A stretch of DNA of 64,000 nt from a virus, in the IMG/VR virus record IMGVR_UViG_3300042889_001061, positions 1-64,000 of that record, one strand, 5' to 3'. Every line of letters starts with the position of its first letter. Position 1 is the stretch's first letter. The position numbers and the translations under genes were made by a program. Below, piece after piece: positions 1 to 64,000 of the stretch. Under the pieces are notes generated by a model. The model saw nothing but the letters and a program-made list of their open reading frames with translations, was not told where the DNA came from and did no database searches.

Positions 1-1
1 T

Positions 2-322
2 ATTAGTTACAACAGTTCAACTGGTGTGATTTCTAATGCAGGTGTTACTAGCTTGAACGGTTCAACAGGTGCTAAAACACTTGCTCACTATCATGCTACA
101 TACCAAACAGTATCAGCAGGCCAAGAAACAGCAAACGTTTCTGGTGCTGTTACATTTACATTTGCTGATCTAAGCGGTAGCGTACATCACATGGTGTTAT
201 TAAACCGTGTTCCATTGCGTCCAACAGAGTACAGCGTAAGCGGTACAACGTTGACTATTGCTAGTGGTACAGGTCTAGCAGAAGGTGACGAAATCGAAGT
301 TACAGGTAGCAAATTAAGCTAA
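2..322 (+). CDS. Tail fibre or other virion protein, C-terminal part (partial)
   Basis: The reading frame is open from the left edge of the window, so only the last 106 residues are seen and the start lies outside. The visible part is rich in Ser, Thr, Gly and Val. It has a fibre-like phrase (YNSSTGVISNAG) followed by a small beta-rich domain that ends EGDEIEVTGSK. Such short Thr/Gly beta repeats are usual in myovirus fibre and baseplate-attached proteins. The next gene is also a fibre, which supports a tail-tip role. The exact function cannot be read from the fragment. Confidence 0.6.
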   Translation: MSYNSSTGVISNAGVTSLNGSTGAKTLAHYHATYQTVSAGQETANVSGAVTFTFADLSGSVHHMVLLNRVPLRPTEYSVSGTTLTIASGTGLAEGDEIEVTGSKLS

Positions 323-337
323 TCTAACTAGTCAAAT

Positions 338-409
338 GCAAGGGGTTGCCAAACCCCTTGCTGATGCGCTGATTAATAATCAGTGGCTATGGGAATAAAT
401 GATTATTCC
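338..409 (+). terminator. Terminator-like hairpin cluster
   Basis: A strong stem pairs GCAAGGGGTT (338-347) with AACCCCTTGC (352-361) around a 4-nt loop. Two weaker stems follow: CTGAT/ATCAG at about 369-383, and GGAATAA/TTATTCC at 392-409. There is no clear U-tract, so this may stop transcription inefficiently or stabilise the 3' end of the upstream fibre mRNA. Confidence 0.55.
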
Positions 410-443
410 TTCGAACTAGTTTAACTCTTTAAGGAGAAATAAA

Positions 444-1331
444 ATGGCAAAACGCGAATTACGAAGTGCAGGTACTACAGCAGTCCAGGCACTTGATTCA
501 ACAAAGAACTATAAGCTAAACACATCAGGTTCTTTAGTTGAATCAACAGGTACCCCAGGCGGTACCGAAATTGTTTTCTCAGGTAGCAAGTCTAGCTTGC
601 GCCGTTTGGCAGATTTAGAGCGTAACGTTTCTATTCTTGCTGCCAAAGCACTATCAGACGACGGTTCAGGTTCTGGTGAATCAGGTGACGTTAGCTATGC
701 ACAAAAAGCAGGTAAGTGGAGTTCATCACGTACAATTACATTAGCAGGTGATTTGTCGGGTAACGTCAGTATTGACGGAAGCTCGGGTGTAACATTGACT
801 GCAACTATTGCTGCCAACTCTGTTGCACTTGGTACAGATACAACTGGTAACTACATGTCTGGTGTAACAGCCGGTACAGGTATCAGTGTAAGCCACACAG
901 CAGGCGAAGGCTCAACAGCTACAATTACTAACAGCTTGTCAACAAGTGGTGGTTCAATTGGTGGCAATTTGTCAGTAACTGGTAGTATTACTGCTAGTGG
1001 TGAGATCACAGCTTACTTCTCTGACGAACGCTTGAAGCAAGATATTGCTCCAATTCAAGATGCGTTGAGCAAAGTTATGGCAATTGGTGGTTACACATAC
1101 AAGGCCAACGAATTAGCTCACGAATTAGGTGTTTCACGTTATGATAACCAAATTGGTTTATTGGCAGGTGAAGTTGAAGCAGTTATGCCAGAATTGGTAA
1201 CACAATCTGCATTGGCTGGTTACAAAACTATTCGTTATGACAAAGTTGTATCCGTGCTAGTTGAAGCTATTAAAGAGCAACAAGCTATGATTGAAGAACT
1301 TCGTAAGGATATGAAAAAGACTTTACATTAA
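444..1331 (+). CDS. Tail fibre protein with C-terminal S74 intramolecular chaperone
   Basis: This 295-residue virion protein has a long Ser/Thr/Gly-rich beta region (about residues 30-185), typical of a trimeric fibre shaft. It is followed by a peptidase S74 domain (about 190-295). The S74 signature SDERLKQDI is present; in characterised endosialidase-type fibres the chaperone cuts itself off at the Ser of this motif after trimerisation. The second S74 element (IGLLAGEVEAVMPELV) and the final helix (YDKVVSVLVEAIKEQ) are also clear. The start is set by AAGGAG 8 nt upstream. It probably forms a receptor-binding or fibre component together with the preceding gene. Confidence 0.85.
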   Translation: MAKRELRSAGTTAVQALDSTKNYKLNTSGSLVESTGTPGGTEIVFSGSKSSLRRLADLERNVSILAAKALSDDGSGSGESGDVSYAQKAGKWSSSRTITLAGDLSGNVSIDGSSGVTLTATIAANSVALGTDTTGNYMSGVTAGTGISVSHTAGEGSTATITNSLSTSGGSIGGNLSVTGSITASGEITAYFSDERLKQDIAPIQDALSKVMAIGGYTYKANELAHELGVSRYDNQIGLLAGEVEAVMPELVTQSALAGYKTIRYDKVVSVLVEAIKEQQAMIEELRKDMKKTLH

Positions 1332-1340
1332 TTTGTAGAA

Positions 1341-1366
1341 TAAGAAGGGAGGAAACTCCCTTCTTA
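1341..1366 (+). terminator. Hairpin terminator after the S74 fibre gene
   Basis: A perfect 11-bp stem pairs TAAGAAGGGAG with CTCCCTTCTTA around a GAAA loop, 10 nt after the fibre stop codon. A U-tract is lacking. Confidence 0.6.
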
Positions 1367-1387
1367 TAAGTCAAAATCATTATTTAC

Positions 1388-1395
1388 GATAAATA
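1388..1395 (+). promoter_or_regulatory. Late promoter box GATAAATA
   Basis: The sequence matches the T4 late box (TATAAATA) at 7 of 8 positions. It lies 20 nt before the next start codon and inside a palindrome, ATTATTTA-CGA-TAAATAAT (1379-1397). Confidence 0.7.
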
Positions 1396-1415
1396 ATTCA
1401 ATAGGAGATTTATAA

Positions 1416-1610
1416 ATGGCATTATTACCAGCAACAGGCAGCGAAATTGTAATGGGTCGTGTGCGTAAAGCATACACCAACATCACGCCAGGTGCGGGAC
1501 AAAACATTACATTGAGTGGCACATTAGGCGGATTGATTGGTCAATCAGCTGGAACTCAAATTAGTTTAAGTTCTAGATTCGGCGGTCAGACAACACCTTA
1601 CGCACATTAA
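1416..1610 (+). CDS. Small late protein, probably virion
   Basis: A 64-residue protein with no recognised family. It is Gly/Thr/Ser-rich with few charges (for example GAGQNITLSGTLGGLIG), as in small structural or decoration proteins. It has a late box 20 nt upstream, a good AGGAG ribosome site, and its own terminator downstream. This monocistronic late layout suggests high expression late in infection. Function is unknown. Confidence 0.6.
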   Translation: MALLPATGSEIVMGRVRKAYTNITPGAGQNITLSGTLGGLIGQSAGTQISLSSRFGGQTTPYAH

Positions 1611-1626
1611 TTTTAAGATAGTAGAT

Positions 1627-1656
1627 TATAAATACCTTGAATAACATCAAGGTATT
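1627..1656 (+). promoter_or_regulatory. Late promoter overlapping a terminator hairpin
   Basis: TATAAATA (1627-1634) is a perfect T4 late box. It overlaps the left arm of a perfect 10-bp stem, AATACCTTGA (1631-1640) / TCAAGGTATT (1647-1656), followed by a T run. Read-through RNA forms the hairpin and would terminate or hide the AAGG (1649-1652) that serves the start at 1662. RNA begun at the late box (about 1640) lacks the left arm. Confidence 0.65.
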
Positions 1657-1661
1657 TTTTT

Positions 1662-2249
1662 ATGACCACAAAAAAGACAACTGCTAAACCAACAAATAAC
1701 AGGTATAAAGAATTGCTAGATTCTTGCCCGTTTCATGTTCTCAGTGATTTTGAACAAGAAAATTTTAATAATCTCACAGGATCGGCATATTCGCGTTCTG
1801 TTATAGATATAATTAATAAAATTAGAAAGATCGACAGTGATCTGGAAACAGAAACTCGAACTTTTGAAAAACAGTGTTTAGAAGAAGAAAAATCTAAACT
1901 ACTAAAAATTCTAGATCAACAGGATACTGCAACATTAACGGACGCTGTTAATAATTGGCAAGATTCCGAACAAGACTATTGGGTAAACTTTTTAGGCAAA
2001 CAGGCCGCTATAGAGTTATTAACTTTCGGAAGACCCACAGTTGAAACTATGAGCAAAATGGTCAAGCTACCCGAAGACTTATATATCAAGTCCACACAAA
2101 TTTGCGTTAAATTAGCAAATGCAATTAAAGTTGCCACAGCCAACGCTGAAATGGAAATTGGAATTTCAGCCCCAGAGCCAACACAAACCGAATCTAACTC
2201 TAAAGAACAAGCCCCAGCTAAGAAATTGCTGTTAAAGAAAATTAAATGA
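1662..2249 (+). CDS. Hypothetical protein with helical middle and Lys-rich ends
   Basis: 195 residues, no recognised family. A Lys/Thr-rich N-terminus leads into a helical, charge-rich middle (residues 45-110, probable coiled coil around LETETRTFEKQCLEEEKSKL). A Pro/Lys-rich tail ends in KKLLLKKIK. It is transcribed from the late box at 1627 and overlaps the downstream glycosyltransferase by 4 nt, so the two are probably translationally coupled. It could be a chaperone or virion-associated protein for the fibre cluster; no direct evidence. Confidence 0.6.
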   Translation: MTTKKTTAKPTNNRYKELLDSCPFHVLSDFEQENFNNLTGSAYSRSVIDIINKIRKIDSDLETETRTFEKQCLEEEKSKLLKILDQQDTATLTDAVNNWQDSEQDYWVNFLGKQAAIELLTFGRPTVETMSKMVKLPEDLYIKSTQICVKLANAIKVATANAEMEIGISAPEPTQTESNSKEQAPAKKLLLKKIK

Positions 2250-2884
2250 CAAACAAATACTCTGAAATAAAGTTGGCAATATGTATACCAGCTAGAGACC
2301 AGATGCACACCGCGACTAGTTATTGCTTGTACAATCTTGCTAGCCTGTTAGCTGAATTGGAAATTGATAACAAACTCTTTATAAGTCCAGGAACTTTGAT
2401 TGTAAATCAGCGTTATGAACTTGTTAAGTCGGCACAAGAATGGGAAGCAACTCATGTTATGTTTATTGACAGTGACATGGAATTTGAACCATATCATGTA
2501 ATTAATTTATTGGATTTCGATGAAGACATTGTTGGTGCCGCTTACAGCAAACGTGTTGCGCCGTTTATTACAACAGCATGGACAGAAATTGACGCTTGGG
2601 ATACGCACGTACGATGCGACGAACAAACAGACAGTCACATCAAAGTGGCAGCAATGGGCCTAGGTTTTTGTTTAATTAAAACTCCAGTGTTTAAGAAAAT
2701 TAAACAGCCTTGGTTTGAAATAGGCTACTATGACGGTCACTACACAGGTGAAGACATTGAGTTTTTTAGAAAATGTATCAGCACAGATATTTGGCTTGAT
2801 GTACAAACAACCTGTGAGTTAGGCCATCTTGGTACTAAAAGTTATAAAGTCGATGACGGTATTGAAGTAGACCTTGAAACTTAA
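2246..2884 (+). CDS. Family 2-like glycosyltransferase (GT-A fold)
   Basis: The protein begins with the beta-strand and loop typical of GT-A enzymes (KLAICIPARDQ) and carries the metal and nucleotide-sugar binding DxD motif as FIDSDMEF (D75-x-D77). A later YTGEDIEFFRK segment matches the ED acceptor-site motif common in GT2 enzymes. At 212 residues it is a minimal catalytic domain without membrane segments, so it is probably cytoplasmic. Next to tail fibre genes it may glycosylate virion proteins, or alter host surface sugars; the substrate cannot be told. The minus-strand gene from the other side overlaps its last 50 nt. Confidence 0.75.
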   Translation: MTNKYSEIKLAICIPARDQMHTATSYCLYNLASLLAELEIDNKLFISPGTLIVNQRYELVKSAQEWEATHVMFIDSDMEFEPYHVINLLDFDEDIVGAAYSKRVAPFITTAWTEIDAWDTHVRCDEQTDSHIKVAAMGLGFCLIKTPVFKKIKQPWFEIGYYDGHYTGEDIEFFRKCISTDIWLDVQTTCELGHLGTKSYKVDDGIEVDLET

Positions 2885-3221
2885 CCAGCCACTTGGTGAG
2901 TATAATTAAATTATAATCTGTGGCTACAGTAACATCATCTTCCACAGATTTTTGAATCTCTAAATCTTTTTTAATAAGCTCGATTAGTAAGTCCAAAGTA
3001 TTATCTGCCATTAAATTTATTATCAACGGATGCTCGACTAATTCCATGTTAAGAAGATGCACAGTCTGCAAGTACCAACGCTCTGCATAACTGACTTCTT
3101 GTTTGAACAAGCTATTCAGCAAGGGATTGTCTAATCGACGATCCCAACAATGATATAAATCAACGCTTTTAAATCGTCGTAGTTTTATCTTTTTCGGGAA
3201 TGGAATTATCTCTGCTGACAT
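2835..3221 (-). CDS. Hypothetical protein, last gene of the gp14-gp15-Nudix operon
   Basis: 128 residues from the start chosen at MSAEIIPFPKK; an in-frame ATG exists 12 nt earlier. It is helical, with a Lys/Arg-rich N-terminus and an acidic middle. No family is recognised. It overlaps the Nudix gene by about 50 nt upstream and the convergent glycosyltransferase by 50 nt downstream, which is dense even for a phage. It is probably translated from the minus-strand neck operon. Confidence 0.55.
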   Translation of the reverse strand: MSAEIIPFPKKIKLRRFKSVDLYHCWDRRLDNPLLNSLFKQEVSYAERWYLQTVHLLNMELVEHPLIINLMADNTLDLLIELIKKDLEIQKSVEDDVTVATDYNLIILTKWLVKFQGLLQYRHRLYNF

Positions 3222-3669
3222 TCTTCTTATCAATCCAACTATAGAAGTTTTTAAATTTTTTAATTAGTCTGCTAGAACTAATCATTTGTCTTGCTTTTGG
3301 ATGCAATGGGCTGGGTAAACTATCTATGCTAGTCCATGCATAGCCTGCATTCTCCCAATTAAGCTCGGGTATAAATTCTTTGTTAACCAACACCACAAAA
3401 GTATCATAGACAAAATCTTTACTTCGACTTTGATATCTATGCAACGGTATTATTTTTTTTATTTTAATTAGTTGAAGTTCTTCTTGTAACTCTCTACGTA
3501 GTCCGTTGATTTCTGATTCATCGGCTTCAACTTTACCTCCGGCAAACGTCCAAGTGTTAGGATAGCTTTCTTGAGGACTGCGTAACACTGTCATAACTCG
3601 TCCAGAGTCTTCGCTGACTATAATAGCCCCAACGCCTCTAAACTGTTTCAAAGATAAATTCTCCACCAT
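3169..3669 (-). CDS. Nudix hydrolase
   Basis: 166 residues. The Nudix box (G-x5-E-x7-R-E-x2-E-E) spans about residues 45-64: GGKVEADESE followed by LRRELQEEL. The Gly near the end of the classical box is replaced by Gln. The N-terminal strand VGAIIVSEDSGRVMTVLRS is typical of mutT-like enzymes. The family hydrolyses nucleoside diphosphates linked to another group (oxidised dNTPs, NADH, ADP-ribose and others); substrate not predictable here. It lies downstream of gp15 with a 22-nt overlap, an unusual place for a housekeeping-type enzyme among neck genes. Confidence 0.85.
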   Translation of the reverse strand: MVENLSLKQFRGVGAIIVSEDSGRVMTVLRSPQESYPNTWTFAGGKVEADESEINGLRRELQEELQLIKIKKIIPLHRYQSRSKDFVYDTFVVLVNKEFIPELNWENAGYAWTSIDSLPSPLHPKARQMISSSRLIKKFKNFYSWIDKKNVSRDNSIPEKDKTTTI

Positions 3670-5003
3670 CCGTTTTGGTATGTGCCTTCGAAGACACTAA
3701 TCCACTGACCTGATCGCCACTCGTACAATATTCCAGTAGTTGTATTTAATACAATGGCATCAGTATTAGCAGATGAATTAAAACTTACAATCCAGTTACT
3801 GCCATTGTATTGTATAATATCATTGGCCTTAGCATCTGTTACACCCCAGAAATTATTATTAGGCACATCTTCTAATACTAGATAACGTTGTCCTGTTATT
3901 GCCGCAGGTAAATTTCTGCCAGGAGCAACACGGCTAGGATTAATGATTGCATTGATAGCCGCTAAACTAGCACTGGGCAAACTATCTTGATCAACATCTA
4001 TGACAGCAACATTAGGATTATCTGCGTCTATTTCTGCAACAGTGGCAACAATATCATTGTTGGGATCACTGGGATCACTGCCTCGTCGTAGACGTAGATT
4101 ACTAATACCTAATCTTAAATCACCAAATGGTGTTAATAAAGTTTCCCATGATAGTAAGTTGCCGTCTTCGTCAGTGAGCCCACCTGCTTTGTTTAAAAGA
4201 GTGGCACGATCGCCTTCTATTCTGACCTGCAATTTTAAATTTTCAAATGTAACCACTACCCATTGTTTGTTTGGTATAGGGTCATCTTCAATCCAATCTA
4301 ATGGATCTTCTTCTTTTAATTTTTTAATTTCATTTAAAATTGTATGTATAAGTGTTTGACGTTTAACTTTGGCCGGAGGATTAATTAATATAGGAATGTT
4401 AAAATTTAATGCTGCAACATCGATGATGTCGTCGGTGCCCTGAGGAACTTGTCGAACACTCCATATAACGTTGACTAATTCGGTGTAGGTTAAGTTGCTC
4501 CAGTCAAAGGGATTGCTGTTGGATTTTAAGTTAATACTGGGATTAAATAATACCAATAATTGTTCTATTAATTGTAGCTTTTGATCTGTGTTACTGGTCC
4601 ATATATCTACTTGTACTGTTAAGTCATAAGGCACTGGCATATAGCGTTCTACAGTATACGTATTACCTACTTCGCCTTCGATGTAATCTCCAGTTGCGGG
4701 ATCGACTTTCTTTTCGTAGACTTGAACTTTGCTAACGTGAGTGGGATTACTTCTACGCTCGGCACTGATCTGTAAATCGGTTACATACACACTGATAAAT
4801 GGAACAGTATTAATCATGTTCTCACTTTGATTTTTTAGTATGTGAGCGGCCATACGATTAATGTCGCCATAGCGCACAGGCACTTGAATATAACTTTCGT
4901 TGCCGTTTCGATCTTTGCCAGTTTTAACTGAAAATCCCCCTAGTATACGCATAAACTGGGTTAGGTATTTTCTTATTTGTTCATCGTAAAAATATTGTTG
5001 CAT
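3648..5003 (-). CDS. gp15: Tail sheath stabiliser and completion protein (T4 gp15-like) with C-terminal extension
   Basis: The first 250 residues follow the T4 gp15 pattern: YDEQIRKYLTQFMRILGGF, a VPVRYGD strand, then VPYDLTVQVDIWTSNTDQ and LVLFNPSINL. In T4, gp15 forms a hexameric ring that caps the sheath and tube and docks the head. T4 gp15 has 272 residues and this protein has 451. The extra part (about 330-451) holds a module with GQRYLVLED, then FWGVTDAKANDIIQYNGSNW, resembling the DUF2793-like and surface modules of phage tails. It follows gp14 by 2 nt in one operon. Confidence 0.8.
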   Translation of the reverse strand: MQQYFYDEQIRKYLTQFMRILGGFSVKTGKDRNGNESYIQVPVRYGDINRMAAHILKNQSENMINTVPFISVYVTDLQISAERRSNPTHVSKVQVYEKKVDPATGDYIEGEVGNTYTVERYMPVPYDLTVQVDIWTSNTDQKLQLIEQLLVLFNPSINLKSNSNPFDWSNLTYTELVNVIWSVRQVPQGTDDIIDVAALNFNIPILINPPAKVKRQTLIHTILNEIKKLKEEDPLDWIEDDPIPNKQWVVVTFENLKLQVRIEGDRATLLNKAGGLTDEDGNLLSWETLLTPFGDLRLGISNLRLRRGSDPSDPNNDIVATVAEIDADNPNVAVIDVDQDSLPSASLAAINAIINPSRVAPGRNLPAAITGQRYLVLEDVPNNNFWGVTDAKANDIIQYNGSNWIVSFNSSANTDAIVLNTTTGILYEWRSGQWISVFEGTYQNGWWRIYL

Positions 5004-5005
5004 AA

Positions 5006-6052
5006 TTAAAAATCTGATTTGGGTAATACTACTTGGCTCAGTGCTTGACGTTCTGGGAATTCTTGATTACCAACAACAGTGACAGCATCATTATTGATAA
5101 AGCCAGCGGCATTGAGAACTTTATCTCTTAGGTCAACTGGTCCATTATCAGTTTGCATACGTTGCCAACGTGTTCCACGATACGCAAACAATGCCGCGGG
5201 TTTGTAGTCTGTGCGTAAAAAGAAATCACCTTGTTTTGGAGTTAAAGGGAAACTTAGGCCCGAGTCTAATGCTTCTCCGTGATTATAAGTTGGATCAGCA
5301 TCTGCTTGATAAGGCTTGGTTGTGTTCTGCAATATATTACTGCCATCATCTAAAATAGTAGGTGCAAGCTGTTCGCCGCGAGCAATAATAGCTTTGGATA
5401 TTTCCAGTTCTTTTTGATACGTGCTCAATGCATCTTTTAATGTGTCAACACCATTGTCTGTGGGCTGTGATAAAATATCTCTATACTCTTGAGCATCAGT
5501 CATTGGGCTGGCTTTAATGCGCCAAATGTGTGGATACCAAGTTTGACTAAAACCTTCTGCGGCACGACTAGCATCTTGAATAACGTAGAACTTATTAATA
5601 GCTGGCTTGGTTTCGTCCAATAATAAATCATCTCGAATATGCGGTAGTTCTAATACGTCACCGGCCATGAGTTTTCTGCCCATACGTTCAACCATGTCAT
5701 TGGTATGGAAAGAGATATAGATAGTATCAGCACTTAAAAACAAACCGAATTGTGTTAAGTCAAAGTCTTGATCTCCGACATTATAAACTCCGCGAAGTTC
5801 ATATATATCAGGATCATAAATTCTATCACGATTTTCTAAGAATAACAAGTCTTGAATCTTAGTTTCGTTGAGAATGTCGTCGGCTCTATAGTTAGGCTTG
5901 GTCGGATCATTACTGGCACCCTGATCAGCAGGTTGTAAATATTTGTGGATCAACACACCAGTTCCGCCTACCAAAAATTGTTCACGGATAAGTCTATCCA
6001 TGAAATGGTAGTCGTTAGTTTTTTCAGGTTTCCACAGGCTTAGTCTTGGCAT
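5006..6052 (-). CDS. gp14: Neck protein (T4 gp14-like)
   Basis: 348 residues (T4 gp14 has 256). The N-terminal FMDRLIREQFLVGGTGVLIH, the ILNETKIQDLLFLENRDRI region and the GDVLELPHIRD and FYVIQDASRAAEG strands match the gp14 neck family, which joins head and tail with gp13. Extra sequence near residues 265-300 contains GDFFLRTDYKPAALFAYRG, like the repeated module in the sheath and gp15. Its late box lies only 8 nt upstream and no Shine-Dalgarno is visible. Confidence 0.75.
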   Translation of the reverse strand: MPRLSLWKPEKTNDYHFMDRLIREQFLVGGTGVLIHKYLQPADQGASNDPTKPNYRADDILNETKIQDLLFLENRDRIYDPDIYELRGVYNVGDQDFDLTQFGLFLSADTIYISFHTNDMVERMGRKLMAGDVLELPHIRDDLLLDETKPAINKFYVIQDASRAAEGFSQTWYPHIWRIKASPMTDAQEYRDILSQPTDNGVDTLKDALSTYQKELEISKAIIARGEQLAPTILDDGSNILQNTTKPYQADADPTYNHGEALDSGLSFPLTPKQGDFFLRTDYKPAALFAYRGTRWQRMQTDNGPVDLRDKVLNAAGFINNDAVTVVGNQEFPERQALSQVVLPKSDF

Positions 6053-6060
6053 AGTAATAC

Positions 6061-6068
6061 TATTTACC
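6061..6068 (-). promoter_or_regulatory. Late promoter box GGTAAATA (minus strand)
   Basis: It reads GGTAAATA on the minus strand and ends 8 nt before the gp14 ATG. It would drive the operon gp14, gp15, Nudix hydrolase and the 128-residue gene with an extremely short leader. Confidence 0.6.
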
Positions 6069-6109
6069 TATAACTTTTAATTGGCTACACAGAGAAAATT
6101 CTGGTTTAA

Positions 6110-6138
6110 TTGACATAAATTCACTCTTGTAGTATAAT
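6110..6138 (+). promoter_or_regulatory. Consensus sigma70 promoter
   Basis: TTGACA (6110-6115), 17-nt spacer, TATAAT (6133-6138): perfect at both hexamers. The start site is expected near 6145, giving a leader of about 20 nt with GGAGAG before the next gene. Confidence 0.9.
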
Positions 6139-6165
6139 ATACTATACACACAAATTGGAGAGAGT

Positions 6166-6600
6166 ATGATGGAATATGATGTGGATGCGGACAATCCAAA
6201 AATTAAAAAGTTTTTAAACAGTTTAATGCCATCGTTTATTGAGCAGTTGGGACTAGTTAATAGCAAACGAGCAGTTCTAGTAAAAGTTACTAAAGACTTG
6301 GATGATGATTTCCAAGGTGCTACAATGAATATCGAGCTAGCCGATTGTATGATGGTATTGATTAAAGCACCAAAGCGTCTTACACCAATGCGATTGATGG
6401 AAATGTCTACCACTTTAGCACACGAAATGGTACATGTTAAACAACTGGCTAAAGGGCAAATGAAATTCCTTCCAAATGAAGCTAGGATTTGGAAAGGTAA
6501 ACGCTACAGCAAGAAAACAAAGTATTTAGATCAGCCTTGGGAATTGGATGCGTTCTCAAAACAAGAAATCCTGTTGCGTAGGGCAATTGACACAAAATAG
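6166..6600 (+). CDS. SprT-like HExxH zinc metallopeptidase-like protein
   Basis: 144 residues with the zinc-protease motif LAHEMVHVKQ (H86, E87, H90) and a downstream PWELDAFSKQE segment whose Glu could supply the third ligand. This layout occurs in small SprT-like or DUF-type phage metalloproteins. The N-terminal half (residues 1-70) is a mixed alpha/beta region leading to the metal helix. Expression is from a perfect sigma70 promoter, so it is early. Whether it is a protease or only a metal-binding fold is not certain; the target is unknown. Confidence 0.65.
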   Translation: MMEYDVDADNPKIKKFLNSLMPSFIEQLGLVNSKRAVLVKVTKDLDDDFQGATMNIELADCMMVLIKAPKRLTPMRLMEMSTTLAHEMVHVKQLAKGQMKFLPNEARIWKGKRYSKKTKYLDQPWELDAFSKQEILLRRAIDTK

Positions 6601-6615
6601 AAGTTAGTGTATAAT
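6587..6615 (+). promoter_or_regulatory. Consensus sigma70 promoter
   Basis: TTGACA (6587-6592), 17-nt spacer, TATAAT (6610-6615). The -35 lies inside the end of the upstream gene. Confidence 0.9.
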
Positions 6616-6637
6616 TACATTTTTACTAGGAGCAAGT

Positions 6638-7834
6638 ATGGCTACCAAAAAAACAGTTAAACAAACAAGCACAGATAAATTAGCATGGCGCTACGAGCCC
6701 CCGGCCAAAACAATCGTCTACCGAGAAGTAGATGTCAAGTATGTTGGCGAGGAGCCAACTTACCCTAGCGTAGAAGAACAACAGGCCTGGACTGACAGCG
6801 AGTACAGGACACAGGTCATGCGTACACTTAATTGGTATGCACACACACAAGACAAAAAGAAAAGCGCAGAATGGCTTAGCCAATTCCTTGCACGTAATCC
6901 ACGTCGCCAAAAAACAGCAGATGCAGTTCGTCGTGGCGATGTGTGGCCCGGTACCACAGTAGGATTTGCACTAAGAGCAGGCCGTGTTGGTTTGGCACTA
7001 CGTTTTGGCACACTACGTACTTTGGTCAAACAACTTAAACAAGCAGACAAAGGTGTCGACACTTCTACTCAAGTTGTAGAAGTTGTAGTAGACGACAAAC
7101 CAAAGTTTAACATACAAGAACGCATGGCAGAAAAGACGTCAGAGTTCTTGGGAGAACTAGAAGGTCGCTTTGATGACTTTATTGCGGAGTTTAAAGGTGA
7201 GCCTAAACTAGTGGAGTTGATGACACAAATGAATGTGCCAGCAGTACAGGTTAAAACTGTAACAGAGTTCATCAGCAAAAAGATCTCAGAATTTGAAGAA
7301 GTCAACAACAGCAAAGATCCTCAGGTATTAGAAGCTTACAAGCATTTAGGCAAGCGCCAGATTACTGCCATGGTTAAATGGTGGACACAGGCTCTAACAG
7401 ATGCTAACAGCTACAATGTAGTTAAGAAAGCTGCCAAGGCTCCACGTAAAAAGAAAGCAGTACTGCCAGAAAAGGTAGTGGCTAAATTGAAGTACGCAAA
7501 AGAGTTTAAAGAGCTGGCTCTCAAAAGTGCGGATCCGACTACAATCCTTACAGCACAAGAGCTGTGGGTCTACAATACTAAGACACGCAAGTTGGGTATC
7601 TATATTGCAGACCAATATGCAGGTACACTAACAGTTAAGAACAGTTCTATTATGGGATTTGATGCCACAGCAAGTGTGCAAAAGACACTACGCAAGCCAA
7701 AAGAACAGATTAAAGAGTTTACTGCAAATGGCAAGCCTGCCGCTAAGAAATGGTTTAAAGGAATTAAAAGCACAGAGATCAAACTTAATGGCCGTATAAG
7801 TACAGATGTAATTTTGTTAAAGGTATACAAATGA
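6638..7834 (+). CDS. Large hypothetical early protein
   Basis: 398 residues, no recognised function. The N-terminal 110 residues are rich in Lys and aromatic residues (WRYEPPAKTIVYREV; YRTQVMRTLNWYAHTQDKKK). The middle (150-260) is helical and acidic. A Lys-rich linker (KKAAKAPRKKKAVLPEK) leads to a C-terminal beta-rich domain with LWVYNTKTRKLGIYIADQYAG, which looks like a small nucleic-acid-binding fold but is not diagnostic. The start has AGGAGC 7 nt upstream and its own perfect promoter. The lipoprotein gene starts inside its stop codon. Confidence 0.65.
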   Translation: MATKKTVKQTSTDKLAWRYEPPAKTIVYREVDVKYVGEEPTYPSVEEQQAWTDSEYRTQVMRTLNWYAHTQDKKKSAEWLSQFLARNPRRQKTADAVRRGDVWPGTTVGFALRAGRVGLALRFGTLRTLVKQLKQADKGVDTSTQVVEVVVDDKPKFNIQERMAEKTSEFLGELEGRFDDFIAEFKGEPKLVELMTQMNVPAVQVKTVTEFISKKISEFEEVNNSKDPQVLEAYKHLGKRQITAMVKWWTQALTDANSYNVVKKAAKAPRKKKAVLPEKVVAKLKYAKEFKELALKSADPTTILTAQELWVYNTKTRKLGIYIADQYAGTLTVKNSSIMGFDATASVQKTLRKPKEQIKEFTANGKPAAKKWFKGIKSTEIKLNGRISTDVILLKVYK

Positions 7835-8004
7835 AATACTTAATTTTAGTTTTAGCATTATGGCTGACAGCCTGTGGAGGCTCTTCGAGTACTCCACAAT
7901 CTAATCCTTTTCAAGAAGTGTCGAGTAAACCGTTACCTGAACAACCGGTTGCGCCTGCGCCAACCGATCCGTTTGCTCCTGTCTTAAAAAAGAATGGCGG
8001 CTAA
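7831..8004 (+). CDS. Small lipoprotein
   Basis: 57 residues: MKYLILVLALWLTAC is a lipoprotein signal with the lipobox LTAC at C15. It is followed by a Ser/Pro-rich tail (PEQPVAPAPTDPFAPV) with no folded domain. It starts in the stop codon of the upstream gene (ATGA overlap) and ends 1 nt before the secreted lyase-like gene. It is therefore probably lipid-anchored in the periplasm and co-expressed with that enzyme. A spanin-like or entry-exclusion role is possible but not shown. Confidence 0.7.
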   Translation: MKYLILVLALWLTACGGSSSTPQSNPFQEVSSKPLPEQPVAPAPTDPFAPVLKKNGG

Positions 8005-8005
8005 T

Positions 8006-9394
8006 ATGAAATACATTACTGAATTATTTTTATCCTTAGTAACTTTTTTATCTCCAGCTGTATATGCCGCAGATACTTATAATCACGTAAACAATCAATT
8101 AACAATTCCGGCAGTAGTGTTGGGAGATACAATTTATCGTGATGTTGTTATTACAGTTGGTCCTATATTAACTGTAGGCGGTTCTAGTCTAGATTCTAAA
8201 TATCCAGCAAAACCCATCGATACGATGGATTCATATGACCCATATAAAAATCAGCTTACAATTCCTAGTGTAAATGCATATGGTTTTGTTTATTACGATG
8301 TTGTTATTAATGTCGGATCTGTGCTGTCGGTTAAATCTAGTGAACTAAAAAATAAAGACATAGCATGTACAGAACAATCTTCGATTAGTTTATTAAATGC
8401 TGAACCGGTATATAATTTCTCAGGCTTGACAAGTAATTGGTATAACTCTAAAAATGTGTTCGGTGCAGACTCTAGTCAAAATTTTGTAATTGCATTTTCT
8501 AATTTTTCGTCAGTTGCAAAAGAAAAAAATGATGCGGTTCTGAAATCAACGCTGGTATCAAATCTTCATCGCTGGGCGGCAGCAGATGCATTTAAAGGTA
8601 GTAAACTATGTTGGAATCCCATGACAGGGTGGGATTCTACATGCACTCAATGGATAGACCCGCAGGGTAATGATTTAAGCGCCATTCAAGATAATAACTT
8701 TATAATGGAGATGGTGGAATCTATTAGACCTTCATATAGTCTTATATCAGATTGGGCTAAAGAAAATGAGCCAACCAAACATTCCAAAATTATGAGTTGG
8801 TTGGATTTTTGGGACGTAAACACACCAGACCCGGACAATGTATTTTTTGGTCTGGGCATGGGAAGATACCATTGGGAAATAAGGCGTATTACTGACAAAT
8901 CGGGTGTTGCCGCAACTACACCTATGGTGCGTAAATTAATGCAAGGTATTTTATCGCTGGTCAATGAGGACGGTTCTATCAAAGATAGAACAACTCGTGG
9001 AAATAGAGCTATGTGGTATCATTTTTCTTCTCTCAATGAAATCATGACATCTATGTATTTGGCTAAATTGGCGGGCGTTGCAATAGATCCAGTACTGGAA
9101 AATAGATTACACAAAGCAGTAGAGATTTTTATTAATACGTTAGATGACCCAGCATATATTGTTAAATGGGCAAAAGTCGGACACAACAACGGCGGCGACG
9201 GCACTGCACAAAACTTTAATTTTACAAACTGGTATGATGGTGCCTATGCCGGATCGTGGATCTATTTGTATGTAAATTGGTATCCTTCTAACAATAATAC
9301 AGCAAGATTATCGCAAAAAGTTCCTTTGAACTCTGCAAAATCAGCAAGTCAAGATAGGCAATTTGGTATACCTTTGGGTTGTTTACTTTTTTAA
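8006..9394 (+). CDS. Secreted protein with lyase-like alpha-helical domain
   Basis: 462 residues. A Sec signal peptide (MKYITELFLSLVTFLSPAVYA) is followed by two copies of a beta repeat: NQLTIPAVVLGDTIYRDVVI and, near residues 75-110, NQLTIPSVNAYGFVYYDVVI. This repeat type occurs in beta- and gammaproteobacterial surface proteins. Residues 130-420 resemble the alpha/alpha-toroid of alginate-lyase-type enzymes, notably RTTRGNRAMWYHFSSLNE, a long Trp-rich helical array, and AQNFNFTNWYDGAYAG. A polysaccharide lyase acting in the periplasm or outside the cell is the best guess. Codon use and composition look like its neighbours. The start at 8006 gives a cleaner signal peptide than the ATG 12 nt upstream. 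Confidence 0.6.
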   Translation: MKYITELFLSLVTFLSPAVYAADTYNHVNNQLTIPAVVLGDTIYRDVVITVGPILTVGGSSLDSKYPAKPIDTMDSYDPYKNQLTIPSVNAYGFVYYDVVINVGSVLSVKSSELKNKDIACTEQSSISLLNAEPVYNFSGLTSNWYNSKNVFGADSSQNFVIAFSNFSSVAKEKNDAVLKSTLVSNLHRWAAADAFKGSKLCWNPMTGWDSTCTQWIDPQGNDLSAIQDNNFIMEMVESIRPSYSLISDWAKENEPTKHSKIMSWLDFWDVNTPDPDNVFFGLGMGRYHWEIRRITDKSGVAATTPMVRKLMQGILSLVNEDGSIKDRTTRGNRAMWYHFSSLNEIMTSMYLAKLAGVAIDPVLENRLHKAVEIFINTLDDPAYIVKWAKVGHNNGGDGTAQNFNFTNWYDGAYAGSWIYLYVNWYPSNNNTARLSQKVPLNSAKSASQDRQFGIPLGCLLF

Positions 9395-9405
9395 ATAATA
9401 AAACT

Positions 9406-9441
9406 AAAATCTCCCGCTAAATATACATAACGGGAGATTTT
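9406..9441 (+). promoter_or_regulatory. Late promoter inside an inverted repeat that hides the gp13 ribosome site
   Basis: AAAATCTCCCG (9406-9416) is exactly complementary to CGGGAGATTTT (9431-9441). The 14-nt loop side holds the late box GCTAAATA (9416-9423). GGGAG in the right arm is the Shine-Dalgarno for the ATG at 9445. Read-through RNA from upstream would form an 11-bp stem (terminator and ribosome-site block); RNA started at the late box (about 9429) would not. Confidence 0.7.
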
Positions 9442-9444
9442 CTT

Positions 9445-10191
9445 ATGAGCGTCAAAGACGAATTAATTAAAGAGATAGAATTACGCCTAGGTGGCGGCAT
9501 GGTGGACGTAGAATTGGATTCTGCTCACTACGACTTGGCTATCTCAAAAGCACTACGCAAATATCGTCAACGCGGCAGCAGAGCAGTTATAGAAAAGTTC
9601 CTAAAATTAAACATTAAAATGGAACAACAAGAATATCAACTACCACAACAAGTAGTTAATGTTCGTGATGTATTTCTACGTCATACTGGTGCTATGGGTA
9701 TTAGCAGTACAGGTGTTGACTTCGAACCATTTAACACAATGTACCTAAGCAACATGTTATTGCAGAGTAATACTAACTTCTCAGGTCTATTAAACTACGA
9801 ACTATACGCAGATCGTAGAGAACTTTTAGCACGTATGTTTGGAGCATACTGTACTTTTACATTTAATCCCGGTGATCGTACGTTATTCATACATCGTAAG
9901 TTTAGAGCAGACGATGAAGTGTATCTTTGGACGTTTGTTGAAAAAGCCGACGAAGAATTATTAAACGATGTCTATTGTGGACCGTGGATTAAAGATTATG
10001 CTATGGCACAGGCCAAGTTTATTCTAGGTGAAGCTCGTAGTAAGTTCAGTACCATTGCAGGCCCACAAGGTGGAACAAGTTTGAATGGTGATAACTTAAA
10101 ATCAGAAGCGGCCGCAGACATGGAAAAGTTAGAAGAAGACTTAAAATTATACGCTGACGGTTCAGACCCACTGGGATTCATAATTGGATAA
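9445..10191 (+). CDS. gp13: Neck protein (T4 gp13-like)
   Basis: 248 residues (T4 gp13 has 309). N-terminal LIKEIELRLGGGMVDVELD then ALRKYRQRG matches the gp13 start region. The C-terminal WIKDYAMAQAKFILGEARSK, GPQGGTSLNGDNLKSEA and DPLGFIIG match the gp13 ending closely. gp13 with gp14 completes the head neck so that the tail can join. Unusually, gp13 is on the plus strand while gp14 and gp15 lie 3.4 kb away on the minus strand. Confidence 0.8.
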   Translation: MSVKDELIKEIELRLGGGMVDVELDSAHYDLAISKALRKYRQRGSRAVIEKFLKLNIKMEQQEYQLPQQVVNVRDVFLRHTGAMGISSTGVDFEPFNTMYLSNMLLQSNTNFSGLLNYELYADRRELLARMFGAYCTFTFNPGDRTLFIHRKFRADDEVYLWTFVEKADEELLNDVYCGPWIKDYAMAQAKFILGEARSKFSTIAGPQGGTSLNGDNLKSEAAADMEKLEEDLKLYADGSDPLGFIIG

Positions 10192-10375
10192 AGATAAATT
10201 ACGCAAACTCGCTGGCATTGATAAGAATGCCCCTAGTCCTATCACCGGCGAGATCGGAACTGACAAAGGTGAGTATATGCGTAAGAATAATATTCGTCCA
10301 GGCACCGACGAATGGTTTAAGTTATGGTTTGCTAGACCAAAATTAACTGGCGAAAATCCCACACCTAAAAAGTAA
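10184..10375 (+). CDS. Small hypothetical protein
   Basis: 63 residues beginning at TTG, overlapping the gp13 stop by 8 nt. Sequence opens DKDKLRKLAGIDKN and ends with basic residues. There is no family match. The 'LRxLAGI' start resembles that of several other small proteins here (for example LLRRYAGI within the protein at 17476). Probably translated by coupling to gp13. Confidence 0.5.
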   Translation: MDKDKLRKLAGIDKNAPSPITGEIGTDKGEYMRKNNIRPGTDEWFKLWFARPKLTGENPTPKK

Positions 10376-10383
10376 AATATTCA

Positions 10384-10412
10384 TTGACAACTAGATTCTA
10401 ATGCTATATACT
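10384..10412 (+). promoter_or_regulatory. Sigma70 promoter predicting a leaderless mRNA
   Basis: TTGACA (10384-10389), 17-nt spacer, TATACT (10407-10412), then 6 nt and the ATG at 10419. The transcription start is expected at or next to the A of ATG, and no Shine-Dalgarno exists. Confidence 0.8.
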
Positions 10413-10418
10413 AGCACT

Positions 10419-10904
10419 ATGAATATATATTTAGACATGGACGATGTAGTAGCAGACTGGATGGCAACTGCTAGAGAAATGGTCAAGCGTGACTGGAATT
10501 ACGGAGAACGGATTCCAGACAGCGACTGGAAAAAACTTCAAACACGACAACGTTTTTATCGAGATCTTCCTAAAAAGTCGGGTGCCGATGAACTTGTACA
10601 ATGGTGCAGAGATTACAGAGACCGTACTGGCTGCGGTTTGTTCTTCTTAACAGCACTACCACATGACTATACAATGCCCTATGCTGCCAGCGACAAAATA
10701 TGGTGGGCGCATGAACGCTATCCTGATATCACAGTGTTCTTTGGTCCGTTTAGTCACGACAAATATCGCCATTGTCAAGAAGGCGATATCCTTATTGATG
10801 ATAGAACAAGTAACTGTAGTGAATGGCGTAGTGCTGGCGGGTTATCTCATATATACAAACAATGGCCCGAATGTAAAATCTGGTTAGAGGAGACATTAAA
10901 ATGA
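10419..10904 (+). CDS. 5'(3')-deoxyribonucleotidase-like HAD phosphatase
   Basis: 161 residues. It begins MNIYLDMDDVV, the HAD motif with nucleophile D6 and acid/base D8, in the form seen in 5'(3')-deoxyribonucleotidases. FFLTALPHD gives motif II (Thr), and LIDDRTSN is the C-terminal Asp pair of motif IV. It would dephosphorylate dNMPs, tuning pools together with the dNMP kinase, which overlaps it by 4 nt. The start at 10419 is preferred because translation should begin at the HAD motif and it fits the promoter; an upstream in-frame ATG at 10401 precedes the -10 box. Confidence 0.8.
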   Translation: MNIYLDMDDVVADWMATAREMVKRDWNYGERIPDSDWKKLQTRQRFYRDLPKKSGADELVQWCRDYRDRTGCGLFFLTALPHDYTMPYAASDKIWWAHERYPDITVFFGPFSHDKYRHCQEGDILIDDRTSNCSEWRSAGGLSHIYKQWPECKIWLEETLK

Positions 10905-11533
10905 TTATCGGAGTATGTGGTTTTATTGGCAGCGGCAAAGATACTATTGCAGACTATCTGGTAAACGTACACGGCTTTCGTCGTGAAAGTTTTGCTAATA
11001 CATTAAAAGATGCAGTAGCCGCAGTGTTCGGCTGGGACAGGGTTATGCTGGAAGGTCGTACTAAAGAAGCACGTGAATGGCGAGAACAAGTGGATCCTTG
11101 GTGGGCAGAACGATTGAACTTGCCCGATCTAACACCACGGTGGGTATTACAGCAATGGGGTACGGAAGTGTGCAGACGAGGCTTTCATGACGACATCTGG
11201 ATCGCCAGTGTAGAAAATAAATTACGTAGAAGCAAAGATAATATTGTTATCAGTGATTGTAGATTTCCTAATGAAATAGCCAGTATTAAAAATGCCAGCG
11301 GCATTATTGTTTGTGTTAACCGTGGAGAATTGCCCAGTTGGCATATTATGGCCGCCAAGGCAAATGAAGGAGATGTATTTGCTGCCGAAAAGCTCAAAGC
11401 ATTAGGAGTTCATGCCAGCGAAACAGCATGGGTTGGCACTAAATTTGATTATATGTTAGATAACAATTCTACATTAGACTCTTTGTTTAATCAGGTAGAA
11501 ACAGTGGTGCAACCTGATACTGAGAAAATATGA
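10901..11533 (+). CDS. Deoxynucleoside monophosphate kinase (T4 gp1-like)
   Basis: 210 residues. P-loop GFIGSGKDT at residues 7-15, followed by ADYLVNVHGFRRESFA, WVLQQWGTEVCRRGF and the VISDCRFPNE segment (DxxR), all typical of phage dNMP kinases. The enzyme phosphorylates dNMPs for dNTP supply during replication. Translationally coupled to the nucleotidase (ATGA overlap), forming a two-gene nucleotide cassette just before the sheath gene. Confidence 0.85.
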   Translation: MIIGVCGFIGSGKDTIADYLVNVHGFRRESFANTLKDAVAAVFGWDRVMLEGRTKEAREWREQVDPWWAERLNLPDLTPRWVLQQWGTEVCRRGFHDDIWIASVENKLRRSKDNIVISDCRFPNEIASIKNASGIIVCVNRGELPSWHIMAAKANEGDVFAAEKLKALGVHASETAWVGTKFDYMLDNNSTLDSLFNQVETVVQPDTEKI

Positions 11534-11538
11534 ATTTC

Positions 11539-11596
11539 GCTAAATAGCCTGATTTCTCCGAAATAGTATAAATATGTATAACCTATAGAGGAGAAA
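11539..11596 (+). promoter_or_regulatory. Tandem late promoters with inverted repeat around the sheath ribosome site
   Basis: GCTAAATA (11539-11546) and a perfect TATAAATA (11567-11574) precede the sheath gene. TTTCTCC (11553-11559) is complementary to GGAGAAA (11590-11596), which carries the Shine-Dalgarno GGAG. RNA from the second box lacks the left arm and is freely translatable. Confidence 0.65.
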
Positions 11597-11600
11597 ACAA

Positions 11601-14030
11601 ATGGCACTAACATCACCAGGCGTAGAAGTTTCGATTATTGACCAAAGTCAATTTGGATCTGCTGGCCAAGGAACAGTTCCTTTAATTATTTTAGCCACAC
11701 AATCTAATAAAGATAACGTAAGTGGTACTGGCTTTGCAACAGGAACAATTCCTGCAAATGCCAACAAACCTTATTTACTAACAAGTCAACGTGAACTTGT
11801 TGAACAATTTGGTCAACCTAAATTTAAAACAGTAAACGGTACAGCAATACACGGTTCAGAAGTAAACGAATACGGACTAATGGCAGCTTATAGCTATTTA
11901 GGTCTTGCTAACCGTGCTTATGTACTACGTGCAGATATTGATCTGCTACAATTAGAACCAACAGACATTGAACCAGCAGGCGCACCTACCAATGGTACAT
12001 ACTGGTTAGACTTGGCTAATACAAGCTGGGGTATTTTTGAAGCATCAGCAATTGGTACATCTAGCTGGGTTACAAAAACTCCTTTAGTTATCACCGACTC
12101 TGCCGATACTGTCAGTTCTGCAGGTGTAGTTCCTGCTACTTCAATTGGCGCCAATGGTGATTATGCAGTTGTAGCAACTTCTACAGTTTCTAGTTATCAA
12201 GTATATAAAAAAATATCAGGCGCTTGGGAAATTTGTACAACAGCAAACTCTGCAATTTCCACAGTTTTTGTTTCAGCTCACTATAATATTCCTACAGCAA
12301 CAGCGGCTGGTGATGTATGGTTAAAGACTACAAGTCCTAACAATGGTTTAAGTTTAGCAGTTAAAAAATATGTAAGTGCTAATATTCCAGACAATAGCCC
12401 ATGGGTAGTTGTAGCAACTCCAGTTTATGTCAATGACTCGGCAGCTACTACAGGTTTTGCAAGTGCATTATCTGCAGGTAAAGTATATGCTAAAGCAGAC
12501 ACCGGAAGTGCCAATGTAGAATTACGTTATTATGACGGCAGCAACTGGAATGCATTAAATGAACAATCTGGTGCTAGTGCTCCGGTAGGCGCAACAATAG
12601 ACGGTACATTGTGGTACAATACTAGTTTGGCAGTTGACTTATATGTAAAAGCAAATAGTCAATGGGAACCAATAGGCAGCGATATCACTATTGATTCTAA
12701 TGCTCCAAGTAGTCCTGCAAACGGTGATTTCTGGATTGACAGTAGCGATGTAGAAAACTATCCTGGAATTTATGAATACGATGGTAGTTCTTGGGTTTCT
12801 CGCAATGTAACAGACCAAACAACTCCTAACGGTGTTGTATTTGCTGATTTAACCGTTACAGCTAGTGATACTACAAATGGCACAGGTGGAGCAACAGCAG
12901 TTGACGAAAATGCTCCTGATCCTTTATTGTATCCAAATGGTATTTTATTATGGAATGGTATCGTTTCAACAGGTAACGTTAAACAATACAGTGATGTATT
13001 GGATGCCAGTGGTGTTGCTACGGGCGACAAGGCATGGTTTACATTCAGCGGTAACAAAGAAGACGGTAGCCCATATATGTTGCGTAAAGCACAACGTCGA
13101 GCAGTAGTTAAATCATTACAAAGCGCGGTTGCCAGCAATGAAACAATTCGTGAAGAAATGACCTTCTTTACTTTGATTGCGGCTCCAGGTTATCCAGAAC
13201 TAATCGACGAAATGTTGTCATTGAATACAGACCGTAAAGAAACAGCATTTGTTATTGTCGATACTCCAATGCGTTTAGCCCCACAAGGTCAAACATTGAT
13301 CGATTGGATGAGCGGTAATAATGCAAGTAGCACAGGCGAAGATGGTTTAATTGTCAGTGGTGGTTCTGCATATCAGGCAGCATGTTACTACCCAAGTGCA
13401 TTGGCAACTGATTTAAGTGGCAACGATGTTGTTGTTCCAGCAAGTCACGTTGTTCTAAGAACTTATGCATACAACGACCAGGTTGCTTATCCTTGGTTCG
13501 CTCCAGCTGGTTTAACACGCGGTGTTGTAACCAATGCAAGTAACGTGGGTTACATCAACGGAGAAGGCGAATTTATACCAGTGGCATTGACAACAGGTCA
13601 GCGTGATACATTGTATGGCGATGGCAGTAGAGTTGGTTTAAATCCAATTGCACGTTTCCCAGGACAAGGTGTTTATGTTTTCGGTCAGAAAACATTACAA
13701 ACTGGTTCTAGTGCATTAGATAGAGTTAACGTTGCTCGTTTATTGGCTTACTTACGTGAGCGTTTTGATCCGCTGGCTCGTCCGTTTATATTTGAACCCA
13801 ACGACAAGATCACTCGTGCTAATGTAAAACAAGTTTTTGATAGTTTCTTAGGTGAGTTGCTTGCCAAACGTGCTATCTATGACTTCATTGTTGTCTGTGA
13901 TGAAACAAACAACACCCCTGCCAGAATTGACAGAAATGAATTATATGTTGATGTTGCCATCGAGCCAGTTAAGGCCGCTGAGTTCATTTACATTCCAGTT
14001 CGTGTTGTCAACACAGGCGAGTTATCATAA
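11601..14030 (+). CDS. gp18: Tail sheath protein (T4 gp18-like) with large surface insertion
   Basis: 809 residues against 659 in T4. The N-terminus (MALTSPGVEVSIIDQS) and C-terminal half (residues 460-809, including NVARLLAYLRERFDPLARPF and a final beta strand pairing region) are sheath-type: subunits polymerise around the tube and contract. Residues about 125-440 form an insertion with about six repeats of a Gly-Asp/Trp module, for example NGDFWIDSSD then YEYDGSSW (374-398), and NGTYWLDLAN (131-140). Such insertions face outward in myovirus sheaths. A strong late promoter and GGAGAAA site fit very high expression. Confidence 0.9.
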   Translation: MALTSPGVEVSIIDQSQFGSAGQGTVPLIILATQSNKDNVSGTGFATGTIPANANKPYLLTSQRELVEQFGQPKFKTVNGTAIHGSEVNEYGLMAAYSYLGLANRAYVLRADIDLLQLEPTDIEPAGAPTNGTYWLDLANTSWGIFEASAIGTSSWVTKTPLVITDSADTVSSAGVVPATSIGANGDYAVVATSTVSSYQVYKKISGAWEICTTANSAISTVFVSAHYNIPTATAAGDVWLKTTSPNNGLSLAVKKYVSANIPDNSPWVVVATPVYVNDSAATTGFASALSAGKVYAKADTGSANVELRYYDGSNWNALNEQSGASAPVGATIDGTLWYNTSLAVDLYVKANSQWEPIGSDITIDSNAPSSPANGDFWIDSSDVENYPGIYEYDGSSWVSRNVTDQTTPNGVVFADLTVTASDTTNGTGGATAVDENAPDPLLYPNGILLWNGIVSTGNVKQYSDVLDASGVATGDKAWFTFSGNKEDGSPYMLRKAQRRAVVKSLQSAVASNETIREEMTFFTLIAAPGYPELIDEMLSLNTDRKETAFVIVDTPMRLAPQGQTLIDWMSGNNASSTGEDGLIVSGGSAYQAACYYPSALATDLSGNDVVVPASHVVLRTYAYNDQVAYPWFAPAGLTRGVVTNASNVGYINGEGEFIPVALTTGQRDTLYGDGSRVGLNPIARFPGQGVYVFGQKTLQTGSSALDRVNVARLLAYLRERFDPLARPFIFEPNDKITRANVKQVFDSFLGELLAKRAIYDFIVVCDETNNTPARIDRNELYVDVAIEPVKAAEFIYIPVRVVNTGELS

Positions 14031-14031
14031 T

Positions 14032-14039
14032 GATAAATA
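14032..14039 (+). promoter_or_regulatory. Late promoter box GATAAATA
   Basis: Lies 22 nt before the tube gene, immediately after the sheath stop codon, within a small palindrome TTATCA-TAA-TGATAA. Confidence 0.7.
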
Positions 14040-14061
14040 ACATAGCCGAAGGAGAAACAAC

Positions 14062-14673
14062 ATGGCAGATTTAACACAATTTGGAGTTCCAACAACAGGC
14101 ACTAATGCAATGGTGATGCCTAAACTCCAATATCGATTCAGAGTTAACTTGTATAACTTTGGTAGAAACAACGGTAGTACTGTTGAGATGACACAGAATG
14201 TAGTTAGTGTAAATAGACCTAGTCTAACACACGATGAAATTACTTTGGATGCTTACAACAGTCGTGCTTACCTTGCTGGCAAGCACAGCTGGGAACCAAT
14301 TACTTTAACTTTACGCGACGACATCAACGGTACAGTTACCAAGCATGTAGCAAGTCAATTACAGAAACAATTAAACCAAGGTTTACAAAGTGCTCCAACA
14401 GCAGGACGTGACTATAAGTTTGGTATGGTAATTGAACAGCTAGATGGTAGTCAACCAGGGTTAGTCATTGAAAGCTGGAGTTTAAATGGATGTTTCATCC
14501 AAAACGTAAACTACGGTGAAAACAATTACGCAACTAGTGATGTAATGCAAATTACACTACAGATCCGATATGATGCCGCAGACATTCACGGCGATGCAGT
14601 CGGTGCAGCCACTACACAAGGCGCATTGACTACTGGCGTATTACCGATTGGCGCAGGCAACTCTGCAACATAA
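14062..14673 (+). CDS. gp19: Tail tube protein (T4 gp19-like)
   Basis: 203 residues (T4 gp19 has 163). The tube fold is indicated by MPKLQYRFRVNLYNFG, VVSVNRPSLTHDEI, HSWEPITLTLRDDINGTV and the final strand DVMQITLQIRYDAADI. Hexamers of this protein stack to form the inner tube through which DNA passes. It follows the sheath as in other T4-type phages, with its own late box and AAGGAG site. Confidence 0.85.
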   Translation: MADLTQFGVPTTGTNAMVMPKLQYRFRVNLYNFGRNNGSTVEMTQNVVSVNRPSLTHDEITLDAYNSRAYLAGKHSWEPITLTLRDDINGTVTKHVASQLQKQLNQGLQSAPTAGRDYKFGMVIEQLDGSQPGLVIESWSLNGCFIQNVNYGENNYATSDVMQITLQIRYDAADIHGDAVGAATTQGALTTGVLPIGAGNSAT

Positions 14674-14682
14674 GGATAATAC

Positions 14683-15567
14683 ATGGCGGCATTAACTGAC
14701 GCTATGAAATGGTACAACTTAGGCGGGCTTAAAGCGGCCCGCCTAAAGTTCCATTTTAAAGTAGAAATCTTTAGCGCACAATATACAGCAGAACTTCAAA
14801 CACCAGCTAGGCTGATATTTGATGCTGTTCGTACGATTGAACTTCCTAAGTATAGCATAGAAACAGAAGTAGCAAACGCATGGAACGTGCGTCAACCTAT
14901 CCCAACTAAAATTAACTTTGAACCGATCAGTATCTCATTTACTGATACGTTAGATAACAGGTTTCAAACTTTTATTAAAAACTATATGAACATCATCAGT
15001 GGTAATTTTGCACCACAGACAAAGTCGATGCGTAAAGGCTTTGATGGTTTTGGTATCAGGATGTTAGAGACTGGTAAAGATTGTCCTATAGATAAAATTG
15101 TTATTACTAGATTTTACGGCGCAGATGCTGATAGAGAAAATCTACAAACACCCAGTGTAGTGACATTATGGCGCCCGAAGATTGTCGATGTGCAACATGA
15201 CACATTAGATTATAGTGTCAGCGAAGCAATTACATGGCAAGTAAGTTTACGTTATGAAAGCGTTACATATACTGATAGTACTTCATCGACAGTCAGTAGT
15301 CCGCAAGCAACAACTGGTAGTCCGCAGGCAACTTCTGCCAATCGAGATAACTCTTATGCTAAACAAGTAGAAGAGCAAATTAAATTAAATAACACTATTC
15401 CTCCCAAAGATTTAAATGCAGAAAGTGTAAAGCAATCTCAAACGGCAGCAATGTCGCCTACTAGATCAATCGATCAAGCAGTTAATAGATTAGGAGATCC
15501 AAATGCGGCTCCTTATACAGGTGATGACCCTATAATCAAGGCAAGACTTGCCAGCGGCCGAGGTTAA
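14683..15567 (+). CDS. Second tube-fold protein (gp19/gp54-like)
   Basis: 294 residues. It shows the same fold signature as gp19: LKFHFKVEIFSAQ, FDAVRTIELPKYSIETEV, INFEPISISFTDTLDN and ITWQVSLRYESVTY. It differs enough to have a separate role; T4 uses a gp19 relative, gp54, to start the tube on the baseplate. A Ser/Thr-rich linker after residue 205 leads to a flexible tail (PTRSIDQAVNRLGDP). The stop-start gap to gp19 is 9 nt. A tube-initiator or terminator role is inferred from fold and position only. Confidence 0.65.
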   Translation: MAALTDAMKWYNLGGLKAARLKFHFKVEIFSAQYTAELQTPARLIFDAVRTIELPKYSIETEVANAWNVRQPIPTKINFEPISISFTDTLDNRFQTFIKNYMNIISGNFAPQTKSMRKGFDGFGIRMLETGKDCPIDKIVITRFYGADADRENLQTPSVVTLWRPKIVDVQHDTLDYSVSEAITWQVSLRYESVTYTDSTSSTVSSPQATTGSPQATSANRDNSYAKQVEEQIKLNNTIPPKDLNAESVKQSQTAAMSPTRSIDQAVNRLGDPNAAPYTGDDPIIKARLASGRG

Positions 15568-15570
15568 CAT

Positions 15571-15849
15571 ATGGCATTAGAAGCATCTAAATATGACGTA
15601 CTTTATGGCAAACTATTAAAATTAGGACTTGCTGTTGATCAAGCAAAGACATTATCAAAAGTGTTATATGATATTAGTATAGAACAAGGCGTATCCACAG
15701 ACGAATTACTAAAGTATGTTAATTCAAATGGGTTGAGATATGACAATGAAGTATATGCATTACTTAATAAGGCCAGAACAAACAGCAGTCAAATTGGATA
15801 TATAGATCAAGACAACATACCTTCCGCGATTGTCAAACAGGCAGTATAA
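15571..15849 (+). CDS. Small structural-cluster protein
   Basis: 92 residues, helical, no recognised family (KYDVLYGKLLKLGLAVDQAK; SKVLYDISIEQGVSTDELL). It sits 3 nt after the tube-like gene and its stop codon directly abuts the gp4 start, so it belongs to the tail/head completion operon. Could be a chaperone or minor virion protein. Confidence 0.6.
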   Translation: MALEASKYDVLYGKLLKLGLAVDQAKTLSKVLYDISIEQGVSTDELLKYVNSNGLRYDNEVYALLNKARTNSSQIGYIDQDNIPSAIVKQAV

Positions 15850-16314
15850 ATGGCTTATAACTTTACACAAGGATATTTTACACCTACTAATCCGAGCAAG
15901 TATATAGGTAGTAATAGCCCAAAGTATCGTAGCAGTTGGGAACTAACAGTGATGCGATTCTGTGATAATCACCCAGCGGTTATAGGATGGGCCAGTGAAA
16001 GTTTACGCATACCTTATCGTAATCCATTTACAGGAAAAGACACAACATATTATCCAGACTTCTTAATCACTTACCAAGACAAAGCTGGTAATAAAATCAG
16101 TGAAATTATCGAAGTTAAGCCACGCAAACAAGCTAGACTAGATGAAGCAAACACACAGCAGGAAAAAGCCGCAGTGGTGTTAAATATGGCCAAGTGGGAA
16201 GCATGTAGACTTTGGTGCCAACGTCATGGTATGAAGTTTAGAATACTCACAGAAGAAGATATATATAATAACTGGCAACCACGAACTGCTGCCAAAAGAA
16301 CGAAAAAACGATGA
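15850..16314 (+). CDS. gp4: Head completion protein (T4 gp4-like)
   Basis: 154 residues (T4 gp4 has 150). Matches the family closely: PTNPSKYIGSN, YRSSWELTVMRFCDNHP, VIGWASESLRIPYRNPF, YYPDFLIT and EIIEVKPRKQ. The fold is endonuclease-like (TnsA-type), with E-x-n-D-x-n-E-x-K residues visible (E36, D71, E93, K95). In T4 it acts after packaging so that the tail can join. It overlaps gp16 by 4 nt. Confidence 0.85.
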   Translation: MAYNFTQGYFTPTNPSKYIGSNSPKYRSSWELTVMRFCDNHPAVIGWASESLRIPYRNPFTGKDTTYYPDFLITYQDKAGNKISEIIEVKPRKQARLDEANTQQEKAAVVLNMAKWEACRLWCQRHGMKFRILTEEDIYNNWQPRTAAKRTKKR

Positions 16315-16817
16315 CTAAAAAACTTGAAGATTTTTTTAATGTAGAAACTACAGAATCAGATGCAGAGGATCAACTGCCTTTGACAGCCGAAAAAGTAGTT
16401 CCAATAGAAACAACTATCGCTCTAGTTCACGAACAACTGACCATAGCAGATAGAATTGATCGAGCACTGCCTACCGTTAGAGGATTGGACGTAGAAGACA
16501 GAGATTTAGATGATTATGCAGAACGTGCCATGGAAAGTTTCGAGCGTTTAATGGATCTTGGCTATAATATGGATGATAGAAATGCAGGTAAAGTATTTGA
16601 AGTAGCCAGTACCATGATGAATAATGCCATTTCTGCTAAAACAGCCAAGTTGGACAAGAAGCTAAAGATGATCGATCTACAGTTAAAGGCAGCTAAACTA
16701 GCACAAACAGCCAAAACTGAAGATGATAATAGCCCACAAGGCCTGGGTGATTTAACTACAGATCGCAATGCTATATTGAATCTAATCAGCCAGAACCTTA
16801 AAAACAAAGATAAATAA
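16311..16817 (+). CDS. gp16: Terminase small subunit (T4 gp16-like)
   Basis: 168 residues, almost wholly helical after an acidic N-terminus. The central coiled-coil hairpin (residues 75-130: DYAERAMESFERLMDLGYN; FEVASTMMNNAISAKTAKLD) matches the gp16 fold, which forms rings that regulate the large subunit and choose DNA for packaging. Position between gp4 and gp17 supports this. The next late box overlaps its stop codon. Confidence 0.75.
   Translation: MTKKLEDFFNVETTESDAEDQLPLTAEKVVPIETTIALVHEQLTIADRIDRALPTVRGLDVEDRDLDDYAERAMESFERLMDLGYNMDDRNAGKVFEVASTMMNNAISAKTAKLDKKLKMIDLQLKAAKLAQTAKTEDDNSPQGLGDLTTDRNAILNLISQNLKNKDK
16809..16816 (+). promoter_or_regulatory. Late promoter box GATAAATA
   Basis: Ends 18 nt before the ATG at 16835, whose ribosome site is CGGAGAAA. 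Confidence 0.65.
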
Positions 16818-16834
16818 AGTATCGGAGAAACGAA

Positions 16835-17464
16835 ATGCCTACTCTATTTGAATACATTGAACAACTAAAAGAAAAACACGAAGTGCGTGTTAAATTCGCC
16901 TGCGAAGTAACAGACGAAATGATGGACAAGATTGAGCGTCACTTGCAAAAGTATGATGCTGAAAAAGTCTCAAGTCCAAGCAAAACAATTTTACAAGCTC
17001 GTCCATTAGACTTTCCTAACTTGGACATGGGTGAGATTTATATCATTGATTTTACTAGCAACTTGCCAGTAAGTAATCACATGCTTAAACAAGAACTAGC
17101 AAAACTATTAAATGTCAGTGAAGGACTGGTCGTTGTTCGTGGTGTAAACGAAGATCGTGAGATAGAACAAGAAGAAGAAAAGTTTCAAGATAAAAAAGAA
17201 GAATATAAAGTTAAGTTGGGCGCAGACTATGACAAAAGCGAAGGCAGTGATGTCAAAGCCGCAGAAGTATTCGGCGACAAGTTTAACGGTAGTTTATTAA
17301 AAGAACTTAAAAAGATCAGTGACAGCAAAAAGAAGGAAATTAAAACTCCAAAGATTGTTAAAGATCCAGACGTTCCTGCAAGCACACCAGTGATTGGTGA
17401 CAGCGCAACAACTAACAAAAAAAGTCCAGTGGCTAATCGCGGTCCAGTGATTGCTAAGAAATAA
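16835..17464 (+). CDS. Structural-cluster protein with alpha/beta N-domain and charged tail
   Basis: 209 residues, unknown family. Residues 1-110 form a compact alpha/beta domain (VRVKFACEVTDEMMDKIERH; MGEIYIIDFTSNLPVSNHML; ELAKLLNVSEGLVVVRG). This resembles small domains of phage structural proteins that appear near terminase genes in marine myophages. Residues 110-209 are Lys/Glu-rich and low complexity, ending PVANRGPVIAKK. It has its own late promoter. Function unknown; a scaffold or head-associated role is only a guess from position. Confidence 0.6.
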   Translation: MPTLFEYIEQLKEKHEVRVKFACEVTDEMMDKIERHLQKYDAEKVSSPSKTILQARPLDFPNLDMGEIYIIDFTSNLPVSNHMLKQELAKLLNVSEGLVVVRGVNEDREIEQEEEKFQDKKEEYKVKLGADYDKSEGSDVKAAEVFGDKFNGSLLKELKKISDSKKKEIKTPKIVKDPDVPASTPVIGDSATTNKKSPVANRGPVIAKK

Positions 17465-17475
17465 GGAAAAATATT

Positions 17476-18498
17476 ATGAACAGTTTACATGATTTAATGA
17501 AACGACTAAGCAGTATTGGCCAAGTCACTGAAGCAGAAGAAAAATGCTCCGAATGTGGTTGCACTCCATGTGAGTGCGATGACAAAGACAAAGTCGACGA
17601 AGCTAAAAAGCCAGATGCTGACAAAGATGGTATTCCTGATTGGGCTGACAAGGACGAAGAAAAAGTCGACGAAGGCGCATTAGATACATTAAAGAAATTC
17701 GGCAAAAAAGCATTGGACACATTAGGTCATCCTGATGATGAAGAAATGATTAAAGATTTACAAAGAAAAGTCGGTGTACCGCAGACAGGTAAAAAACCCG
17801 GCGAAGAAGAAAAATCAATGAAAGAAAGTGCTTTAAATTTATTACGCAGATACGCTGGTATTCAAGAAGCAACGATCGATGAAGACGATGTCGAAGAAGG
17901 AAATGAATTCAGTGGTGCATTAAAAGCAGCCAAGGCCGCAGGTCAAGAAGAATTTGAAGTAGGCGGTAAAAAATATAAAGTAAACGAATGCGGCGACATG
18001 CACATGCCAATGGGCTCCGAAATGAGTCCAATGAGTGCTGTCAGCGACATGGCCAGTCCTATTCAAGTTATCGGAAATCCTGAAGCTGAAGTAGAACCAG
18101 AAGGTCCGCACATGGAAGTTCCTATGGCAGCAGAAACTCCAAAAGCAACATACACATTGAATATTCAAAATGGCGAAAACAATTTAAGTATGACAACTGA
18201 CATGCCTGATGAAATTATTCACATCATGAAGTTAGCTGGTGTTAACAACGGTGCCAAAGTAAGCAAAAAAGAAATGCCGGCAGATGGTGAACAAGAAGTA
18301 GAAGAGTCTGGTTATGAAAATACTCCGGACAATACTCGAGCACGTGATCCACAGGCACATGGCGACATCCGTGATTGGGGACAAAAAGGCACCGGCTCAG
18401 GCAAACCAAACTATCCTGGTACACGTGCCAGTGGCGACAACCCAATGAGCGAACAGCGTATGATGGAAGATTACAAACACTTTAAAGCGGGCAAATGA
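17476..18498 (+). CDS. Acidic modular protein with Cys cluster and calcium-loop motif
   Basis: 340 residues, very acidic. Residues 23-35 hold a Cys cluster (CSECGCTPCEC) able to bind zinc. Residues 47-58 read DADKDGIPDWAD, a D-x-D-x-D-G loop like the thrombospondin type 3 calcium repeat. Two short helices with similar sequence (LMKRLSSIGQVTEAE; LLRRYAGIQEATIDE) flank these, suggesting an internal duplication. A middle Met/Pro-rich stretch (MPMGSEMSPMSAVSD) and a small beta domain follow. It overlaps gp17 by 4 nt. A scaffold-like role is possible; nothing proves it. Confidence 0.6.
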   Translation: MNSLHDLMKRLSSIGQVTEAEEKCSECGCTPCECDDKDKVDEAKKPDADKDGIPDWADKDEEKVDEGALDTLKKFGKKALDTLGHPDDEEMIKDLQRKVGVPQTGKKPGEEEKSMKESALNLLRRYAGIQEATIDEDDVEEGNEFSGALKAAKAAGQEEFEVGGKKYKVNECGDMHMPMGSEMSPMSAVSDMASPIQVIGNPEAEVEPEGPHMEVPMAAETPKATYTLNIQNGENNLSMTTDMPDEIIHIMKLAGVNNGAKVSKKEMPADGEQEVEESGYENTPDNTRARDPQAHGDIRDWGQKGTGSGKPNYPGTRASGDNPMSEQRMMEDYKHFKAGK

Positions 18499-20030
18499 GC
18501 GGTCAAGCGGTTTTAGTAAAACAGCCATACAAAAAAGAAAATTATACAGAGAATCAGATAGCGGAGATTGTAAAATCCGCTACTGATCCTATATACTTCA
18601 TTGGCGAGTATATGTGGATACAACATCCCACAAAAGGTCGTGTTAAGTTCGAACTCTACGACTATCAAATTGAATTAATCAACGCTTATCAAAATCACAA
18701 ATATAGTATTAATATGCTTGGCCGACAAATGGGCAAGTCAACTTGTGCCGCAGGTTACTTGTTATGGTTCGCTATGTTTGTTCCAGACAGTACGATTCTT
18801 ATTGCCGCACACAAATACACAGGCTCGCAGGAGATCATGCAACGTGTGCGCTTTATGTATGAAAGTCTGCCTGAATGGATTAAAGCAGGCGCAGTAAGTT
18901 ACAATAAAGGTAGCATTGATTTTGATAATGGCAGTCGTATTGTCAGTGCCACAACAACAGAAAATACTGGTCGTGGTATGAGTATTACCTTAGTATACTT
19001 AGACGAGTTTGCTTTCGTTCCGCCGCGTATTGCTAAAGAATTCTGGACAGCACTAAGCCCAACACTATCAACAGGTGGTAAATGTATTATTACAAGCACA
19101 CCTAACCAAGACAATGACCAATTCGCACAGATTTGGAACGATGCCATTAAAAAGTTTGACGAGTTCGGCAACGACCGTGAAGTGGGTAAAAATGGCTTTA
19201 AGAGCATTAAGTACATTTGGAGTGACCATCCTGACCGAGACGAGGCCTGGGCAGACCACGAACGCAGTAAGATTGGCAATGAACGTTTCATGCGTGAACA
19301 TGAATGCTTGTTCATTACAGCAGATGAAACTTTAATCAGTAGTTTAGTTCTTACAAACTTGCAAGGTGAAGATCCCTATGAACGAGTAGGACAACTTAGA
19401 GTATATACTCCCATTGACAAAGATAAGATATATGTAGCAGCCTGGGATCCTAGTTTAGGTACTGGTGGTGATGCAGCCGCCATAGAGATTTTTAGTTTAC
19501 CTGACTTAGTTCAAGTAGCAGAGTGGCAACACAACAAAACAGATATACGTGGACAGCTAAGAAATTTTATTACTATACTGGATTGGTTACGTGAAAAAGG
19601 TGCGAGCAATGACAATATCTATTGGAGTGTGGAAAACAATACTCTGGGCGAAGCCGCACTAGTTGCTATTCAAGAATACGGCGAAGAACGTATTGCTGGA
19701 CATTTTATCAGCGAAGCCGGCGCTAAACGTCGTGGCTTTAACACAACAAATAAAAGTAAAATAGCCGCTTGTACCAAATTAAAATACTACATCGAAAGCA
19801 GTAAAATGCACCCAAAAAGTAAGAGTTTAGTTCAAGAATTAAAAACCTTTGTGGCCAAAGGAACTAGCTTTGCAGCCAAAGAAGGAGAAACAGATGATTT
19901 GGTCATGGGTACAATACTAGCAGTTAGACTAATCGAATATGTTATGAAGTATGACGAAGCAACATATAACACGCTAGTCGAACGAAACAGCGGCGATTAT
20001 TTACAACCCATGCCAATTGGAATAATTTAA
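18495..20030 (+). CDS. gp17: Terminase large subunit (T4 gp17-like)
   Basis: 511 residues (T4 gp17 has 610). N-terminal ATPase: Walker A GRQMGKST (76-83), Walker B LVYLDEF (D170, E171) and a coupling motif TSTPN. C-terminal RNase-H-like nuclease: AAWDPSLGTGGDAAAIEIF with the first Asp, and TDDLVMGTILAVRL with the last. It pumps DNA into the prohead and cuts concatemers. T4-type terminases usually give headful packaging. Confidence 0.93.
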   Translation: MSGQAVLVKQPYKKENYTENQIAEIVKSATDPIYFIGEYMWIQHPTKGRVKFELYDYQIELINAYQNHKYSINMLGRQMGKSTCAAGYLLWFAMFVPDSTILIAAHKYTGSQEIMQRVRFMYESLPEWIKAGAVSYNKGSIDFDNGSRIVSATTTENTGRGMSITLVYLDEFAFVPPRIAKEFWTALSPTLSTGGKCIITSTPNQDNDQFAQIWNDAIKKFDEFGNDREVGKNGFKSIKYIWSDHPDRDEAWADHERSKIGNERFMREHECLFITADETLISSLVLTNLQGEDPYERVGQLRVYTPIDKDKIYVAAWDPSLGTGGDAAAIEIFSLPDLVQVAEWQHNKTDIRGQLRNFITILDWLREKGASNDNIYWSVENNTLGEAALVAIQEYGEERIAGHFISEAGAKRRGFNTTNKSKIAACTKLKYYIESSKMHPKSKSLVQELKTFVAKGTSFAAKEGETDDLVMGTILAVRLIEYVMKYDEATYNTLVERNSGDYLQPMPIGII

Positions 20031-20038
20031 TTAAAATA

Positions 20039-20046
20039 GGTAAATA
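20039..20046 (+). promoter_or_regulatory. Late promoter box GGTAAATA, leaderless geometry
   Basis: Ends 5 nt before the ATG at 20052; no Shine-Dalgarno precedes that start. Confidence 0.6.
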
Positions 20047-20051
20047 AGTGT

Positions 20052-21320
20052 ATGGCTATAGATTACAACGCAGTTGCAGACAGGATATTTGACCAACTTA
20101 AAGGCTTTGGGCATGACATTATCATCTTTGATGATAAAGGTCGACAAACCGCAAATGCTAAACAAGGCCGTAGTTTTTACAGTAAAGATCAAAAGTTTAC
20201 AGTAGAATTAGATCAAGATGACAATGTTATCAAATTTAAATACGGTACAAGTACAGACATGCCCCGGGTCAAAAAGTTAGTAGATACAATTGGTGCTATA
20301 GCAAAGAAATACCCTCCATTGGGATTAGATAGATTGCCGTACACCGGCAAAGAAATAGAATTAAAGGATGTAGAGAACATGGCAAAAGTCCAAGAGAGTT
20401 TAAGCCCAACAATGGGTTCGACTAAAACTAGTTACCAACAAACCGAAGGTGCTAAACTAATCATTAGACATAACACCGCTGTCAACGAAGAAGTTCGTGG
20501 CAGTCGTAGTCGCAACATCAGCGCATTGTTTATTGAAAACGCACAAGGTGAACGATTCAAATATCCGCACAATCACTTAACTGGTGCTCGTATTATGACT
20601 CAACACGTTGCCGAAGGCGGCACACCATATGATGAAGTCGGACAAAAAATTATTGGACTAAGTGAAGAACGCAATCAACTTTCACAGGTATCCAAGTACA
20701 TTAAAAGCCAAGGCCTGCAAGAACAAGCCGGTGATGTACAATTTGCTGTTACTCAACGTCTAAGCGAAATTAAAGGCCTATTGGGTAGATATAACCCGAC
20801 AAGATTTATGGAAGATAAATCACAGGCCGACGAAACAAATCTGGAAGCACTACAAGAAAAACTAACTAAAAACGTCTTTGACGAAAGCATTGGCACACTA
20901 TTACCAAAACTAAATGGCTATGTAAAACAATATCAACAACAAATGGAAGCAAAACAAGAACTCGAAACTCTAAAACAACAAGTAGAAGAATCAACATCAA
21001 TCCAAGTTAGTGCTATTCCAGATTTAGAAATGATGAGCATGATGGTCTACGAAAGCCCAACTATCAATACCACCGAACTAATCAACATGATTTTACCAGT
21101 GTTAGAAGACGAGGAAGTAAAAACTCGTTTAACTCGCGTATCCGAATATGTACGTGAAGGCAAATTGGATGCCATGGAAGTCGAAAACTTAACTCGTAGC
21201 ATTATTGGTAAGAGCGCAGTTAAAGAATCCAATTACAAAATTGTACATCAATTGAGTACAGTGGATCAAGTGTTTGAATCGGTTATGGCTAAGTTCACGT
21301 TAAAAGAAATACTGAAATAA
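20052..21320 (+). CDS. Late hypothetical protein after terminase
   Basis: 422 residues, no recognised family. An N-terminal alpha/beta domain (residues 1-110, with IIIFDDKGRQTANAKQGRSF) is followed by a second domain (ARIMTQHVAEGGTPYDEVGQ) and a long helical, Gln/Glu-rich C-terminal half (KLNGYVKQYQQQMEAKQELE). It looks like a virion or head-associated late protein. Translation probably starts on a leaderless mRNA. Confidence 0.6.
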   Translation: MAIDYNAVADRIFDQLKGFGHDIIIFDDKGRQTANAKQGRSFYSKDQKFTVELDQDDNVIKFKYGTSTDMPRVKKLVDTIGAIAKKYPPLGLDRLPYTGKEIELKDVENMAKVQESLSPTMGSTKTSYQQTEGAKLIIRHNTAVNEEVRGSRSRNISALFIENAQGERFKYPHNHLTGARIMTQHVAEGGTPYDEVGQKIIGLSEERNQLSQVSKYIKSQGLQEQAGDVQFAVTQRLSEIKGLLGRYNPTRFMEDKSQADETNLEALQEKLTKNVFDESIGTLLPKLNGYVKQYQQQMEAKQELETLKQQVEESTSIQVSAIPDLEMMSMMVYESPTINTTELINMILPVLEDEEVKTRLTRVSEYVREGKLDAMEVENLTRSIIGKSAVKESNYKIVHQLSTVDQVFESVMAKFTLKEILK

Positions 21321-21324
21321 GAAT

Positions 21325-21332
21325 ATAAATAT
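21325..21332 (+). promoter_or_regulatory. Possible late box TATAAATA upstream of gp32
   Basis: A perfect late box 4 nt after the upstream stop codon and 143 nt before gp32. It would give a second, longer late leader for gp32, in addition to the sigma70 promoter. Confidence 0.45.
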
Positions 21333-21368
21333 TTTCAACAGCAATTCATCCAAAAGGAAAAATTGCTG

Positions 21369-21398
21369 TTGACATAGCACTTAATAGAGTGTTATAAT
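21369..21398 (+). promoter_or_regulatory. Sigma70 promoter of gp32
   Basis: TTGACA (21369-21374), 18-nt spacer, TATAAT (21393-21398). Start expected near 21405, giving a 71-nt leader. Confidence 0.85.
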
Positions 21399-21402
21399 TG
21401 TT

Positions 21403-21452
21403 CACAAGATGAGAGTATCTTGTGTTCCAGGCAACAAACTTTTTAACCCTGG
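21403..21452 (+). promoter_or_regulatory. Structured gp32 leader, candidate autoregulatory element
   Basis: An 8-bp hairpin, CACAAGAT (21403-21410) / ATCTTGTG (21417-21424) with loop GAGAGT, lies at the expected 5' end. A second stem pairs CCAGG (21427-21431) with CCTGG (21448-21452). The first loop can instead pair with ACTTTT (21438-21443), giving an H-type pseudoknot. T4 gene 32 is autoregulated through a leader pseudoknot, so this is a plausible counterpart. Confidence 0.5.
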
Positions 21453-21475
21453 CATTTTTAATAAGGAAAAACATT

Positions 21476-22489
21476 ATGGCAACTTCACTAGCAGAAATCC
21501 GCGCTCGCTTACTAGAGCAAGACACACGTCAAAGCGGCAACAACAATCGCTCACAGGGCGACAACGGAATTTTTCCGTTCTGGAATATCCCAGAAAATTC
21601 AACCACAGTACTACGCTTTCTCCCAGATGGAGATGAGACAAATACTTTCCCATGGCGTGAACGTCAAATGATCCGACTAGAATTCGCAGGAGTTCTAGGT
21701 GGAGATGAAAATAAGAAAGTAACTGTAACAGTTCCTTGTATGGAAATGTGGAAAGAGACTTGTCCTATCCACGCAGAGATTCGTCCTTGGTTCAAGGATA
21801 AGAGTCTGGAAGATCTTGGTCGTAAATATTGGAAGAAAAAATCTTATGTGTTCCAGGGCTTTGTAGTAGATACAAAGCTACAAGAAGATGCACAACCGGA
21901 AAATCCAATCCGTCGTTTGATTATCAACCCAAGTATCTTTAACATTGTTAAGGGTGCATTGATGGATCCAGAAATGGATAATCTGTTTACAGACTACGAA
22001 AACGGCACAGACTTCCGTCTAACAAAGACTACAAAAGGGCAATATGCAGACTATAGCACAAGTAGCTTTGCACGTAAAGAGCGTGGTTTGAACGAAGTAG
22101 AACTGCAAGCTATTGCAGATCACGGCTTGTTTACTTTAAATGACTTTATGCCTAAAAAGCCAACTAAAGAAGAAGTTGACGTCATTTATGATATGTTCAA
22201 AGCCAGCGTTGACGGCGAATTGTATGATCCCAAGCGTTGGGGTCAGCATTTTAAACCAGCAGGTGTAAACCTTGGTAACTTGGTGGCAGCATCAGATGTT
22301 GAAGCCGCAGAGTCAAGTTTCAAAGCACCAGCTCAGGCGGCTCGTCCTAGTCCTATAGCGGCAGCAAAGCCAGCAGTTGTAGATGACGAAGACGACGCAC
22401 CTTTTGAAGTTGCTGAAACAGCCGCACCAGAAGGCAAAAAGAATGTCAACGACATTCTTGCGATGATTCGTAATCGTCAACAAAAGTAA
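21476..22489 (+). CDS. gp32: Single-stranded DNA-binding protein (T4 gp32-like)
   Basis: 337 residues (T4 gp32 has 301). The N-terminus (MATSLAEIRARLLEQ) is the cooperative self-association region. The OB-fold core has FPFWNIPENSTTVLRFLPDG and a Cys/His metal site (CMEMW...CPIH). The C-terminal tail is Ala/Asp-rich and acidic (DDEDDAPFEVAE), as needed for binding partner proteins. It coats single-stranded DNA at replication and recombination. The start at 21476 is set by AAGGA 8 nt upstream. Confidence 0.88.
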   Translation: MATSLAEIRARLLEQDTRQSGNNNRSQGDNGIFPFWNIPENSTTVLRFLPDGDETNTFPWRERQMIRLEFAGVLGGDENKKVTVTVPCMEMWKETCPIHAEIRPWFKDKSLEDLGRKYWKKKSYVFQGFVVDTKLQEDAQPENPIRRLIINPSIFNIVKGALMDPEMDNLFTDYENGTDFRLTKTTKGQYADYSTSSFARKERGLNEVELQAIADHGLFTLNDFMPKKPTKEEVDVIYDMFKASVDGELYDPKRWGQHFKPAGVNLGNLVAASDVEAAESSFKAPAQAARPSPIAAAKPAVVDDEDDAPFEVAETAAPEGKKNVNDILAMIRNRQQK

Positions 22490-22495
22490 ACACGG

Positions 22496-22545
22496 CCCGG
22501 GCCTCTGCGATAACTAACCGGTAAATGGTTATTGTATCGCCCGGG
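22496..22545 (+). terminator. Terminator after gp32
   Basis: CCCGGGC (22496-22502) pairs with GCCCGGG (22539-22545). Inside, GATAAC can pair with GTTATT. A short pyrimidine run (TTCTTCT) follows. Confidence 0.6.
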
Positions 22546-22594
22546 TTCTTCTATGCAGAAGAAACGTTTATTATCACAAAGTAGAGAGTATCCA

Positions 22595-23377
22595 ATGACA
22601 CTACCAGACGAAAGATATCGTGCTGTATTATGGGCAAGTAGATTCCTAGGCGAAGTTGCTCATGATAAGAAAAAGTATCCTAGAATTTCCAAAGAAGTTA
22701 GACGTGAGGCTTATAGCATACTGCGTCATTATCCCAGTGACTGGGATATGAAACGCATAGCGGATAAGGTACCCGAAGTCTTCCAAGAGAAAATGGAACC
22801 ATTAACAAAAATGATTATGACTTATAATCAAGAACAAAAGGAAAATGAAATGAAAAATATACCAAATGTAACTTTTGCCTTTAGACAAGGCGATGAAGAA
22901 CCTGAACAAGGTGGCTGTCCAATCGGTGGCGAGTTTGTTTTTAAAACAAGCAATGAGTTGTTTGCAAATAAACGTGTAGTAGTGTTTAGTCTCCCTGGAG
23001 CATTTACACCAACATGCAGTACATATCAACTGCCAGGATTTGAAGAACAATTCGAAGATTTCAAAGCGCAAGGCATTAATGAAATTTATTGTGTCAGCGT
23101 GAACGATGCGTTTGTTATGAACGAATGGGCCCGTGCCCTTAAAATTAAAAACGTTAAAGTTATTCCAGATGGCGCCGGCACGTTCACACAAGGTATGGAC
23201 ATGACAGTTGACATGAGTGCTATTGGTTTTGGCAAGCGCAGTCGTCGTTATGCGGCCATTATTGATAATGGTAACGTGGAACAAATGTTTGTAGAACCAG
23301 AATCGAGTGCCAGTGATCCTGATCCATATGGCGTTTCGAGTCCAGAAAACGTAATGAAATATCTACAAGGAGTATAA
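22595..23377 (+). CDS. BPSL0761-like domain fused to a peroxiredoxin
   Basis: 260 residues. Residues 1-75 (MTLPDERYRAVLWASRFLGE; ISKEVRREAYSILRHYP) resemble the short BPSL0761-type proteins of betaproteobacteria, function unknown. Residues 90-260 are a Prx5-type peroxiredoxin: FSLPGAFTPTCSTYQLPGFE with the peroxidatic Cys141 and its Thr/Pro surround, then the CVSVNDAFVMNEWA motif. It would reduce hydrogen peroxide or organic peroxides with glutaredoxin or glutathione. An in-frame ATG at 22850 (M86) has its own AAGGA, so a free peroxiredoxin may also be made. An earlier ATG at 22553 has no ribosome site. Confidence 0.78.
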   Translation: MTLPDERYRAVLWASRFLGEVAHDKKKYPRISKEVRREAYSILRHYPSDWDMKRIADKVPEVFQEKMEPLTKMIMTYNQEQKENEMKNIPNVTFAFRQGDEEPEQGGCPIGGEFVFKTSNELFANKRVVVFSLPGAFTPTCSTYQLPGFEEQFEDFKAQGINEIYCVSVNDAFVMNEWARALKIKNVKVIPDGAGTFTQGMDMTVDMSAIGFGKRSRRYAAIIDNGNVEQMFVEPESSASDPDPYGVSSPENVMKYLQGV

Positions 23378-23378
23378 C

Positions 23379-24452
23379 ATGACAAAACCATTTGATGTAA
23401 GTAAATTTAGAAAAGAAATCACTAAGAGCATTGAAGGTCTTAGCATTGGTTTCAATGATCCTACAGATTGGATCAGTACAGGCAATTACACCTTAAACTA
23501 TTTGATCAGTGGCGACTTTTTCAAAGGTGTACCCATGGGCAAGGTCACTGTTTTTGCTGGAGAATCCGGTGCAGGTAAATCATATATCTGTTCGGGTAAT
23601 CTAGTTCGTCATGCACAAGAGCAGGGCATTTATGTTGTGCTTATTGATACAGAGAACGCACTGGATGAAGCATGGCTTCATGCACTTGGCGTAGATACAA
23701 GCGAACAAAAATTGTTAAAACTTAACATGGCCATGATTGATGATGTAGCTATGACTATTACAAAATTTGTAGCAGACTACAAAGCAATGGCAGAAGATTC
23801 TAGACCTAAGGTATTGTTTGTGGTAGACAGTTTAGGTATGTTGTTGACACCCACAGACGTTAATCAGTTCCAAGCAGGTGATATGAAAGGTGACATGGGT
23901 CGTAAGCCCAAAGCACTGACATCGCTGGTTCGTAACACAGTTAACATGTTTGGTAATCTAAACATTGGTATGGTATGTACTAACCACACATACGCAAGTC
24001 AGGACATGTTTGATCCGGACGATAAGATTTCTGGCGGTCAAGGTTTTATCTATGCAAGTTCTATTGTTGTTGCTATGCGTAAGTTGAAGTTGAAACTAGA
24101 CGAAGATGGCAATAAAACCACAACAGTTAATGGTATTCGTGCTAGTTGTAAAATCATGAAAACTCGTTATGCTAAACCGTTTGAAAGTGTACATGTTCAA
24201 ATTCCATACGCAACGGGTATGAGTCCTTACAGCGGATTGTTTGACTTGCTGGAAGAACGTGGCAGTTTGAAGCGTGAGGGCAACAGCTATCTTTATACAA
24301 CTAAAGAAGGCGAAGTCTTTAAAGCAATGCGTAAAGCATGGACCAATGAGCTTTTGGACAAAGTAATGGCAGACATCATGCTTAGAGATCTGACAGCAGA
24401 TGTAAATATAGCGGATACAACACCCTTAGAGGAGATTGAAGATGCTTCATGA
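23379..24452 (+). CDS. uvsX: Recombinase UvsX (RecA/Rad51 family)
   Basis: 357 residues. Walker A GESGAGKS (61-68), the VVLIDTENALDEAW motif with catalytic Glu, Walker B VLFVVDSLGML, and the L2-type segment DDKISGGQGFIYASS are all present. It forms filaments on gp32-coated DNA for strand invasion and recombination-dependent replication. One nt after the peroxiredoxin gene, with AAGGAG. A small gene overlaps its stop. Confidence 0.92.
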   Translation: MTKPFDVSKFRKEITKSIEGLSIGFNDPTDWISTGNYTLNYLISGDFFKGVPMGKVTVFAGESGAGKSYICSGNLVRHAQEQGIYVVLIDTENALDEAWLHALGVDTSEQKLLKLNMAMIDDVAMTITKFVADYKAMAEDSRPKVLFVVDSLGMLLTPTDVNQFQAGDMKGDMGRKPKALTSLVRNTVNMFGNLNIGMVCTNHTYASQDMFDPDDKISGGQGFIYASSIVVAMRKLKLKLDEDGNKTTTVNGIRASCKIMKTRYAKPFESVHVQIPYATGMSPYSGLFDLLEERGSLKREGNSYLYTTKEGEVFKAMRKAWTNELLDKVMADIMLRDLTADVNIADTTPLEEIEDAS

Positions 24453-24711
24453 TGAACAAGTTAATTTGATTGTGGACGTATGGGCCACTGTTAAGACTTA
24501 CATTGATAAGAAAGAACGCTATGATGCTGCCTGTGCATTACTGCGTAGTTTGGAAAATCACTATGAAATGGATAGTGTTGCAGAAGAACTTCTTGGTAAT
24601 GATTCTACATTAGATACAGTAATTAAAGACTTATATACTGCCAACGACATCGTCGATGACGACGATGACTACGAAGAAGATAATTACGATTCCGACCACG
24701 ACGAAGAATGA
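24442..24711 (+). CDS. Small acidic protein downstream of uvsX
   Basis: 89 residues. A helical core (VNLIVDVWATVKTYIDKKER) is followed by an extremely acidic tail (IVDDDDDYEEDNYDSDHDEE), which mimics DNA or the gp32 tail. It overlaps uvsX by 11 nt and the UvsY-like gene by 4 nt; the ATG at 24442 has GAGGAG upstream. Could modulate recombination proteins; no family recognised. Confidence 0.6.
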   Translation: MLHDEQVNLIVDVWATVKTYIDKKERYDAACALLRSLENHYEMDSVAEELLGNDSTLDTVIKDLYTANDIVDDDDDYEEDNYDSDHDEE

Positions 24712-25169
24712 GTAATTGGTACAGACGTGTTACCGGCAACTTAGGCGAGTTGCCGGGTGCGATTGCCTACTACGAAGCTGAGTTACAAGATGCTAGAATA
24801 GAAACTAGTATTAAAGGTAACTTAGAATCTAACTCCAGACTTATGCCCGGAATAGTGGAACACAGATTTAACCAATTACAAGAAGTCGAAGCTATACTCG
24901 AATTCCTAAACATCCAACTAAGAAAAAAACGAAGTGAGATGTTTAGGAAGTATACTGAGAACTATAATAGAACACTCAGTGATCGTAGTGCGGACAAGTA
25001 TGTGGACGGCGACGACGAAGTAATTGAATGGCAAGTTCTTGTTAATGAGTTTGCTATGATCCGTAACAAATATCTCGGTATCATGAAAGCTATTGACACC
25101 AAGCAATGGCAAATTACTAATATTGTCAAACTCCGTGTAGCGGGTATGGACGATACAACTTTGGGTTAA
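24708..25169 (+). CDS. UvsY-like recombination mediator
   Basis: 153 residues, helical. The pattern ELPGAIAYYEAELQDARIET, EVEAILEFLNIQLRKKRSEM, RKYTENYNRTLSD then DKYVDGDDEVIEWQV and ITNIVKLRVAG resembles UvsY of T4-type phages (T4: 137 residues), including the Tyr-rich YY-x-G-like turn and the final basic helix. UvsY loads UvsX onto gp32-covered DNA. Position right after uvsX supports this. Similarity is by eye only. Confidence 0.55.
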   Translation: MSNWYRRVTGNLGELPGAIAYYEAELQDARIETSIKGNLESNSRLMPGIVEHRFNQLQEVEAILEFLNIQLRKKRSEMFRKYTENYNRTLSDRSADKYVDGDDEVIEWQVLVNEFAMIRNKYLGIMKAIDTKQWQITNIVKLRVAGMDDTTLG

Positions 25170-25198
25170 TTGACACAAATTGGATCCTTTGCTATAAT
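25170..25198 (+). promoter_or_regulatory. Consensus sigma70 promoter
   Basis: TTGACA (25170-25175), 17-nt spacer, TATAAT (25193-25198). Nearly the same sequence recurs at 25451. Confidence 0.9.
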
Positions 25199-25229
25199 AC
25201 ATACATAGAGAAACAAAAAGGAGTCCAAA

Positions 25230-25454
25230 ATGGAACTAGCAATCGGAACTAAAATTGTTTATACAAGTGCCGCAGGTACCCGTAATGCAGAAGTAGTTGG
25301 TATCAAAATTACCCCTACAGCAAAGCCTGGATTTCTTAATACTTTTGTTACACTTTTAATACCCGTACAAACAGGTGTTAAATTTGAGAATAAAATTCAA
25401 ATCTGTGCTGACAATGCCAGCTTAAAAATGTTCAAAGTAGCAGTCATTAATTGA
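25230..25454 (+). CDS. Small beta-rich early protein
   Basis: 74 residues, predicted beta barrel (IGTKIVYTSAAGTRNAEVVG; FVTLLIPVQTGVKFENKIQI). No family recognised. It is transcribed from a perfect sigma70 promoter with AAGGAG before the ATG, and is followed at once by a second copy of the same promoter for the AAA ATPase gene. Confidence 0.6.
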   Translation: MELAIGTKIVYTSAAGTRNAEVVGIKITPTAKPGFLNTFVTLLIPVQTGVKFENKIQICADNASLKMFKVAVIN

Positions 25455-25479
25455 CACAAATTGGTTTCAGTGCTATAAT
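25451..25479 (+). promoter_or_regulatory. Consensus sigma70 promoter (copy of the one at 25170)
   Basis: TTGACA (25451-25456), 17-nt spacer, TATAAT (25474-25479). It shares TTGACACAAATTGG and TGCTATAATACATACATAG-type sequence with the upstream copy. Confidence 0.9.
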
Positions 25480-25512
25480 ACATACATAGATTAACAAAAC
25501 AGGAGTTTATAA

Positions 25513-26589
25513 ATGGCTAATGTAACTATTTTTGCAGGCGAGTATCGCGGCGTTAAAGTTCGTAACCAAACATTCCGCTTGGTGTCAGACGTTAAGTCTG
25601 GTAGCAAAGGTATGTATGTAACAGTTCAAGATGACGGCACCCTGGGTTATCCTGGTAAAGCCATTCGTGTTAAAGTTAAAACAATGGAGGATATCACAGT
25701 GAGTGGTCAAACTATTGCTGACATGACAGATAGTCAGCGCAACAAAGCAAATAAAGACGACAATGTCTTTTCTTTAGTAACTACTAAAGAGACAGAAGTG
25801 TACACAGAAACAGACGAGCAAGCTATTGAGCGCATCCGTGAACGCTTTGATATCCTAGACCAAATGGCAGAAGGCACCACAACAGGTGCAGTTCGTGCTA
25901 TGATTGTCAGCGGCCCTCCGGGCGTAGGTAAGAGCTACGGTGTTGAGAAGGTACTTGAGCAAGCCAGCTTGTTTGACAAAATGGCAAACCGCAAGAACCG
26001 TTTTGAAGTTGTCAAAGGTGCAATGTCAGCATTGGGTTTGTATGCCAAACTTTACAAGTTCTCAGATGAAGGCAACGTTCTAGTGTTTGACGACTGTGAC
26101 AGCATCTTGCTTGACGACTTGTCGTTGAACATTTTGAAAGCCGCACTAGACAGTTCTAAGAAACGTTATATTTCTTGGAACACTGACAGCAATATGTTGG
26201 GTCGTGAAGGCATTCCGGATCGTTTTGAATTTAAAGGTAGTGTGATTTTTATTACTAACATTAAGTTTGAGCACGTTCGCAGTAAGAAATTGAAAGACCA
26301 TTTGGATGCATTGGAAAGCCGTTGCCACTATTTGGACTTGACTATGGACACACAACGTGACAAGTTCCTGCGTATTAAACAAATTGTGCGTGACGGCATG
26401 TTGGACAGTTATGATTTTGAAGAGAATGCCGCACAAGAAATCGTAGACTATATGTGGGAAATGAAAAGCCGTTTGCGTGAGTTGTCTTTGCGTACAGTTT
26501 TGAAGATTGCAGACCTGCGTAAAATGTCAGAACATAATTGGAAACGTCTTGCAGAGACAACAATTTTAAAACGTGCAGAGGTGTGCTAA
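25513..26589 (+). CDS. AAA+ ATPase
   Basis: 358 residues. The N-terminal 100 residues are a beta-rich domain. The AAA core follows: Walker A GPPGVGKS (134-141), Walker B VLVFDDCD, sensor 1 VIFITN, and a sensor 2-like RLRELSLRTVLKIADL. This single-domain AAA type is common in T4-type aquatic phages next to recombination genes and may load or remodel DNA-bound complexes. It is early, from a perfect promoter. The exact role is unknown. Confidence 0.78.
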   Translation: MANVTIFAGEYRGVKVRNQTFRLVSDVKSGSKGMYVTVQDDGTLGYPGKAIRVKVKTMEDITVSGQTIADMTDSQRNKANKDDNVFSLVTTKETEVYTETDEQAIERIRERFDILDQMAEGTTTGAVRAMIVSGPPGVGKSYGVEKVLEQASLFDKMANRKNRFEVVKGAMSALGLYAKLYKFSDEGNVLVFDDCDSILLDDLSLNILKAALDSSKKRYISWNTDSNMLGREGIPDRFEFKGSVIFITNIKFEHVRSKKLKDHLDALESRCHYLDLTMDTQRDKFLRIKQIVRDGMLDSYDFEENAAQEIVDYMWEMKSRLRELSLRTVLKIADLRKMSEHNWKRLAETTILKRAEVC

Positions 26590-26594
26590 ACTAA

Positions 26595-26638
26595 ACAATG
26601 CCTAGTTAATTGATGTTAACTAGGCATTGTGCTATAAT
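26595..26638 (+). promoter_or_regulatory. Promoter whose -35 lies in the loop of a 15-bp perfect palindrome
   Basis: ACAATGCCTAGTTAA (26595-26609) and TTAACTAGGCATTGT (26616-26630) are exact reverse complements. The 6-nt loop TTGATG (26610-26615) is a -35 hexamer; 17 nt later is TATAAT (26633-26638). The arm therefore fills the spacer. It could be a repressor operator, a barrier to read-through from the AAA gene, or both. Confidence 0.7.
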
Positions 26639-26666
26639 AACTTTTAAAACAACAAAGGGAATTCAA

Positions 26667-28754
26667 ATGAAATTCAAACCCACTCTCGTAGCAGTAGCAG
26701 TTTTGACATTGGCTGGAAGTGTGCAGGCTCAAACTCCTGCTCCACAGACTTATCTATCTCCAACTGGAAAACGTTATGAAAGCATTGAACAATATCAGAT
26801 TCAAACTGTATTAAACAGAGTTGGTGCCCCAGAAGCGTGGTCGCGTGGCTATACAGGTAAAGGAGTTAGCATAGCAATCATCGATAACGGATTTGACTTG
26901 GGAACATACGATTTAAAAGGGGCGGTTGGTAGCTATAAAAACTTTTATGTAGGTTCTATTAGTGCTGCCAACACTGGTTGGGGCGAGCATGGTACGGCAA
27001 TGTCAAGTATTGCCGCAGGCAGATATGGTGGTGACGTAGGTACAGTAGGTGTTGCATATGATGCGACCTTGCTACTTGCACAGGCAGGTCAGGGCGGCAG
27101 GATGCCTCAAATTGATGATGCCGCAGTTATTCGAGCATTAAACTGGGCTGGAGAAAATAAAGCAGTTGCAGTTAATATGAGCTTTAGTTCTGCCTTTAAT
27201 GTAGATTACGTTAAAGGTACTAAACGGATTGGCAATACTGATTTTTATCAAGGTAGCGCAACATCTAGTGCGATGTATGGAAAAGTAAACACATTAAAAA
27301 CATATTTTACATCAACTAATACAACTAGTGTTATTGTAGCCGCCGCTGGTAATCAAGGACTAGCGTATTCGGGCTATCCGGGTGCTTTTGCCACTGCTAC
27401 AAATGACAAAGGTGAATTGTTGTTTGGTGGTCGTTGGTTGATTGTTGGTGCAGTTGACGCCAACAACAATATTGCTTCTTATAGTAATCGTGCAGGTAGT
27501 ATCTGTACTAACGTGGTTGCAGGTGCATGTAAAGATCTATATAGTGTGAAAGATTTTTATGTTGTTGCTCCGGGAGGATCTTCACTAAAAGGTGACTTTG
27601 TCGCAGTAGCATATGATAAAAGCAAAGCGGCAGAAACTCTTGCCGGCGGTCTTGGTTCTGGTACAAGTCAAGCAACAGCGATTGTAACCGGCGGCATTGC
27701 AATTATTAAGCAAGCATGGCCACAGCTTAGTGCCGCACAGATTGTCCAGTTGGTTAAAACTACTGCCACTGACTTGGGTGCTAAAGGTGTAGATGAAGTT
27801 TATGGTTGGGGTATGGTTAATTTTGATAAAGCTACTCAGCCGCAGGGTTTGTTGAAGATTGCTAACTTTAAAGGATATGCATCTGCAACTCCGTTGTCAT
27901 CCACAGGTGTTGCGTCAAGCGGTAGTGCTAGTCTTAAAACGAGTAGTGTGCTGAAAAATGTACAAGGCTTGGACAGTTATAATCGCAACTATACATTGGA
28001 CATGACTCGGGTAGTTATTACTAATCCAGTGGCAACATATCGCAGTTCTAGTTCTTATTTGGCAATGAGTCCAGCAGGCTATAATGAAGTATCTACACCA
28101 GTAACTGAAAACTATAGCGTTAAGATGATGCAAAGTCAAACTGGTATTGCCAGTGAAGTTTCTTACAATGAACAAGGTGCTAGCTATAGTGTGCAGTTTG
28201 GTAGCATGACAGAGAAGTCGGGCTTCCTTGGTAACTATGGTACAGGTGCAATGGCATTTGGTGATAGTTCTACTAGTTACTTACAACTTGGTACCGAACA
28301 CAAGTTTGGTAGCGTAGCAGTATTTGGTAGTTACGGACTAGGTACTACTCGTGCAGGAAGTGTGCAAGACAGTATGATCCAACTTGGTAATCGTATTAGT
28401 AGTGACACATGGAGAATGGGTGTTGCTAAGAACAATGTCTTCCAAAATAAAGATGCTGTGAGCCTAAGTGTAGTTAGTCCTGTAAGTGTGCGAAATGGCT
28501 CGGCAACTGTTACAGGTGTAACTGGCTACGAGTTCACAGACAATGGTGATGGCGCAGATGCTCGGGCTATTGTTAGCACAGAGACTATCAACTTGCGAGC
28601 ACAAGTTAAGCCCATGGATTTGGTATTAGGTTATACTGTAATTGGTAAAGGCTACGACCGTGTAAACGTAAATGTTGCTAGACAGTTTAACGTAGGCGGT
28701 GTTGCAGGCAATACAGCTAACAGCATTGGTGTTATGGCAGTCAAGTCTTTCTAA
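26667..28754 (+). CDS. Secreted subtilisin-like serine protease with autotransporter-like C-terminus
   Basis: 695 residues. A Sec signal peptide (MKFKPTLVAVAVLTLAGSVQA) is followed by an S8 subtilase domain (about 55-395). The catalytic triad is D73 in IAIIDNGFDLG, H108 in WGEHGTAMSS and S334 in GSGTSQATAIVTGG, with oxyanion N229 in AAAGNQG. Residues about 420-695 are beta-rich with alternating hydrophobic residues (YLQLGTEHKFGSVAVFGSYG; MRLGV-like strands) and end in the aromatic residue F (VMAVKSF), as Gram-negative outer-membrane barrels do. Size and order match classical autotransporters. It would act at the host surface. The start at 26667 has AAAGGGA upstream. Confidence 0.75.
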   Translation: MKFKPTLVAVAVLTLAGSVQAQTPAPQTYLSPTGKRYESIEQYQIQTVLNRVGAPEAWSRGYTGKGVSIAIIDNGFDLGTYDLKGAVGSYKNFYVGSISAANTGWGEHGTAMSSIAAGRYGGDVGTVGVAYDATLLLAQAGQGGRMPQIDDAAVIRALNWAGENKAVAVNMSFSSAFNVDYVKGTKRIGNTDFYQGSATSSAMYGKVNTLKTYFTSTNTTSVIVAAAGNQGLAYSGYPGAFATATNDKGELLFGGRWLIVGAVDANNNIASYSNRAGSICTNVVAGACKDLYSVKDFYVVAPGGSSLKGDFVAVAYDKSKAAETLAGGLGSGTSQATAIVTGGIAIIKQAWPQLSAAQIVQLVKTTATDLGAKGVDEVYGWGMVNFDKATQPQGLLKIANFKGYASATPLSSTGVASSGSASLKTSSVLKNVQGLDSYNRNYTLDMTRVVITNPVATYRSSSSYLAMSPAGYNEVSTPVTENYSVKMMQSQTGIASEVSYNEQGASYSVQFGSMTEKSGFLGNYGTGAMAFGDSSTSYLQLGTEHKFGSVAVFGSYGLGTTRAGSVQDSMIQLGNRISSDTWRMGVAKNNVFQNKDAVSLSVVSPVSVRNGSATVTGVTGYEFTDNGDGADARAIVSTETINLRAQVKPMDLVLGYTVIGKGYDRVNVNVARQFNVGGVAGNTANSIGVMAVKSF

Positions 28755-28783
28755 TTGACAGCAATTAATTTTAATGTTATAAT
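28755..28783 (+). promoter_or_regulatory. Consensus sigma70 promoter
   Basis: TTGACA (28755-28760), 17-nt spacer, TATAAT (28778-28783); begins 1 nt after the protease stop codon. Confidence 0.88.
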
Positions 28784-28787
28784 TACT

Positions 28788-28857
28788 GCATAGTGTAGAA
28801 TAAGCTACGCTATGCTTTATAGGTCGAGAATGACCGCAACCCTGGGCGAGTTTGCCC
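28788..28857 (+). promoter_or_regulatory. Structured 5' leader of three hairpins
   Basis: An 11-bp stem, GCATAGTGTAG (28788-28798) / CTACGCTATGC (28805-28815), sits at the expected transcript start. GGTC/GACC (28822-28835) and GGGC/GCCC (28844-28857) follow, both with 6-nt loops starting GAG. AAAGGA then precedes the ATG at 28877. It may stabilise the mRNA or bind a regulator; no known riboswitch is recognised. Confidence 0.5.
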
Positions 28858-28876
28858 GCAAAAAGGAAATTTACTT

Positions 28877-30022
28877 ATGACAACAATTACCCACGCTCAA
28901 ACTATTAACGGGCGTTATCTAAAATCTACCAGCCATTTCGTTTCGTTACAACAACGTCTTGCAGATGCGCTGAAATCTTCTCCAGTATTCGTAAACATGC
29001 TAACTGCAATGGTAGACGAGTACAAACGTCGACATGCCAACTGGGCAAAGTTTTCCGACATGAAACTTTGTGAAGCAATTCAAGTTCCGATGGACAAAAT
29101 CCTAATTGATACTACAATGCAACGTAGTTTGAATCTCCGTCACGTCTTGAATATTCTACAGAACTTTAAAAGTAGTATGGTGATGGCAATTCAAGTGTAT
29201 GTAGACGAAAACAAACCTGGTTATTATATTGCATGGGAGGGTCAACATACTGCTATTGCTTTGCATATTATTCTAACAAAAGTATTTGGCGAGCAGACAG
29301 CTAACGCTATGATCCCAGTTGTGATTTACAATGTCAAACAGAAATTAGAAATTCGTCGTAACTTTATTTTGCTTAATGGCGATGCCAAAGAAGAATTAGA
29401 CTTTATTGACAAGTATATCCAAATGGTATTTGGTGTTAAGATTGATAAGGCGGATGACCAAGAATGGATTGACACAGCCCTTAAGAATGACTACTTTGCC
29501 GCCGCAGGATTGTTTGCCACACATAGTAAGTTCGGAGACGAAGACCAACCAGGCGCATTTACTTTGTTAGCTGATACTCTTATGAGCAAGAGCTTGAAGA
29601 CCCGCAAGCATCCAGAAGTTACTCGTATGTTTGCACAGTACTGGAGTTTCTTAAATCAACAACGTCCTGTAGAACCCAAGGAAGCTAGGCAGTTGTATGA
29701 GTACTTTAATTTGTGTTATGAGCAAAAGATCGTAGTTGATGATGCATACTTGTTGGACTTAGTAGCTTTTACTAAAGCTAACTTCGGAGCAGACTTTGGA
29801 CCCAATAGTCCATTCTGGGATAAAGTTAAAATGTCGTACGAATCGTGGTACTCCAAGGCTAATCCAGAATCATTTGCAGAGTTTGGTTTGAAAGGCTTTA
29901 CTACAGAAATGCGTACAGGTATTCCGTTTTTAATTGCACAACTTAAAAAGAGTACTAAATTAAAAGTGCCCGCATTTACTCCTAACAATGGCTTTACAGT
30001 TAACAAAAAGGACTTGTGGTAA
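28877..30022 (+). CDS. ParB/sulfiredoxin-fold-like protein
   Basis: 381 residues. Residues 55-150 resemble the ParB N-terminal or DGQHR-type domain: VPMDKILIDTTMQRSLNLRH, MAIQVYVDENKPGYYIAWEG and GQHTAIALHIILTKVFG. In this family a Q-R or G-Q-H core binds nucleotide and DNA. The C-terminal 200 residues are helical and unknown. It lies just before an HNH endonuclease gene, and the pair may act together on DNA. Expression is early, from a strong promoter with a structured leader. Confidence 0.6.
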   Translation: MTTITHAQTINGRYLKSTSHFVSLQQRLADALKSSPVFVNMLTAMVDEYKRRHANWAKFSDMKLCEAIQVPMDKILIDTTMQRSLNLRHVLNILQNFKSSMVMAIQVYVDENKPGYYIAWEGQHTAIALHIILTKVFGEQTANAMIPVVIYNVKQKLEIRRNFILLNGDAKEELDFIDKYIQMVFGVKIDKADDQEWIDTALKNDYFAAAGLFATHSKFGDEDQPGAFTLLADTLMSKSLKTRKHPEVTRMFAQYWSFLNQQRPVEPKEARQLYEYFNLCYEQKIVVDDAYLLDLVAFTKANFGADFGPNSPFWDKVKMSYESWYSKANPESFAEFGLKGFTTEMRTGIPFLIAQLKKSTKLKVPAFTPNNGFTVNKKDLW

Positions 30023-30029
30023 TATAACT

Positions 30030-30476
30030 ATGTTTAGAGACCCTAACAAAGACAAACTTAAGAGCCAAAGTATTCTTAAGGAACAATATAAATTACAATG
30101 TAAATGCAGATTGGAAGATTGCGACAATGATCTTACAATTTTTGATGGTCCGGGTAGTGATGGTTTCTGCCGCGAACATCAACTTCAACTTACAGACTAC
30201 GAAGGCGGTATGGGAAAAGCAGATCGCCCACATACATTTTACAGAGGTTGGCTCTGCGAGAAGTGTGGATACGATCCAAGAGAAGACAGTCAGTTTGATG
30301 ATATAGAAGATCCATTTCATAAACTTCGTTGTATGCGAGGAGTAATGCACGGGGATCATTTGGAACGCAAAAGTGACGGCGGCGCAGATACCGCAGAGAA
30401 CATCCAAACTCTATGTTGTAGATGCCATATGATTAAAACATACAAAGAAAAAGATTACTTAAAGGGCAATAAATGA
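30030..30476 (+). CDS. HNH endonuclease
   Basis: 148 residues. The C-terminal HNH motif is clear: MHGDHLERKSDGG, then AENIQTLCCRCHMIKT, with metal-site Cys residues LCEKCG and CCRC forming a zinc ribbon. N-terminal residues are basic with a CKCR...CDND pair. It cuts DNA with one metal ion. It could be a free-standing homing enzyme or a host-DNA nuclease; tight linkage (7 nt) to the ParB-like gene suggests the second or a joint role. A strong terminator follows. Confidence 0.82.
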   Translation: MFRDPNKDKLKSQSILKEQYKLQCKCRLEDCDNDLTIFDGPGSDGFCREHQLQLTDYEGGMGKADRPHTFYRGWLCEKCGYDPREDSQFDDIEDPFHKLRCMRGVMHGDHLERKSDGGADTAENIQTLCCRCHMIKTYKEKDYLKGNK

Positions 30477-30483
30477 ACAAATT

Positions 30484-30507
30484 AAGCAACTGAAAGGTTG
30501 CTTTTTT
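30484..30507 (+). terminator. Rho-independent terminator
   Basis: AAGCAAC (30484-30490), 6-nt loop TGAAAG, GTTGCTT (30497-30503), followed by a T run to 30507. Confidence 0.85.
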
Positions 30508-30518
30508 GTGACTGAATA

Positions 30519-30527
30519 TGTTATACT
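30519..30527 (+). promoter_or_regulatory. Extended -10 promoter of uvsW, leaderless geometry
   Basis: TGTTATACT gives TGn-TATACT (30519-30527), with no good -35. The ATG at 30534 is 6 nt downstream of the -10, so the mRNA is expected to begin at that ATG. Confidence 0.65.
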
Positions 30528-30533
30528 ATGTCT

Positions 30534-31988
30534 ATGACATCTTGTACAATACATATTAAAGACGAAGTTAACATTAAGATATCTGACTTAGTAACTGCTA
30601 CTAGACGTAAACTAGAAAAAGAATTCAAGTACTTTCAGCCCTGGGCTTACCACAGTCCAGCATATAAGCTAGGACGCTGGGATGGTTGTGTTAGTTATTT
30701 TAGTCTAGGCGGTAGTACTTACTTTAATCTTCTAGATAGAATACTACCCATTCTAGTTGATGAAGGTTACAATATTGAAATTGATGACCAAAGAACTAAT
30801 CATAACTTTCAATTCCGTGAGGTAACTGAAACAACACATGAACAAACTATTTGGCCCAAAGGACATGTCAATGAAGGACAACCAGTATTACTACGTGACT
30901 ATCAAGTAGATGCTATTAACAAGTTCCTAAACAATTTACAATGTGTACAAGAGATCAGTACTGGTGCCGGCAAAACTATTACAACAGCAACATTATCCGG
31001 AAGTGTGCAGGACTATGGTAGAACATTAATTATTGTTCCTAACAAAGACTTGGTCAAGCAGACATTAGAAGATTATGAACTATTGGGTCTTGATGTAGGT
31101 GTTTACTTTGGCGATAAGAAAGAACTGGGTAAGACACATACCATCTGCACATGGCAAAGTCTTAACGTATTAGAAAAACGTTTTAAAGACGGACTCAGTC
31201 CTTTAAGTCTAGAGGAGTTTGGTCAAGACTTGGTAGCAATTATTGTCGATGAAGTTCACCAAGCAAAAGCAGATGTACTTAAGGCATTGTTAAGCGGACC
31301 ATTTGCTAATGTACCTATTCGTTGGGGATTGACAGGAACTATTCCTAAAGAAGATTTTGAAAAAGTTGGATTAATTGCAACCTTAGGTCCTGTGGTAAAT
31401 AAGATCGCTGCCAAGGATCTACAGGATCAAGGTGTGTTAGCTAACTGCACAGTTAACGTCATTCAATTACAAGAGACAGCACAATACCAAACATATCAAG
31501 AAGAACTGACATTCTTAACGACAAATACTCGTCGCATAGATTTCATTGCAGAGTTCGTAAAAAGTCTTGCCTTGTCTGGAAACACATTAGTATTAGTAGA
31601 TAGAATTAAAGCAGGTGAATTGCTCTGTGAAAGGATCACAGATAGTGTATTCGTCAGCGGCGCAATGAAAACAGGTGATAGAAAAGAACACTATGATGAA
31701 ATTAAAGACAGCGATGGCAAGGTTATTGTGGCGACTTATGGTGTGGCCTCTGTGGGTATTAATATTCCTCGTATTTTTAATCTGGTTCTTTTGGAGCCCG
31801 GAAAGAGCTTTGTTCGCGTTATCCAAAGCATTGGACGAGGTATTAGAAAAGCTCAAGATAAGGACCATGTAGAGATTTGGGACTTGACATCAAGTGCAAA
31901 GTTTAGTAAGAAGCATCTTACTACAAGAAAGAAATACTATGAGGAAGCTGGCTATCCTTATAAAATTGAGAAAGTAAAATACCTATGA
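30534..31988 (+). CDS. uvsW: DNA/RNA helicase UvsW (superfamily 2)
   Basis: 484 residues from this start. The N-terminal domain (about 1-110) contains EKEFKYFQPWAYHSPAYKLG, as in UvsW. Motif I STGAGKT, motif II VDEVHQAKA (DEVH), motif III LTGT and motif VI QSIGRGIRKAQDKDHV are present. UvsW unwinds R-loops and branched DNA, shifting replication from origin-dependent to recombination-dependent mode. The ATG at 30534 is preferred over 30528 because the latter would lie upstream of the predicted transcript start. Confidence 0.88.
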   Translation: MTSCTIHIKDEVNIKISDLVTATRRKLEKEFKYFQPWAYHSPAYKLGRWDGCVSYFSLGGSTYFNLLDRILPILVDEGYNIEIDDQRTNHNFQFREVTETTHEQTIWPKGHVNEGQPVLLRDYQVDAINKFLNNLQCVQEISTGAGKTITTATLSGSVQDYGRTLIIVPNKDLVKQTLEDYELLGLDVGVYFGDKKELGKTHTICTWQSLNVLEKRFKDGLSPLSLEEFGQDLVAIIVDEVHQAKADVLKALLSGPFANVPIRWGLTGTIPKEDFEKVGLIATLGPVVNKIAAKDLQDQGVLANCTVNVIQLQETAQYQTYQEELTFLTTNTRRIDFIAEFVKSLALSGNTLVLVDRIKAGELLCERITDSVFVSGAMKTGDRKEHYDEIKDSDGKVIVATYGVASVGINIPRIFNLVLLEPGKSFVRVIQSIGRGIRKAQDKDHVEIWDLTSSAKFSKKHLTTRKKYYEEAGYPYKIEKVKYL

Positions 31989-32485
31989 ATATATTAACTT
32001 CTAATAATGAAGCATTTGAGTTGAATTCTTTACCAGAGGAAGTGGAAGATCTGCGATATGGAGTTCTTGATTGGAACGATCCTAAGAACGTTGACTATCA
32101 TTTTGTGCCATTAATCTTCATGGAAACATTTCATGCGCCTGCCGCTGTATTAAAAATCGGTGACTATATTATTCAAGTTCCCCTGGATTGGTATATTGTC
32201 ATAGGTGAAAAAGATCACGGCGACCCAGAGATTGTTCCTATTATGAACATCAATGATCGGGGTTTCAGTGCATTTGCTTTTAACCCTATTAGTAGTTTTA
32301 GATTAGACTTTCAGCCACTGGAAATTATCAATGTGTTTCAAGACATTCGTTGGTATACACCTAAACTTAAACATGGACATATTCTAGCAGTGCCGTTAGA
32401 AACAGGTCCCAAGCCTTTATGTGCTTACTTTGTTAAAGAAACTACCAAGCTACCGGAAGTATTGTCCATAGACAAAATGTATTAA
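31985..32485 (+). CDS. Hypothetical protein after uvsW
   Basis: 166 residues with no recognised function. Compact mixed fold, rich in Pro and aromatics (YHFVPLIFMETFHAPAAVLK; YIIQVPLDWYIVIGEKDHGD; LEIINVFQDIRWYTPKL). Overlaps uvsW by 4 nt (ATGA), so it is co-translated with it. No membrane or signal sequences. Possibly a partner of replication proteins. Confidence 0.6.
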   Translation: MNILTSNNEAFELNSLPEEVEDLRYGVLDWNDPKNVDYHFVPLIFMETFHAPAAVLKIGDYIIQVPLDWYIVIGEKDHGDPEIVPIMNINDRGFSAFAFNPISSFRLDFQPLEIINVFQDIRWYTPKLKHGHILAVPLETGPKPLCAYFVKETTKLPEVLSIDKMY

Positions 32486-32497
32486 AGAGCGTATAAT
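32469..32497 (+). promoter_or_regulatory. Sigma70 promoter, leaderless geometry
   Basis: TAGACA (32469-32474), 17-nt spacer, TATAAT (32492-32497), then 5 nt to the ATG at 32503. No Shine-Dalgarno. Confidence 0.75.
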
Positions 32498-32502
32498 ACA
32501 GT

Positions 32503-32988
32503 ATGGCAACAAAAGCTCCGATGTTAGATATGTTTAAGCGAGTACTTCCAGCTTTGGATACTCGCAACAAGAAACTCTACGAGAATCTCAGTGAAGAAGA
32601 AATGAAAGGGTTCAGTCCCTGGCTTGTTCAACGATATTTAAGCAGTGCAGAAAGTGCCAACAATGCTGTCATTGAACATTATTTAATTATGACCAATGAC
32701 ATTGTCAATGTTAACTTCAGTGAAGTAAAAGATCCTGAAATGACTTGGAAGTTAATGAGTATGGTTGGTATTGGTAAAAGTCTCAAGCACCCATACATTG
32801 CTCCTGGTGGCGGCAAGAGAAAAAAGAAAAATGCTTTTAAGGCATGGCTCTGTGAGCAATATCCTCACTTAGATGATCAAGAATTAGATATCTGGATCAG
32901 CAACTTAGATAAAAAATCCGCAAGGGATATGTTGGAACAATACCATGTTAAAGACAAAGATGTTATCTCTAGTGCCAATGACTTATAA
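32503..32988 (+). CDS. Clamp-loader small subunit-like protein (T4 gp62-like)
   Basis: 161 residues. The series EEMKGFSPWLVQRYLSSAES, PEMTWKLMSMVGIGKSLKHP, a Lys-rich GGGKRKKKNAFKAWLCEQYP and LDIWISNLDKKSARDMLEQY follows the short gp62 proteins of aquatic T4-type phages ('K-x-F-x-PW-x3-R-x-LS' start, central basic loop, C-terminal helix). gp62 with gp44 loads the sliding clamp. Neither gp44 nor gp45 is in the window, so the call rests on sequence pattern alone. Confidence 0.5.
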   Translation: MATKAPMLDMFKRVLPALDTRNKKLYENLSEEEMKGFSPWLVQRYLSSAESANNAVIEHYLIMTNDIVNVNFSEVKDPEMTWKLMSMVGIGKSLKHPYIAPGGGKRKKKNAFKAWLCEQYPHLDDQELDIWISNLDKKSARDMLEQYHVKDKDVISSANDL

Positions 32989-33658
32989 ATGTAAATTTTG
33001 TAATAAAGATTTTGTTCGTGAAACTACACTTATGTCTCACTTATGTGAGAAAAAGCGTAGAATGATGGAAAAAGATTCCAAGCAAAATCGCATTGCTTAC
33101 CAAAGCTGGTTGATATATCGCAAGATGATCATTGCCAATGTCAAGCACGACAAACCCTATGAAGACTTTATCAGCGACAGATACTATCTAGACTTTATGA
33201 AAGTTTCCAAGCATATCATTGATTTGAACTTGGACAAGCCAGAAGAGTTTGTTAGATTTGTTTTAAAAAATGCAATTAAGATTGATGACTGGTGTAAAGC
33301 AGTTGTCTACGAAACCTACGTTAAAGATACAACCAAAAAAGAAACAGTAGAGCGAGCAATTGAGCGAAGTTTGTTAAATATGAAAGCCTGGGCAGAAAAG
33401 ACTGGATATAGTTGGAGTGAATACTTTGCTAAAGTTAGCACAGTTGATGCAGTACAAGATATCAGAATGGGTCGTATCAGTCCATGGTGTACCTTTGCTA
33501 CAGATCAAGGTAGCAGATTAATTGATAGGTTTGAACCCGGACAAGTTCAAACATTGATAGATTACATTGAGCCTTTATCATGGAAGGCCAGAGTAAAACG
33601 TCAGCAGAGTGATGCTGATTGGGTGCAGGAAGTTTTTAACAAGGCGGAAATTAAATGA
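32978..33658 (+). CDS. C2H2 zinc-finger protein
   Basis: 226 residues from the chosen start. Residues 4-27 are a C2H2-like finger: CKFCNKDFVRETTLMSHLCE, giving C-x2-C-x12-H with a following Cys instead of the second His. The rest is helical and basic, ending in WKARVKRQQSDADWVQEVF. It overlaps the gp62-like gene by 11 nt. Proteins of this size with one N-terminal finger occur near clamp-loader genes in aquatic T4-type phages; function unknown, DNA binding likely. Confidence 0.6.
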   Translation: MTYKCKFCNKDFVRETTLMSHLCEKKRRMMEKDSKQNRIAYQSWLIYRKMIIANVKHDKPYEDFISDRYYLDFMKVSKHIIDLNLDKPEEFVRFVLKNAIKIDDWCKAVVYETYVKDTTKKETVERAIERSLLNMKAWAEKTGYSWSEYFAKVSTVDAVQDIRMGRISPWCTFATDQGSRLIDRFEPGQVQTLIDYIEPLSWKARVKRQQSDADWVQEVFNKAEIK

Positions 33659-33888
33659 ATCAATACAAGCAACGAGCAGTACCAGTATTGCTAAAAAGTA
33701 AACAGGTACAAGAAGCACGAGTTAGACTGATCAACGACATGGTTGAAATAGAAATGAATGGTAATAGAGTAGTTGTACCCACTGCCGAATCATATCAACG
33801 TTTGCTGAAAAAGGTTGCAGTATTGGAACAAAAACTGTATGCTACTGATAACAAAGCAAATAGAGCCGCTAGGATGAACAATGAGTGA
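33655..33888 (+). CDS. Small hypothetical protein with C-terminal coiled coil
   Basis: 77 residues; a short beta region (VEIEMNGNRVVVPTAESYQR) leads into a helix with a leucine repeat (LLKKVAVLEQKLYATDN). Overlaps its neighbours by 4 and 8 nt, inside the operon that starts at 32503. Confidence 0.55.
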   Translation: MNQYKQRAVPVLLKSKQVQEARVRLINDMVEIEMNGNRVVVPTAESYQRLLKKVAVLEQKLYATDNKANRAARMNNE

Positions 33889-34111
33889 AAAAGATCATAA
33901 CTTAGAAAATATCTATAACGAAGTTATACTAGTTATAGAAAAATTATTAAAGGAAGAGCACGATCCGTTGGCAGTGGCCGCAGTATTTGCCAGTCAAGCA
34001 TTGGGGTTGTATAAAACTGTGTTAAGTGACAAAGACTATAATACCATGGTTGATAGTATTGTTGATAAAAAAGATAGAGTACAGCCTTTTGAATCTAGGA
34101 GTTTACATTGA
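33881..34111 (+). CDS. Small helical protein
   Basis: 76 residues, all-helical prediction (NIYNEVILVIEKLLKEEHDP; AVFASQALGLYKTVLSDKDY). It lies directly before the mini-DnaE gene, whose TTG start overlaps its stop codon by 4 nt, so the two are probably translated together and may work together. Confidence 0.55.
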   Translation: MSEKDHNLENIYNEVILVIEKLLKEEHDPLAVAAVFASQALGLYKTVLSDKDYNTMVDSIVDKKDRVQPFESRSLH

Positions 34112-34686
34112 GCTTTGACGTTGACATAGACTTTGCAGACCGAGAGCAAATTCTTAAAGTAGTTAAACACACAGCCGCTATGCAACATGACGGCAACAAA
34201 GAACGTAAACACAATACAGGTGTTTACTTTCATCACGTGCCCACTAATCCATTTACAGGACTATGCACATTAGATTATAAACAAGCAGAGGATGCTGCCT
34301 GGTTTAAGATTGACTTGCTTAATGTAGGCATCTACAGCAATTTTACCAGCAACGAACAGATTGACGACTTATTAGACAAAGAACCAATGTGGGAATTATT
34401 AGAACACAAAGATGTTATACAACAACTGTTTCATATTCATAATCACAGCGACACAGTTATTAGAATGAAGCCAAAAAGTATTGAACAACTTGCCATGGTA
34501 CTGGCAGTTATACGTCCCGGTAAGAAACATTTAATAGGACGTGGCTGGATTGAGATAGAAAAAGAAGTATGGACTAAAACAGAAGATGTTTATAGTTTTA
34601 AGAAGAGTCATGCTATTGGGTATTCGGCTGCTATTGTATTACAGCTTAATCAATTAGCTTACAGTATTAATAGTGGCAAGACCTAA
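34108..34686 (+). CDS. Miniature C-family (DnaE-like) DNA polymerase core
   Basis: 192 residues from a TTG start with GGAG 6 nt upstream. Residues 3-13 (FDVDIDFADRE) match the palm motif PDxDxDFxxxR of bacterial DnaE, including the positions of its two catalytic Asp (D4, D6). WFKIDLLNVG (65-74) matches the KFDFLGL motif holding the third Asp (D69) and its Lys (K67). KPKSIEQLAMVLAVIRPGKK (121-140) matches the RPxxxxDLxxxxALxRPG fingers motif. SFKKSHAIGYSAAI (163-176) matches FNKSHAxAYA. PHP, thumb, beta-binding and OB domains are absent; E. coli DnaE has about 1160 residues. Whether it polymerises is unknown. Confidence 0.7.
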   Translation: MSFDVDIDFADREQILKVVKHTAAMQHDGNKERKHNTGVYFHHVPTNPFTGLCTLDYKQAEDAAWFKIDLLNVGIYSNFTSNEQIDDLLDKEPMWELLEHKDVIQQLFHIHNHSDTVIRMKPKSIEQLAMVLAVIRPGKKHLIGRGWIEIEKEVWTKTEDVYSFKKSHAIGYSAAIVLQLNQLAYSINSGKT

Positions 34687-35364
34687 TAGGCTGAGAGTTT
34701 TAATATAAAACCATCCTATATCAAATTCAAACCAGCGTTTGCTTAACTTTGCACTAGCTGGAGTCATGTGATGGTTATTGTGTAATTCTTCGCCGCCGAT
34801 CCATATAGCCCAAGGTATTAAATTAGTGCTACGATCTTTTGTGTTACCATTTCTATATCCCCACCAGTGACCCAGGCCATTAATAACTCCTGCCGCCCAA
34901 AACGGTATCCACAACATCTGTACTGCCCATATCACAAGTCCCATCCAGCCGAATAACAACAAATTAATGGTCAGCATTACAATCACGCCTGAGTAATTAT
35001 AAGGAGTGTACAGTTTTCTTTCAATCCAGTCATCGGGTGTGCCTCTGCCAAAACTCACTACCATTTTTGCATTTTTGCCCGACAAATAATAATAGTAAAC
35101 ACCTCTGAATAGTATGTTCAAAATTCCATGTACATGTGGACTATGTGGGTCACCTTCTTTATCAGTTGTGCTGTGATGTTTTCTATGTATTGCTACCCAT
35201 TGTCTAGTAATCATGCCAGTGGTTAACCACAGCCATAATCTAAAAAAATGATCAGCAACGGGATGAAATGTAACTGATTTATGTGCTTGGCTTCTGTGTA
35301 AAAAACAGGTCACAGAGACAATGGTGATGTGGGTTAGTATAAGAGTATATAGTATTTCTAGCAT
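34654..35364 (-). CDS. Fatty-acid (acyl-CoA type) desaturase
   Basis: 236 residues, with several membrane segments (LYTLILTHITIVSVTCFL; VIVMLTINLLLFGWMGLVIW). The three di-iron histidine boxes are intact: HRSQAH (23-28), HRKHH (60-64) and HNNHH (195-199), plus the extra His in NGLGHWWGYRN. This is the delta-9 acyl-CoA desaturase layout, shorter than usual by about 50 residues. It would insert a double bond in host acyl chains at the inner membrane. It follows a small gene on the minus strand and overlaps the mini-DnaE gene tail-to-tail by 33 nt. Confidence 0.85.
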   Translation of the reverse strand: MLEILYTLILTHITIVSVTCFLHRSQAHKSVTFHPVADHFFRLWLWLTTGMITRQWVAIHRKHHSTTDKEGDPHSPHVHGILNILFRGVYYYYLSGKNAKMVVSFGRGTPDDWIERKLYTPYNYSGVIVMLTINLLLFGWMGLVIWAVQMLWIPFWAAGVINGLGHWWGYRNGNTKDRSTNLIPWAIWIGGEELHNNHHMTPASAKLSKRWFEFDIGWFYIKTLSLLGLATINTVS

Positions 35365-35378
35365 TATATATACTTATC

Positions 35379-35747
35379 TTATAATTTTTGAACTAGTTGA
35401 ATTTGTCTGCGTTTAATGCGTTTAGTGATAATGTTTTGTAGACTAACTGCTTCGCCATGTAGCAATTCAAAATCCTTGACATTATATGTTCGAAGACTAT
35501 AGCTGAACCGTTTAAATTTAGGTCCTATAAACAAATTAATTGGTAGCTGTCTATTACTCTGCCACCACCATTCTTCTCCGCACTCTAGGAATTCCTGGCG
35601 ATCTTCCTTGCAGTTTAATACGTTTAACACATATATGCTGGCCAGAGTTTGAGTATAGTTTTGTATTATACCTATGACTTCATCTTCCCCTGCCCTGCAT
35701 AGGCTTAAGAAAGGGAAGTTTTCTAATATTTCTTTGTGATCTGACAT
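35379..35747 (-). CDS. Small hypothetical protein upstream of the desaturase
   Basis: 122 residues from MSDHKEILENF. Contains SLCRAGEDEVIGIIQNYTQ, a Trp cluster (EEWWWQSNRQLPINLF) and a basic C-terminus (TKRIKRRQIQLVQKL). No recognised family. It is the first gene of a two-gene late operon with the desaturase; the late box ends 6 nt before its ATG. Confidence 0.6.
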   Translation of the reverse strand: MSDHKEILENFPFLSLCRAGEDEVIGIIQNYTQTLASIYVLNVLNCKEDRQEFLECGEEWWWQSNRQLPINLFIGPKFKRFSYSLRTYNVKDFELLHGEAVSLQNIITKRIKRRQIQLVQKL

Positions 35748-35753
35748 TGTCAA

Positions 35754-35793
35754 TATTTAGCAGCCATTTCAATTCAATTAATTTAAATAAATA
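35754..35793. promoter_or_regulatory. Divergent late promoters, both leaderless in geometry
   Basis: On the minus strand GCTAAATA (35761 down to 35754) ends 6 nt before the ATG at 35747. On the plus strand ATAAATA (35787-35793) ends 5 nt before the ATG at 35799. Neither gene has a Shine-Dalgarno. Confidence 0.65.
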
Positions 35794-35798
35794 TAACT

Positions 35799-36614
35799 AT
35801 GAGCGATACATTCACATTACTAGATTATCCGCAACGAAGCGTATTAATATACTCTGATGGATACAGCAGGACAAAAAACATGCCATTTAGCACAACACGA
35901 AAAACGGTCTACAAAGGAGTAGACACGAAGCTGGGTTTTGATATAAAAAATCAAGACCGCAAACCTGTTAACCTGCTAGGTAAAACTATCATGGTCAATG
36001 TCATGCAGGTCAGACGCGGCGAGTTAGTATTACAGCGCAGAGCACAGATCAAAGAACCTCAAAATGGTTATTGCGAGTTTAGTATATTTGGCTATGATTT
36101 AACTGATCTGGAACCAGGAATATATCAACTCAGTGCTCAACTATACGAAGATGATGGTATGGCTCGAAGCTTGTATTCTGATTTAAACAGAGCGGCTACC
36201 ATGGAAATTGAATTAGTAGACGGCGCATATCCTAAATTCTTTAATAGTACATTGTTGCAATTTACACAAGATAACGACACGATGATTAGCCAGCCTGTAG
36301 CAAGTAACTTACAGAAAAACGACAGCAGTACACTACATACTCTTCAAATCGAAACAACTAATTTTAAAGGTAGATTAACTGCTTTTGGTAGTTTAGAATA
36401 CGGTAGTATGGGCAATTACAGTCCTATTAGATTTATCGACGGACAATATTGGCTACCTCTTGATTCATCACCTACAAGCCCAACAATTGGAATAACAGGT
36501 ACACATCAAACTCAGGGTTGGAACTGGCGCGGAAGTTTCCGTTGGATAAAAGTGGTATACACACCCGACACTGATAACACCGGAACAGTTGACAAAATAC
36601 TTTATAGAAGTTAA
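35799..36614 (+). CDS. Virion structural protein, probably baseplate or fibre-adaptor
   Basis: 271 residues, beta-rich. The N-terminal 130 residues (DTKLGFDIKNQDRKPVNLLG; GYDLTDLEPGIYQLSAQLYE) look like an immunoglobulin-like or BppU-type domain. The C-terminal part (residues 160-271) has LHTLQIETTNFKGRLTAFGS and a Trp-rich region (GWNWRGSFRWIKVVY), typical of carbohydrate-binding or virion surface modules. It is late-expressed and lies just before the primase gene. Confidence 0.6.
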   Translation: MSDTFTLLDYPQRSVLIYSDGYSRTKNMPFSTTRKTVYKGVDTKLGFDIKNQDRKPVNLLGKTIMVNVMQVRRGELVLQRRAQIKEPQNGYCEFSIFGYDLTDLEPGIYQLSAQLYEDDGMARSLYSDLNRAATMEIELVDGAYPKFFNSTLLQFTQDNDTMISQPVASNLQKNDSSTLHTLQIETTNFKGRLTAFGSLEYGSMGNYSPIRFIDGQYWLPLDSSPTSPTIGITGTHQTQGWNWRGSFRWIKVVYTPDTDNTGTVDKILYRS

Positions 36615-36626
36615 AATAGTAAGGTC

Positions 36627-37598
36627 ATGTCGGCCTTACAAACATTATTACAATCACGCATAAATGGAAGACCTAGTCCCAAGGGCTGGCTGAGTTTCAA
36701 CTGTCCGATGTGCGTGGTCAATGGGCAGAGTCGTCTAGATACAAAACGTCGCGGTGGCATGATGTTTAATCCAGACGGAGCAGTGAGCTATCATTGCTTT
36801 AACTGTCAATTTAAAACAAGTTGGACACAAGGCAGAACACTGAGCTTTAAGATGCGTAAACTTATGCGTCAGCTAGGATTCGATGAAGCAGAAGTACAGC
36901 GGTTAAACTTAGAACTACTAAGCCAAGCAGATGTAGAAATATTAGTACAACGTGAACCAGAGCCAACCTGGACTCCTAGTTGGCCCGACTACGACTTGGG
37001 ATTTGAAGTAAGACCTTTAGATACTCCTGAGAAGATAGAATATTTAAAACACAGACAAGTATATGACTTGGCAATATGGTTGGAGACAGACACAGAATAT
37101 GCCGGCTTAAACAAACGAGCTATACTACCGCTGACTTATGAAAATAGAATAGTCGGCTTTCAAAGTAGATACGTTGGAGAAATACCAGAGAAGTTTTCTA
37201 AGTATTATAAAAAAGCGCCAGCAGACTATGTGTTTGGTTTAGATAATCAGCGAGACAATAGACAGTTTGTTATTGTCACAGAAGGTGAAATGGATGCATT
37301 GTTAACCAGCGGGTTAAGTATTGGCAGTAATAATTTAAGTGACCATCAAGCACAACTGATTGAAGACTTAAATATAGAACCTATCGTGATTCCAGACGCA
37401 GACAAAGCAGGCAGGGACCTAGTAGAACGTGCCGCAGATTACGGCTGGAGTGTGAGTTTTCCCGAATGGGAAAACTGTAAAGACGTCAGTGACGCAGTAA
37501 TGAAATATGGACGCTTGTTTGCTATTCACAGCATACTACAGGCCACAGAACACAGTCCAACAAAAATTAGATTAATGGGAAAGAGATATTGTCAATGA
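36627..37598 (+). CDS. gp61: DNA primase (T4 gp61-like)
   Basis: 323 residues (T4 gp61 has 342). An N-terminal zinc module uses C26/C29 and C56/C59 (CPMC and CFNC). The Toprim core includes VIVTEGEMDALLTSGLSIG, with catalytic Glu, and IVIPDADKAGRDLVERA, with the D-x-D. It makes RNA primers for lagging-strand synthesis in complex with gp41, whose gene overlaps its stop codon (ATGA). Confidence 0.9.
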   Translation: MSALQTLLQSRINGRPSPKGWLSFNCPMCVVNGQSRLDTKRRGGMMFNPDGAVSYHCFNCQFKTSWTQGRTLSFKMRKLMRQLGFDEAEVQRLNLELLSQADVEILVQREPEPTWTPSWPDYDLGFEVRPLDTPEKIEYLKHRQVYDLAIWLETDTEYAGLNKRAILPLTYENRIVGFQSRYVGEIPEKFSKYYKKAPADYVFGLDNQRDNRQFVIVTEGEMDALLTSGLSIGSNNLSDHQAQLIEDLNIEPIVIPDADKAGRDLVERAADYGWSVSFPEWENCKDVSDAVMKYGRLFAIHSILQATEHSPTKIRLMGKRYCQ

Positions 37599-39085
37599 GT
37601 AATGAAGTAAAAGAATATAGTGCAGATCTACAAAAATTATTTTTAGAATTTCTAGTAAGCGACAAGGAACTACTAAGCCGTTGCCAAAACGTTTTAGAAA
37701 GTGCTTACTTTACTAGAAGTTTACAAGCAACCGCAGAGTTCATTAAAGACTATGCTGGCAAGTACAGTGACTGTCCCACAGTAGAACAGATTAAAGCAGT
37801 TACAGATACGGAACTTAGAATTATTCCAGGCGAAGCAAGCAGCCACAAGGAATGGTTCTTAACAGAGTTTGAACAGTTTGCCCGCCACAAAGCATTAGAA
37901 AAAGCAATTCTAGCCAGTGCAGATTTGTTAGACAAACAACGCTATGGCGAAGTAGAAAAGTTAATCAAAGATGCCAGTAGTATAGGTCTGCCAAAGAGTT
38001 TTGGCACAGACTACTTTGCTGATCCTAAAGGTCGACTAGAAGCATTGAGAAGAAATAATGGTCAAATTAGTACAGGTTGGAAGACCATTGATTATAAATT
38101 ATTTGGTGGATTTAACAGAGGCGAACTTAATATTTTTGCAGGCGGCAGTGGTGCGGGTAAGAGTTTATTCTTACAGAACTTAGCACTCAATTGGAGTTTA
38201 CAAGGACTCAACGGCGTTTACTTTAGTCTAGAACTAAGTGAGGGATTAAGCAGTCAGCGTATGGATGCCATGCTTATGGGCATAGGTACTGCTGATATTT
38301 TTAAAGACTTAGATAACGTTGACTTGAAAATTAGGACAATGGGTAAGAAAGCAGGTAAGTTACAAATGGTACAACTCACTGCGGGCGTCACAGTGAATGA
38401 TTTAAAATCATGGTTGAAAGAATTTCAGATTCAGCTTAATAAAAAAGTTGATTATGTTATTGTTGATTATTTAGATTTGATGTCTCCGGTGTCTGTAAAG
38501 ATATCAGCAGAGAACACGTTTATTAAAGACAAATACGTTTCGGAAGAACTTAGAGCAATGGCAGTACAAGACAAATACTTATTCTGTACAGCTAGTCAGT
38601 TGAATCGCGGAGCCGTGGAGAGTGTTGAATTTGACCACAGTCATATCAGTGGTGGACTCAGTAAGATTCAAACAGCAGACAACGTGATTGGTATCTTTAA
38701 CAGTATTACTATGCGTGAGCGTGGCAGAGTACAATTACAATTTATGAAGACACGTAGTTCGAGTGCAGTTGGTAGTAAGATTGAATTAGAATTTAATACA
38801 ACTAGTTTACGTATTACTGACTTAGATGAAGATAGTCCAGAAGCACCAACTACAGCAGATGTGTTGCATGATAAACTTCGTCGACAGGCCCGGACAACAG
38901 AGTCCACTAGTACTTCCGCAGGATCTACTAAATGGGAAAAGCCAACTGGAACTCATGCGTGGGATTATCAAGCCGGCGGAAAAGAATTAAAACCAGGAAT
39001 TGAACCTACAAATTCAGAGCCATCCATTGCGATTAGGACAATGGACAGTAATAATAGACTTAATAATCTTCTAAAGAAGAGTTGA
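37595..39085 (+). CDS. gp41: Replicative helicase (T4 gp41, DnaB-like)
   Basis: 496 residues (T4 gp41 has 475). Walker A GGSGAGKS (183-190), the ATPase H1a segment GVYFSLELSEGLSSQRMDAM, Walker B VDYVIVDYLDLMSP and FCTASQLNRGAVES (arginine-finger region) are present. The N-terminal 130 residues are the helical collar. It unwinds the fork as a hexamer. The ATG at 37595 overlaps the primase stop, whereas an in-frame TTG 6 nt earlier is less likely. Confidence 0.92.
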   Translation: MSNEVKEYSADLQKLFLEFLVSDKELLSRCQNVLESAYFTRSLQATAEFIKDYAGKYSDCPTVEQIKAVTDTELRIIPGEASSHKEWFLTEFEQFARHKALEKAILASADLLDKQRYGEVEKLIKDASSIGLPKSFGTDYFADPKGRLEALRRNNGQISTGWKTIDYKLFGGFNRGELNIFAGGSGAGKSLFLQNLALNWSLQGLNGVYFSLELSEGLSSQRMDAMLMGIGTADIFKDLDNVDLKIRTMGKKAGKLQMVQLTAGVTVNDLKSWLKEFQIQLNKKVDYVIVDYLDLMSPVSVKISAENTFIKDKYVSEELRAMAVQDKYLFCTASQLNRGAVESVEFDHSHISGGLSKIQTADNVIGIFNSITMRERGRVQLQFMKTRSSSAVGSKIELEFNTTSLRITDLDEDSPEAPTTADVLHDKLRRQARTTESTSTSAGSTKWEKPTGTHAWDYQAGGKELKPGIEPTNSEPSIAIRTMDSNNRLNNLLKKS

Positions 39086-39547
39086 TTATTTTAAACCACG
39101 AAGAGGTTCTTGTGGCTGTGCCGGTTCAGCAGTTGTAGGTGCACCAACTTCTGCGTTGGGTTCGCTGGCAGGTTGTTCTTGAGCAGCGGCTTCTGAGTCT
39201 CTATTCAAATCAGCTTTTAGTCTTTGGAACAGTGCATTATCTTCGGCAACATAAGCAAGTACAGTTTCCAATAAATCCATCAACGCACTCATTTGATTTA
39301 AGTTTGGTCGACGATTCATGTACATTGCACGAACCCCTGCTTTTAAATCGCTGTAATGATCTTCACCGACTGCATCTTTAATAGAAGCCAAACGACTCAT
39401 TGTGCGTGTAAAACTACTGTGATCAATTTCTTTGCCGCTGACATCCATACCCGGATCGTGATGAACTTCTGGCGCTGCCTCTTCGATTGAACGAAGTTTG
39501 TTTAAAATCGTTCCCATATTAAAATTTGTACTCGACATCATAGTCAT
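39086..39547 (-). CDS. Late hypothetical protein, Ala/Pro/Gln-rich tail
   Basis: 153 residues on the minus strand, abutting the gp41 stop tail-to-tail. A helical core (ALMDLLETVLAYVAEDNALF) is followed by a disordered tail (EQPASEPNAEVGAPTTAEPA). The start at 39547 has GGAG 7 nt upstream and a late box at 39577-39570. Probably a minor structural or scaffold protein; no family recognised. Confidence 0.55.
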   Translation of the reverse strand: MTMMSSTNFNMGTILNKLRSIEEAAPEVHHDPGMDVSGKEIDHSSFTRTMSRLASIKDAVGEDHYSDLKAGVRAMYMNRRPNLNQMSALMDLLETVLAYVAEDNALFQRLKADLNRDSEAAAQEQPASEPNAEVGAPTTAEPAQPQEPLRGLK

Positions 39548-39569
39548 AATAGTGCTCCACTGTTAAAGT

Positions 39570-39594
39570 TATTTATCAGTTTGTTAGATAAATA
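39570..39594. promoter_or_regulatory. Back-to-back divergent late promoters
   Basis: TATTTATC (39570-39577; GATAAATA on the minus strand) and GATAAATA (39587-39594) form an inverted pair 9 nt apart, serving the genes at 39547 (minus) and 39617 (plus). Confidence 0.7.
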
Positions 39595-39616
39595 CTTTCA
39601 AGGATGGACTATAATA

Positions 39617-39877
39617 GTGCATAAACATACACGATCTTTACTTGAAGAAATTACCAATATTGTACCGCAGAGAGACAGAGAAAGTTTTGTGGAAAACAAA
39701 GCTGTGAATGTCATTGCAAGTACTCGGTATCTTGTTGAGTATATACAAGAAAATTTCAATCAAGAGCAAAGTGAAGATTTATTAAAACGTTTATTCAACA
39801 GCTTAAAAACTGGTGATGAAATGAAATTCCGCAGAGGAATTAAACAAATTAAAGAAGCAAATAATGGAAGAATTTGA
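39617..39877 (+). CDS. Small late hypothetical protein
   Basis: 86 residues if GTG at 39617 is the start. The frame extends to 39581, but that would place the start before the late box. Helical (RDRESFVENKAVNVIASTRY; EQSEDLLKRLFNSLKTGDEM). It overlaps the next gene by 14 nt. An AAGGA lies 12 nt upstream, rather far, so the start is uncertain. Confidence 0.5.
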   Translation: MHKHTRSLLEEITNIVPQRDRESFVENKAVNVIASTRYLVEYIQENFNQEQSEDLLKRLFNSLKTGDEMKFRRGIKQIKEANNGRI

Positions 39878-40634
39878 ACATTTATCAGGCTGGGATCTGC
39901 TAGTAGAAAGCAGACAGTATCGCTCAAACACAGCAGGTCTTAATCTGAGAAATGTCAGCGACTTTGCTTTTTTAGATTTGATTTCATTATTCATACTTCA
40001 AAATGAATACGAAACTGCACCAGTATCAAAGAACTATGCAGATAAAACCATAGGATATAGAAACTTTTTACGTCCTAGACTTGCTGGCACAGACTTATAT
40101 ACCAGTTTGAATATACTGGCTAATCCAGACAGTGTTTTCAGTAAAAAGATACGTCAAAATCCAGAGGCAGATGCCTTACTTAGATCAAAGCTGAAGGTAC
40201 ATACTCCCACTGTGAAACGTTACTTGGATTTATTAGCAGATGGAAGTTTAAGAAAAGAAGATGCCGCAGTATTGTTATTGCGTTTAGAGAAACAATTAAA
40301 CATAACAGATAGTAAGTTAAAAAGTATTCGCCGATTAGCACAAGACTGGCCTGCTATCAATGACATGCAACGAGAATTAGTAGTTACACGTATGCTACAA
40401 TATTATCGTAAGTTTGCAAAACGCAGTGAAATGGCAGTGTTCCTAGAAGACATGGGTAAAACTAAAGGCTATAAGTTAAATGCTCCCGTAGATGCAGAAC
40501 TTGCTAATCTGGGCTACGGTGAAAAACCAGAACCTGGTAAAAAAGGATGGCTAGCAACATTAGCCCCTGCGGCAGGCTTAATAGCAGGATACAAGTTGGG
40601 CTATGCACTAACTGGTCCAAAAAACAAGCAGTAG
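39864..40634 (+). CDS. Late protein with C-terminal hydrophobic hairpin
   Basis: 256 residues, unknown family. Mostly helical (KLKVHTPTVKRYLDLLADGS; DAAVLLLRLEKQLNITDSKL), with a C-terminal Gly/Ala-rich hydrophobic segment (WLATLAPAAGLIAGYKLGYA) that could insert in a membrane. The same C-terminal type occurs in phage virion proteins that are ejected with DNA, but a role is not shown. It forms an operon with the preceding small gene. Confidence 0.55.
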   Translation: MEEFEHLSGWDLLVESRQYRSNTAGLNLRNVSDFAFLDLISLFILQNEYETAPVSKNYADKTIGYRNFLRPRLAGTDLYTSLNILANPDSVFSKKIRQNPEADALLRSKLKVHTPTVKRYLDLLADGSLRKEDAAVLLLRLEKQLNITDSKLKSIRRLAQDWPAINDMQRELVVTRMLQYYRKFAKRSEMAVFLEDMGKTKGYKLNAPVDAELANLGYGEKPEPGKKGWLATLAPAAGLIAGYKLGYALTGPKNKQ

Positions 40635-40657
40635 ATAGTATAATATCTTAAAAAGAA

Positions 40658-40665
40658 GATAAATA
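40658..40665 (+). promoter_or_regulatory. Late promoter box GATAAATA
   Basis: Located 49 nt before the ATG at 40715, which has AGGAG. A TATAAT also occurs at 40639-40644, but without a -35. Confidence 0.65.
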
Positions 40666-40714
40666 AACTTAAGAAAACAAAGTTTTCGAAGAAACAAATT
40701 AGGAGAATTTTATC

Positions 40715-40954
40715 ATGGCACAAAATGCAGCCCCATTTACAGCAATCGGACGTACCGTATTCATCAAGTCTTTCGCTAAGACAAATGCTACTCAAGCAGA
40801 ATTAAATGCTTTAGTACAAGCAGTTCAATTAACAAGTACAATCACAGCTATCGGCGATTTCACAGCCGGTACCAGCGATGTTGTTAACATGATCATCGAA
40901 GGTGCAGACGTTGGCGATCTAGCTGGTTTCACAGCTGGTAACGTAGCATTCTAA
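40715..40954 (+). CDS. Small abundant late protein, probably virion
   Basis: 79 residues, Ala/Thr/Val-rich, with almost no charge clusters: FTAIGRTVFIKSFAKTNATQ and DFTAGTSDVVNMIIEGADVG. It has its own late promoter, a strong ribosome site and a strong terminator, a layout of highly expressed small virion proteins (decoration or head-outer type). No family recognised. Confidence 0.6.
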   Translation: MAQNAAPFTAIGRTVFIKSFAKTNATQAELNALVQAVQLTSTITAIGDFTAGTSDVVNMIIEGADVGDLAGFTAGNVAF

Positions 40955-40986
40955 TTTTTAGAGTGTAACTTTTTCGGGATGGGAAG

Positions 40987-41015
40987 CCGCTATACTTTTT
41001 GGTATAGCGGTTTTT
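40987..41015 (+). terminator. Strong rho-independent terminator
   Basis: CCGCTATAC (40987-40995), loop TTTTTG, GTATAGCGG (41002-41010), then TTTTTCTTTT. Confidence 0.9.
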
Positions 41016-41043
41016 CTTTTGACTATAACTTCTGTATTATATG

Positions 41044-41051
41044 GTTAAATA
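41044..41051 (+). promoter_or_regulatory. Late promoter box GTTAAATA
   Basis: Located 18 nt before the ATG at 41070; AGGAG precedes that start. Confidence 0.6.
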
Positions 41052-41069
41052 CAGCATAGGAGAATTAAT

Positions 41070-41516
41070 ATGAGAAACACAACAGGACGTACAGGTGAAG
41101 TAATAGGTGGCAACATTGAATATTTTACTTGTTACACATTAGTAGATATTACAGATTCTGGCGTATATGATCCAACGGCAGGCAATAGTTATGAACAAGC
41201 ACAGAACTTAAATGTATTATTACAAGCAATTAGTTTAGGTAGTCAACCAATTCTATCAAGCGTAGAAAAGATTGTAGCTGCCGATCTAGCTGACTATGAT
41301 TTTGGCAGTGATTTTACTGGAAACCAAAATGTATGGATTTTACGTTTTGCCAGCGAAAGAGTTGGTAGTATTACCACTATATCATTGGTTAGAGATATAG
41401 ACGGTTTGCCTATCTATGATGATTTGGAAGAAACTGCGGTTTTTGATACAAATGTATTTGAAACCAATGCCGCAGATCAAAAGAACATATACTTTTATCG
41501 CAACGATAATCTATAA
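41070..41516 (+). CDS. Late virion-like protein
   Basis: 148 residues, beta-rich and acidic (GGNIEYFTCYTLVDITDSGV; WILRFASERVGSITTISLVR). Not recognised. It is a single gene with its own late box before and another after it, which fits a virion component. The regular pattern of one late promoter per small gene in this area suggests individually tuned expression. Confidence 0.55.
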   Translation: MRNTTGRTGEVIGGNIEYFTCYTLVDITDSGVYDPTAGNSYEQAQNLNVLLQAISLGSQPILSSVEKIVAADLADYDFGSDFTGNQNVWILRFASERVGSITTISLVRDIDGLPIYDDLEETAVFDTNVFETNAADQKNIYFYRNDNL

Positions 41517-41520
41517 TTAA

Positions 41521-41528
41521 GATAAATA
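41521..41528 (+). promoter_or_regulatory. Late promoter box GATAAATA
   Basis: Located 81 nt before the GTG start at 41610, giving a long leader for the membrane-protein operon. Confidence 0.6.
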
Positions 41529-41609
41529 CAGTACATAATTAGGCACCAGTCCATTGGCACAAACTTAGGCATTTGAGATAAGAATAAAAACACATTTTTA
41601 AGGAGTATT

Positions 41610-41921
41610 GTGTCAATGGCAACATCAGTAGAACGGCTAGGAATAGTCGAAACTAAGGTCGAGAATCTTAATGAGAAACTCGACGACTTAAAAGTAGACG
41701 TAAAAGACCTACACGATTGTCTAGATAAAACTAGAGACACTATCGAAGAAAAATTAGAACAGATGTATCAAGCCAGCTGTACTCAACATGCTGAAATGGC
41801 TAAAAAGATATCGGCTATGGAACGTTTTAAAGACAAATGGATTTATACATTTGCAGGCGGGATGGTAGTAGTAAGTTGGGCAAGCGCAAATACGGAAAGT
41901 ATTTTAGCAATATTAAAATGA
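41610..41921 (+). CDS. Coiled-coil membrane protein, holin-like or XhlA-like
   Basis: 103 residues. Residues 5-60 are a heptad coiled coil (VERLGIVETKVENLNEKLDD). They are followed by one membrane span near the C-terminus (WIYTFAGGMVVVSWASANTE). This layout (N-terminal coiled coil, C-terminal anchor) occurs in XhlA-type lysis proteins and some holin partners. No endolysin is seen nearby. The start may be GTG at 41610 (GGAG 4 nt before) or ATG at 41616. Confidence 0.6.
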   Translation: MSMATSVERLGIVETKVENLNEKLDDLKVDVKDLHDCLDKTRDTIEEKLEQMYQASCTQHAEMAKKISAMERFKDKWIYTFAGGMVVVSWASANTESILAILK

Positions 41922-42223
41922 ATGAATTTGAAGTTATAGTTGAAGACACAGAAGAACCTTTAACTGAGGCTAAAAGAGTTTGGGCTAAACGCGGTAAAAA
42001 GCTAAAGCGCATGATTCGTTGTACTAGCGGTAAGAAAAAAGGTCGTACAGTTGCTAATGTTAGTGCCTGTAGTAAAGCGATAAATATGAAAAAGAGATTT
42101 ATGATGAGGCGAATTAGAAAACGCTTTAATGCTAAAATCGTTAGAAAATCAAAGAGAACAAAAGCATTTAATCCTTTGAGTAAACGATTGAAGACAATGA
42201 ATAAATCAACAAACGCAAGGTAA
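41918..42223 (+). CDS. Small very basic protein with RCTSGxKKGR motif
   Basis: 101 residues. An acidic N-terminus (MNEFEVIVEDTEEPLTEAKR) is followed by RCTSGKKKGRTVANVSACSK and a long stretch dominated by Lys and Arg (KKRFMMRRIRKRFNAKIVRK). Proteins with this Cys-containing motif occur in T4-type aquatic phages beside prohead genes. The charge suggests binding to DNA inside the head or core. It overlaps the membrane-protein gene by 4 nt (ATGA). Confidence 0.6.
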   Translation: MNEFEVIVEDTEEPLTEAKRVWAKRGKKLKRMIRCTSGKKKGRTVANVSACSKAINMKKRFMMRRIRKRFNAKIVRKSKRTKAFNPLSKRLKTMNKSTNAR

Positions 42224-42230
42224 CAAATAT

Positions 42231-42656
42231 ATGGCAGATGATCGTAGTTTAACAGATATAATAAGATTCGCAGATCCCAGCGGAGAAATCAGTGATGCTG
42301 AAATTGCCAGTATTTCCAATTCACTGAAATTTTCAGAAGTATTAGATTTAATATCGTCTGTGAGTAAAGATAACATGGACTCTGCTAGAAACATTTTAAG
42401 TAAGCACGATCCTCGATTCAGTGTTGCCACAGAATATGCCGGTGCATCAGGCGCCCAAACCAGCGGATTTAAACCAATCAAACCCCAAGGCACAGTCGGT
42501 GCATTGCCTACTACTGCTAACAAGCCAACTAATCCAAATGGCCCTCAAGACTCAGAACAAGGTGATTTAGAAGCTATGGTCGCAGATCCGATGAACAAGA
42601 ATAAACCAGAAGTTAAGCAGATACAAAGTTTGCTACAAAGGTTACAGAATAGATGA
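42231..42656 (+). CDS. Small acidic structural-cluster protein
   Basis: 141 residues. A helical N-terminus (EIASISNSLKFSEVLDLISS) leads to a flexible Pro/Thr/Asn-rich middle and a final helix (KPEVKQIQSLLQRLQNR). No family recognised; overlaps the next gene by 4 nt. The acidic, disordered style resembles scaffold or core proteins. Confidence 0.5.
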   Translation: MADDRSLTDIIRFADPSGEISDAEIASISNSLKFSEVLDLISSVSKDNMDSARNILSKHDPRFSVATEYAGASGAQTSGFKPIKPQGTVGALPTTANKPTNPNGPQDSEQGDLEAMVADPMNKNKPEVKQIQSLLQRLQNR

Positions 42657-43048
42657 AAATCAATGACATTATTGCTGAATCATATACGGGTTTTACTGGA
42701 CGCATGAAGGACTTTGGCACTGTTAAACGCGGTGAAATTGATCAAAGTTTACCTAACGTTATGATTGAACCGCAATTAAGAAACACAGATACTTATATGC
42801 AGATGCGATACGGTATTGCATTGGCAGCGGCCGCTGCCCAGCGAGGAGAACAATTTGAACAGGAAAGTGCCTGGGCAGAAAACATCGGTATGGTAGGCTA
42901 TACTGATGCAGAAGTAGCACAGATCAAAGCTGCCGACAAGCTAATGGGTGTAAAGAGCATTAACTTGACTTCTAAAGGCAGTCAAGAACGCACCGATGTT
43001 AATTTGACAAGCCCTGTGGCTAGTGGATGGAAGAAGTTTGCAAAATGA
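42653..43048 (+). CDS. Small hypothetical protein (MKINDII start)
   Basis: 131 residues; N-terminal MKINDIIAESY, an Ala-rich helix (YGIALAAAAAQRGEQFEQES) and a C-terminal region TDVNLTSPVASGWKKFAK. The same 'MKIN-E/D' opening appears in the protein at 50998, suggesting a shared N-terminal tag of phage virion proteins that may be removed by the prohead protease. Linked by 4-nt overlaps on both sides. Confidence 0.5.
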   Translation: MKINDIIAESYTGFTGRMKDFGTVKRGEIDQSLPNVMIEPQLRNTDTYMQMRYGIALAAAAAQRGEQFEQESAWAENIGMVGYTDAEVAQIKAADKLMGVKSINLTSKGSQERTDVNLTSPVASGWKKFAK

Positions 43049-43260
43049 AAATAGTTGAACTAGCATCCGGCATTAAAACAATGATAACCAATGAGCAACA
43101 AGAACTCGTTAAGTTAGTCAAAGAACAAACACGAATCTCTAGAACAGACCTAGACGAACGTAAACAAAAAATAGCCGAACAAATGACAGGGCTAGGATTA
43201 TTAGATAGAATATATGATGAAGAAAACCAAGCAATTATCTACAAATTATTCAGTAGATAA
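43045..43260 (+). CDS. Small helical protein
   Basis: 71 residues from the ATG that overlaps the previous stop (ATGA). Helical and charged (NEQQELVKLVKEQTRISRTD; ERKQKIAEQMTGLGLLDRIY). Likely co-translated with its neighbours. Function unknown. Confidence 0.5.
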   Translation: MKIVELASGIKTMITNEQQELVKLVKEQTRISRTDLDERKQKIAEQMTGLGLLDRIYDEENQAIIYKLFSR

Positions 43261-43708
43261 AAAAGGCGCAGATAGGCTATCGTCAAAAGTGGCAGCAATG
43301 CTAGATGACGCTATACCTACTAACATATTAGGTATGTTAGTCACCATGAAAGAACAAGAACGCTGTCTGATATTTTATGATAGATATAGTTTAACTGTGC
43401 GTAGCAAAAACGATTACTCTATTCTAGATTTATATACTAAAGATATAATCTATGATAAAATAGCTTTATTTTCCAGTGCATTGCACATAATATTTGCTTT
43501 GCACAAAGGCATAACTAGGCAATCACCTACAGAAAATATAATATACGAACTAGATCAAGAATACTTTCGATGTTTAGAAAACATCAAATTTTATAGACAA
43601 AAGATGAATTCGGGTAATACTGAACTAATTCCGCTATTTGCAGACAGATTGACTGATGCTAAAGCAAGACTAGAAGAAACAAAAACCAAATTATCTAAAT
43701 CATATTGA
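43214..43708 (+). CDS. Hypothetical late-cluster protein
   Basis: 164 residues from ATG at 43214, which would overlap the upstream gene by 47 nt. An ATG at 43298 (MLDDAIPTNIL) avoids the overlap and gives 136 residues; neither has a clear ribosome site. The sequence is mixed alpha/beta (MLVTMKEQERCLIFYDRYSL), with a C-terminal helical pair (LADRLTDAKARLEETKTKL-type). Family not recognised. Confidence 0.5.
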   Translation: MMKKTKQLSTNYSVDKKGADRLSSKVAAMLDDAIPTNILGMLVTMKEQERCLIFYDRYSLTVRSKNDYSILDLYTKDIIYDKIALFSSALHIIFALHKGITRQSPTENIIYELDQEYFRCLENIKFYRQKMNSGNTELIPLFADRLTDAKARLEETKTKLSKSY

Positions 43709-43713
43709 TAAAT
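43706..43713 (+). promoter_or_regulatory. Late promoter box GATAAATA
   Basis: Overlaps the stop codon upstream and lies 19 nt before the ATG at 43733. Confidence 0.65.
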
Positions 43714-43732
43714 AATCTAAAGGATACCTATT

Positions 43733-44413
43733 ATGAATACCTCTGAAATTTTTAACCCTACACAACGTAAACAACGTGTAGTAGAAAACTTTTTAAATAG
43801 CCACTATGGCTTGAAATTAGCCGCACACGGTGATTCCGTTAAAGTACAATCATTAATTAGCAAACTAGTTATGGAAAACCATCAGATGGCAAGTACACGA
43901 GTTGGCTTTCAAAACGATGCTACTTATGTAAAGAATACGATGATTATCGAAGCACTTCGTCATATTCTTAAAGAGATTGGACCAATGCGCTCTACTCGTA
44001 GAATGAATGAACAAAGTGGTGAAGATTTGGCTCAAGCTGAACTTATCCTTGTTGCTCAAAACATGGTAGATGATCTACAAAAGATGGCAGAAGATGTTGC
44101 TCAAATGCAAACAGACGAACTAATGCCATTAGAAGAAAAAATGAAAACGACATTTGGTCAAGAACAAGGTACTGCGTTTGGCCAGTCTGCTGATCAATCA
44201 TTCGGTACATTGTTGGATGCAGTCAAGGCTGCTAAAGACGCTTTGAGTAATGCAGTTGCAGTTCTTAAAGGTGAAAGCCCGATGGGCGGCATGGGTGACG
44301 ATCTAAGCGGTGGCATGCCGGCTCCTGCAATGGAACCAACAGGCGACGAGTTTGGCATGGCTGATGCGGCAAGTGGTGAAGAAGAATTGCCAACTGGTCG
44401 CGAGTTGAAGTAA
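43733..44413 (+). CDS. Scaffold-like late protein
   Basis: 226 residues. Long acidic amphipathic helices (DLAQAELILVAQNMVDDLQK; MAEDVAQMQTDELMPLEEKM; LLDAVKAAKDALSNAVAVLK) are followed by a Gly/Met/Pro-rich tail (GDDLSGGMPAPAMEPTGDEF). This composition is that of prohead scaffolding or core proteins, but there is no sequence proof. Own late promoter; its stop abuts the next start. Confidence 0.55.
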   Translation: MNTSEIFNPTQRKQRVVENFLNSHYGLKLAAHGDSVKVQSLISKLVMENHQMASTRVGFQNDATYVKNTMIIEALRHILKEIGPMRSTRRMNEQSGEDLAQAELILVAQNMVDDLQKMAEDVAQMQTDELMPLEEKMKTTFGQEQGTAFGQSADQSFGTLLDAVKAAKDALSNAVAVLKGESPMGGMGDDLSGGMPAPAMEPTGDEFGMADAASGEEELPTGRELK

Positions 44414-44739
44414 TGCGTTTATACGAATTTGTCGACAGCGACGAACAAGTTTTGGGAATTATCAAGCCTTTGCTTTTACGAGCAAAGGCCGAAGGTGCTG
44501 TCTCTATTCCTACTAATCAATTAATTAATGATTTAAATGATTCTAGTATAACACCTGAACTATTAGTTCACATTCTTAACAAGCATAGAAAAGATTTAAA
44601 CAATATTATTACAACAGCTACATATGATTCGATTGTATTAAACAATAATGAAATTAAATCTATGACCAGTAATTATGATAAAGATGTTAATAAAATGAAA
44701 AGCACAGCACTGAAACAAGCAATGGATAAATTAAAATGA
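44413..44739 (+). CDS. Small hypothetical protein
   Basis: 108 residues. Helical, with a winged-helix-like pattern (EGAVSIPTNQLINDLNDSSI then TPELLVHILNKHRKDLNNII). Overlaps the stop codons of its neighbours by 1 and 4 nt. Could bind DNA; unproven. Confidence 0.5.
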   Translation: MRLYEFVDSDEQVLGIIKPLLLRAKAEGAVSIPTNQLINDLNDSSITPELLVHILNKHRKDLNNIITTATYDSIVLNNNEIKSMTSNYDKDVNKMKSTALKQAMDKLK

Positions 44740-45056
44740 TAGCATCGATTATGTTAACTGCTACTCAAGCTAGAAGTAAAGCTCAAAATGACTTGGTCAT
44801 TTTCAACGAAGTTAGAGCCATTGAATTAGCCATTTTAACTGCCAGTGCCGCTGGCAGCTATGATATAACATTAGCTACTACTACTATGTCAACTAGTGTA
44901 CTATATGCCAATGTCTGGAAGGGTGTAATTTCCGACAGAGCAAAAGAAATCCAAATGTCAAGTATAATTAAGTATTTTACTGATTTGGGTTATAATGTTG
45001 AACGCAGATCCAATCCAGTTACTGGCACAACATTCGATTGGCAAGTTTACTGGTAA
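44736..45056 (+). CDS. Small virion-like protein (GYNV...W ending)
   Basis: 106 residues: AIELAILTASAAGSYDITLA, then IIKYFTDLGYNVERRSNP and TTFDWQVYW. This 'yF-x2-LGY...tf-x-W' ending recurs in small structural proteins of aquatic T4-type phages. Late cluster; function unknown. Confidence 0.5.
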   Translation: MIASIMLTATQARSKAQNDLVIFNEVRAIELAILTASAAGSYDITLATTTMSTSVLYANVWKGVISDRAKEIQMSSIIKYFTDLGYNVERRSNPVTGTTFDWQVYW

Positions 45057-45064
45057 TATATAAC

Positions 45065-45093
45065 TAGACTATACACTGATTTTAGTGTATAAT
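45065..45093 (+). promoter_or_regulatory. Sigma70-type promoter, leaderless geometry
   Basis: TAGACT (45065-45070), 17-nt spacer, TATAAT (45088-45093), then exactly 6 nt to the ATG at 45100; no Shine-Dalgarno. Confidence 0.65.
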
Positions 45094-45099
45094 GTGTAT

Positions 45100-45765
45100 A
45101 TGCTATTAAATCCAATTTACGAATACAAAAAACTCAATCGTGACGAAACTACAGGCAAGCGTCTTTATGCTTGCCCTGACGGAACAAAAGTTCCCAGCGT
45201 CACAACAGTGCTAGACTCGACCAAAGATAAAACATTCTTAATTGAATGGCGCAAACGTGTGGGTGATGCCGAAGCAACTCGTATTAGCACAGAGTCTGCG
45301 GGTCTGGGCACACTGATGCACACACATTTAGAATATCATGTACTAGGTAAAGAACGTCCACAAGGTAACAACCAAGTTCAGATACTGGCTCGTGACATGG
45401 CTGATACTATGATTAATCAAGCCTTCTGTGACATTGAAGAGGTATGGGGCATTGAAGCACCTTTATACTACCCCGGACTGTATGCAGGTACTAGTGATAT
45501 GATCGGAGTACATAAAGGAACTCCAGCAATCATTGACCATAAGACAACTAAAAAGCCTAAGAAGAGAGAATGGATCGAAGATTACTTTCTACAATGTTGC
45601 GCCTATGCATTGGCACATAATGAAGTACATGGTACTAATATTAAAAAATGTGTAATTAACATTATTGACCGAGATGCTAAACTACAACCATTTATCATAG
45701 AAGGCAACGAGTTTGATCACTACAGTGATCTCTGGGCTCAGCGTCTTGATCAGTATTATAAATAA
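45100..45765 (+). CDS. PD-(D/E)XK exonuclease
   Basis: 221 residues. The nuclease core is visible: LGTLMHTHLEYH (helix with Glu), YAGTSDMIGVHKG (catalytic Asp), AIIDHKTTKKPKK (D-x-K) and YFLQCCAYALAHNEVHG (final helix with Gln-x3-Y). This layout matches the RecB/MGME1-like phage exonucleases that degrade or process DNA ends. The start at 45100 fits the promoter; an in-frame GTG at 45085 lies before the -10 box. Confidence 0.82.
   Translation: MLLNPIYEYKKLNRDETTGKRLYACPDGTKVPSVTTVLDSTKDKTFLIEWRKRVGDAEATRISTESAGLGTLMHTHLEYHVLGKERPQGNNQVQILARDMADTMINQAFCDIEEVWGIEAPLYYPGLYAGTSDMIGVHKGTPAIIDHKTTKKPKKREWIEDYFLQCCAYALAHNEVHGTNIKKCVINIIDRDAKLQPFIIEGNEFDHYSDLWAQRLDQYYK
45757..45764 (+). promoter_or_regulatory. 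Late promoter box TATAAATA
   Basis: A perfect late box spanning the end of the exonuclease gene; it ends 8 nt before the GTG at 45773. Confidence 0.65.
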
Positions 45766-45772
45766 GCATCTA

Positions 45773-46225
45773 GTGGAAAACAATTTAAGCATCTGGTACA
45801 AGACTACTACAGAAAAAATCCTAGCTTGGAGAGAGCTAAGACAAAATGCTGTAGATATGTCAGTGGACGGTTTAATTGAAGCAGTCAATACATGGTGGAC
45901 ATTTTCACCGTGGGTACGTAAAACAATAGATCCTTACAAGCCAGAAACATGGCCCAGTCCTTGGGATATGATCAATCGTGGTGAATTTTGTCGCAGTGCT
46001 ATTGCATTGGGACAAGCATATACACTTTGGATAACTGCACCCAATAGCAATGTAGAGCTATGGTTGGTAAATAATTTCAGCGAAAAAGATGTACATCTAG
46101 TAGTAGTTATTGATGAGAAGACAGTGCTAAATTATACTCTAGGTCATGTATTGGGTATTGAAGAATGCGACTTTGAGACTTTAAACAAGATCGTCAAAAG
46201 CGATTTAGCCCACATTAAAATATAA
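45773..46225 (+). CDS. Trp-rich hypothetical protein
   Basis: 150 residues from GTG at 45773. Many Trp residues (AVNTWWTFSPWVRKTIDPYK; PETWPSPWDMINRGEFCRSA) precede a C-terminal mixed region (VVVIDEKTVLNYTLGHVLGI). Family not recognised; the pattern is that of a conserved aquatic-phage protein. No Shine-Dalgarno, so it is probably translated from a very short leader. Confidence 0.55.
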   Translation: MENNLSIWYKTTTEKILAWRELRQNAVDMSVDGLIEAVNTWWTFSPWVRKTIDPYKPETWPSPWDMINRGEFCRSAIALGQAYTLWITAPNSNVELWLVNNFSEKDVHLVVVIDEKTVLNYTLGHVLGIEECDFETLNKIVKSDLAHIKI

Positions 46226-46293
46226 CAGAATTATTACAGTGCAGAGTTAAATAGAATACTAAAATTAAAATAGCAGATAAGGAAAAGAATAGA

Positions 46294-48627
46294 ATGACAA
46301 CATCGGCCCGAGCCATCACTGTTATCAAGCGCAGTGGAGAAAAAGAAGAATTGATGATTGAAAAATGGCAGGCACAGATTACTAAAATATGTTCTGGAAT
46401 TGCTGATGTCAGTCAAAGTATGGTTGAAATCAAAGCACAGCCACAATTCTATGATGGTATTACCACACAAGAAATTGATGAGATTACACTACGAGCCATT
46501 GTTAACCTCATTGATGTAGAAGCCAATCCGGATATCGGACACACAAATTATCAATACGTAGCAGGCAAGCAACGTCTAAGTATGCTACGGAAAGATGTCT
46601 ATGGTAGTTATGAAGTACCACGCCTTTATGACATCGTTAAAAAGAATGTAGCAACAGGCCTTTATACTAGTGAACTTCTTGATTGGTACACAGAAGAAGA
46701 TTGGAACAAGATGAATGACATGCTTGACCACGAAAAGGACGAACAATATAGCTATGCGGCTATTGAACAACTTATTGAAAAATACTTAGTAAAGAATCGT
46801 AGTACGAAAGAAACATATGAAACTCCTCAAATTAGATACATGGTCGCCGCCGCTACTGTCTTTCATAAAGAAGAACCTAATGCGGCCCGTATGCGTTATA
46901 TCAAAGAATACTACAACGCTGCCAGTGATGGGCTATTTACTCTTGCTACTCCTGTTCTTGCTGGGCTTGGTACTCCTACGAAACAATTTTCATCTTGCGT
47001 TCTTATTAGATCAGATGATGATTTGGATAGTATTTTCGCGTCTGGTGAAATGATGGCCAAGTATGCCAGCAAACGTGCTGGCATTGGTTTAGAGATTGGA
47101 CGATTACGTCCTTTAGGAAGCCCTATTAGGGGCGGCGAAATCATGCACACAGGTATGATTCCATTTTTAAAGAAATGGTTTGGAGATTTACGTTCATGTT
47201 CACAGGGAGGAATTCGCAATGCAAGTGCTACTATCTTTTATCCAATCTGGCATCACCAGTTTGACGACCTTATTGTACTCAAGAACAACCAAGGAACAGA
47301 AGAAACCCGAGTCCGTCATATGGATTATGGGGTTGTGCTTAGTGCTCTATTCTGGAGACGATTCAAAAACAAAGAACAAATAACATTCTTTGATCCTAAT
47401 GAAGTGCCTGATTTATACCAAGCATTTTATTCTAACACAAAACTATTTGAAGAGCTTTATGTTAAGTATGAAAATACTCCGGGCCTTCGTACAAAAACAA
47501 TGTCAGCCGAAGAAGTATTCAAGTCTGGCATCTTAAAAGAACGCACAGATACAGGACGTATCTACTTAGTGTTCATCGACAACGTGATGAATCAAGGACC
47601 ATTTGATCCTGAGTATCACACCATTTACCAGAGTAATCTTTGCTGTGAAATACTTTTACCTACTAAGTCCTTTAAACGTCTGGATGACGATAGCGGTCGT
47701 ATCGCACTTTGCACCTTGGGCTCAATCAATTGGGGTGCGTTCCGTAACCCAGAAGACATGCGCCGTGCTTGCCGTATACTGCATCGTAGCCTCAACAATA
47801 TTCTTGACTATCAAGACTTTCTTTCCATCCAGTCTAAACTATCCAACGACGAAATCAGACCACTGGGAATCGGTATCACCAATCTCGCCTACTGGCACGC
47901 CAAGCGAAGCCTCAAGTACGGAGAACGAGACTCCTTGGCTGAAGTCAAGACGTGGATGGAACATCAAGCCTACTACCTAACTGAAGCCAGTGTAGAACTT
48001 GCCAAAGAACGTGGCAAGTGCTTAGGCAGTGATCATACTCGTTATGGACAAGGTACATTCCCGTGGGAACTACGTGCCAAAGGAGTGAACGAATTAACTG
48101 ACTTTGCTCCGGAACTTGATTGGGAGACATTACGCAGTCAAATGAAGGAACACGGTGTTCGCAATGCTACACAAATGGCTGTAGCACCAGTTGAATCTAG
48201 TTCAGTTGTTATTAATAGTACAAATGGTATTGAAATGCCCATGTCGTTAATTAGTACTAAAGAAAGTAAAGCAGGATCATTTACACAGGTTGTTCCTGAG
48301 TATCATAAACTAAAGAACAAGTATCAGTTAATGTGGGAACAAAAAGACTGTGACGGTTATTTAAAAACTGCCGCAGTTATTGCTGCCTACGTTGATCAAA
48401 GTATCAGTACCAACACATTCTACAATCCTGCTCACTTTGCAGATAGAAAAGTTCCTACAACGTTGATTGCCAAGAACCTGATGCAGAGTCATTACTGGGG
48501 ATTAAAGACATTTTACTATAGTTTGATTAACAAAGCAGGCAGTAAAGCAGTTGCAGAAGATGCACCCGCTATGTTAGAACCTATAAACTTTGATGACGAA
48601 GAAGACTGTGAAAGTTGTAAACTATAA
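46294..48627 (+). CDS. nrdA: Ribonucleotide reductase, class Ia large subunit
   Basis: 777 residues, full length. An N-terminal ATP-cone (ITVIKRSGEKEELMIEKWQA) is present for allosteric control. Active-site Cys residues are in FSSCVLI, SNLCCEILLP (with catalytic Glu) and ALCTLGSINW. The C-terminal redox pair is CESC (EEDCESCKL). It reduces NDPs to dNDPs with NrdB, re-reduced by the glutaredoxin encoded downstream. First gene of the nrd operon, with AAGGAAA before the start; the next gene overlaps its stop by 1 nt. Confidence 0.95.
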   Translation: MTTSARAITVIKRSGEKEELMIEKWQAQITKICSGIADVSQSMVEIKAQPQFYDGITTQEIDEITLRAIVNLIDVEANPDIGHTNYQYVAGKQRLSMLRKDVYGSYEVPRLYDIVKKNVATGLYTSELLDWYTEEDWNKMNDMLDHEKDEQYSYAAIEQLIEKYLVKNRSTKETYETPQIRYMVAAATVFHKEEPNAARMRYIKEYYNAASDGLFTLATPVLAGLGTPTKQFSSCVLIRSDDDLDSIFASGEMMAKYASKRAGIGLEIGRLRPLGSPIRGGEIMHTGMIPFLKKWFGDLRSCSQGGIRNASATIFYPIWHHQFDDLIVLKNNQGTEETRVRHMDYGVVLSALFWRRFKNKEQITFFDPNEVPDLYQAFYSNTKLFEELYVKYENTPGLRTKTMSAEEVFKSGILKERTDTGRIYLVFIDNVMNQGPFDPEYHTIYQSNLCCEILLPTKSFKRLDDDSGRIALCTLGSINWGAFRNPEDMRRACRILHRSLNNILDYQDFLSIQSKLSNDEIRPLGIGITNLAYWHAKRSLKYGERDSLAEVKTWMEHQAYYLTEASVELAKERGKCLGSDHTRYGQGTFPWELRAKGVNELTDFAPELDWETLRSQMKEHGVRNATQMAVAPVESSSVVINSTNGIEMPMSLISTKESKAGSFTQVVPEYHKLKNKYQLMWEQKDCDGYLKTAAVIAAYVDQSISTNTFYNPAHFADRKVPTTLIAKNLMQSHYWGLKTFYYSLINKAGSKAVAEDAPAMLEPINFDDEEDCESCKL

Positions 48628-49277
48628 TGTTAGAAACAATTTGTGAAGTTTTAGAAGACGCTTATAAGCGTAACTGGATTACCAGCCGTGATGGTAACGT
48701 CAGCATCCGTCACCATGATCGTGATCACTTTTACATCACACCTTCGGGTGTGCGTAAGCAGACTCTGCAACCAGATCAGTTTAAAAAGATGGGTATCGAG
48801 AAAGGTTACTGGAACCAACCTCCTCAAATTTACTATGCAAGCAAGGAATTAGAGTACACTGATATTAGTGAAAAGTTAAAACCCAGCGGAGAACTTCCCT
48901 TGCACTTCGGCCTACAAAAAGAAATGGGTCAACACAGCAACGATGTGCGAGTAGTTGTACATGTTCATCCCACTTACTGTATTGCAGCCATGCACGCCGG
49001 CATAGATCTTAGTACTATCAGCGATGCATTTCCAGAACTCAATCGTTACACACGAGTAGCACCCAATGTAGGCGATGTGCCTCCTATCAGTCAAGAGCTT
49101 GCCGATCAGTGTCATAAGAATCTACAGTTAGATGATCTTGGTAATATTGCCTATGATATTGTAGGTATCAAAGGTCATGGTGTTGTGGCCATTGATACAA
49201 GCCCGTGGCGGGCATACGAGCATATCGAACGATTAGAACATATTTGCCGGATAGTACTGGCCAGCGGAAAATATTAA
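48627..49277 (+). CDS. Class II aldolase/adducin-family protein
   Basis: 216 residues. Zinc-ligand motifs of L-fuculose-phosphate aldolase-type enzymes are all present: GELPLHF with E89, VVVHVHPTY with H112 and H114, and KGHGVVA with H184. The N-terminal WITSRDGNVSIRHHD and ITPSGVRKQ match the phosphate-binding loops. Such enzymes cleave or epimerise sugar phosphates. It lies inside the nrd operon between nrdA and nrdB, an odd place for sugar metabolism; it may supply or divert pentose phosphates. Confidence 0.82.
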   Translation: MLETICEVLEDAYKRNWITSRDGNVSIRHHDRDHFYITPSGVRKQTLQPDQFKKMGIEKGYWNQPPQIYYASKELEYTDISEKLKPSGELPLHFGLQKEMGQHSNDVRVVVHVHPTYCIAAMHAGIDLSTISDAFPELNRYTRVAPNVGDVPPISQELADQCHKNLQLDDLGNIAYDIVGIKGHGVVAIDTSPWRAYEHIERLEHICRIVLASGKY

Positions 49278-49889
49278 ATGACAGTGTTGCCCCAGCTGGG
49301 TGATGTAGATGTATTTGACAGCATAGCCATCGATGATCTTTGGTGTGTGGATAAACTAATCTTATCAAAAAAATTAGGTTATACATGTGGGCCTGCAGGT
49401 ATATCGCCCCCAGCGCCTAGACAATATGTAGTGCGTCCTATTGTAAATCTAAAATCAATGAGTGTTGGTGCCACAATACAATATCTAGATTCAGATTCGA
49501 TTCCAGATGGTTATTTCTGGTGCGAGCTGTTTGCTGGCCGTCATATGAGTTTTGATTACCACTGGGGCAAACAAACACTGGCAGTGGAAGGATTTAGAAC
49601 AGATCCACTACGCTTGGACAGATTTAGTCAATGGACAAAAATCAACGAAGTATTTGCATTGCCAGATGTACTGCAAACAGTTGCAGACCGCAATGAGTGG
49701 TTGAATGTGGAAGTGATAGGTGATAGGGTAATTGAAGTACATTTTAGATACAATGATGACTTTGCCAATCATGATGCCGCTACTATCGTACCAGTCTGGC
49801 GCGACGAGTTTTACCCCAGTCCCGCAGGTGATAGACTGGGATTTATATTAAAAGATAATATCGAATTAACAAAACAGGATAACAAATGA
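49278..49889 (+). CDS. Hypothetical nrd-operon protein
   Basis: 203 residues. It starts right after the aldolase stop and overlaps nrdB by 4 nt. Notable segments: LGYTCGPAGISPPAPRQYVV, VRPIVNLKSMSVGATIQYL and GYFWCELFAGRHMSFDYHWG. This resembles the substrate-binding half of ATP-grasp-like phage proteins but lacks a convincing ATP site. Conserved in style with aquatic-phage hypotheticals. Function unknown. Confidence 0.55.
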   Translation: MTVLPQLGDVDVFDSIAIDDLWCVDKLILSKKLGYTCGPAGISPPAPRQYVVRPIVNLKSMSVGATIQYLDSDSIPDGYFWCELFAGRHMSFDYHWGKQTLAVEGFRTDPLRLDRFSQWTKINEVFALPDVLQTVADRNEWLNVEVIGDRVIEVHFRYNDDFANHDAATIVPVWRDEFYPSPAGDRLGFILKDNIELTKQDNK

Positions 49890-50986
49890 GTAAAGAACAA
49901 TATAACTTAACAACAAAAACAGACTACCTAAGTCGCAAGATGTTTCTGGATCCAGCTGGTCCAGTTACTATTCAACGATTCGAAGAAGTCAAATATAAAA
50001 AAATTGCAGATTATGATGCAACTGCACGTGGCTTCTTTTGGCAACCAGAAGAAGTAAGTCTTACAAAAGACAGCAATGATTTTAAAGAAGCCAGTGATGC
50101 AGTCAAACATATCTTTACCAGCAACCTGCTACGTCAAACCGCACTAGATAGTCTACAAGGTCGTGGTCCAACACAGGTATTCACTCCGGTATGTTCATTA
50201 CCAGAAGTAGAAGCACTGATGTATAACTGGGGATTCTTTGAAACCAACATTCACAGTAAGAGTTATAGCCATATTATCCGCAACATCTATAACGTACCCA
50301 AAGATGTATTCAATACTATTCACGACACTAAAGAAATTGTAGACATGGCAAGTAGTGTTGGCAAATATTATGATGCGCTACATTTAATAAACTGCCGCAA
50401 GGAAGTGGGAGAAGTAATTGACGAGCATGAACACATCAAGGCTATCTGGATGGCACTGAATGCTAGCTATGCATTAGAAGCATTTCGCTTTATGGTTAGC
50501 TTTGCTACAAGTTTAGCCATGGTAGAGAACAAAATCTTTATTGGTAACGGTAACATTATCAGTTTGATTCTACAAGACGAATTGTTGCACAAAGGCTGGA
50601 CTGCTTATTTGATCAATCAAGTTGTCAAGGAAGATTCACGCTTTGTCAAAGCCAAACAAGAATGCGAGTCAGAAGTTTATGCTTTGTATGTAGATGTTAT
50701 TCGTGAAGAAAAAGCCTGGGCAGATTACTTGTTCAAGAAAGGTCCGGTTATTGGATTGAACGCTGCCATCTTAAAAGAGTTTGTTGATTACACAGCAGTA
50801 TCTGCATTAAAGGATATCGGTATTAAATATCAAAGTCCGGCCCCTAAATCAACTCCTATTCCTTGGTTTAACAAGCACAGTGACACTAGTAAAAAACAAA
50901 CTGCATTGCAGGAAAATGAAAGCACCAATTATGTTATTGGTATAATGAGCGACAGCATCGATTATGATGTATTACCAACTTTATAA
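49886..50986 (+). CDS. nrdB: Ribonucleotide reductase, class Ia small subunit
   Basis: 366 residues. Di-iron ligands are seen in SLPEVEALMYNWGFFETNIH (Glu, Glu, His) and in MVENKIFIGNGNIISLILQD followed by ELLHKGW (Glu, His). A radical Tyr would lie in the SKSYSHIIRNIYN helix. It generates the tyrosyl radical used by NrdA. Coupled to the upstream gene by ATGA-type overlap. Confidence 0.93.
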   Translation: MSKEQYNLTTKTDYLSRKMFLDPAGPVTIQRFEEVKYKKIADYDATARGFFWQPEEVSLTKDSNDFKEASDAVKHIFTSNLLRQTALDSLQGRGPTQVFTPVCSLPEVEALMYNWGFFETNIHSKSYSHIIRNIYNVPKDVFNTIHDTKEIVDMASSVGKYYDALHLINCRKEVGEVIDEHEHIKAIWMALNASYALEAFRFMVSFATSLAMVENKIFIGNGNIISLILQDELLHKGWTAYLINQVVKEDSRFVKAKQECESEVYALYVDVIREEKAWADYLFKKGPVIGLNAAILKEFVDYTAVSALKDIGIKYQSPAPKSTPIPWFNKHSDTSKKQTALQENESTNYVIGIMSDSIDYDVLPTL

Positions 50987-50997
50987 AGAAAGACATT

Positions 50998-51426
50998 ATG
51001 AAAATCAACGAAGTAGTAGCACAAATTAATGATGCGTGGTTTGAACAAGGTAGTTTCAAAACATTTAAAAAGCCAGCCAAAGAACGCTATGAGATTGCCC
51101 GACAAGCTGGCACAGTTCAAACATTAGAAGGTCCTGTTAATTATGAAGCAGGACATTACATTATGACTGGTCCTAAAGGCGAGCAATATCCAATTACTGC
51201 CGAGAAGTTCAACGCACTGAAAGATGATCAAGGTAACGGCATTGCTACTCCCAAGAAGATTCCCAAGATTGCTAAACTTGCTGATCATAATGGAGTTATT
51301 CACACATCATGGGGCGACTTGAATTACACAACAGGCAACGACTATATTGTTAGACACGCCGCCAACGATTACGGTGCAGTAAAGAAAGATATCTTTGCAC
51401 AAACATATGATACAACAGGAATCTAA
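50998..51426 (+). CDS. PGDYG-like domain protein
   Basis: 142 residues. Two beta segments resemble the PGDYG-type fold: NYEAGHYIMTGPKGEQYPIT and NYTTGNDYIVRHAANDYGAV. The domain has no established biochemical role. N-terminal MKINEVVAQINDAW resembles other small phage proteins here. It lies in the nrd operon between nrdB and the Cys-rich protein, so it may be linked to nucleotide reduction. Confidence 0.6.
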   Translation: MKINEVVAQINDAWFEQGSFKTFKKPAKERYEIARQAGTVQTLEGPVNYEAGHYIMTGPKGEQYPITAEKFNALKDDQGNGIATPKKIPKIAKLADHNGVIHTSWGDLNYTTGNDYIVRHAANDYGAVKKDIFAQTYDTTGI

Positions 51427-51585
51427 ATGCAAATTAGAGTAAAAGAGAATCCAGAAGAATTTGGTAGCTGTGGATGCGGCCGCAGTCCAGATGGCAAGTG
51501 CATCGGCTGGCACGGACTAACCGAAGAACAATATCAAACAGCGTTAGACGAATATGAAAAGAATTTATTTGAGGATGAAGAATGA
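51427..51585 (+). CDS. Cys-rich mini-protein with CDGSH-like motif
   Basis: 52 residues, too short for routine calling but with overlapping start and stop signals. The motif CGCGRSPDGKCIGWH gives C15-x-C17-x7-C25-x3-H29. This is one residue shorter than the C-x-C-x8-C-x3-H cluster site of CDGSH 2Fe-2S proteins. A zinc site is the alternative. It ends in an acidic helix (EEQYQTALDEYEKNLFEDEE). Its TGA overlaps the ATG of glutaredoxin, so the two are co-translated. Confidence 0.6.
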   Translation: MQIRVKENPEEFGSCGCGRSPDGKCIGWHGLTEEQYQTALDEYEKNLFEDEE

Positions 51586-51821
51586 AAATAGAAATTTATA
51601 CAAAGGACTCATGTCCATACTGCACACAAGCCAAGAACTTGTTTAAAAGCAAAGGCTGGGAGTTCACAGAACACTATATCACAGCAGAAACAAGAGAAAC
51701 ATTGTTAGAAAATCTAACAACAAGATTGGGGTCAGCACCACGCACAGTGCCTCAAATCTTTATCGATGATCAGGCCATTGGAGGTTATACTGATCTAGTC
51801 TCGTGGTTAAAAACTCAATAA
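51582..51821 (+). CDS. nrdC: Glutaredoxin (NrdC-like)
   Basis: 79 residues. Active site CPYC (11-14) in YTKDSCPYCTQAK, cis-Pro TVPQIFIDD and GGYTDLVSWL at the C-terminus. It reduces the C-terminal Cys pair of NrdA, and could also serve the peroxiredoxin encoded at 22595. Confidence 0.92.
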   Translation: MKIEIYTKDSCPYCTQAKNLFKSKGWEFTEHYITAETRETLLENLTTRLGSAPRTVPQIFIDDQAIGGYTDLVSWLKTQ

Positions 51822-51824
51822 ATA
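51818..51824 (+). promoter_or_regulatory. Late box ATAAATA, leaderless geometry
   Basis: Overlaps the glutaredoxin stop; ends 5 nt before the ATG at 51830; no Shine-Dalgarno. Confidence 0.55.
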
Positions 51825-51829
51825 CATAT

Positions 51830-52138
51830 ATGTTAAAAGAAAACAAAATTGGTCATACAGTCAGTATGAAACTAGCCAACGGCGACGAAGTCGTGGGCAA
51901 AATTACAGGTCAAACCGCAGAGGGTCTTACTATCAGTAAGCCTGTTATTTTAGCTGCCAGCAGAGATGGATTACAAATGATTCCTTTCATGATGACTGCT
52001 GAACCCAACAGCGACTTTGTATTCAAAGCACATACAATTATGTGCGTTGCAGACACTAACGATCAAGTAGCAGATGCTTATCTTGAAAGTACAACTGGAA
52101 TCAAACCAGTAAGAAATTCAAGTAGTATTATATTATAA
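51830..52138 (+). CDS. Small Sm-like (LSm-fold) late protein
   Basis: 102 residues. The start IGHTVSMKLANGDEVVGKIT resembles the Sm1 motif of LSm/Hfq-type barrels (beta strand, 'NG-x-x-x-G'). The rest is beta-rich with a C-terminal acidic helix (DTNDQVADAYLESTTG). It lies directly before the PAAR spike-tip gene, so a baseplate role is also possible. Late box 5 nt upstream. Confidence 0.5.
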   Translation: MLKENKIGHTVSMKLANGDEVVGKITGQTAEGLTISKPVILAASRDGLQMIPFMMTAEPNSDFVFKAHTIMCVADTNDQVADAYLESTTGIKPVRNSSSIIL

Positions 52139-52139
52139 T

Positions 52140-52415
52140 ATGCCACAAGTACATAGATTAACTGATGACAATACTGCTGGTGCCCCTATCATCACAGTAA
52201 TTCAAAACTCTGTGTACACAAACTATTTGTTGACTAGTGTAGATGGCAGTCCAGTTGCAGGACACGGGCCTGGAGTTCACGCCGGCCCGGTGACTGCTAA
52301 TGGCAGTCCTAATGTATTCATTGAATATATACCTGTAAATAGACTGGGCGATCCTGACACTTGCGGACATCCTAGAGCAATAGGTAGTCCGGATGTCTAT
52401 GCCAATGGCGGTTAA
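52140..52415 (+). CDS. PAAR-repeat spike tip (T4 gp5.4-like)
   Basis: 91 residues (T4 gp5.4 has 97). The repeating PAAR pattern is clear: GHGPGVHAGPVTANGSPNVF, VNRLGDPDTCGHPRAIGSPD and VYANGG. Conserved His and Cys residues bind one metal ion at the tip of a conical spike on the gp5-like needle that pierces the outer membrane. It begins 1 nt after the preceding stop codon. Confidence 0.85.
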   Translation: MPQVHRLTDDNTAGAPIITVIQNSVYTNYLLTSVDGSPVAGHGPGVHAGPVTANGSPNVFIEYIPVNRLGDPDTCGHPRAIGSPDVYANGG

Positions 52416-52421
52416 ATGCTA

Positions 52422-52429
52422 GGTAAATA
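52422..52429 (+). promoter_or_regulatory. Late box GGTAAATA, leaderless geometry
   Basis: Ends 5 nt before the ATG at 52435; no Shine-Dalgarno. Confidence 0.6.
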
Positions 52430-52434
52430 CTAGT

Positions 52435-54597
52435 ATGGCAACATTACCACCAATTAATGCAGGCGCATTAAAACTAACCTTTCCTACTAACCTTCCTAAG
52501 AACGAAAAAGATCTTATCTGTATGCTACTTGCTGGCAGATTAAAAGATCTACTTAATGGACGCTTGGTATGTGCTCAACTTGCCATAGATGATTTAATCA
52601 AAGATGCAACTGGAATCAGTGCATTAAGCTCACTGCGTGATTCTCTTGTCGGAATGAAATCTGCAATTGACAGAATGAAATCTGCAACAGGCTACGACAA
52701 GATATTACAAGGTGTGAATCAAGCACTGGGTCAAGTCAATAACGTATTCAGCTTAGGAGGGCTGTGCCCCAGCCCAATTCGTGCTCCTATGATACCAGAC
52801 TTGTTGGGGCAGTTGAATGCAAATCTATTTGGCCAAGGACTTAATATTTTAAATGCATTGGGCAAGGTCAGTAACCCTAGCATGTGCTTGGGCGGCGGCC
52901 CCGGCGGCTTTGGTATCAATTGGAACAGTATGCCAGGCGACTTAAGAAATCTTAAAAATGCAATCAAGCAAGCAGGTAATACACCATCTGCTACGATTAA
53001 TGCTTTTAATCAAAATTTAAAATCGCAGACATCTAGATTAAAATCAGAAGTAAAAAGACTAGAACAAAATTTAGCAGATCCATTAGGACTAAACAATAAA
53101 CTTAATACAGCAAGAAATTTGCAACGTGCTAAGAGTGTCAGCGATGGGTATCCGGTAAAAGACAGTCGCGGCATTCTTCATGACAACGTTTTAAAGTCAA
53201 TGGTATCTGCTGACATTGAATCAGTGATAGACAATGGAGATCGAACTCCAATTAAGTATGTGACTAAACCAATTCTTGACTATTGCGGAGTTGTAATAGG
53301 CTATGAAAAAGTAGCAGTCACTGGTGATCCGGCATATATAGGCTGGGACCCAAATGGAGATCTTAGTCTCAACACAGATCATCCAACCGTTAATCCCGTT
53401 GCAGGTTATGCCAGCTTTAAATATACGTTTAAGCAAGAAGGCAATACAGTCAAGGTCTATGATAGCATAGGCGCAGTAGTCACCGATTTGTCTTTGTCGA
53501 GAGGTGTTGCTTACAGACTTAATTTTGAATTAACTAACAAAGAAATTCAATTTTATTCTGATCCTGCTTATACAACGGTATGGACAGAAGGTTTAACCTA
53601 CAGTAGAAATCCGGAATACGGTACAGACATGGAAATTATAACTCCTGATGTTAATACAAAATTTGTCCGAGGAGAACTAGATTGGGCAGTATTAATAGAA
53701 AATCCAACAACACCCAATATCGTTTATTGGAAAACTAATAACAATAGCTCGGCTGGCAGTTTTGTTATCACAGGCGAAACTTCGATCCCATTGTCAGATA
53801 GAACGTATGACATATCGATGGCAGTTAAAAAAGCCTGCCTACATTTAGTAAACGTTCCAGCAAGCTCTGCGATTCCTGTAAACTACGAAAACTTTTTAGG
53901 ATCGCCTACTTCGTTTACTACGACAAGAACATATAACACAGTAACAACAATATACGATTCAAGTGGTAATATAACAAGTACAACATCTTTATCTTCGATA
54001 CCAATGACAGTAAAAGAAGATACAGAAACCAGTGACGAACTAGGAAACACTGATCCAAATAATAAAGTAATTAAATCAGTGGCAAGATTTAATGCTGCCT
54101 CGTATTTAATAACCAAACGTTATATAAGCACAGAAAACGGATTGGAATATACTCAGATTTATTTTTATCTATCTCCTAGTCAAAACGAAGCCAATGCTAC
54201 ATATTGTATATTATTGAAGTTTGATGATCCAATTACAATTTTAAATTCTTCTAAGTTACCTTATACTGATAATTATTCTTATAAGTTAACCAGATTAATA
54301 AAATCTGGCAGCGAGTTCATTCCAGTAACTACACCAATTTCAAATTCGGATGAAACCAAATTCGAACTAGTGCAATCAAATGGCAAAGAATTTATTAGAT
54401 GGAATCTTACTTCGTTTAATGAATCTGACAAAGCAACTGTTCCTAAAAATGAATTTATATTTCAAACTGATATAGAAATAGATCCCACAGATCTTTCAAG
54501 GAATTTTATTGTTTCTAATCCAAAAGAATACAGAACATATTTCTATTTTAAATTCGGTGACGGAACCGCCATCCAATCTACTATTACACTGATATAA
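52435..54597 (+). CDS. Large baseplate-associated virion protein
   Basis: 720 residues, not assigned to a T4 gene. Residues 1-240 are helical and Gly/Leu-rich (LICMLLAGRLKDLLNGRLVC; a coiled-coil end at SEVKRLEQNLADPLGLNNKL). Residues 250-720 are beta-rich, with Thr/Ser/Asn repeats typical of virion surface or lever proteins (SVIDNGDRTPIKYVTKPILD; TRTYNTVTTIYDSSGNITST). It directly follows the PAAR tip, supporting a baseplate hub or wedge role. Translation probably begins on a leaderless mRNA. Confidence 0.6.
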   Translation: MATLPPINAGALKLTFPTNLPKNEKDLICMLLAGRLKDLLNGRLVCAQLAIDDLIKDATGISALSSLRDSLVGMKSAIDRMKSATGYDKILQGVNQALGQVNNVFSLGGLCPSPIRAPMIPDLLGQLNANLFGQGLNILNALGKVSNPSMCLGGGPGGFGINWNSMPGDLRNLKNAIKQAGNTPSATINAFNQNLKSQTSRLKSEVKRLEQNLADPLGLNNKLNTARNLQRAKSVSDGYPVKDSRGILHDNVLKSMVSADIESVIDNGDRTPIKYVTKPILDYCGVVIGYEKVAVTGDPAYIGWDPNGDLSLNTDHPTVNPVAGYASFKYTFKQEGNTVKVYDSIGAVVTDLSLSRGVAYRLNFELTNKEIQFYSDPAYTTVWTEGLTYSRNPEYGTDMEIITPDVNTKFVRGELDWAVLIENPTTPNIVYWKTNNNSSAGSFVITGETSIPLSDRTYDISMAVKKACLHLVNVPASSAIPVNYENFLGSPTSFTTTRTYNTVTTIYDSSGNITSTTSLSSIPMTVKEDTETSDELGNTDPNNKVIKSVARFNAASYLITKRYISTENGLEYTQIYFYLSPSQNEANATYCILLKFDDPITILNSSKLPYTDNYSYKLTRLIKSGSEFIPVTTPISNSDETKFELVQSNGKEFIRWNLTSFNESDKATVPKNEFIFQTDIEIDPTDLSRNFIVSNPKEYRTYFYFKFGDGTAIQSTITLI

Positions 54598-54618
54598 ATT
54601 AATTTGGTAAATTAGCAT

Positions 54619-54647
54619 TTGACATAAAGTCGAAATCAGTATATAAT
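54619..54647 (+). promoter_or_regulatory. Consensus sigma70 promoter
   Basis: TTGACA (54619-54624), 17-nt spacer, TATAAT (54642-54647). Confidence 0.88.
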
Positions 54648-54668
54648 TATGCACTAGGAGTAATTCTA

Positions 54669-55142
54669 ATGCTTAAACAAATTGCCAAATTACTTACCAA
54701 AATTGGTAGACAACGTATTATTTTAGACCGAGAAAGCAATGAGCCTTATTTGGAACGTTACTATGTATTTCTCAAAGATAGAACATGGTTTCCATTTAAT
54801 ATCTTCCTGCATAAATTTTTAAAATCTGATCCGGATGATGTTCATGATCATCCATGGCCTTATGCCTCCCTGATACTTAAAGGCGGATATTGGGAATGGA
54901 TTCCTCATTTTAATAGTCAGGGACAAAAGATTGGTGAATACCAAGTTTGGCGTGCTGCCGGAAGTTTTAGAATAAACAGTGCAAATAGTTATCACAGAAT
55001 TGAGTTAGATCCCACAGTGGAATGTTGGACAATGTTTATGCCCGGCCCCCAAAAACGTGAATGGGGATTTTTAGTTAACAACAAATGGATACACAATGAC
55101 GAATACATTAAACAACGTACTGCTACAGCCTCCAAGCAGTGA
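54669..55142 (+). CDS. Cupin-like protein
   Basis: 157 residues. A cupin core is suggested by DPDDVHDHPWPYASLILKGG (His-x-His metal site) and RINSANSYHRIELDPTVECW (second His), with CWTMFMPGPQKREWGFLVN at the end. Cupins include dioxygenases, epimerases and sugar-binding proteins; function cannot be told. First gene of an early operon from a perfect sigma70 promoter with AGGAG. The next gene starts 47 nt before its end in another frame. Confidence 0.65.
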   Translation: MLKQIAKLLTKIGRQRIILDRESNEPYLERYYVFLKDRTWFPFNIFLHKFLKSDPDDVHDHPWPYASLILKGGYWEWIPHFNSQGQKIGEYQVWRAAGSFRINSANSYHRIELDPTVECWTMFMPGPQKREWGFLVNNKWIHNDEYIKQRTATASKQ

Positions 55143-55437
55143 ATGGACAGAAGAACAAGTAACTACATTTCGTAGTTGGTTAGTGGGAATGTTACAGATA
55201 GGTCCAGTAACTGTGACATTTAATAAAAAAGATGGTGCAGAACGTGTAATGACTTGTAGCCTGCAACCAGAATTATTGCCACCTGCACCCGTACACGAAT
55301 CTAATACCAATAATCCCATTGACTTTCCAAAAGTTAAAAAAGAAAATCTAAACATTATTTCAGTATATGATTTAGAAGCAACTGCTTGGCGGAGTTTTAC
55401 AGTTAAGAACGTTACCAATGTAACATTAAAATTATGA
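55096..55437 (+). CDS. SH3-barrel-like (DUF2693-type) protein
   Basis: 113 residues. FNKKDGAERVMTCSLQPELL followed by ISVYDLEATAWRSFTVKNV matches the small barrel proteins of aquatic phages labelled DUF2693-type. They have no known activity. It overlaps the cupin gene by 47 nt in a different frame, an unusually long overlap, and the following gene by 4 nt. Confidence 0.6.
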   Translation: MTNTLNNVLLQPPSSEWTEEQVTTFRSWLVGMLQIGPVTVTFNKKDGAERVMTCSLQPELLPPAPVHESNTNNPIDFPKVKKENLNIISVYDLEATAWRSFTVKNVTNVTLKL

Positions 55438-55886
55438 AAAGATATTATTTTGCCTATGGCATGAACACTAACGTCGCTGAAATGGCAAATCGTTGTCCCA
55501 AGGCTGTTAATCTCGGTCGTTGTACATTAACTGGCTTTGAATTAAAGTTTCGACTTCACGCTGACATTGACGAAGTTGTGGGCAGTGAAATGGAAGGTGT
55601 TCTTTGGGACATCACTGAAGAATGCGAACAAGCATTGGATCGTTTGGAAGGATATCCCTTTTACTATGATAAAATTGAAGTAATAGTTATCCCAGACACG
55701 CCAGTTAATAACAATACACATATCCGTGCCATGGCTTATATTATGAACACCAAAGGTGCAGAAGAAGCTCCTAGTACTGGCTACGAAGATTGTTTGATTG
55801 AAGGCTACACAGCAAATGGATTGGATGTCAACAAGTTGACAAAAAAGGTCGATTCACTTATAATTAATCAAACAGGCTATGTATAA
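55434..55886 (+). CDS. Gamma-glutamylcyclotransferase-like protein
   Basis: 150 residues. YYFAYGMNTN is the N-terminal YGxN nucleotide-like loop of the GGCT/AIG2 fold; GRCTLTGFELKFR, MEGVLWDITEECEQALDRLE and GYPFYYDKIEV complete the pattern. The family releases 5-oxoproline from gamma-glutamyl peptides, affecting glutathione. With the glutaredoxin and peroxiredoxin it hints at phage control of thiol redox. Overlaps both neighbours. Confidence 0.75.
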   Translation: MKRYYFAYGMNTNVAEMANRCPKAVNLGRCTLTGFELKFRLHADIDEVVGSEMEGVLWDITEECEQALDRLEGYPFYYDKIEVIVIPDTPVNNNTHIRAMAYIMNTKGAEEAPSTGYEDCLIEGYTANGLDVNKLTKKVDSLIINQTGYV

Positions 55887-56181
55887 ACAGGACAGCGTTC
55901 GTCAAGTGTTAATGGATTTTAAGATAACTATTACTGGCAATAAAGTAAAGCGTCAGTACAATGCAAATCCATTTACACATATTAACACAAGTTGGGATGA
56001 CCCCATTTTTTATAAACCAGAAGAAGAACATGTTACAATGATCACAGCAGAGATTCCAGAACGAGAATTTACAGCAATGGCAGATGTATTGTGCGAGTTC
56101 AGAGACTTGATGAGAGATCCAGAAACAGCAAGATTGTTAATGGAAGCAAGATTTATAAATAGATTAAAAGGTAATAGATAA
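55879..56181 (+). CDS. Small hypothetical protein
   Basis: 100 residues. An N-terminal beta region (VLMDFKITITGNKVKRQYNA) is followed by helices with charged residues (REFTAMADVLCEFRDLMRDP; TARLLMEARFINRLKGN). No family match. Overlaps the GGCT-like gene by 8 nt and ends 1 nt before the next start. Confidence 0.5.
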   Translation: MYKQDSVRQVLMDFKITITGNKVKRQYNANPFTHINTSWDDPIFYKPEEEHVTMITAEIPEREFTAMADVLCEFRDLMRDPETARLLMEARFINRLKGNR

Positions 56182-56182
56182 T

Positions 56183-57025
56183 ATGGCACAACATACACGC
56201 TACTGGAGTTGTACACCTTTTGCAGACTGGCTCCGAGGTACTAAAAAACTCAGTGCTGGCACAGCAGAGGAATGGGATGACTGGACAACAGCCGCACAGA
56301 TGAAGCACAATTTTCGCTATTGGTTAGCGGAAGAAGCACTTGGACATATCCAAGATTTTGTAACATGGCCTATAAGGACTTTATATGATATTAAATACTA
56401 CATTAACAACCGTTTTGTTACCCGCACTCATAGCCTTACCGCTCATCCCCGGGATATTAAGCCTGGCCAGTGGCAAGACGTGGGGAACCGCTTTTTGCCT
56501 TGCTTATTCAATGAGCTTGTTGATTTTGTTGAAATAGAATCAGCATGGAGTCATATTGCCTGGGGCAGTAAAGAAGATCGTGAGAAATACAATACTCCTT
56601 TCTATGCCAGTGGCTGGTGGCGTTGGAGAACTTGGCGTTGCCCACAAGCAGGCATAGATCATCTTGACTGGGCAATGACTTTGACAAACGGTGAATGGTG
56701 CAAGCCGGAAGATACAGACTATGGCAAGCCCACTGGTCAAGCAGAACGTGCAAAAGAGATCAAAGAACTTTATACATGGTGGACTACAGTATATCCTAAT
56801 CGTCTTGATCCACATGATGCCAGTGGGTGGAGTGATTATTGCGAAGCAAGTCGTATTGCCAACGGCGGCAAGCTAAGTTGGTCGGGCAAGGATAAAACTC
56901 CCGAGCTTAAAGAAATGAGCGATAAATCGCACAAGCTTCTGCAGGAAATAGAGTCAGCCTATGAAGCAGAAGATGAAGCTATGATGATCCGTTTAATTAA
57001 AGCAAGAGATAGTCTATGGACATAA
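56183..57025 (+). CDS. Trp-rich conserved phage protein
   Basis: 280 residues. Very rich in Trp and His (YWSCTPFADWLRGTKKLSAG; FYASGWWRWRTWRCPQAGID; MTLTNGEWCKPEDTDYGKPT). This N-terminal 'W-x-C-x-pFADW' style recurs in large aquatic phages without known function. C-terminal acidic helix (SHKLLQEIESAYEAEDEAMM). The next small gene begins inside its stop region. Confidence 0.55.
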   Translation: MAQHTRYWSCTPFADWLRGTKKLSAGTAEEWDDWTTAAQMKHNFRYWLAEEALGHIQDFVTWPIRTLYDIKYYINNRFVTRTHSLTAHPRDIKPGQWQDVGNRFLPCLFNELVDFVEIESAWSHIAWGSKEDREKYNTPFYASGWWRWRTWRCPQAGIDHLDWAMTLTNGEWCKPEDTDYGKPTGQAERAKEIKELYTWWTTVYPNRLDPHDASGWSDYCEASRIANGGKLSWSGKDKTPELKEMSDKSHKLLQEIESAYEAEDEAMMIRLIKARDSLWT

Positions 57026-57189
57026 ACCCAAATTATTGTAAGTGCGGTAATAAAAGGAAATATTCCGATCAATACGATGCCTATTACTGTGATTCCTGCA
57101 ATAAATGGTTAGAAGCAAAATGTAACCACCCAGAATGCGAATATTGTCCTAATCGTCCAGAGAATCCTGTCAACGAAACTATAACCTAA
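57016..57189 (+). CDS. Small zinc-ribbon protein
   Basis: 57 residues, overlapping the previous gene by 10 nt. Cys pairs CKCG and CDSC form a zinc ribbon; a second metal site may use CNHPECEYC. No family name can be given; such proteins often bind nucleic acids or RNA polymerase. Confidence 0.55.
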   Translation: MDINPNYCKCGNKRKYSDQYDAYYCDSCNKWLEAKCNHPECEYCPNRPENPVNETIT

Positions 57190-57218
57190 AACGTTAAATA
57201 TATAAGAAGGAGATAATT

Positions 57219-57521
57219 ATGAAAAAATTATTCATCACTCTGGCATTAGCCTGTGTAACATTGCCTGCATTGGCACAACATCATGGATACCGTCATCACA
57301 ATCACCACTATCGAGGTCCGGGATACGGCAGCTGGGTAGCACCGCTAATTATTGGCGGTGCTATTAGTTATACATTAACTAGACCTGAGCCTATAATTAT
57401 ACAGCAACCAGTATATATCGAACAGCAACCAATACCATTAAATCAAAATTGTGGTCCGTGGAAAGAAGTCTGGACTTCTGATGGCAAAATTTATAGAGAA
57501 AGAACTTGTACTAGTCAATAA
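57219..57521 (+). CDS. Secreted His/Tyr-rich small protein
   Basis: 100 residues. Signal peptide MKKLFITLALACVTLPALAQ. It is followed by a His-rich stretch (HHGYRHHNHHYRGPGYGSWV) able to bind divalent metals, a Gly-rich hydrophobic segment (APLIIGGAISYTL), and a Cys pair at the end (NCGPWKEVWTSDG; ERTCTSQ) that may form a disulfide. Host-like periplasmic design. AAGGAG precedes the ATG. Role unknown; metal buffering or envelope change is possible. Confidence 0.6.
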   Translation: MKKLFITLALACVTLPALAQHHGYRHHNHHYRGPGYGSWVAPLIIGGAISYTLTRPEPIIIQQPVYIEQQPIPLNQNCGPWKEVWTSDGKIYRERTCTSQ

Positions 57522-57603
57522 CTAATACTGACGCCGACCTAAACTATTCGTATTAAACATTTATACGGTACTACTTTTAAGTACTAGTGTAAATGTTTTT
57601 AGT

Positions 57604-57690
57604 GGATAGTTGGTCGAGAGGCTTATGACACCAATCTCCGAAGTTGGCAAAGACGCGAGTCTTTCAGGGGTTCAAATCCCCTACTATCCT
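57604..57690 (+). tRNA. Class II (serine/leucine-type) tRNA with CCG anticodon
   Basis: All cloverleaf parts pair. The acceptor is GGATAGT (57604-57610) / ACTATCC (57683-57689). The D arm is GTC/GAC with GG in the loop. The anticodon stem is CCAAT/GTTGG, loop CTCCGAA, giving anticodon CCG. The variable arm is long (AAAGAC-GCGA-GTCTTT). The T arm is AGGGG-TTCAAAT-CCCCT. CCA is not encoded and position 73 is T. The long arm is that of Ser or Leu tRNA, but CCG reads the arginine codon CGG. It may insert serine, may be Leu/Ser derived, or may not be charged. Confidence 0.75.
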
Positions 57691-57703
57691 CTAAGAACAT
57701 TTT

Positions 57704-57949
57704 ATGAAAACAATTATTTTATTAACAACAATCTTACTATCGGGGTGTAGTTCACTGAACACAGTATTGTATAACAGTGCCAATGCTTGTTTAGAAGCAC
57801 AGAAATCAATTAGTAAAGATTCTGCGATGACAGAAATTGCAAGATTAAATGCAATACAAGAAATAGCAAAAACTGCCAACGATGAAACTAAAAGGACATT
57901 GTCGTCTTTAATAAATAATAAACGACAAACTGATATTATATGTAAATAA
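57704..57949 (+). CDS. Small lipoprotein, possible outer-membrane spanin-type
   Basis: 81 residues. Lipoprotein signal MKTIILLTTILLSGC with lipobox LSGC (C15), followed by a helical region (LEAQKSISKDSAMTEIARLN; IQEIAKTANDETKRTLSSLI) and a final Cys (IICK). A coiled helix behind a lipid anchor fits an o-spanin or unimolecular envelope protein, but no partner gene is seen. Confidence 0.6.
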   Translation: MKTIILLTTILLSGCSSLNTVLYNSANACLEAQKSISKDSAMTEIARLNAIQEIAKTANDETKRTLSSLINNKRQTDIICK

Positions 57950-57954
57950 AAGTT

Positions 57955-58376
57955 AAGACTGTATGAAGTAGACAGAAAAGGATTCAAGACGCGGGGGCAG
58001 TGCCCGCCAGGTCCACCAAAAGTATTGTGAACAGAAACAAGTAATGAACCCGAGCTGTGTACAGGCAGAGGTGTAGTGAACGAAAGTAAGTGGCACAGGC
58101 TAGTACAACGGAAGAGGTGTTAAACCCGTAGATTAAGTTCCTACGCTCTCGCTCAACCGATGCCAGTAGATCGTACCTACTATACTTTTGATGGGCCTGA
58201 CACAGGATCGATTGGGTCACAAGTATTGAAATGGACAGTCCGGCAATGTAGAAGCCGTTAGGATTGGGGATTTCCCGGTCGAAGAAGCAAAACAAAGTAA
58301 CCGCAAACGACTCACAGTTCGCATTAGCTGCCTAAACTCAGCTTAGGGTAAGACATACCTCGTAACAGAAAATCAG
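57955..58376 (+). ncRNA. ssrA: Circularly permuted (two-piece) tmRNA
   Basis: The acceptor piece comes first. A T-arm-like GCGGG-GGCAGTG-CCCGC (57991-58007) leads to CAGGTCC (58008-58014), A and encoded CCA (58016-58018). The coding piece starts at 58193 with GGGCCTG, which pairs with CAGGTCC over 7 bp (one G-U), then GGATCGATTGGG. The tag frame at 58303-58335 reads ANDSQFALAA and stop, after GTAACC. The 174-nt segment between them begins CAAAAGTAT (58017-58025) and ends ATACTTTTG (58182-58190), exact complements that extend the acceptor helix. This is the expected precursor shape of permuted tmRNA, known in alpha- and betaproteobacteria and cyanobacteria. It rescues stalled ribosomes and tags nascent proteins. 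Outer limits are approximate. Confidence 0.85.
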
Positions 58377-58402
58377 AAACCCGCTTCGGCGGGTTTTCTT
58401 TT
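58377..58402 (+). terminator. Rho-independent terminator of the tmRNA
   Basis: AAACCCGC (58377-58384), TTCG tetraloop, GCGGGTTT (58389-58396), then TCTTTTCT. Confidence 0.92.
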
Positions 58403-58453
58403 CTAATTAATTATAAAAATTTTAAAGAGTTCTTCGCTGAGATAGATGTATTA

Positions 58454-59338
58454 TCAGTTCGGGGAATCGTTGATTATCTCACTACTGCAATAGTATTTGC
58501 CACCGGTGGTCAGCAAATCGCTGATTAACTGATCCAAAGGTACACTAATGAAATCTTTTCTGTAAGTATGTCTTGGACCTTGTATTACATAGTCTATATT
58601 TTCTGCACCAGACATTTTTGGAAAATATATTAAATCTTTACCCCAATATTTTCCATAATACATGCCTTTAATAAAGGAGTCCCACCAACTGATATTACGT
58701 ACTCCTTGTTTTGTGTATAGTCCATGAGCATTAATAAATGCTGTCATTATATCGTCTTTAACTGTACTTACAACAACTTCGCTGGTTTTATCAAATAATA
58801 TATATTCAGCGGTTCTGCCTAAAGTGTCTCCTGCACGTTTTCGTGACATTTCAAAAGTATGATAACCTTCATAAAAATGTGCAATACCTTTAACAAAGGT
58901 TATAAAAGGGCCGTCTCCGCCCTGCAAAAAGTTTACATCAGGTAATTGGCCGAGAAACTTACTATGAATTATTTGAAATGGCGGAATATTTAAATTTTTA
59001 CTGATGTCAAGTATTTCTTCTTTACAGGCCATGGGATCAATGTCAATGATATGTGATTTAAACTGCCAAGCACGTTCCAATTTTTTTAAATTATTAAACT
59101 CAATATCATTATAACCTGGCATATAAAGAAATGCAGTTTCAATTTTAATACCTTGATCCATAAAACTTCTCAACGCGGCTTGACTATCAACACCAGAACT
59201 AATACCTAATATAAGTTTGTCCCCCAGGGCAATTATATCTCTAGCTCGACGATTATACTCTTCTCGAAGATTGCCCACTTCCCACTGACATTGGTCGTAT
59301 TCGATGTAAAATCCTTGGCTATCTGTGTTGAATTGCAT
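58454..59338 (-). CDS. PP-loop ATP pyrophosphatase A (asparagine synthase-like)
   Basis: 294 residues. PP-loop motif GISSGVDS (45-52) binds ATP for adenylation of a carboxylate or carbonyl. Further segments, FKSHIIDIDPMACKEEILDI and FLQGGDGPFITFVKGIAHFY, resemble asparagine-synthase C-domains and N-type ATP pyrophosphatases. No glutaminase domain is present. It is divergent from a second PP-loop gene through a shared palindromic late promoter, so the two probably act on one pathway (amidation or a modified base or sugar); substrate unknown. Confidence 0.72.
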   Translation of the reverse strand: MQFNTDSQGFYIEYDQCQWEVGNLREEYNRRARDIIALGDKLILGISSGVDSQAALRSFMDQGIKIETAFLYMPGYNDIEFNNLKKLERAWQFKSHIIDIDPMACKEEILDISKNLNIPPFQIIHSKFLGQLPDVNFLQGGDGPFITFVKGIAHFYEGYHTFEMSRKRAGDTLGRTAEYILFDKTSEVVVSTVKDDIMTAFINAHGLYTKQGVRNISWWDSFIKGMYYGKYWGKDLIYFPKMSGAENIDYVIQGPRHTYRKDFISVPLDQLISDLLTTGGKYYCSSEIINDSPN

Positions 59339-59353
59339 ATTGTATATTGCCTT

Positions 59354-59371
59354 AATAAATACATATTTATT
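59354..59371. promoter_or_regulatory. Palindromic bidirectional late promoter
   Basis: AATAAATA (59354-59361), CA, TATTTATT (59364-59371): one late box on each strand, back to back, serving the divergent PP-loop genes at 59338 (minus) and 59375 (plus). Confidence 0.65.
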
Positions 59372-59374
59372 ACT

Positions 59375-60529
59375 ATGACAAACAAAAAATTAGGGTATTA
59401 TACATGTGCCGGTCTGGAATTTGAATCTAAAATTCAAGCATGTCTACATGCAGTCGCCACAGGTAGGGAAGTTCAATGGCATTTTAACGATGAGATTTTT
59501 TCAAAACACAATTGGAGTGTAGAGCCGGAATTAAGTCTTGATGCATTGTATAATTTAAGAAGTAAGCAGATTAGAGAAAAATACGACTATGTTGTATTAA
59601 GTTACAGCGGTGGCGCAGACAGTCATAATATCTTAATGAGCTTTATCCGCCAGGGTCTACACATAGACGAAATTGTTGTAAACAACATGGAAAAAGCCAA
59701 CCGGCAATTCACGGATCTCAATGTAAACAATACAGATCCAACTAATACTCCCGCCGAGTTTAGATTACAGGCTGTACCTAGATTAAAGGAAATCGCAGTA
59801 CTAATTCCTAGAACAAAAATCACAGTCTGTGATCTCAGTGAACACTTGTTTGACTACATGAATTCGGCCAAAGATGCCAGTTGGGTATTAGGCCGCAAGG
59901 AAGGCCTTAACGCTGCCAATGCCACTAGATATAATTATTTGGCCATGACTGAAATTAGAAAACAGTTTGATAAAAACAAGTCCATGGTCATTGTTGTGGG
60001 CGTGGACAAACCACGTTGTTTTATACGCAATGGTGATTTTTATATTAGATTTGCAGATCGTGCTGCCAACATTGTTCCAATCCCCGATCACTTGAACGAG
60101 TACACAAACAGCACGGTAGAACTATACTATTGGAGTCCGGACAGTATAGATATTTTAACTAAACAAGCACATGTTGTTCGTCGCTGGTTAAAATTTAAAC
60201 CTGAAATGCAAAAATTGTTTGACAGTGATGTAATGGCAGATCCCAAAATATTTAGAATTTACCACGAGCAACTTCTTAAAAATATTGTATATACGACATG
60301 GAATGAAAATTGGTTTCAAACAGATAAAGCAGTCAAAGACTGGACCAGTGAATTTGATCAATGGTTTGAAGATGGATACAGTGATACAAGAGCATATGGT
60401 ATTTGGCTGGAAGGCGTTAACTTCGTCAAGGACAAGCTACACACATTTGCCAATCATCGCAATGGCGATCTCGATGGCTTAAAGCTGTTTGGAAAAAACT
60501 ATAAAATAGGATCTTTTGCAGATCGTTGA
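59375..60529 (+). CDS. PP-loop ATP pyrophosphatase B
   Basis: 384 residues from the ATG after the late box. PP-loop motif SGGADS (78-83) in YVVLSYSGGADSHNILMSF. Residues 1-65 (YYTCAGLEFESKIQACLHAV) may be a substrate-recognition domain. The C-terminal 150 residues are Trp-rich (IWLEGVNFVKDKLHTFANHR). Related in fold to its divergent neighbour but not closely in sequence. Could be an asparagine-synthase-like or sugar-amidating enzyme. It meets the Bug gene tail-to-tail with a 2-nt gap. Confidence 0.7.
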   Translation: MTNKKLGYYTCAGLEFESKIQACLHAVATGREVQWHFNDEIFSKHNWSVEPELSLDALYNLRSKQIREKYDYVVLSYSGGADSHNILMSFIRQGLHIDEIVVNNMEKANRQFTDLNVNNTDPTNTPAEFRLQAVPRLKEIAVLIPRTKITVCDLSEHLFDYMNSAKDASWVLGRKEGLNAANATRYNYLAMTEIRKQFDKNKSMVIVVGVDKPRCFIRNGDFYIRFADRAANIVPIPDHLNEYTNSTVELYYWSPDSIDILTKQAHVVRRWLKFKPEMQKLFDSDVMADPKIFRIYHEQLLKNIVYTTWNENWFQTDKAVKDWTSEFDQWFEDGYSDTRAYGIWLEGVNFVKDKLHTFANHRNGDLDGLKLFGKNYKIGSFADR

Positions 60530-60531
60530 TT

Positions 60532-61437
60532 TTATTGTTTAATTTCTAGTTTATTGTTTTGTATAAATTTAGTCAACGCTCGATTTGATTTTAATACAGA
60601 ATTTATCATCCAGGGCTCTGTTGAGCCTATGGGCAATAAACCTGCAACAAACGTAGTATCTTTAAATTCCTTGCTGGATAATATCTTCGAAACATCTGCG
60701 ATAATTTTATTCTTATTGTCAGTTTCCATAGATTTAGAAACTACTAATGCTACATAACTTTGATATGGAAATGGTTCTTTAAAGTATTGTTCCCATGTAA
60801 GAATTTTATCTCCCATGTCATGACTGGCAAATAACACAGTGATTCGTGGATCAGTGATTATTACTTTGATGCCTGCATAGTTGCCAAACGTACAATCTAC
60901 ATTTCCAGCCAGTACGTCCAATGCACCTTTGTTGCCGCCTGCAGGATAAGGTATTGCCAAATGCTTGCCTTTGGCATGAACAAACAAAGATTCGGATGCA
61001 ATATGTTCGGAGCTGCCATAACCGTTAATGGCAAAACTCAATGATTTTGTTGTTGATAAAAAGTCGTCAAACGTTTTGATTCCTAGTTTTGAATTACATA
61101 TTAATAAATTTGGAAGAACAGCAACGACTGCTAATATTTCCAAGTCTGTGTCTGGATTGTATTCCAAATCTTTAAACATCATTGGATTGGTTACATATAT
61201 TTGTGGTACAGTGGCCATTAAAACACTGTTGCCTTGTAAGACATGTTTGACTGCGATTCTGCCGGCACCACCAGGACGATTTTGCACAATATAGCCAGCA
61301 GACGCTGGTAAGTTTTTTGTGATCAATCTGGCAATTCTATCGCTGGGTCCACCCGGAGCATGATGAACAGTGAATTCTACAGCATGAGCCGAAATGCATA
61401 TACACATTCCCAAAAGTATTTTTTTAAGTTTATTCAT
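60532..61437 (-). CDS. Bug/TctC-family periplasmic solute-binding protein
   Basis: 301 residues. Signal peptide MNKLKKILLGMCICISAHA. The Bug signature is present: FTVHHAPGGPSDRIARLITK, VQNRPGGAGRIAVKHVL, ATVPQIYVTNPMM, then SFAINGYGSSEHIASE and IPYPAGGNKGALDVLAGNVD. The family binds carboxylates or other small anions for tripartite tricarboxylate transporters and is hugely expanded in betaproteobacteria. Full length, slightly short of the usual 320-330 residues. No membrane components are encoded, so it must work with host permeases, or as a receptor decoy. Confidence 0.88.
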   Translation of the reverse strand: MNKLKKILLGMCICISAHAVEFTVHHAPGGPSDRIARLITKNLPASAGYIVQNRPGGAGRIAVKHVLQGNSVLMATVPQIYVTNPMMFKDLEYNPDTDLEILAVVAVLPNLLICNSKLGIKTFDDFLSTTKSLSFAINGYGSSEHIASESLFVHAKGKHLAIPYPAGGNKGALDVLAGNVDCTFGNYAGIKVIITDPRITVLFASHDMGDKILTWEQYFKEPFPYQSYVALVVSKSMETDNKNKIIADVSKILSSKEFKDTTFVAGLLPIGSTEPWMINSVLKSNRALTKFIQNNKLEIKQ

Positions 61438-61444
61438 AGAATAA

Positions 61445-61452
61445 TATTTAGT
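61445..61452 (-). promoter_or_regulatory. Late box ACTAAATA (minus strand)
   Basis: Ends 7 nt before the ATG of the Bug gene; no Shine-Dalgarno is visible. Confidence 0.5.
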
Positions 61453-61500
61453 TCTTGCTTATTGTTATTTTGGCTATGCACTCTTAAAGTGCTGGTGAAA

Positions 61501-61533
61501 TTGTAATCTAAGATTAACTAACTTGTAATCTAA
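61501..61533. repeat. Direct repeat, possible regulator operator
   Basis: TTGTAATCTAA occurs at 61501-61511 and again at 61523-61533, 22 nt apart (two helical turns). It lies in the 241-bp divergent region between the Bug gene and the LuxR-type gene, whose remainder (A+T-rich, several AGTATTA and AGTACTAGTACT-like stretches to 61678) holds no gene that I can see. Confidence 0.45.
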
Positions 61534-61678
61534 CTCACTAGACAAAAAAATTGAAATTAGTTATACTTACTATAACTATAAGATACACTGAAGTACTAGT
61601 ACTACAGAGTATTAGTATTAAGAAGTATAGACTACATTAAGTATTAACATAGCAGACCTAACAACGAAAAAACTTTAT

Positions 61679-62803
61679 ATGAAAACAGCAGACAATGTAA
61701 AAAAGACAATTTTATTTTATCAGCCAGATAGATATACTCGGCATGCAGATAGCATCGTGGCAGATGCATATCTCGAAGAACACATTCTTTGTAATTTTTT
61801 AATTGCACTTACCTGGGATGATTTTGTCAGTAAATTAAACTTAAACCCTGACTTAGTGGGTTTTCACTGTGATTTATTTGACAACGAAGAATTAAGTATT
61901 CATCAATTAATAAAAGCAATAGAAATAACTCTCAAGCTAAAAAATAACCAAGCAGATATTTTTGTAAAAGTTAATAAAAAAACTTGTCGAGAAACTATTG
62001 ATATGTTGAGAAACACAAACATCATAGGTCTGCAATTTGATCGGGGAGACTTTGGTTTAGAATATGCCACAGAATCCTTTCGAAAATTACTAACAGATAG
62101 ACATCATTGGCCTGAAGAAGTTATTGCTACATCGTTAGAACATCAAGAAAATAAACGACCTTTGCACGTTTATTTTAGAGATGATATGGAGGTATATTAT
62201 GACCCAGTAAGATTTGTAGAAGTAACAAAAGATATTAATGCTAGATTTCTAATGTGTAAAAGTTTGAATGAGTTAAGTATAGCATTATCCGAGCGTCCTA
62301 AGAATCTTGTATTTCATATAGACATGGTTAGACGGCATGGCGGAACAATATCAGAGTTTATGATGATGTTAGAAACTATGACGAAATACACTAATACAAA
62401 AATTAAACCTAACATCGGTGTTGGTATAGAAGCAGATACACATTTATCGACAATTAAAGAATTACAAAAACACAGAATACTGGCAATAGTACCAAGTGCA
62501 AAAACATTTGGCACAACTAGTACTCGCAGTGCCATAGAAGTAATGCTGAATAATGAATCGCATTGGCCCAAAGACATTATCAGTACTCTTCCTGGCAATG
62601 AAAACAAAGTAAAAAATAAAAATAATAATGCCCTAACAATTAGACAACAAGAAGTATTTGATCTAATTGCTAAACGAGGTCTAAGCAACAAGCAAATCGC
62701 CAGAGTGCTAAATATATCTGAGAGCACAGTTAAGATTCATGTCAGCGCAGTCATGAAGAACCTTTGTGTTAGAAATAGAACACAATTGGCCTTAACGAAA
62801 TAA
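61679..62803 (+). CDS. LuxR/GerE-type transcription regulator with duplicated receiver-like domain
   Basis: 374 residues. The last 65 form a LuxR-type HTH: LTIRQQEVFDLIAKRGLSNK, QIARVLNISESTVKIHVSAV and KNLCVRNRTQLALTK. The N-terminal part holds two related domains (about 10-155 and 160-300). Each ends alike, DRHHWPEEVIATSL and NESHWPKDIISTLPG, and each has a receiver-like strand order (LVGFHCDLFDNEEL versus LVFHIDMVRRHGG). A classical phospho-Asp is not certain. It probably senses a signal and controls phage or host genes. No Shine-Dalgarno precedes the ATG. Divergent from the Bug gene. Confidence 0.8.
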   Translation: MKTADNVKKTILFYQPDRYTRHADSIVADAYLEEHILCNFLIALTWDDFVSKLNLNPDLVGFHCDLFDNEELSIHQLIKAIEITLKLKNNQADIFVKVNKKTCRETIDMLRNTNIIGLQFDRGDFGLEYATESFRKLLTDRHHWPEEVIATSLEHQENKRPLHVYFRDDMEVYYDPVRFVEVTKDINARFLMCKSLNELSIALSERPKNLVFHIDMVRRHGGTISEFMMMLETMTKYTNTKIKPNIGVGIEADTHLSTIKELQKHRILAIVPSAKTFGTTSTRSAIEVMLNNESHWPKDIISTLPGNENKVKNKNNNALTIRQQEVFDLIAKRGLSNKQIARVLNISESTVKIHVSAVMKNLCVRNRTQLALTK

Positions 62804-62857
62804 TTAACAGCGTATATATCCGTATCCAAAACATCTTCTAATACTGAAGCCAATCTA

Positions 62858-62889
62858 ATACTAAGTCATAGCACAACTTAGTATATTTC
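62858..62889 (+). terminator. Terminator after the LuxR-type gene
   Basis: ATACTAAGT (62858-62866) pairs with ACTTAGTAT (62876-62884), followed by ATTTCCTTTT. A second hairpin ACTAGG/CCTAGT lies further on at about 62942-62968. The rest of the 188-bp gap has no gene. Confidence 0.6.
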
Positions 62890-62991
62890 CTTTTAAGTAA
62901 TTTAGTAGCAAGCTAGAAATAGATTTTTAGTTTGCACAAACACTAGGGCGTAATAACAGTCCTAGTATTATTTACTTTAAGGAAAAATAAT

Positions 62992-63546
62992 ATGGCTGAC
63001 ATGTTAACAACAGATCCCTTCTTCGCACTTACAAATCAAGTAGCTGGCGTAAGAGAGAAAGTTTCCGATAGCATTTTCGAAAACTACAAACTACAAGTTG
63101 CTCAAACCAACGACATCAACAACCGTGCTATGCAAGTTGCATTACACGATGCTACTGAACTATCTACTATCAAGCAAGAAATTGCTAATGGCACGCTTCA
63201 GACTATGTTGGCTGCTAGTCGTACAGACGCACAGATCGGTGCCACAAGTGCTGCTCAACAACGTTTGATCATGGAACAAGCAGAAGCTACACGTCGTTTA
63301 ATCGTCGACTTGAACACACAAAACTTGAACACAGCGTTGATCAACACAAACACAGCATTGACTGGTTTGGGTGTATCATACGGTGGTTTAGGTCTTGCAT
63401 ATGGTGGCGCAGTGAGTGCTTACCAAAGTGCTAACTCTACATCAGCAATCAATGCATTGAACAGCGCAATCGCTAGTCAAGGTATGGTTACTGTAGGTGC
63501 TGGCGCAGTAGGCGGTACACAAACTGCTACACCAACAAGCGTTTAA
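62992..63546 (+). CDS. Helical-repeat protein with Gly-rich C-terminus
   Basis: 184 residues. A long helix (SIFENYKLQVAQTNDINNRA; LSTIKQEIANGTLQTMLAAS; QQRLIMEQAEATRRLIVDLN) is followed by a Gly/Ala/Ser-rich, uncharged tail (GVSYGGLGLAYGGAVSAYQS). The tail style continues in the two Gly/Tyr-rich proteins downstream. AAGGAAAAA precedes the start. Probably a virion or assembly protein; no family recognised. Confidence 0.6.
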   Translation: MADMLTTDPFFALTNQVAGVREKVSDSIFENYKLQVAQTNDINNRAMQVALHDATELSTIKQEIANGTLQTMLAASRTDAQIGATSAAQQRLIMEQAEATRRLIVDLNTQNLNTALINTNTALTGLGVSYGGLGLAYGGAVSAYQSANSTSAINALNSAIASQGMVTVGAGAVGGTQTATPTSV

Positions 63547-63565
63547 TCGCTAAAGGAGGCCTACT

Positions 63566-63751
63566 ATGTATCCATACTTAGGCGGATATGGTAGAGGCTT
63601 GGGGGGATTCCCTCGAGGCTATCTAGGAGCTGGCATAGGATATCCCTATCAAGGCTTCTGGGGCTACCCAGGTTGTGGTTGGGGCTACCCAGGTTATGGC
63701 ATTGGCTGCTACGGCGGTTATGGCTATGGTTATGGCGGCGGCTTACTATAA
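63566..63751 (+). CDS. Gly/Tyr-rich low-complexity protein
   Basis: 61 residues, about half Gly and a quarter Tyr, with two Cys: repeats of WGYPG and YGYGYGG (GCGWGYPGYGIGCYGGYGYG). A strong AGGAGG site precedes the ATG and a terminator follows. Such Gly/Tyr-rich chains are found in adhesive, silk-like or condensate-forming proteins. Function unknown. Translation is supported by the ideal ribosome site and by a sister gene just downstream. Confidence 0.6.
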   Translation: MYPYLGGYGRGLGGFPRGYLGAGIGYPYQGFWGYPGCGWGYPGYGIGCYGGYGYGYGGGLL

Positions 63752-63767
63752 TCTAAAATAGTAAAGT

Positions 63768-63801
63768 AAGTAGGTTGGCTCATAAGGCTGACCTACTTTT
63801 T
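63768..63801 (+). terminator. Rho-independent terminator
   Basis: AAGTAGGT (63768-63775) pairs with ACCTACTT (63791-63798), with TGGC/GCTG partial pairing inside; T run to 63801. Confidence 0.75.
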
Positions 63802-63817
63802 AATAAAGGAGATTGTT

Positions 63818-64000
63818 ATGTACGGTTATTTGTACCCATTTTATAGAAGTCCATATATTGGAGGTTACGGAGGTTACGGCTATGGCTATCCATACAACTA
63901 TGGTGGCTATTACAACAATAATGTTAGTAATGTTATAGGTAGCGCAGTTGCTAACCAATCAATGAATACTATTGGCGCCGGAGCCATAGGTGGCATTCAA
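63818..64000 (+). CDS. Gly/Tyr-rich protein, N-terminal part (partial)
   Basis: The first 61 residues are seen; the gene runs off the right edge. Residues 1-35 are Gly/Tyr/Pro repeats (GGYGGYGYGYPYNYGGYYNN). They then change to a hydrophobic Ala/Gly/Ser helix (NVIGSAVANQSMNTIGAGAI) resembling the tail of the protein at 62992. AAAGGAG is 8 nt upstream of the ATG. Confidence 0.6.
   Translation, partial: MYGYLYPFYRSPYIGGYGGYGYGYPYNYGGYYNNNVSNVIGSAVANQSMNTIGAGAIGGIQ

What the first reader, a model, noticed from the sequence alone, without database searches (positions are those of the whole stretch)
10384..10421. Leaderless mRNAs predicted at early and late promoters throughout the window
Seen: -10 boxes end 5-6 nt before the start codon at 10419, 30534, 32503 and 45100. 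Late boxes end 5-8 nt before starts at 20052, 35799, 45773, 51830 and 52435, and on the minus strand before 6052, 35747 and 61437. None of these starts has a Shine-Dalgarno. The spacing equals the usual distance from the -10 or late box to the transcript start, so translation would begin at the 5' end. T4 itself uses leaders. This suggests a second initiation mode, perhaps favoured by 70S ribosomes late in infection.
Basis: partly seen in the sequence, partly recalled or inferred. Interest (0 to 1): 0.8.

Follow-up and report, generated by a model that had tools for sequence, protein, structure and literature searches.

The report
Phage genes predicted to lack leaders
Dozens of genes in a clade of uncultured giant phages have their promoter placed so that the messenger RNA should begin exactly at the start codon, with no ribosome-binding leader, a spacing that is conserved across the clade and absent from its cultured relatives and from T4.

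Summary
All twelve named starts have a promoter box ending 5-8 nt upstream and no Shine-Dalgarno (SD). With gene starts called without reference to boxes, TAAATA (the T4-type late box) is the only non-SD hexamer strongly enriched 4-8 nt before starts in this phage. The same spike, at exactly 5 nt, recurs in five of six large relatives; the sixth (G006) peaks at 6-9 nt. Distances are bimodal: about 5 nt without SD, or 16-32 nt with SD. T4 late boxes occupy -13 to -6, so 5 nt puts the transcript start on the A of AUG. Sigma70-like promoters show the same two classes (5-8 and 17-35 nt). At one virion gene the 5-nt spacer length is kept in 67 loci while its sequence takes 23 forms. T4 and the cultured relatives PA5oct, Phosso, Atu_ph07 and Vibrio 2.275.O lack the spike. 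Leaderless phage transcripts are known (Thermus phage phiYS40), so this is a new variant. The same phage encodes a full-length IF3 beside bS21. RNA 5' ends were not measured and the host is unknown.

The parts
10384..10421 (+). sigma70-like promoter TTGACA-N17-TATACT, 6 nt, ATG at 10419 (5'(3')-deoxyribonucleotidase); predicted leaderless
   Evidence: phrog_2643 match from residue 2; -10 plus about 6 nt plus ATG kept in 12 of 13 distinct orthologous contexts
30498..30536 (+). TTGCTT-N18-TATACT (extended -10), 6 nt, ATG at 30534 (DNA helicase); predicted leaderless
   Evidence: orthologues in G002 and G006 keep TATACT and a near start without SD
32469..32505 (+). TAGACA-N17-TATAAT, 5 nt, ATG at 32503 (phrog_11758, unknown function); predicted leaderless
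   Evidence: G001 and G002 orthologues TATAAT-5 nt-ATG
45065..45102 (+). TAGACT-N17-TATAAT, 6 nt, ATG at 45100 (exonuclease); predicted leaderless
   Evidence: G001, G002 and G003 orthologues have a -10 6-8 nt before ATG
20041..20054 (+). late box TAAATA, 5 nt, ATG at 20052 (virion structural protein, downstream of terminase); predicted leaderless
   Evidence: 5-nt spacer conserved in 67 loci with 23 spacer sequences
35788..35801 (+). late box TAAATA, 5 nt, ATG at 35799 (virion structural protein); divergent to 35747(-)
   Evidence: box 5 nt before the start in G001, G002, G003, and also in PA5oct EST35_0222
45759..45775 (+). late box TAAATA, 8 nt, GTG at 45773 (unknown); weakest late case, non-AUG
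   Evidence: G001 and G002 orthologues have a 21-nt distance and a GTG start
51819..51832 (+). late box TAAATA, 5 nt, ATG at 51830 (phrog_527); predicted leaderless
   Evidence: G003 orthologue same geometry
52424..52437 (+). late box TAAATA, 5 nt (CTAGT), ATG at 52435 (720 aa, unknown); predicted leaderless
   Evidence: identical geometry in G001 and G002
6050..6066 (-). late box TAAATA, 8 nt, ATG at 6052 (virion structural protein); near-leaderless
   Evidence: 7-nt spacing in G001, G003 and G006; longer leaders in G005 and PA5oct with the same N-terminus
35745..35759 (-). late box TAAATA, 6 nt, ATG at 35747 (phrog_11637); divergent partner of 35799
   Evidence: G001, G002 and G006 orthologues also 6 nt
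61435..61450 (-). late box TAAATA, 7 nt, ATG at 61437 (TctC-type solute-binding protein)
11569..11603 (+). contrast: leadered late promoter, TAAATA 26 nt before ATG with SD (tail sheath)
14034..14064 (+). contrast: leadered late promoter, 22 nt with SD GGAG (tail tube)

Best explanation
These are real promoters that place the transcription start on, or within a few bases of, the start codon, so the genes are expressed from leaderless or near-leaderless mRNAs. Late ones are T4-type gp55 promoters (TAAATA core, -11 to -6) with the initiating A of AUG at +1; early ones are host sigma70-type promoters with a -10 ending 5-8 nt before AUG. The ribosome must start at a 5'-terminal AUG without SD pairing, most probably as an intact 70S with fMet-tRNA, while other genes of the same phage use leaders with an SD. 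Shown by sequence: geometry, bimodality, missing SD, conservation of spacer length with variable spacer sequence, clade restriction. Inferred: the exact RNA 5' end, the 70S route, and any regulatory purpose.
For: Sharp 5-nt peak of TAAATA and a valley at 10-15 nt in this phage and in G001-G005 (G006 peaks at 6-9 nt); 29 ortholog families at exactly 5 nt against at most 5 for any permuted hexamer. Published T4 geometry, TATAAATA at -13 to -6, predicts +1 exactly 5 nt after the box (PMC1524935). Sigma70-like pairs peak at 5-8 nt (30 families; 5 at 10-16; 74 at 17-35). SD strength: 5% and 0% of box-proximal late and early starts reach -4 kcal/mol, against 76% of leadered late starts. Spacer of exactly 5 nt in 67 loci with 23 different sequences while protein identity falls to about 30%. 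The base before the start is a pyrimidine in 27 of 29 late 5-nt families against 46% elsewhere (p=3e-7), as expected at a transcription start on DNA. 32 of 76 such late genes are divergent from their upstream neighbour, where read-through cannot supply a leader (against 80 of 1250 no-box genes, p=8e-17). Orthologues begin at the same Met whether leadered or not (6052 and 20052 families). Six relatives encode a gp55-type late sigma.
Against: No RNA 5' end was measured. The gene caller is home-made. The SD comparison is partly mechanical, since a box at 4-9 nt occupies the SD position. AUG use is not significantly higher than elsewhere (71/77 against 540/637, p=0.09), and 45773 is GTG. Spacings of 6-9 nt may leave 1-4 nt leaders. 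Co-directional genes may also be reached by read-through. The host, and so its tolerance of leaderless mRNA, is unknown.
Confidence: 0.85

Rival explanations
1. Near-leaderless rather than truly leaderless: start sites scatter by a few bases, leaving 1-5 nt of 5' UTR, and 30S or 70S ribosomes handle these like leaderless mRNAs.
For: 22 families have the late box at 4 or 6-9 nt rather than 5; 6052 is at 7-8 nt in several genomes; G006 peaks at 6-9 nt.
Against: The peak at exactly 5 nt is much the largest (29 families against 4-6 at each of 4, 6, 7, 8 and 9 nt), and -1 is a pyrimidine there.
Confidence: 0.15
2. The boxes are incidental or serve other transcripts; the mRNA starts upstream, and translation begins by coupling to the upstream gene or by an SD-independent A/U-rich site.
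For: 44 of 76 late box-proximal starts follow a co-directional gene, often within 25 nt; the genome is 61% A+T.
Against: Permuted A/T hexamers show no 5-nt peak; spacer length is fixed while its sequence varies; strong enrichment at divergent promoters; outgroup phages with the same late box lack the peak.
Confidence: 0.06
3. Leaderless starts need no phage-specific control: they reflect a host that already translates leaderless mRNAs well, or simple genome compaction at divergent and tightly packed promoters.
For: Both early and late promoters show it; the trait is clade-wide, so it fits a shared host type; late leaderless starts are enriched at divergent pairs. Leaderless genes are known to be common in several bacterial lineages (general knowledge).
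Against: A majority of the promoters keep leaders with strong SDs in the same genomes, including tail sheath and tail tube; cultured relatives are just as compact but leadered.
Confidence: 0.4

Closest known systems
Leaderless middle/late mRNAs of Thermus phage phiYS40 (described in review PMC3594737)
   Same: A phage whose genes are widely expressed from mRNAs without leader or SD, beside other leadered transcripts.
   Different: There the class is middle/late with host IF2 up and IF3 down; here early and late promoters are both mixed, late promoters are of the T4 gp55 type, and the phage itself carries an IF3 gene.
T4 late promoters (TATAAATA, gp55/gp33/gp45)
   Same: Same core TAAATA and a gp55-type sigma encoded by the relatives.
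   Different: T4 late boxes sit mostly 17-28 nt before starts; none within 8 nt in 49 kb.
Arenbergviridae phage PA5oct and jumbo phages Phosso, Atu_ph07, Vibrio 2.275.O
   Same: Nearest cultured relatives by terminase (44-53% identity), with the same late box at the orthologous gene.
   Different: No 5-nt spike and a longer leader at the orthologue of 20052, with a clear SD in Phosso and Atu_ph07. One PA5oct gene, EST35_0222, does have the 5-nt geometry.
Leaderless mRNAs of bacteria (for example lambda cI, mycobacteria, Caulobacter)
   Same: AUG at the 5' end, no SD.
   Different: Here coupled to a viral promoter with fixed spacing across a phage clade.

Membership tests
Leaderless mRNA genes | Transcript 5' end at or within a few nt of the start codon | not testable with these tools
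   Inferred from the box-to-start distance and published T4 geometry.
Leaderless mRNA genes | No Shine-Dalgarno upstream | tested here: met
   5% (late) and 0% (early) with dG <= -4, against 76% for leadered late starts; partly mechanical.
Leaderless mRNA genes | AUG strongly preferred as start | tested here: inconclusive
   92% AUG against 85%, p=0.09.
T4-type late promoters | TATAAATA-like box with strict core | tested here: met
   TAAATA core; A favoured just upstream and G or A before it, other positions free.
T4-type late promoters | gp55-family late sigma encoded | tested here: met
   phrog_12791 and phrog_234 hits in six relatives and PA5oct; not in the incomplete 111-kb record of the window.
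T4-type late promoters | Activation by the sliding clamp (gp45) | not testable with these tools
   Biochemical property.
phiYS40-type leaderless phage expression | Leaderless restricted to middle/late class | tested here: not met
   Sigma70-like promoters also peak at 5-8 nt.
phiYS40-type leaderless phage expression | IF2/IF3 balance shifted during infection | not testable with these tools
   A phage IF3 gene exists but its effect is unknown.

The most novel reading that the evidence does not exclude
The phage runs two translation channels and sets the balance between them with its own initiation components: a full-length phage IF3 and a phage bS21 (encoded side by side, after ClpX) modify host ribosomes so that leaderless and SD-led phage mRNAs are used at different rates or times.
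Probability: 0.12. Interest if true: 0.88.

Novelty: new variant of a known kind. Interest (0 to 1): 0.63.

Why it matters
It would show that T4-type late transcription can be wired directly to 5'-AUG translation in a widespread clade of uncultured giant phages. It gives a ready list of about 50 late gene families, plus early ones, with leadered orthologues in cultured phages, so gain and loss of leaders can be studied gene by gene. It also flags that start prediction can miss or misplace such genes (several here were called at a wrong upstream or downstream start).

Tried and rejected
Chance A/T matches: rejected by composition-matched permutations and by replication in relatives. Mis-called starts with a better SD start downstream: 7 of 76 have one within 30 codons, no more than the 177 of 1491 background. 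A phage-encoded initiator tRNA as an aid to leaderless starts: the Met tRNA in this record looks like an elongator. bS21 or IF3 as the cause of the trait: bS21 also occurs in leadered PA5oct, Phosso and Atu_ph07, and IF3 was found only in G000, G001 and three near relatives while G002-G006 have the trait without it in the sequence held. Ribosome hibernation factor HPF: not found. Host: the TctC gene hints at a lineage with many TctC copies, but the best identity is only 35%, and the two GTDB hits lie in one marine MAG that may hold misbinned phage contigs; host left open. An E. coli-like 16S tail was assumed for SD scoring.

Full report
What it is. The window is the first 64 kb of a 111,144-base IMG/VR virus record, a contractile-tailed phage (sheath, tube, T4-type terminase) whose nearest cultured relatives are jumbo phages: PA5oct-type Pseudomonas phages, Sinorhizobium phage Phosso, Agrobacterium phage Atu_ph07 and Vibrio phage 2.275.O, all under 60% terminase identity. 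IMG/VR holds at least 280 stretches encoding related terminases; 80 were fetched.

Observation. 30534 has a weak -35 and 45773 starts with GTG; these are the two weakest cases.

Is it more than chance? I called genes with a codon-usage model that ignores boxes and SDs, then counted every hexamer by its distance to the start. Besides SD words, TAAATA is the only hexamer strongly enriched at 4-8 nt (10 against 0.47), 7 of them at exactly 5 nt. A second group of TAAATA sites lies at 17-27 nt, with one site between 10 and 16. The same procedure on six large relatives gives a TAAATA excess at 4-8 nt each time (p from 7e-8 to 9e-23), with the spike at 5 nt in five of them; G006 instead spreads over 6-9 nt. 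In G005 a variant box, TAAGTA, shows the same spacing. PA5oct has only 2 at 5 nt; T4's late region, Phosso, Atu_ph07 and Vibrio 2.275.O have none, with their late boxes mostly about 16-35 nt upstream. Pooled and counted once per ortholog family, 29 families have the box at 5 nt; the best of 14 permuted hexamers has 5. Sigma70-like promoters (at most 2 mismatches) give 30 families at 5-8 nt, 5 at 10-16 and 74 at 17-35.

Why 5 nt means leaderless. In T4 the late box TATAAATA occupies -13 to -6 (PMC1524935), so five bases (-5 to -1) lie between the box and +1; a start codon 5 nt after the box has its A at +1. The relatives encode a gp55-type late sigma. The DNA base at -1 is a pyrimidine in 27 of 29 such families, against 46% of other genes. 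That suits a transcription start; it would be hard to explain as an mRNA feature, because that base would not be in the mRNA. The valley at 10-15 nt is what one expects if a transcript either starts at the AUG or must be long enough to carry an SD.

Conservation. At the gene after terminase (20052) the spacer is exactly 5 nt in 67 loci with 23 different spacer sequences, and 4 nt in 7 more; three exceptions in the automatic table are contigs that end inside the terminase gene, and three (L024, L025, L070) read as 5 nt on inspection. The terminase tree places the leaderless loci together, with PA5oct, Phosso, Atu_ph07, the Vibrio phage and one marine locus (L170) outside (quick tree only). The four cultured outgroups have the late box and a longer leader there, with a clear SD in Phosso and Atu_ph07. 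So the parsimonious history is loss of the leader in the ancestor of this clade, but long branches make the root uncertain. At 6052 the same N-terminus is used with 7-8 nt spacing in G000, G001, G003 and G006, and with a longer leader in G005 and PA5oct. In all, 48 ortholog families have at least one late leaderless-type member.

Mechanism. Shown: geometry, lack of SD, conservation, clade restriction. Inferred: initiation at a 5'-terminal AUG, in E. coli mainly by 70S ribosomes, hindered by excess IF3 and helped by IF2 and fMet-tRNA (review PMC9031893). Leaderless late starts are strongly enriched at divergent gene pairs (32 of 76 against 80 of 1250), for example 35747(-)/35799(+) and 72879(-)/72991(+), where read-through from upstream genes cannot provide a leader. 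Tail sheath and tail tube keep leaders with SDs, which suggests, without proving, that strong expression uses the leadered mode.

Early-type promoters show the same two classes, and the gp55 gene itself is preceded by a sigma70-like promoter 6-7 nt from its ATG in G001, G002 and G004. So the mode is not late-specific.

An unexpected neighbour. The same record encodes ClpX, a full-length IF3 (both domains) and bS21 in one cluster at record positions 74782-76754, outside the window. IF3 and bS21 genes are known in huge phages (PMC7162821). Because IF3 governs discrimination against leaderless mRNAs, a phage IF3 in a phage with many predicted leaderless genes is a real lead. But the trait is clade-wide while IF3 was seen only in G000, G001 and three close contigs, so IF3 is not needed for it.

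Novelty. Leaderless phage transcripts are known (phiYS40 in review PMC3594737; lambda cI in PMC9031893). My literature searches found no report of T4-type late promoters set for leaderless mRNA, but the library lacks most subscription papers. I file it as a new variant of a known kind.

Noticed in passing
record positions 74782-76754 (L007:11782-13754), outside the window: Phage-encoded ClpX, full-length IF3 (176 aa, N and C domains) and bS21 in one cluster; IF3 and bS21 also adjacent in relative G001.
   Followed up: partly
PA5oct MK797984 144985 (EST35_0222): A cultured phage's structural protein (ESI-MS/MS note) has TAAATA exactly 5 nt before its ATG, like its orthologue at window 35799: a ready test case.
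   Followed up: partly
G001:C1:111873, G002:C1:86449, G004:C1:62796(-): The gene for the gp55-type late sigma is itself preceded by a sigma70-like promoter 6-7 nt from its ATG, so predicted leaderless.
   Followed up: partly
G005 (L121-L129): In this relative TAAGTA joins TAAATA as a box 4-7 nt before starts (8 genes against 0.15 expected): an apparent late-box variant.
   Followed up: partly
60532-61437 (-): TctC-type solute-binding protein gene, unusual for a phage (no match in 50,697 phage records), with a late box 7 nt before its ATG.
   Followed up: partly
record 72025-72879(-), 79810-81201(-), 105036-106451(+): Three radical-SAM proteins, two with SPASM domains, each with TAAATA exactly 5 nt before ATG.
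   Followed up: no
L170, L171 (GTDB MAG Gammaproteobacteria MED685): Two contigs of one marine MAG carry relatives of this phage terminase, probably misbinned phage sequence.
   Followed up: no
record 104734-110955 (L009): Ten tRNA genes clustered in about 6 kb (for example Leu, Arg, Thr, Ile, Tyr, Asp, Trp x2, Lys, Met).
   Followed up: no
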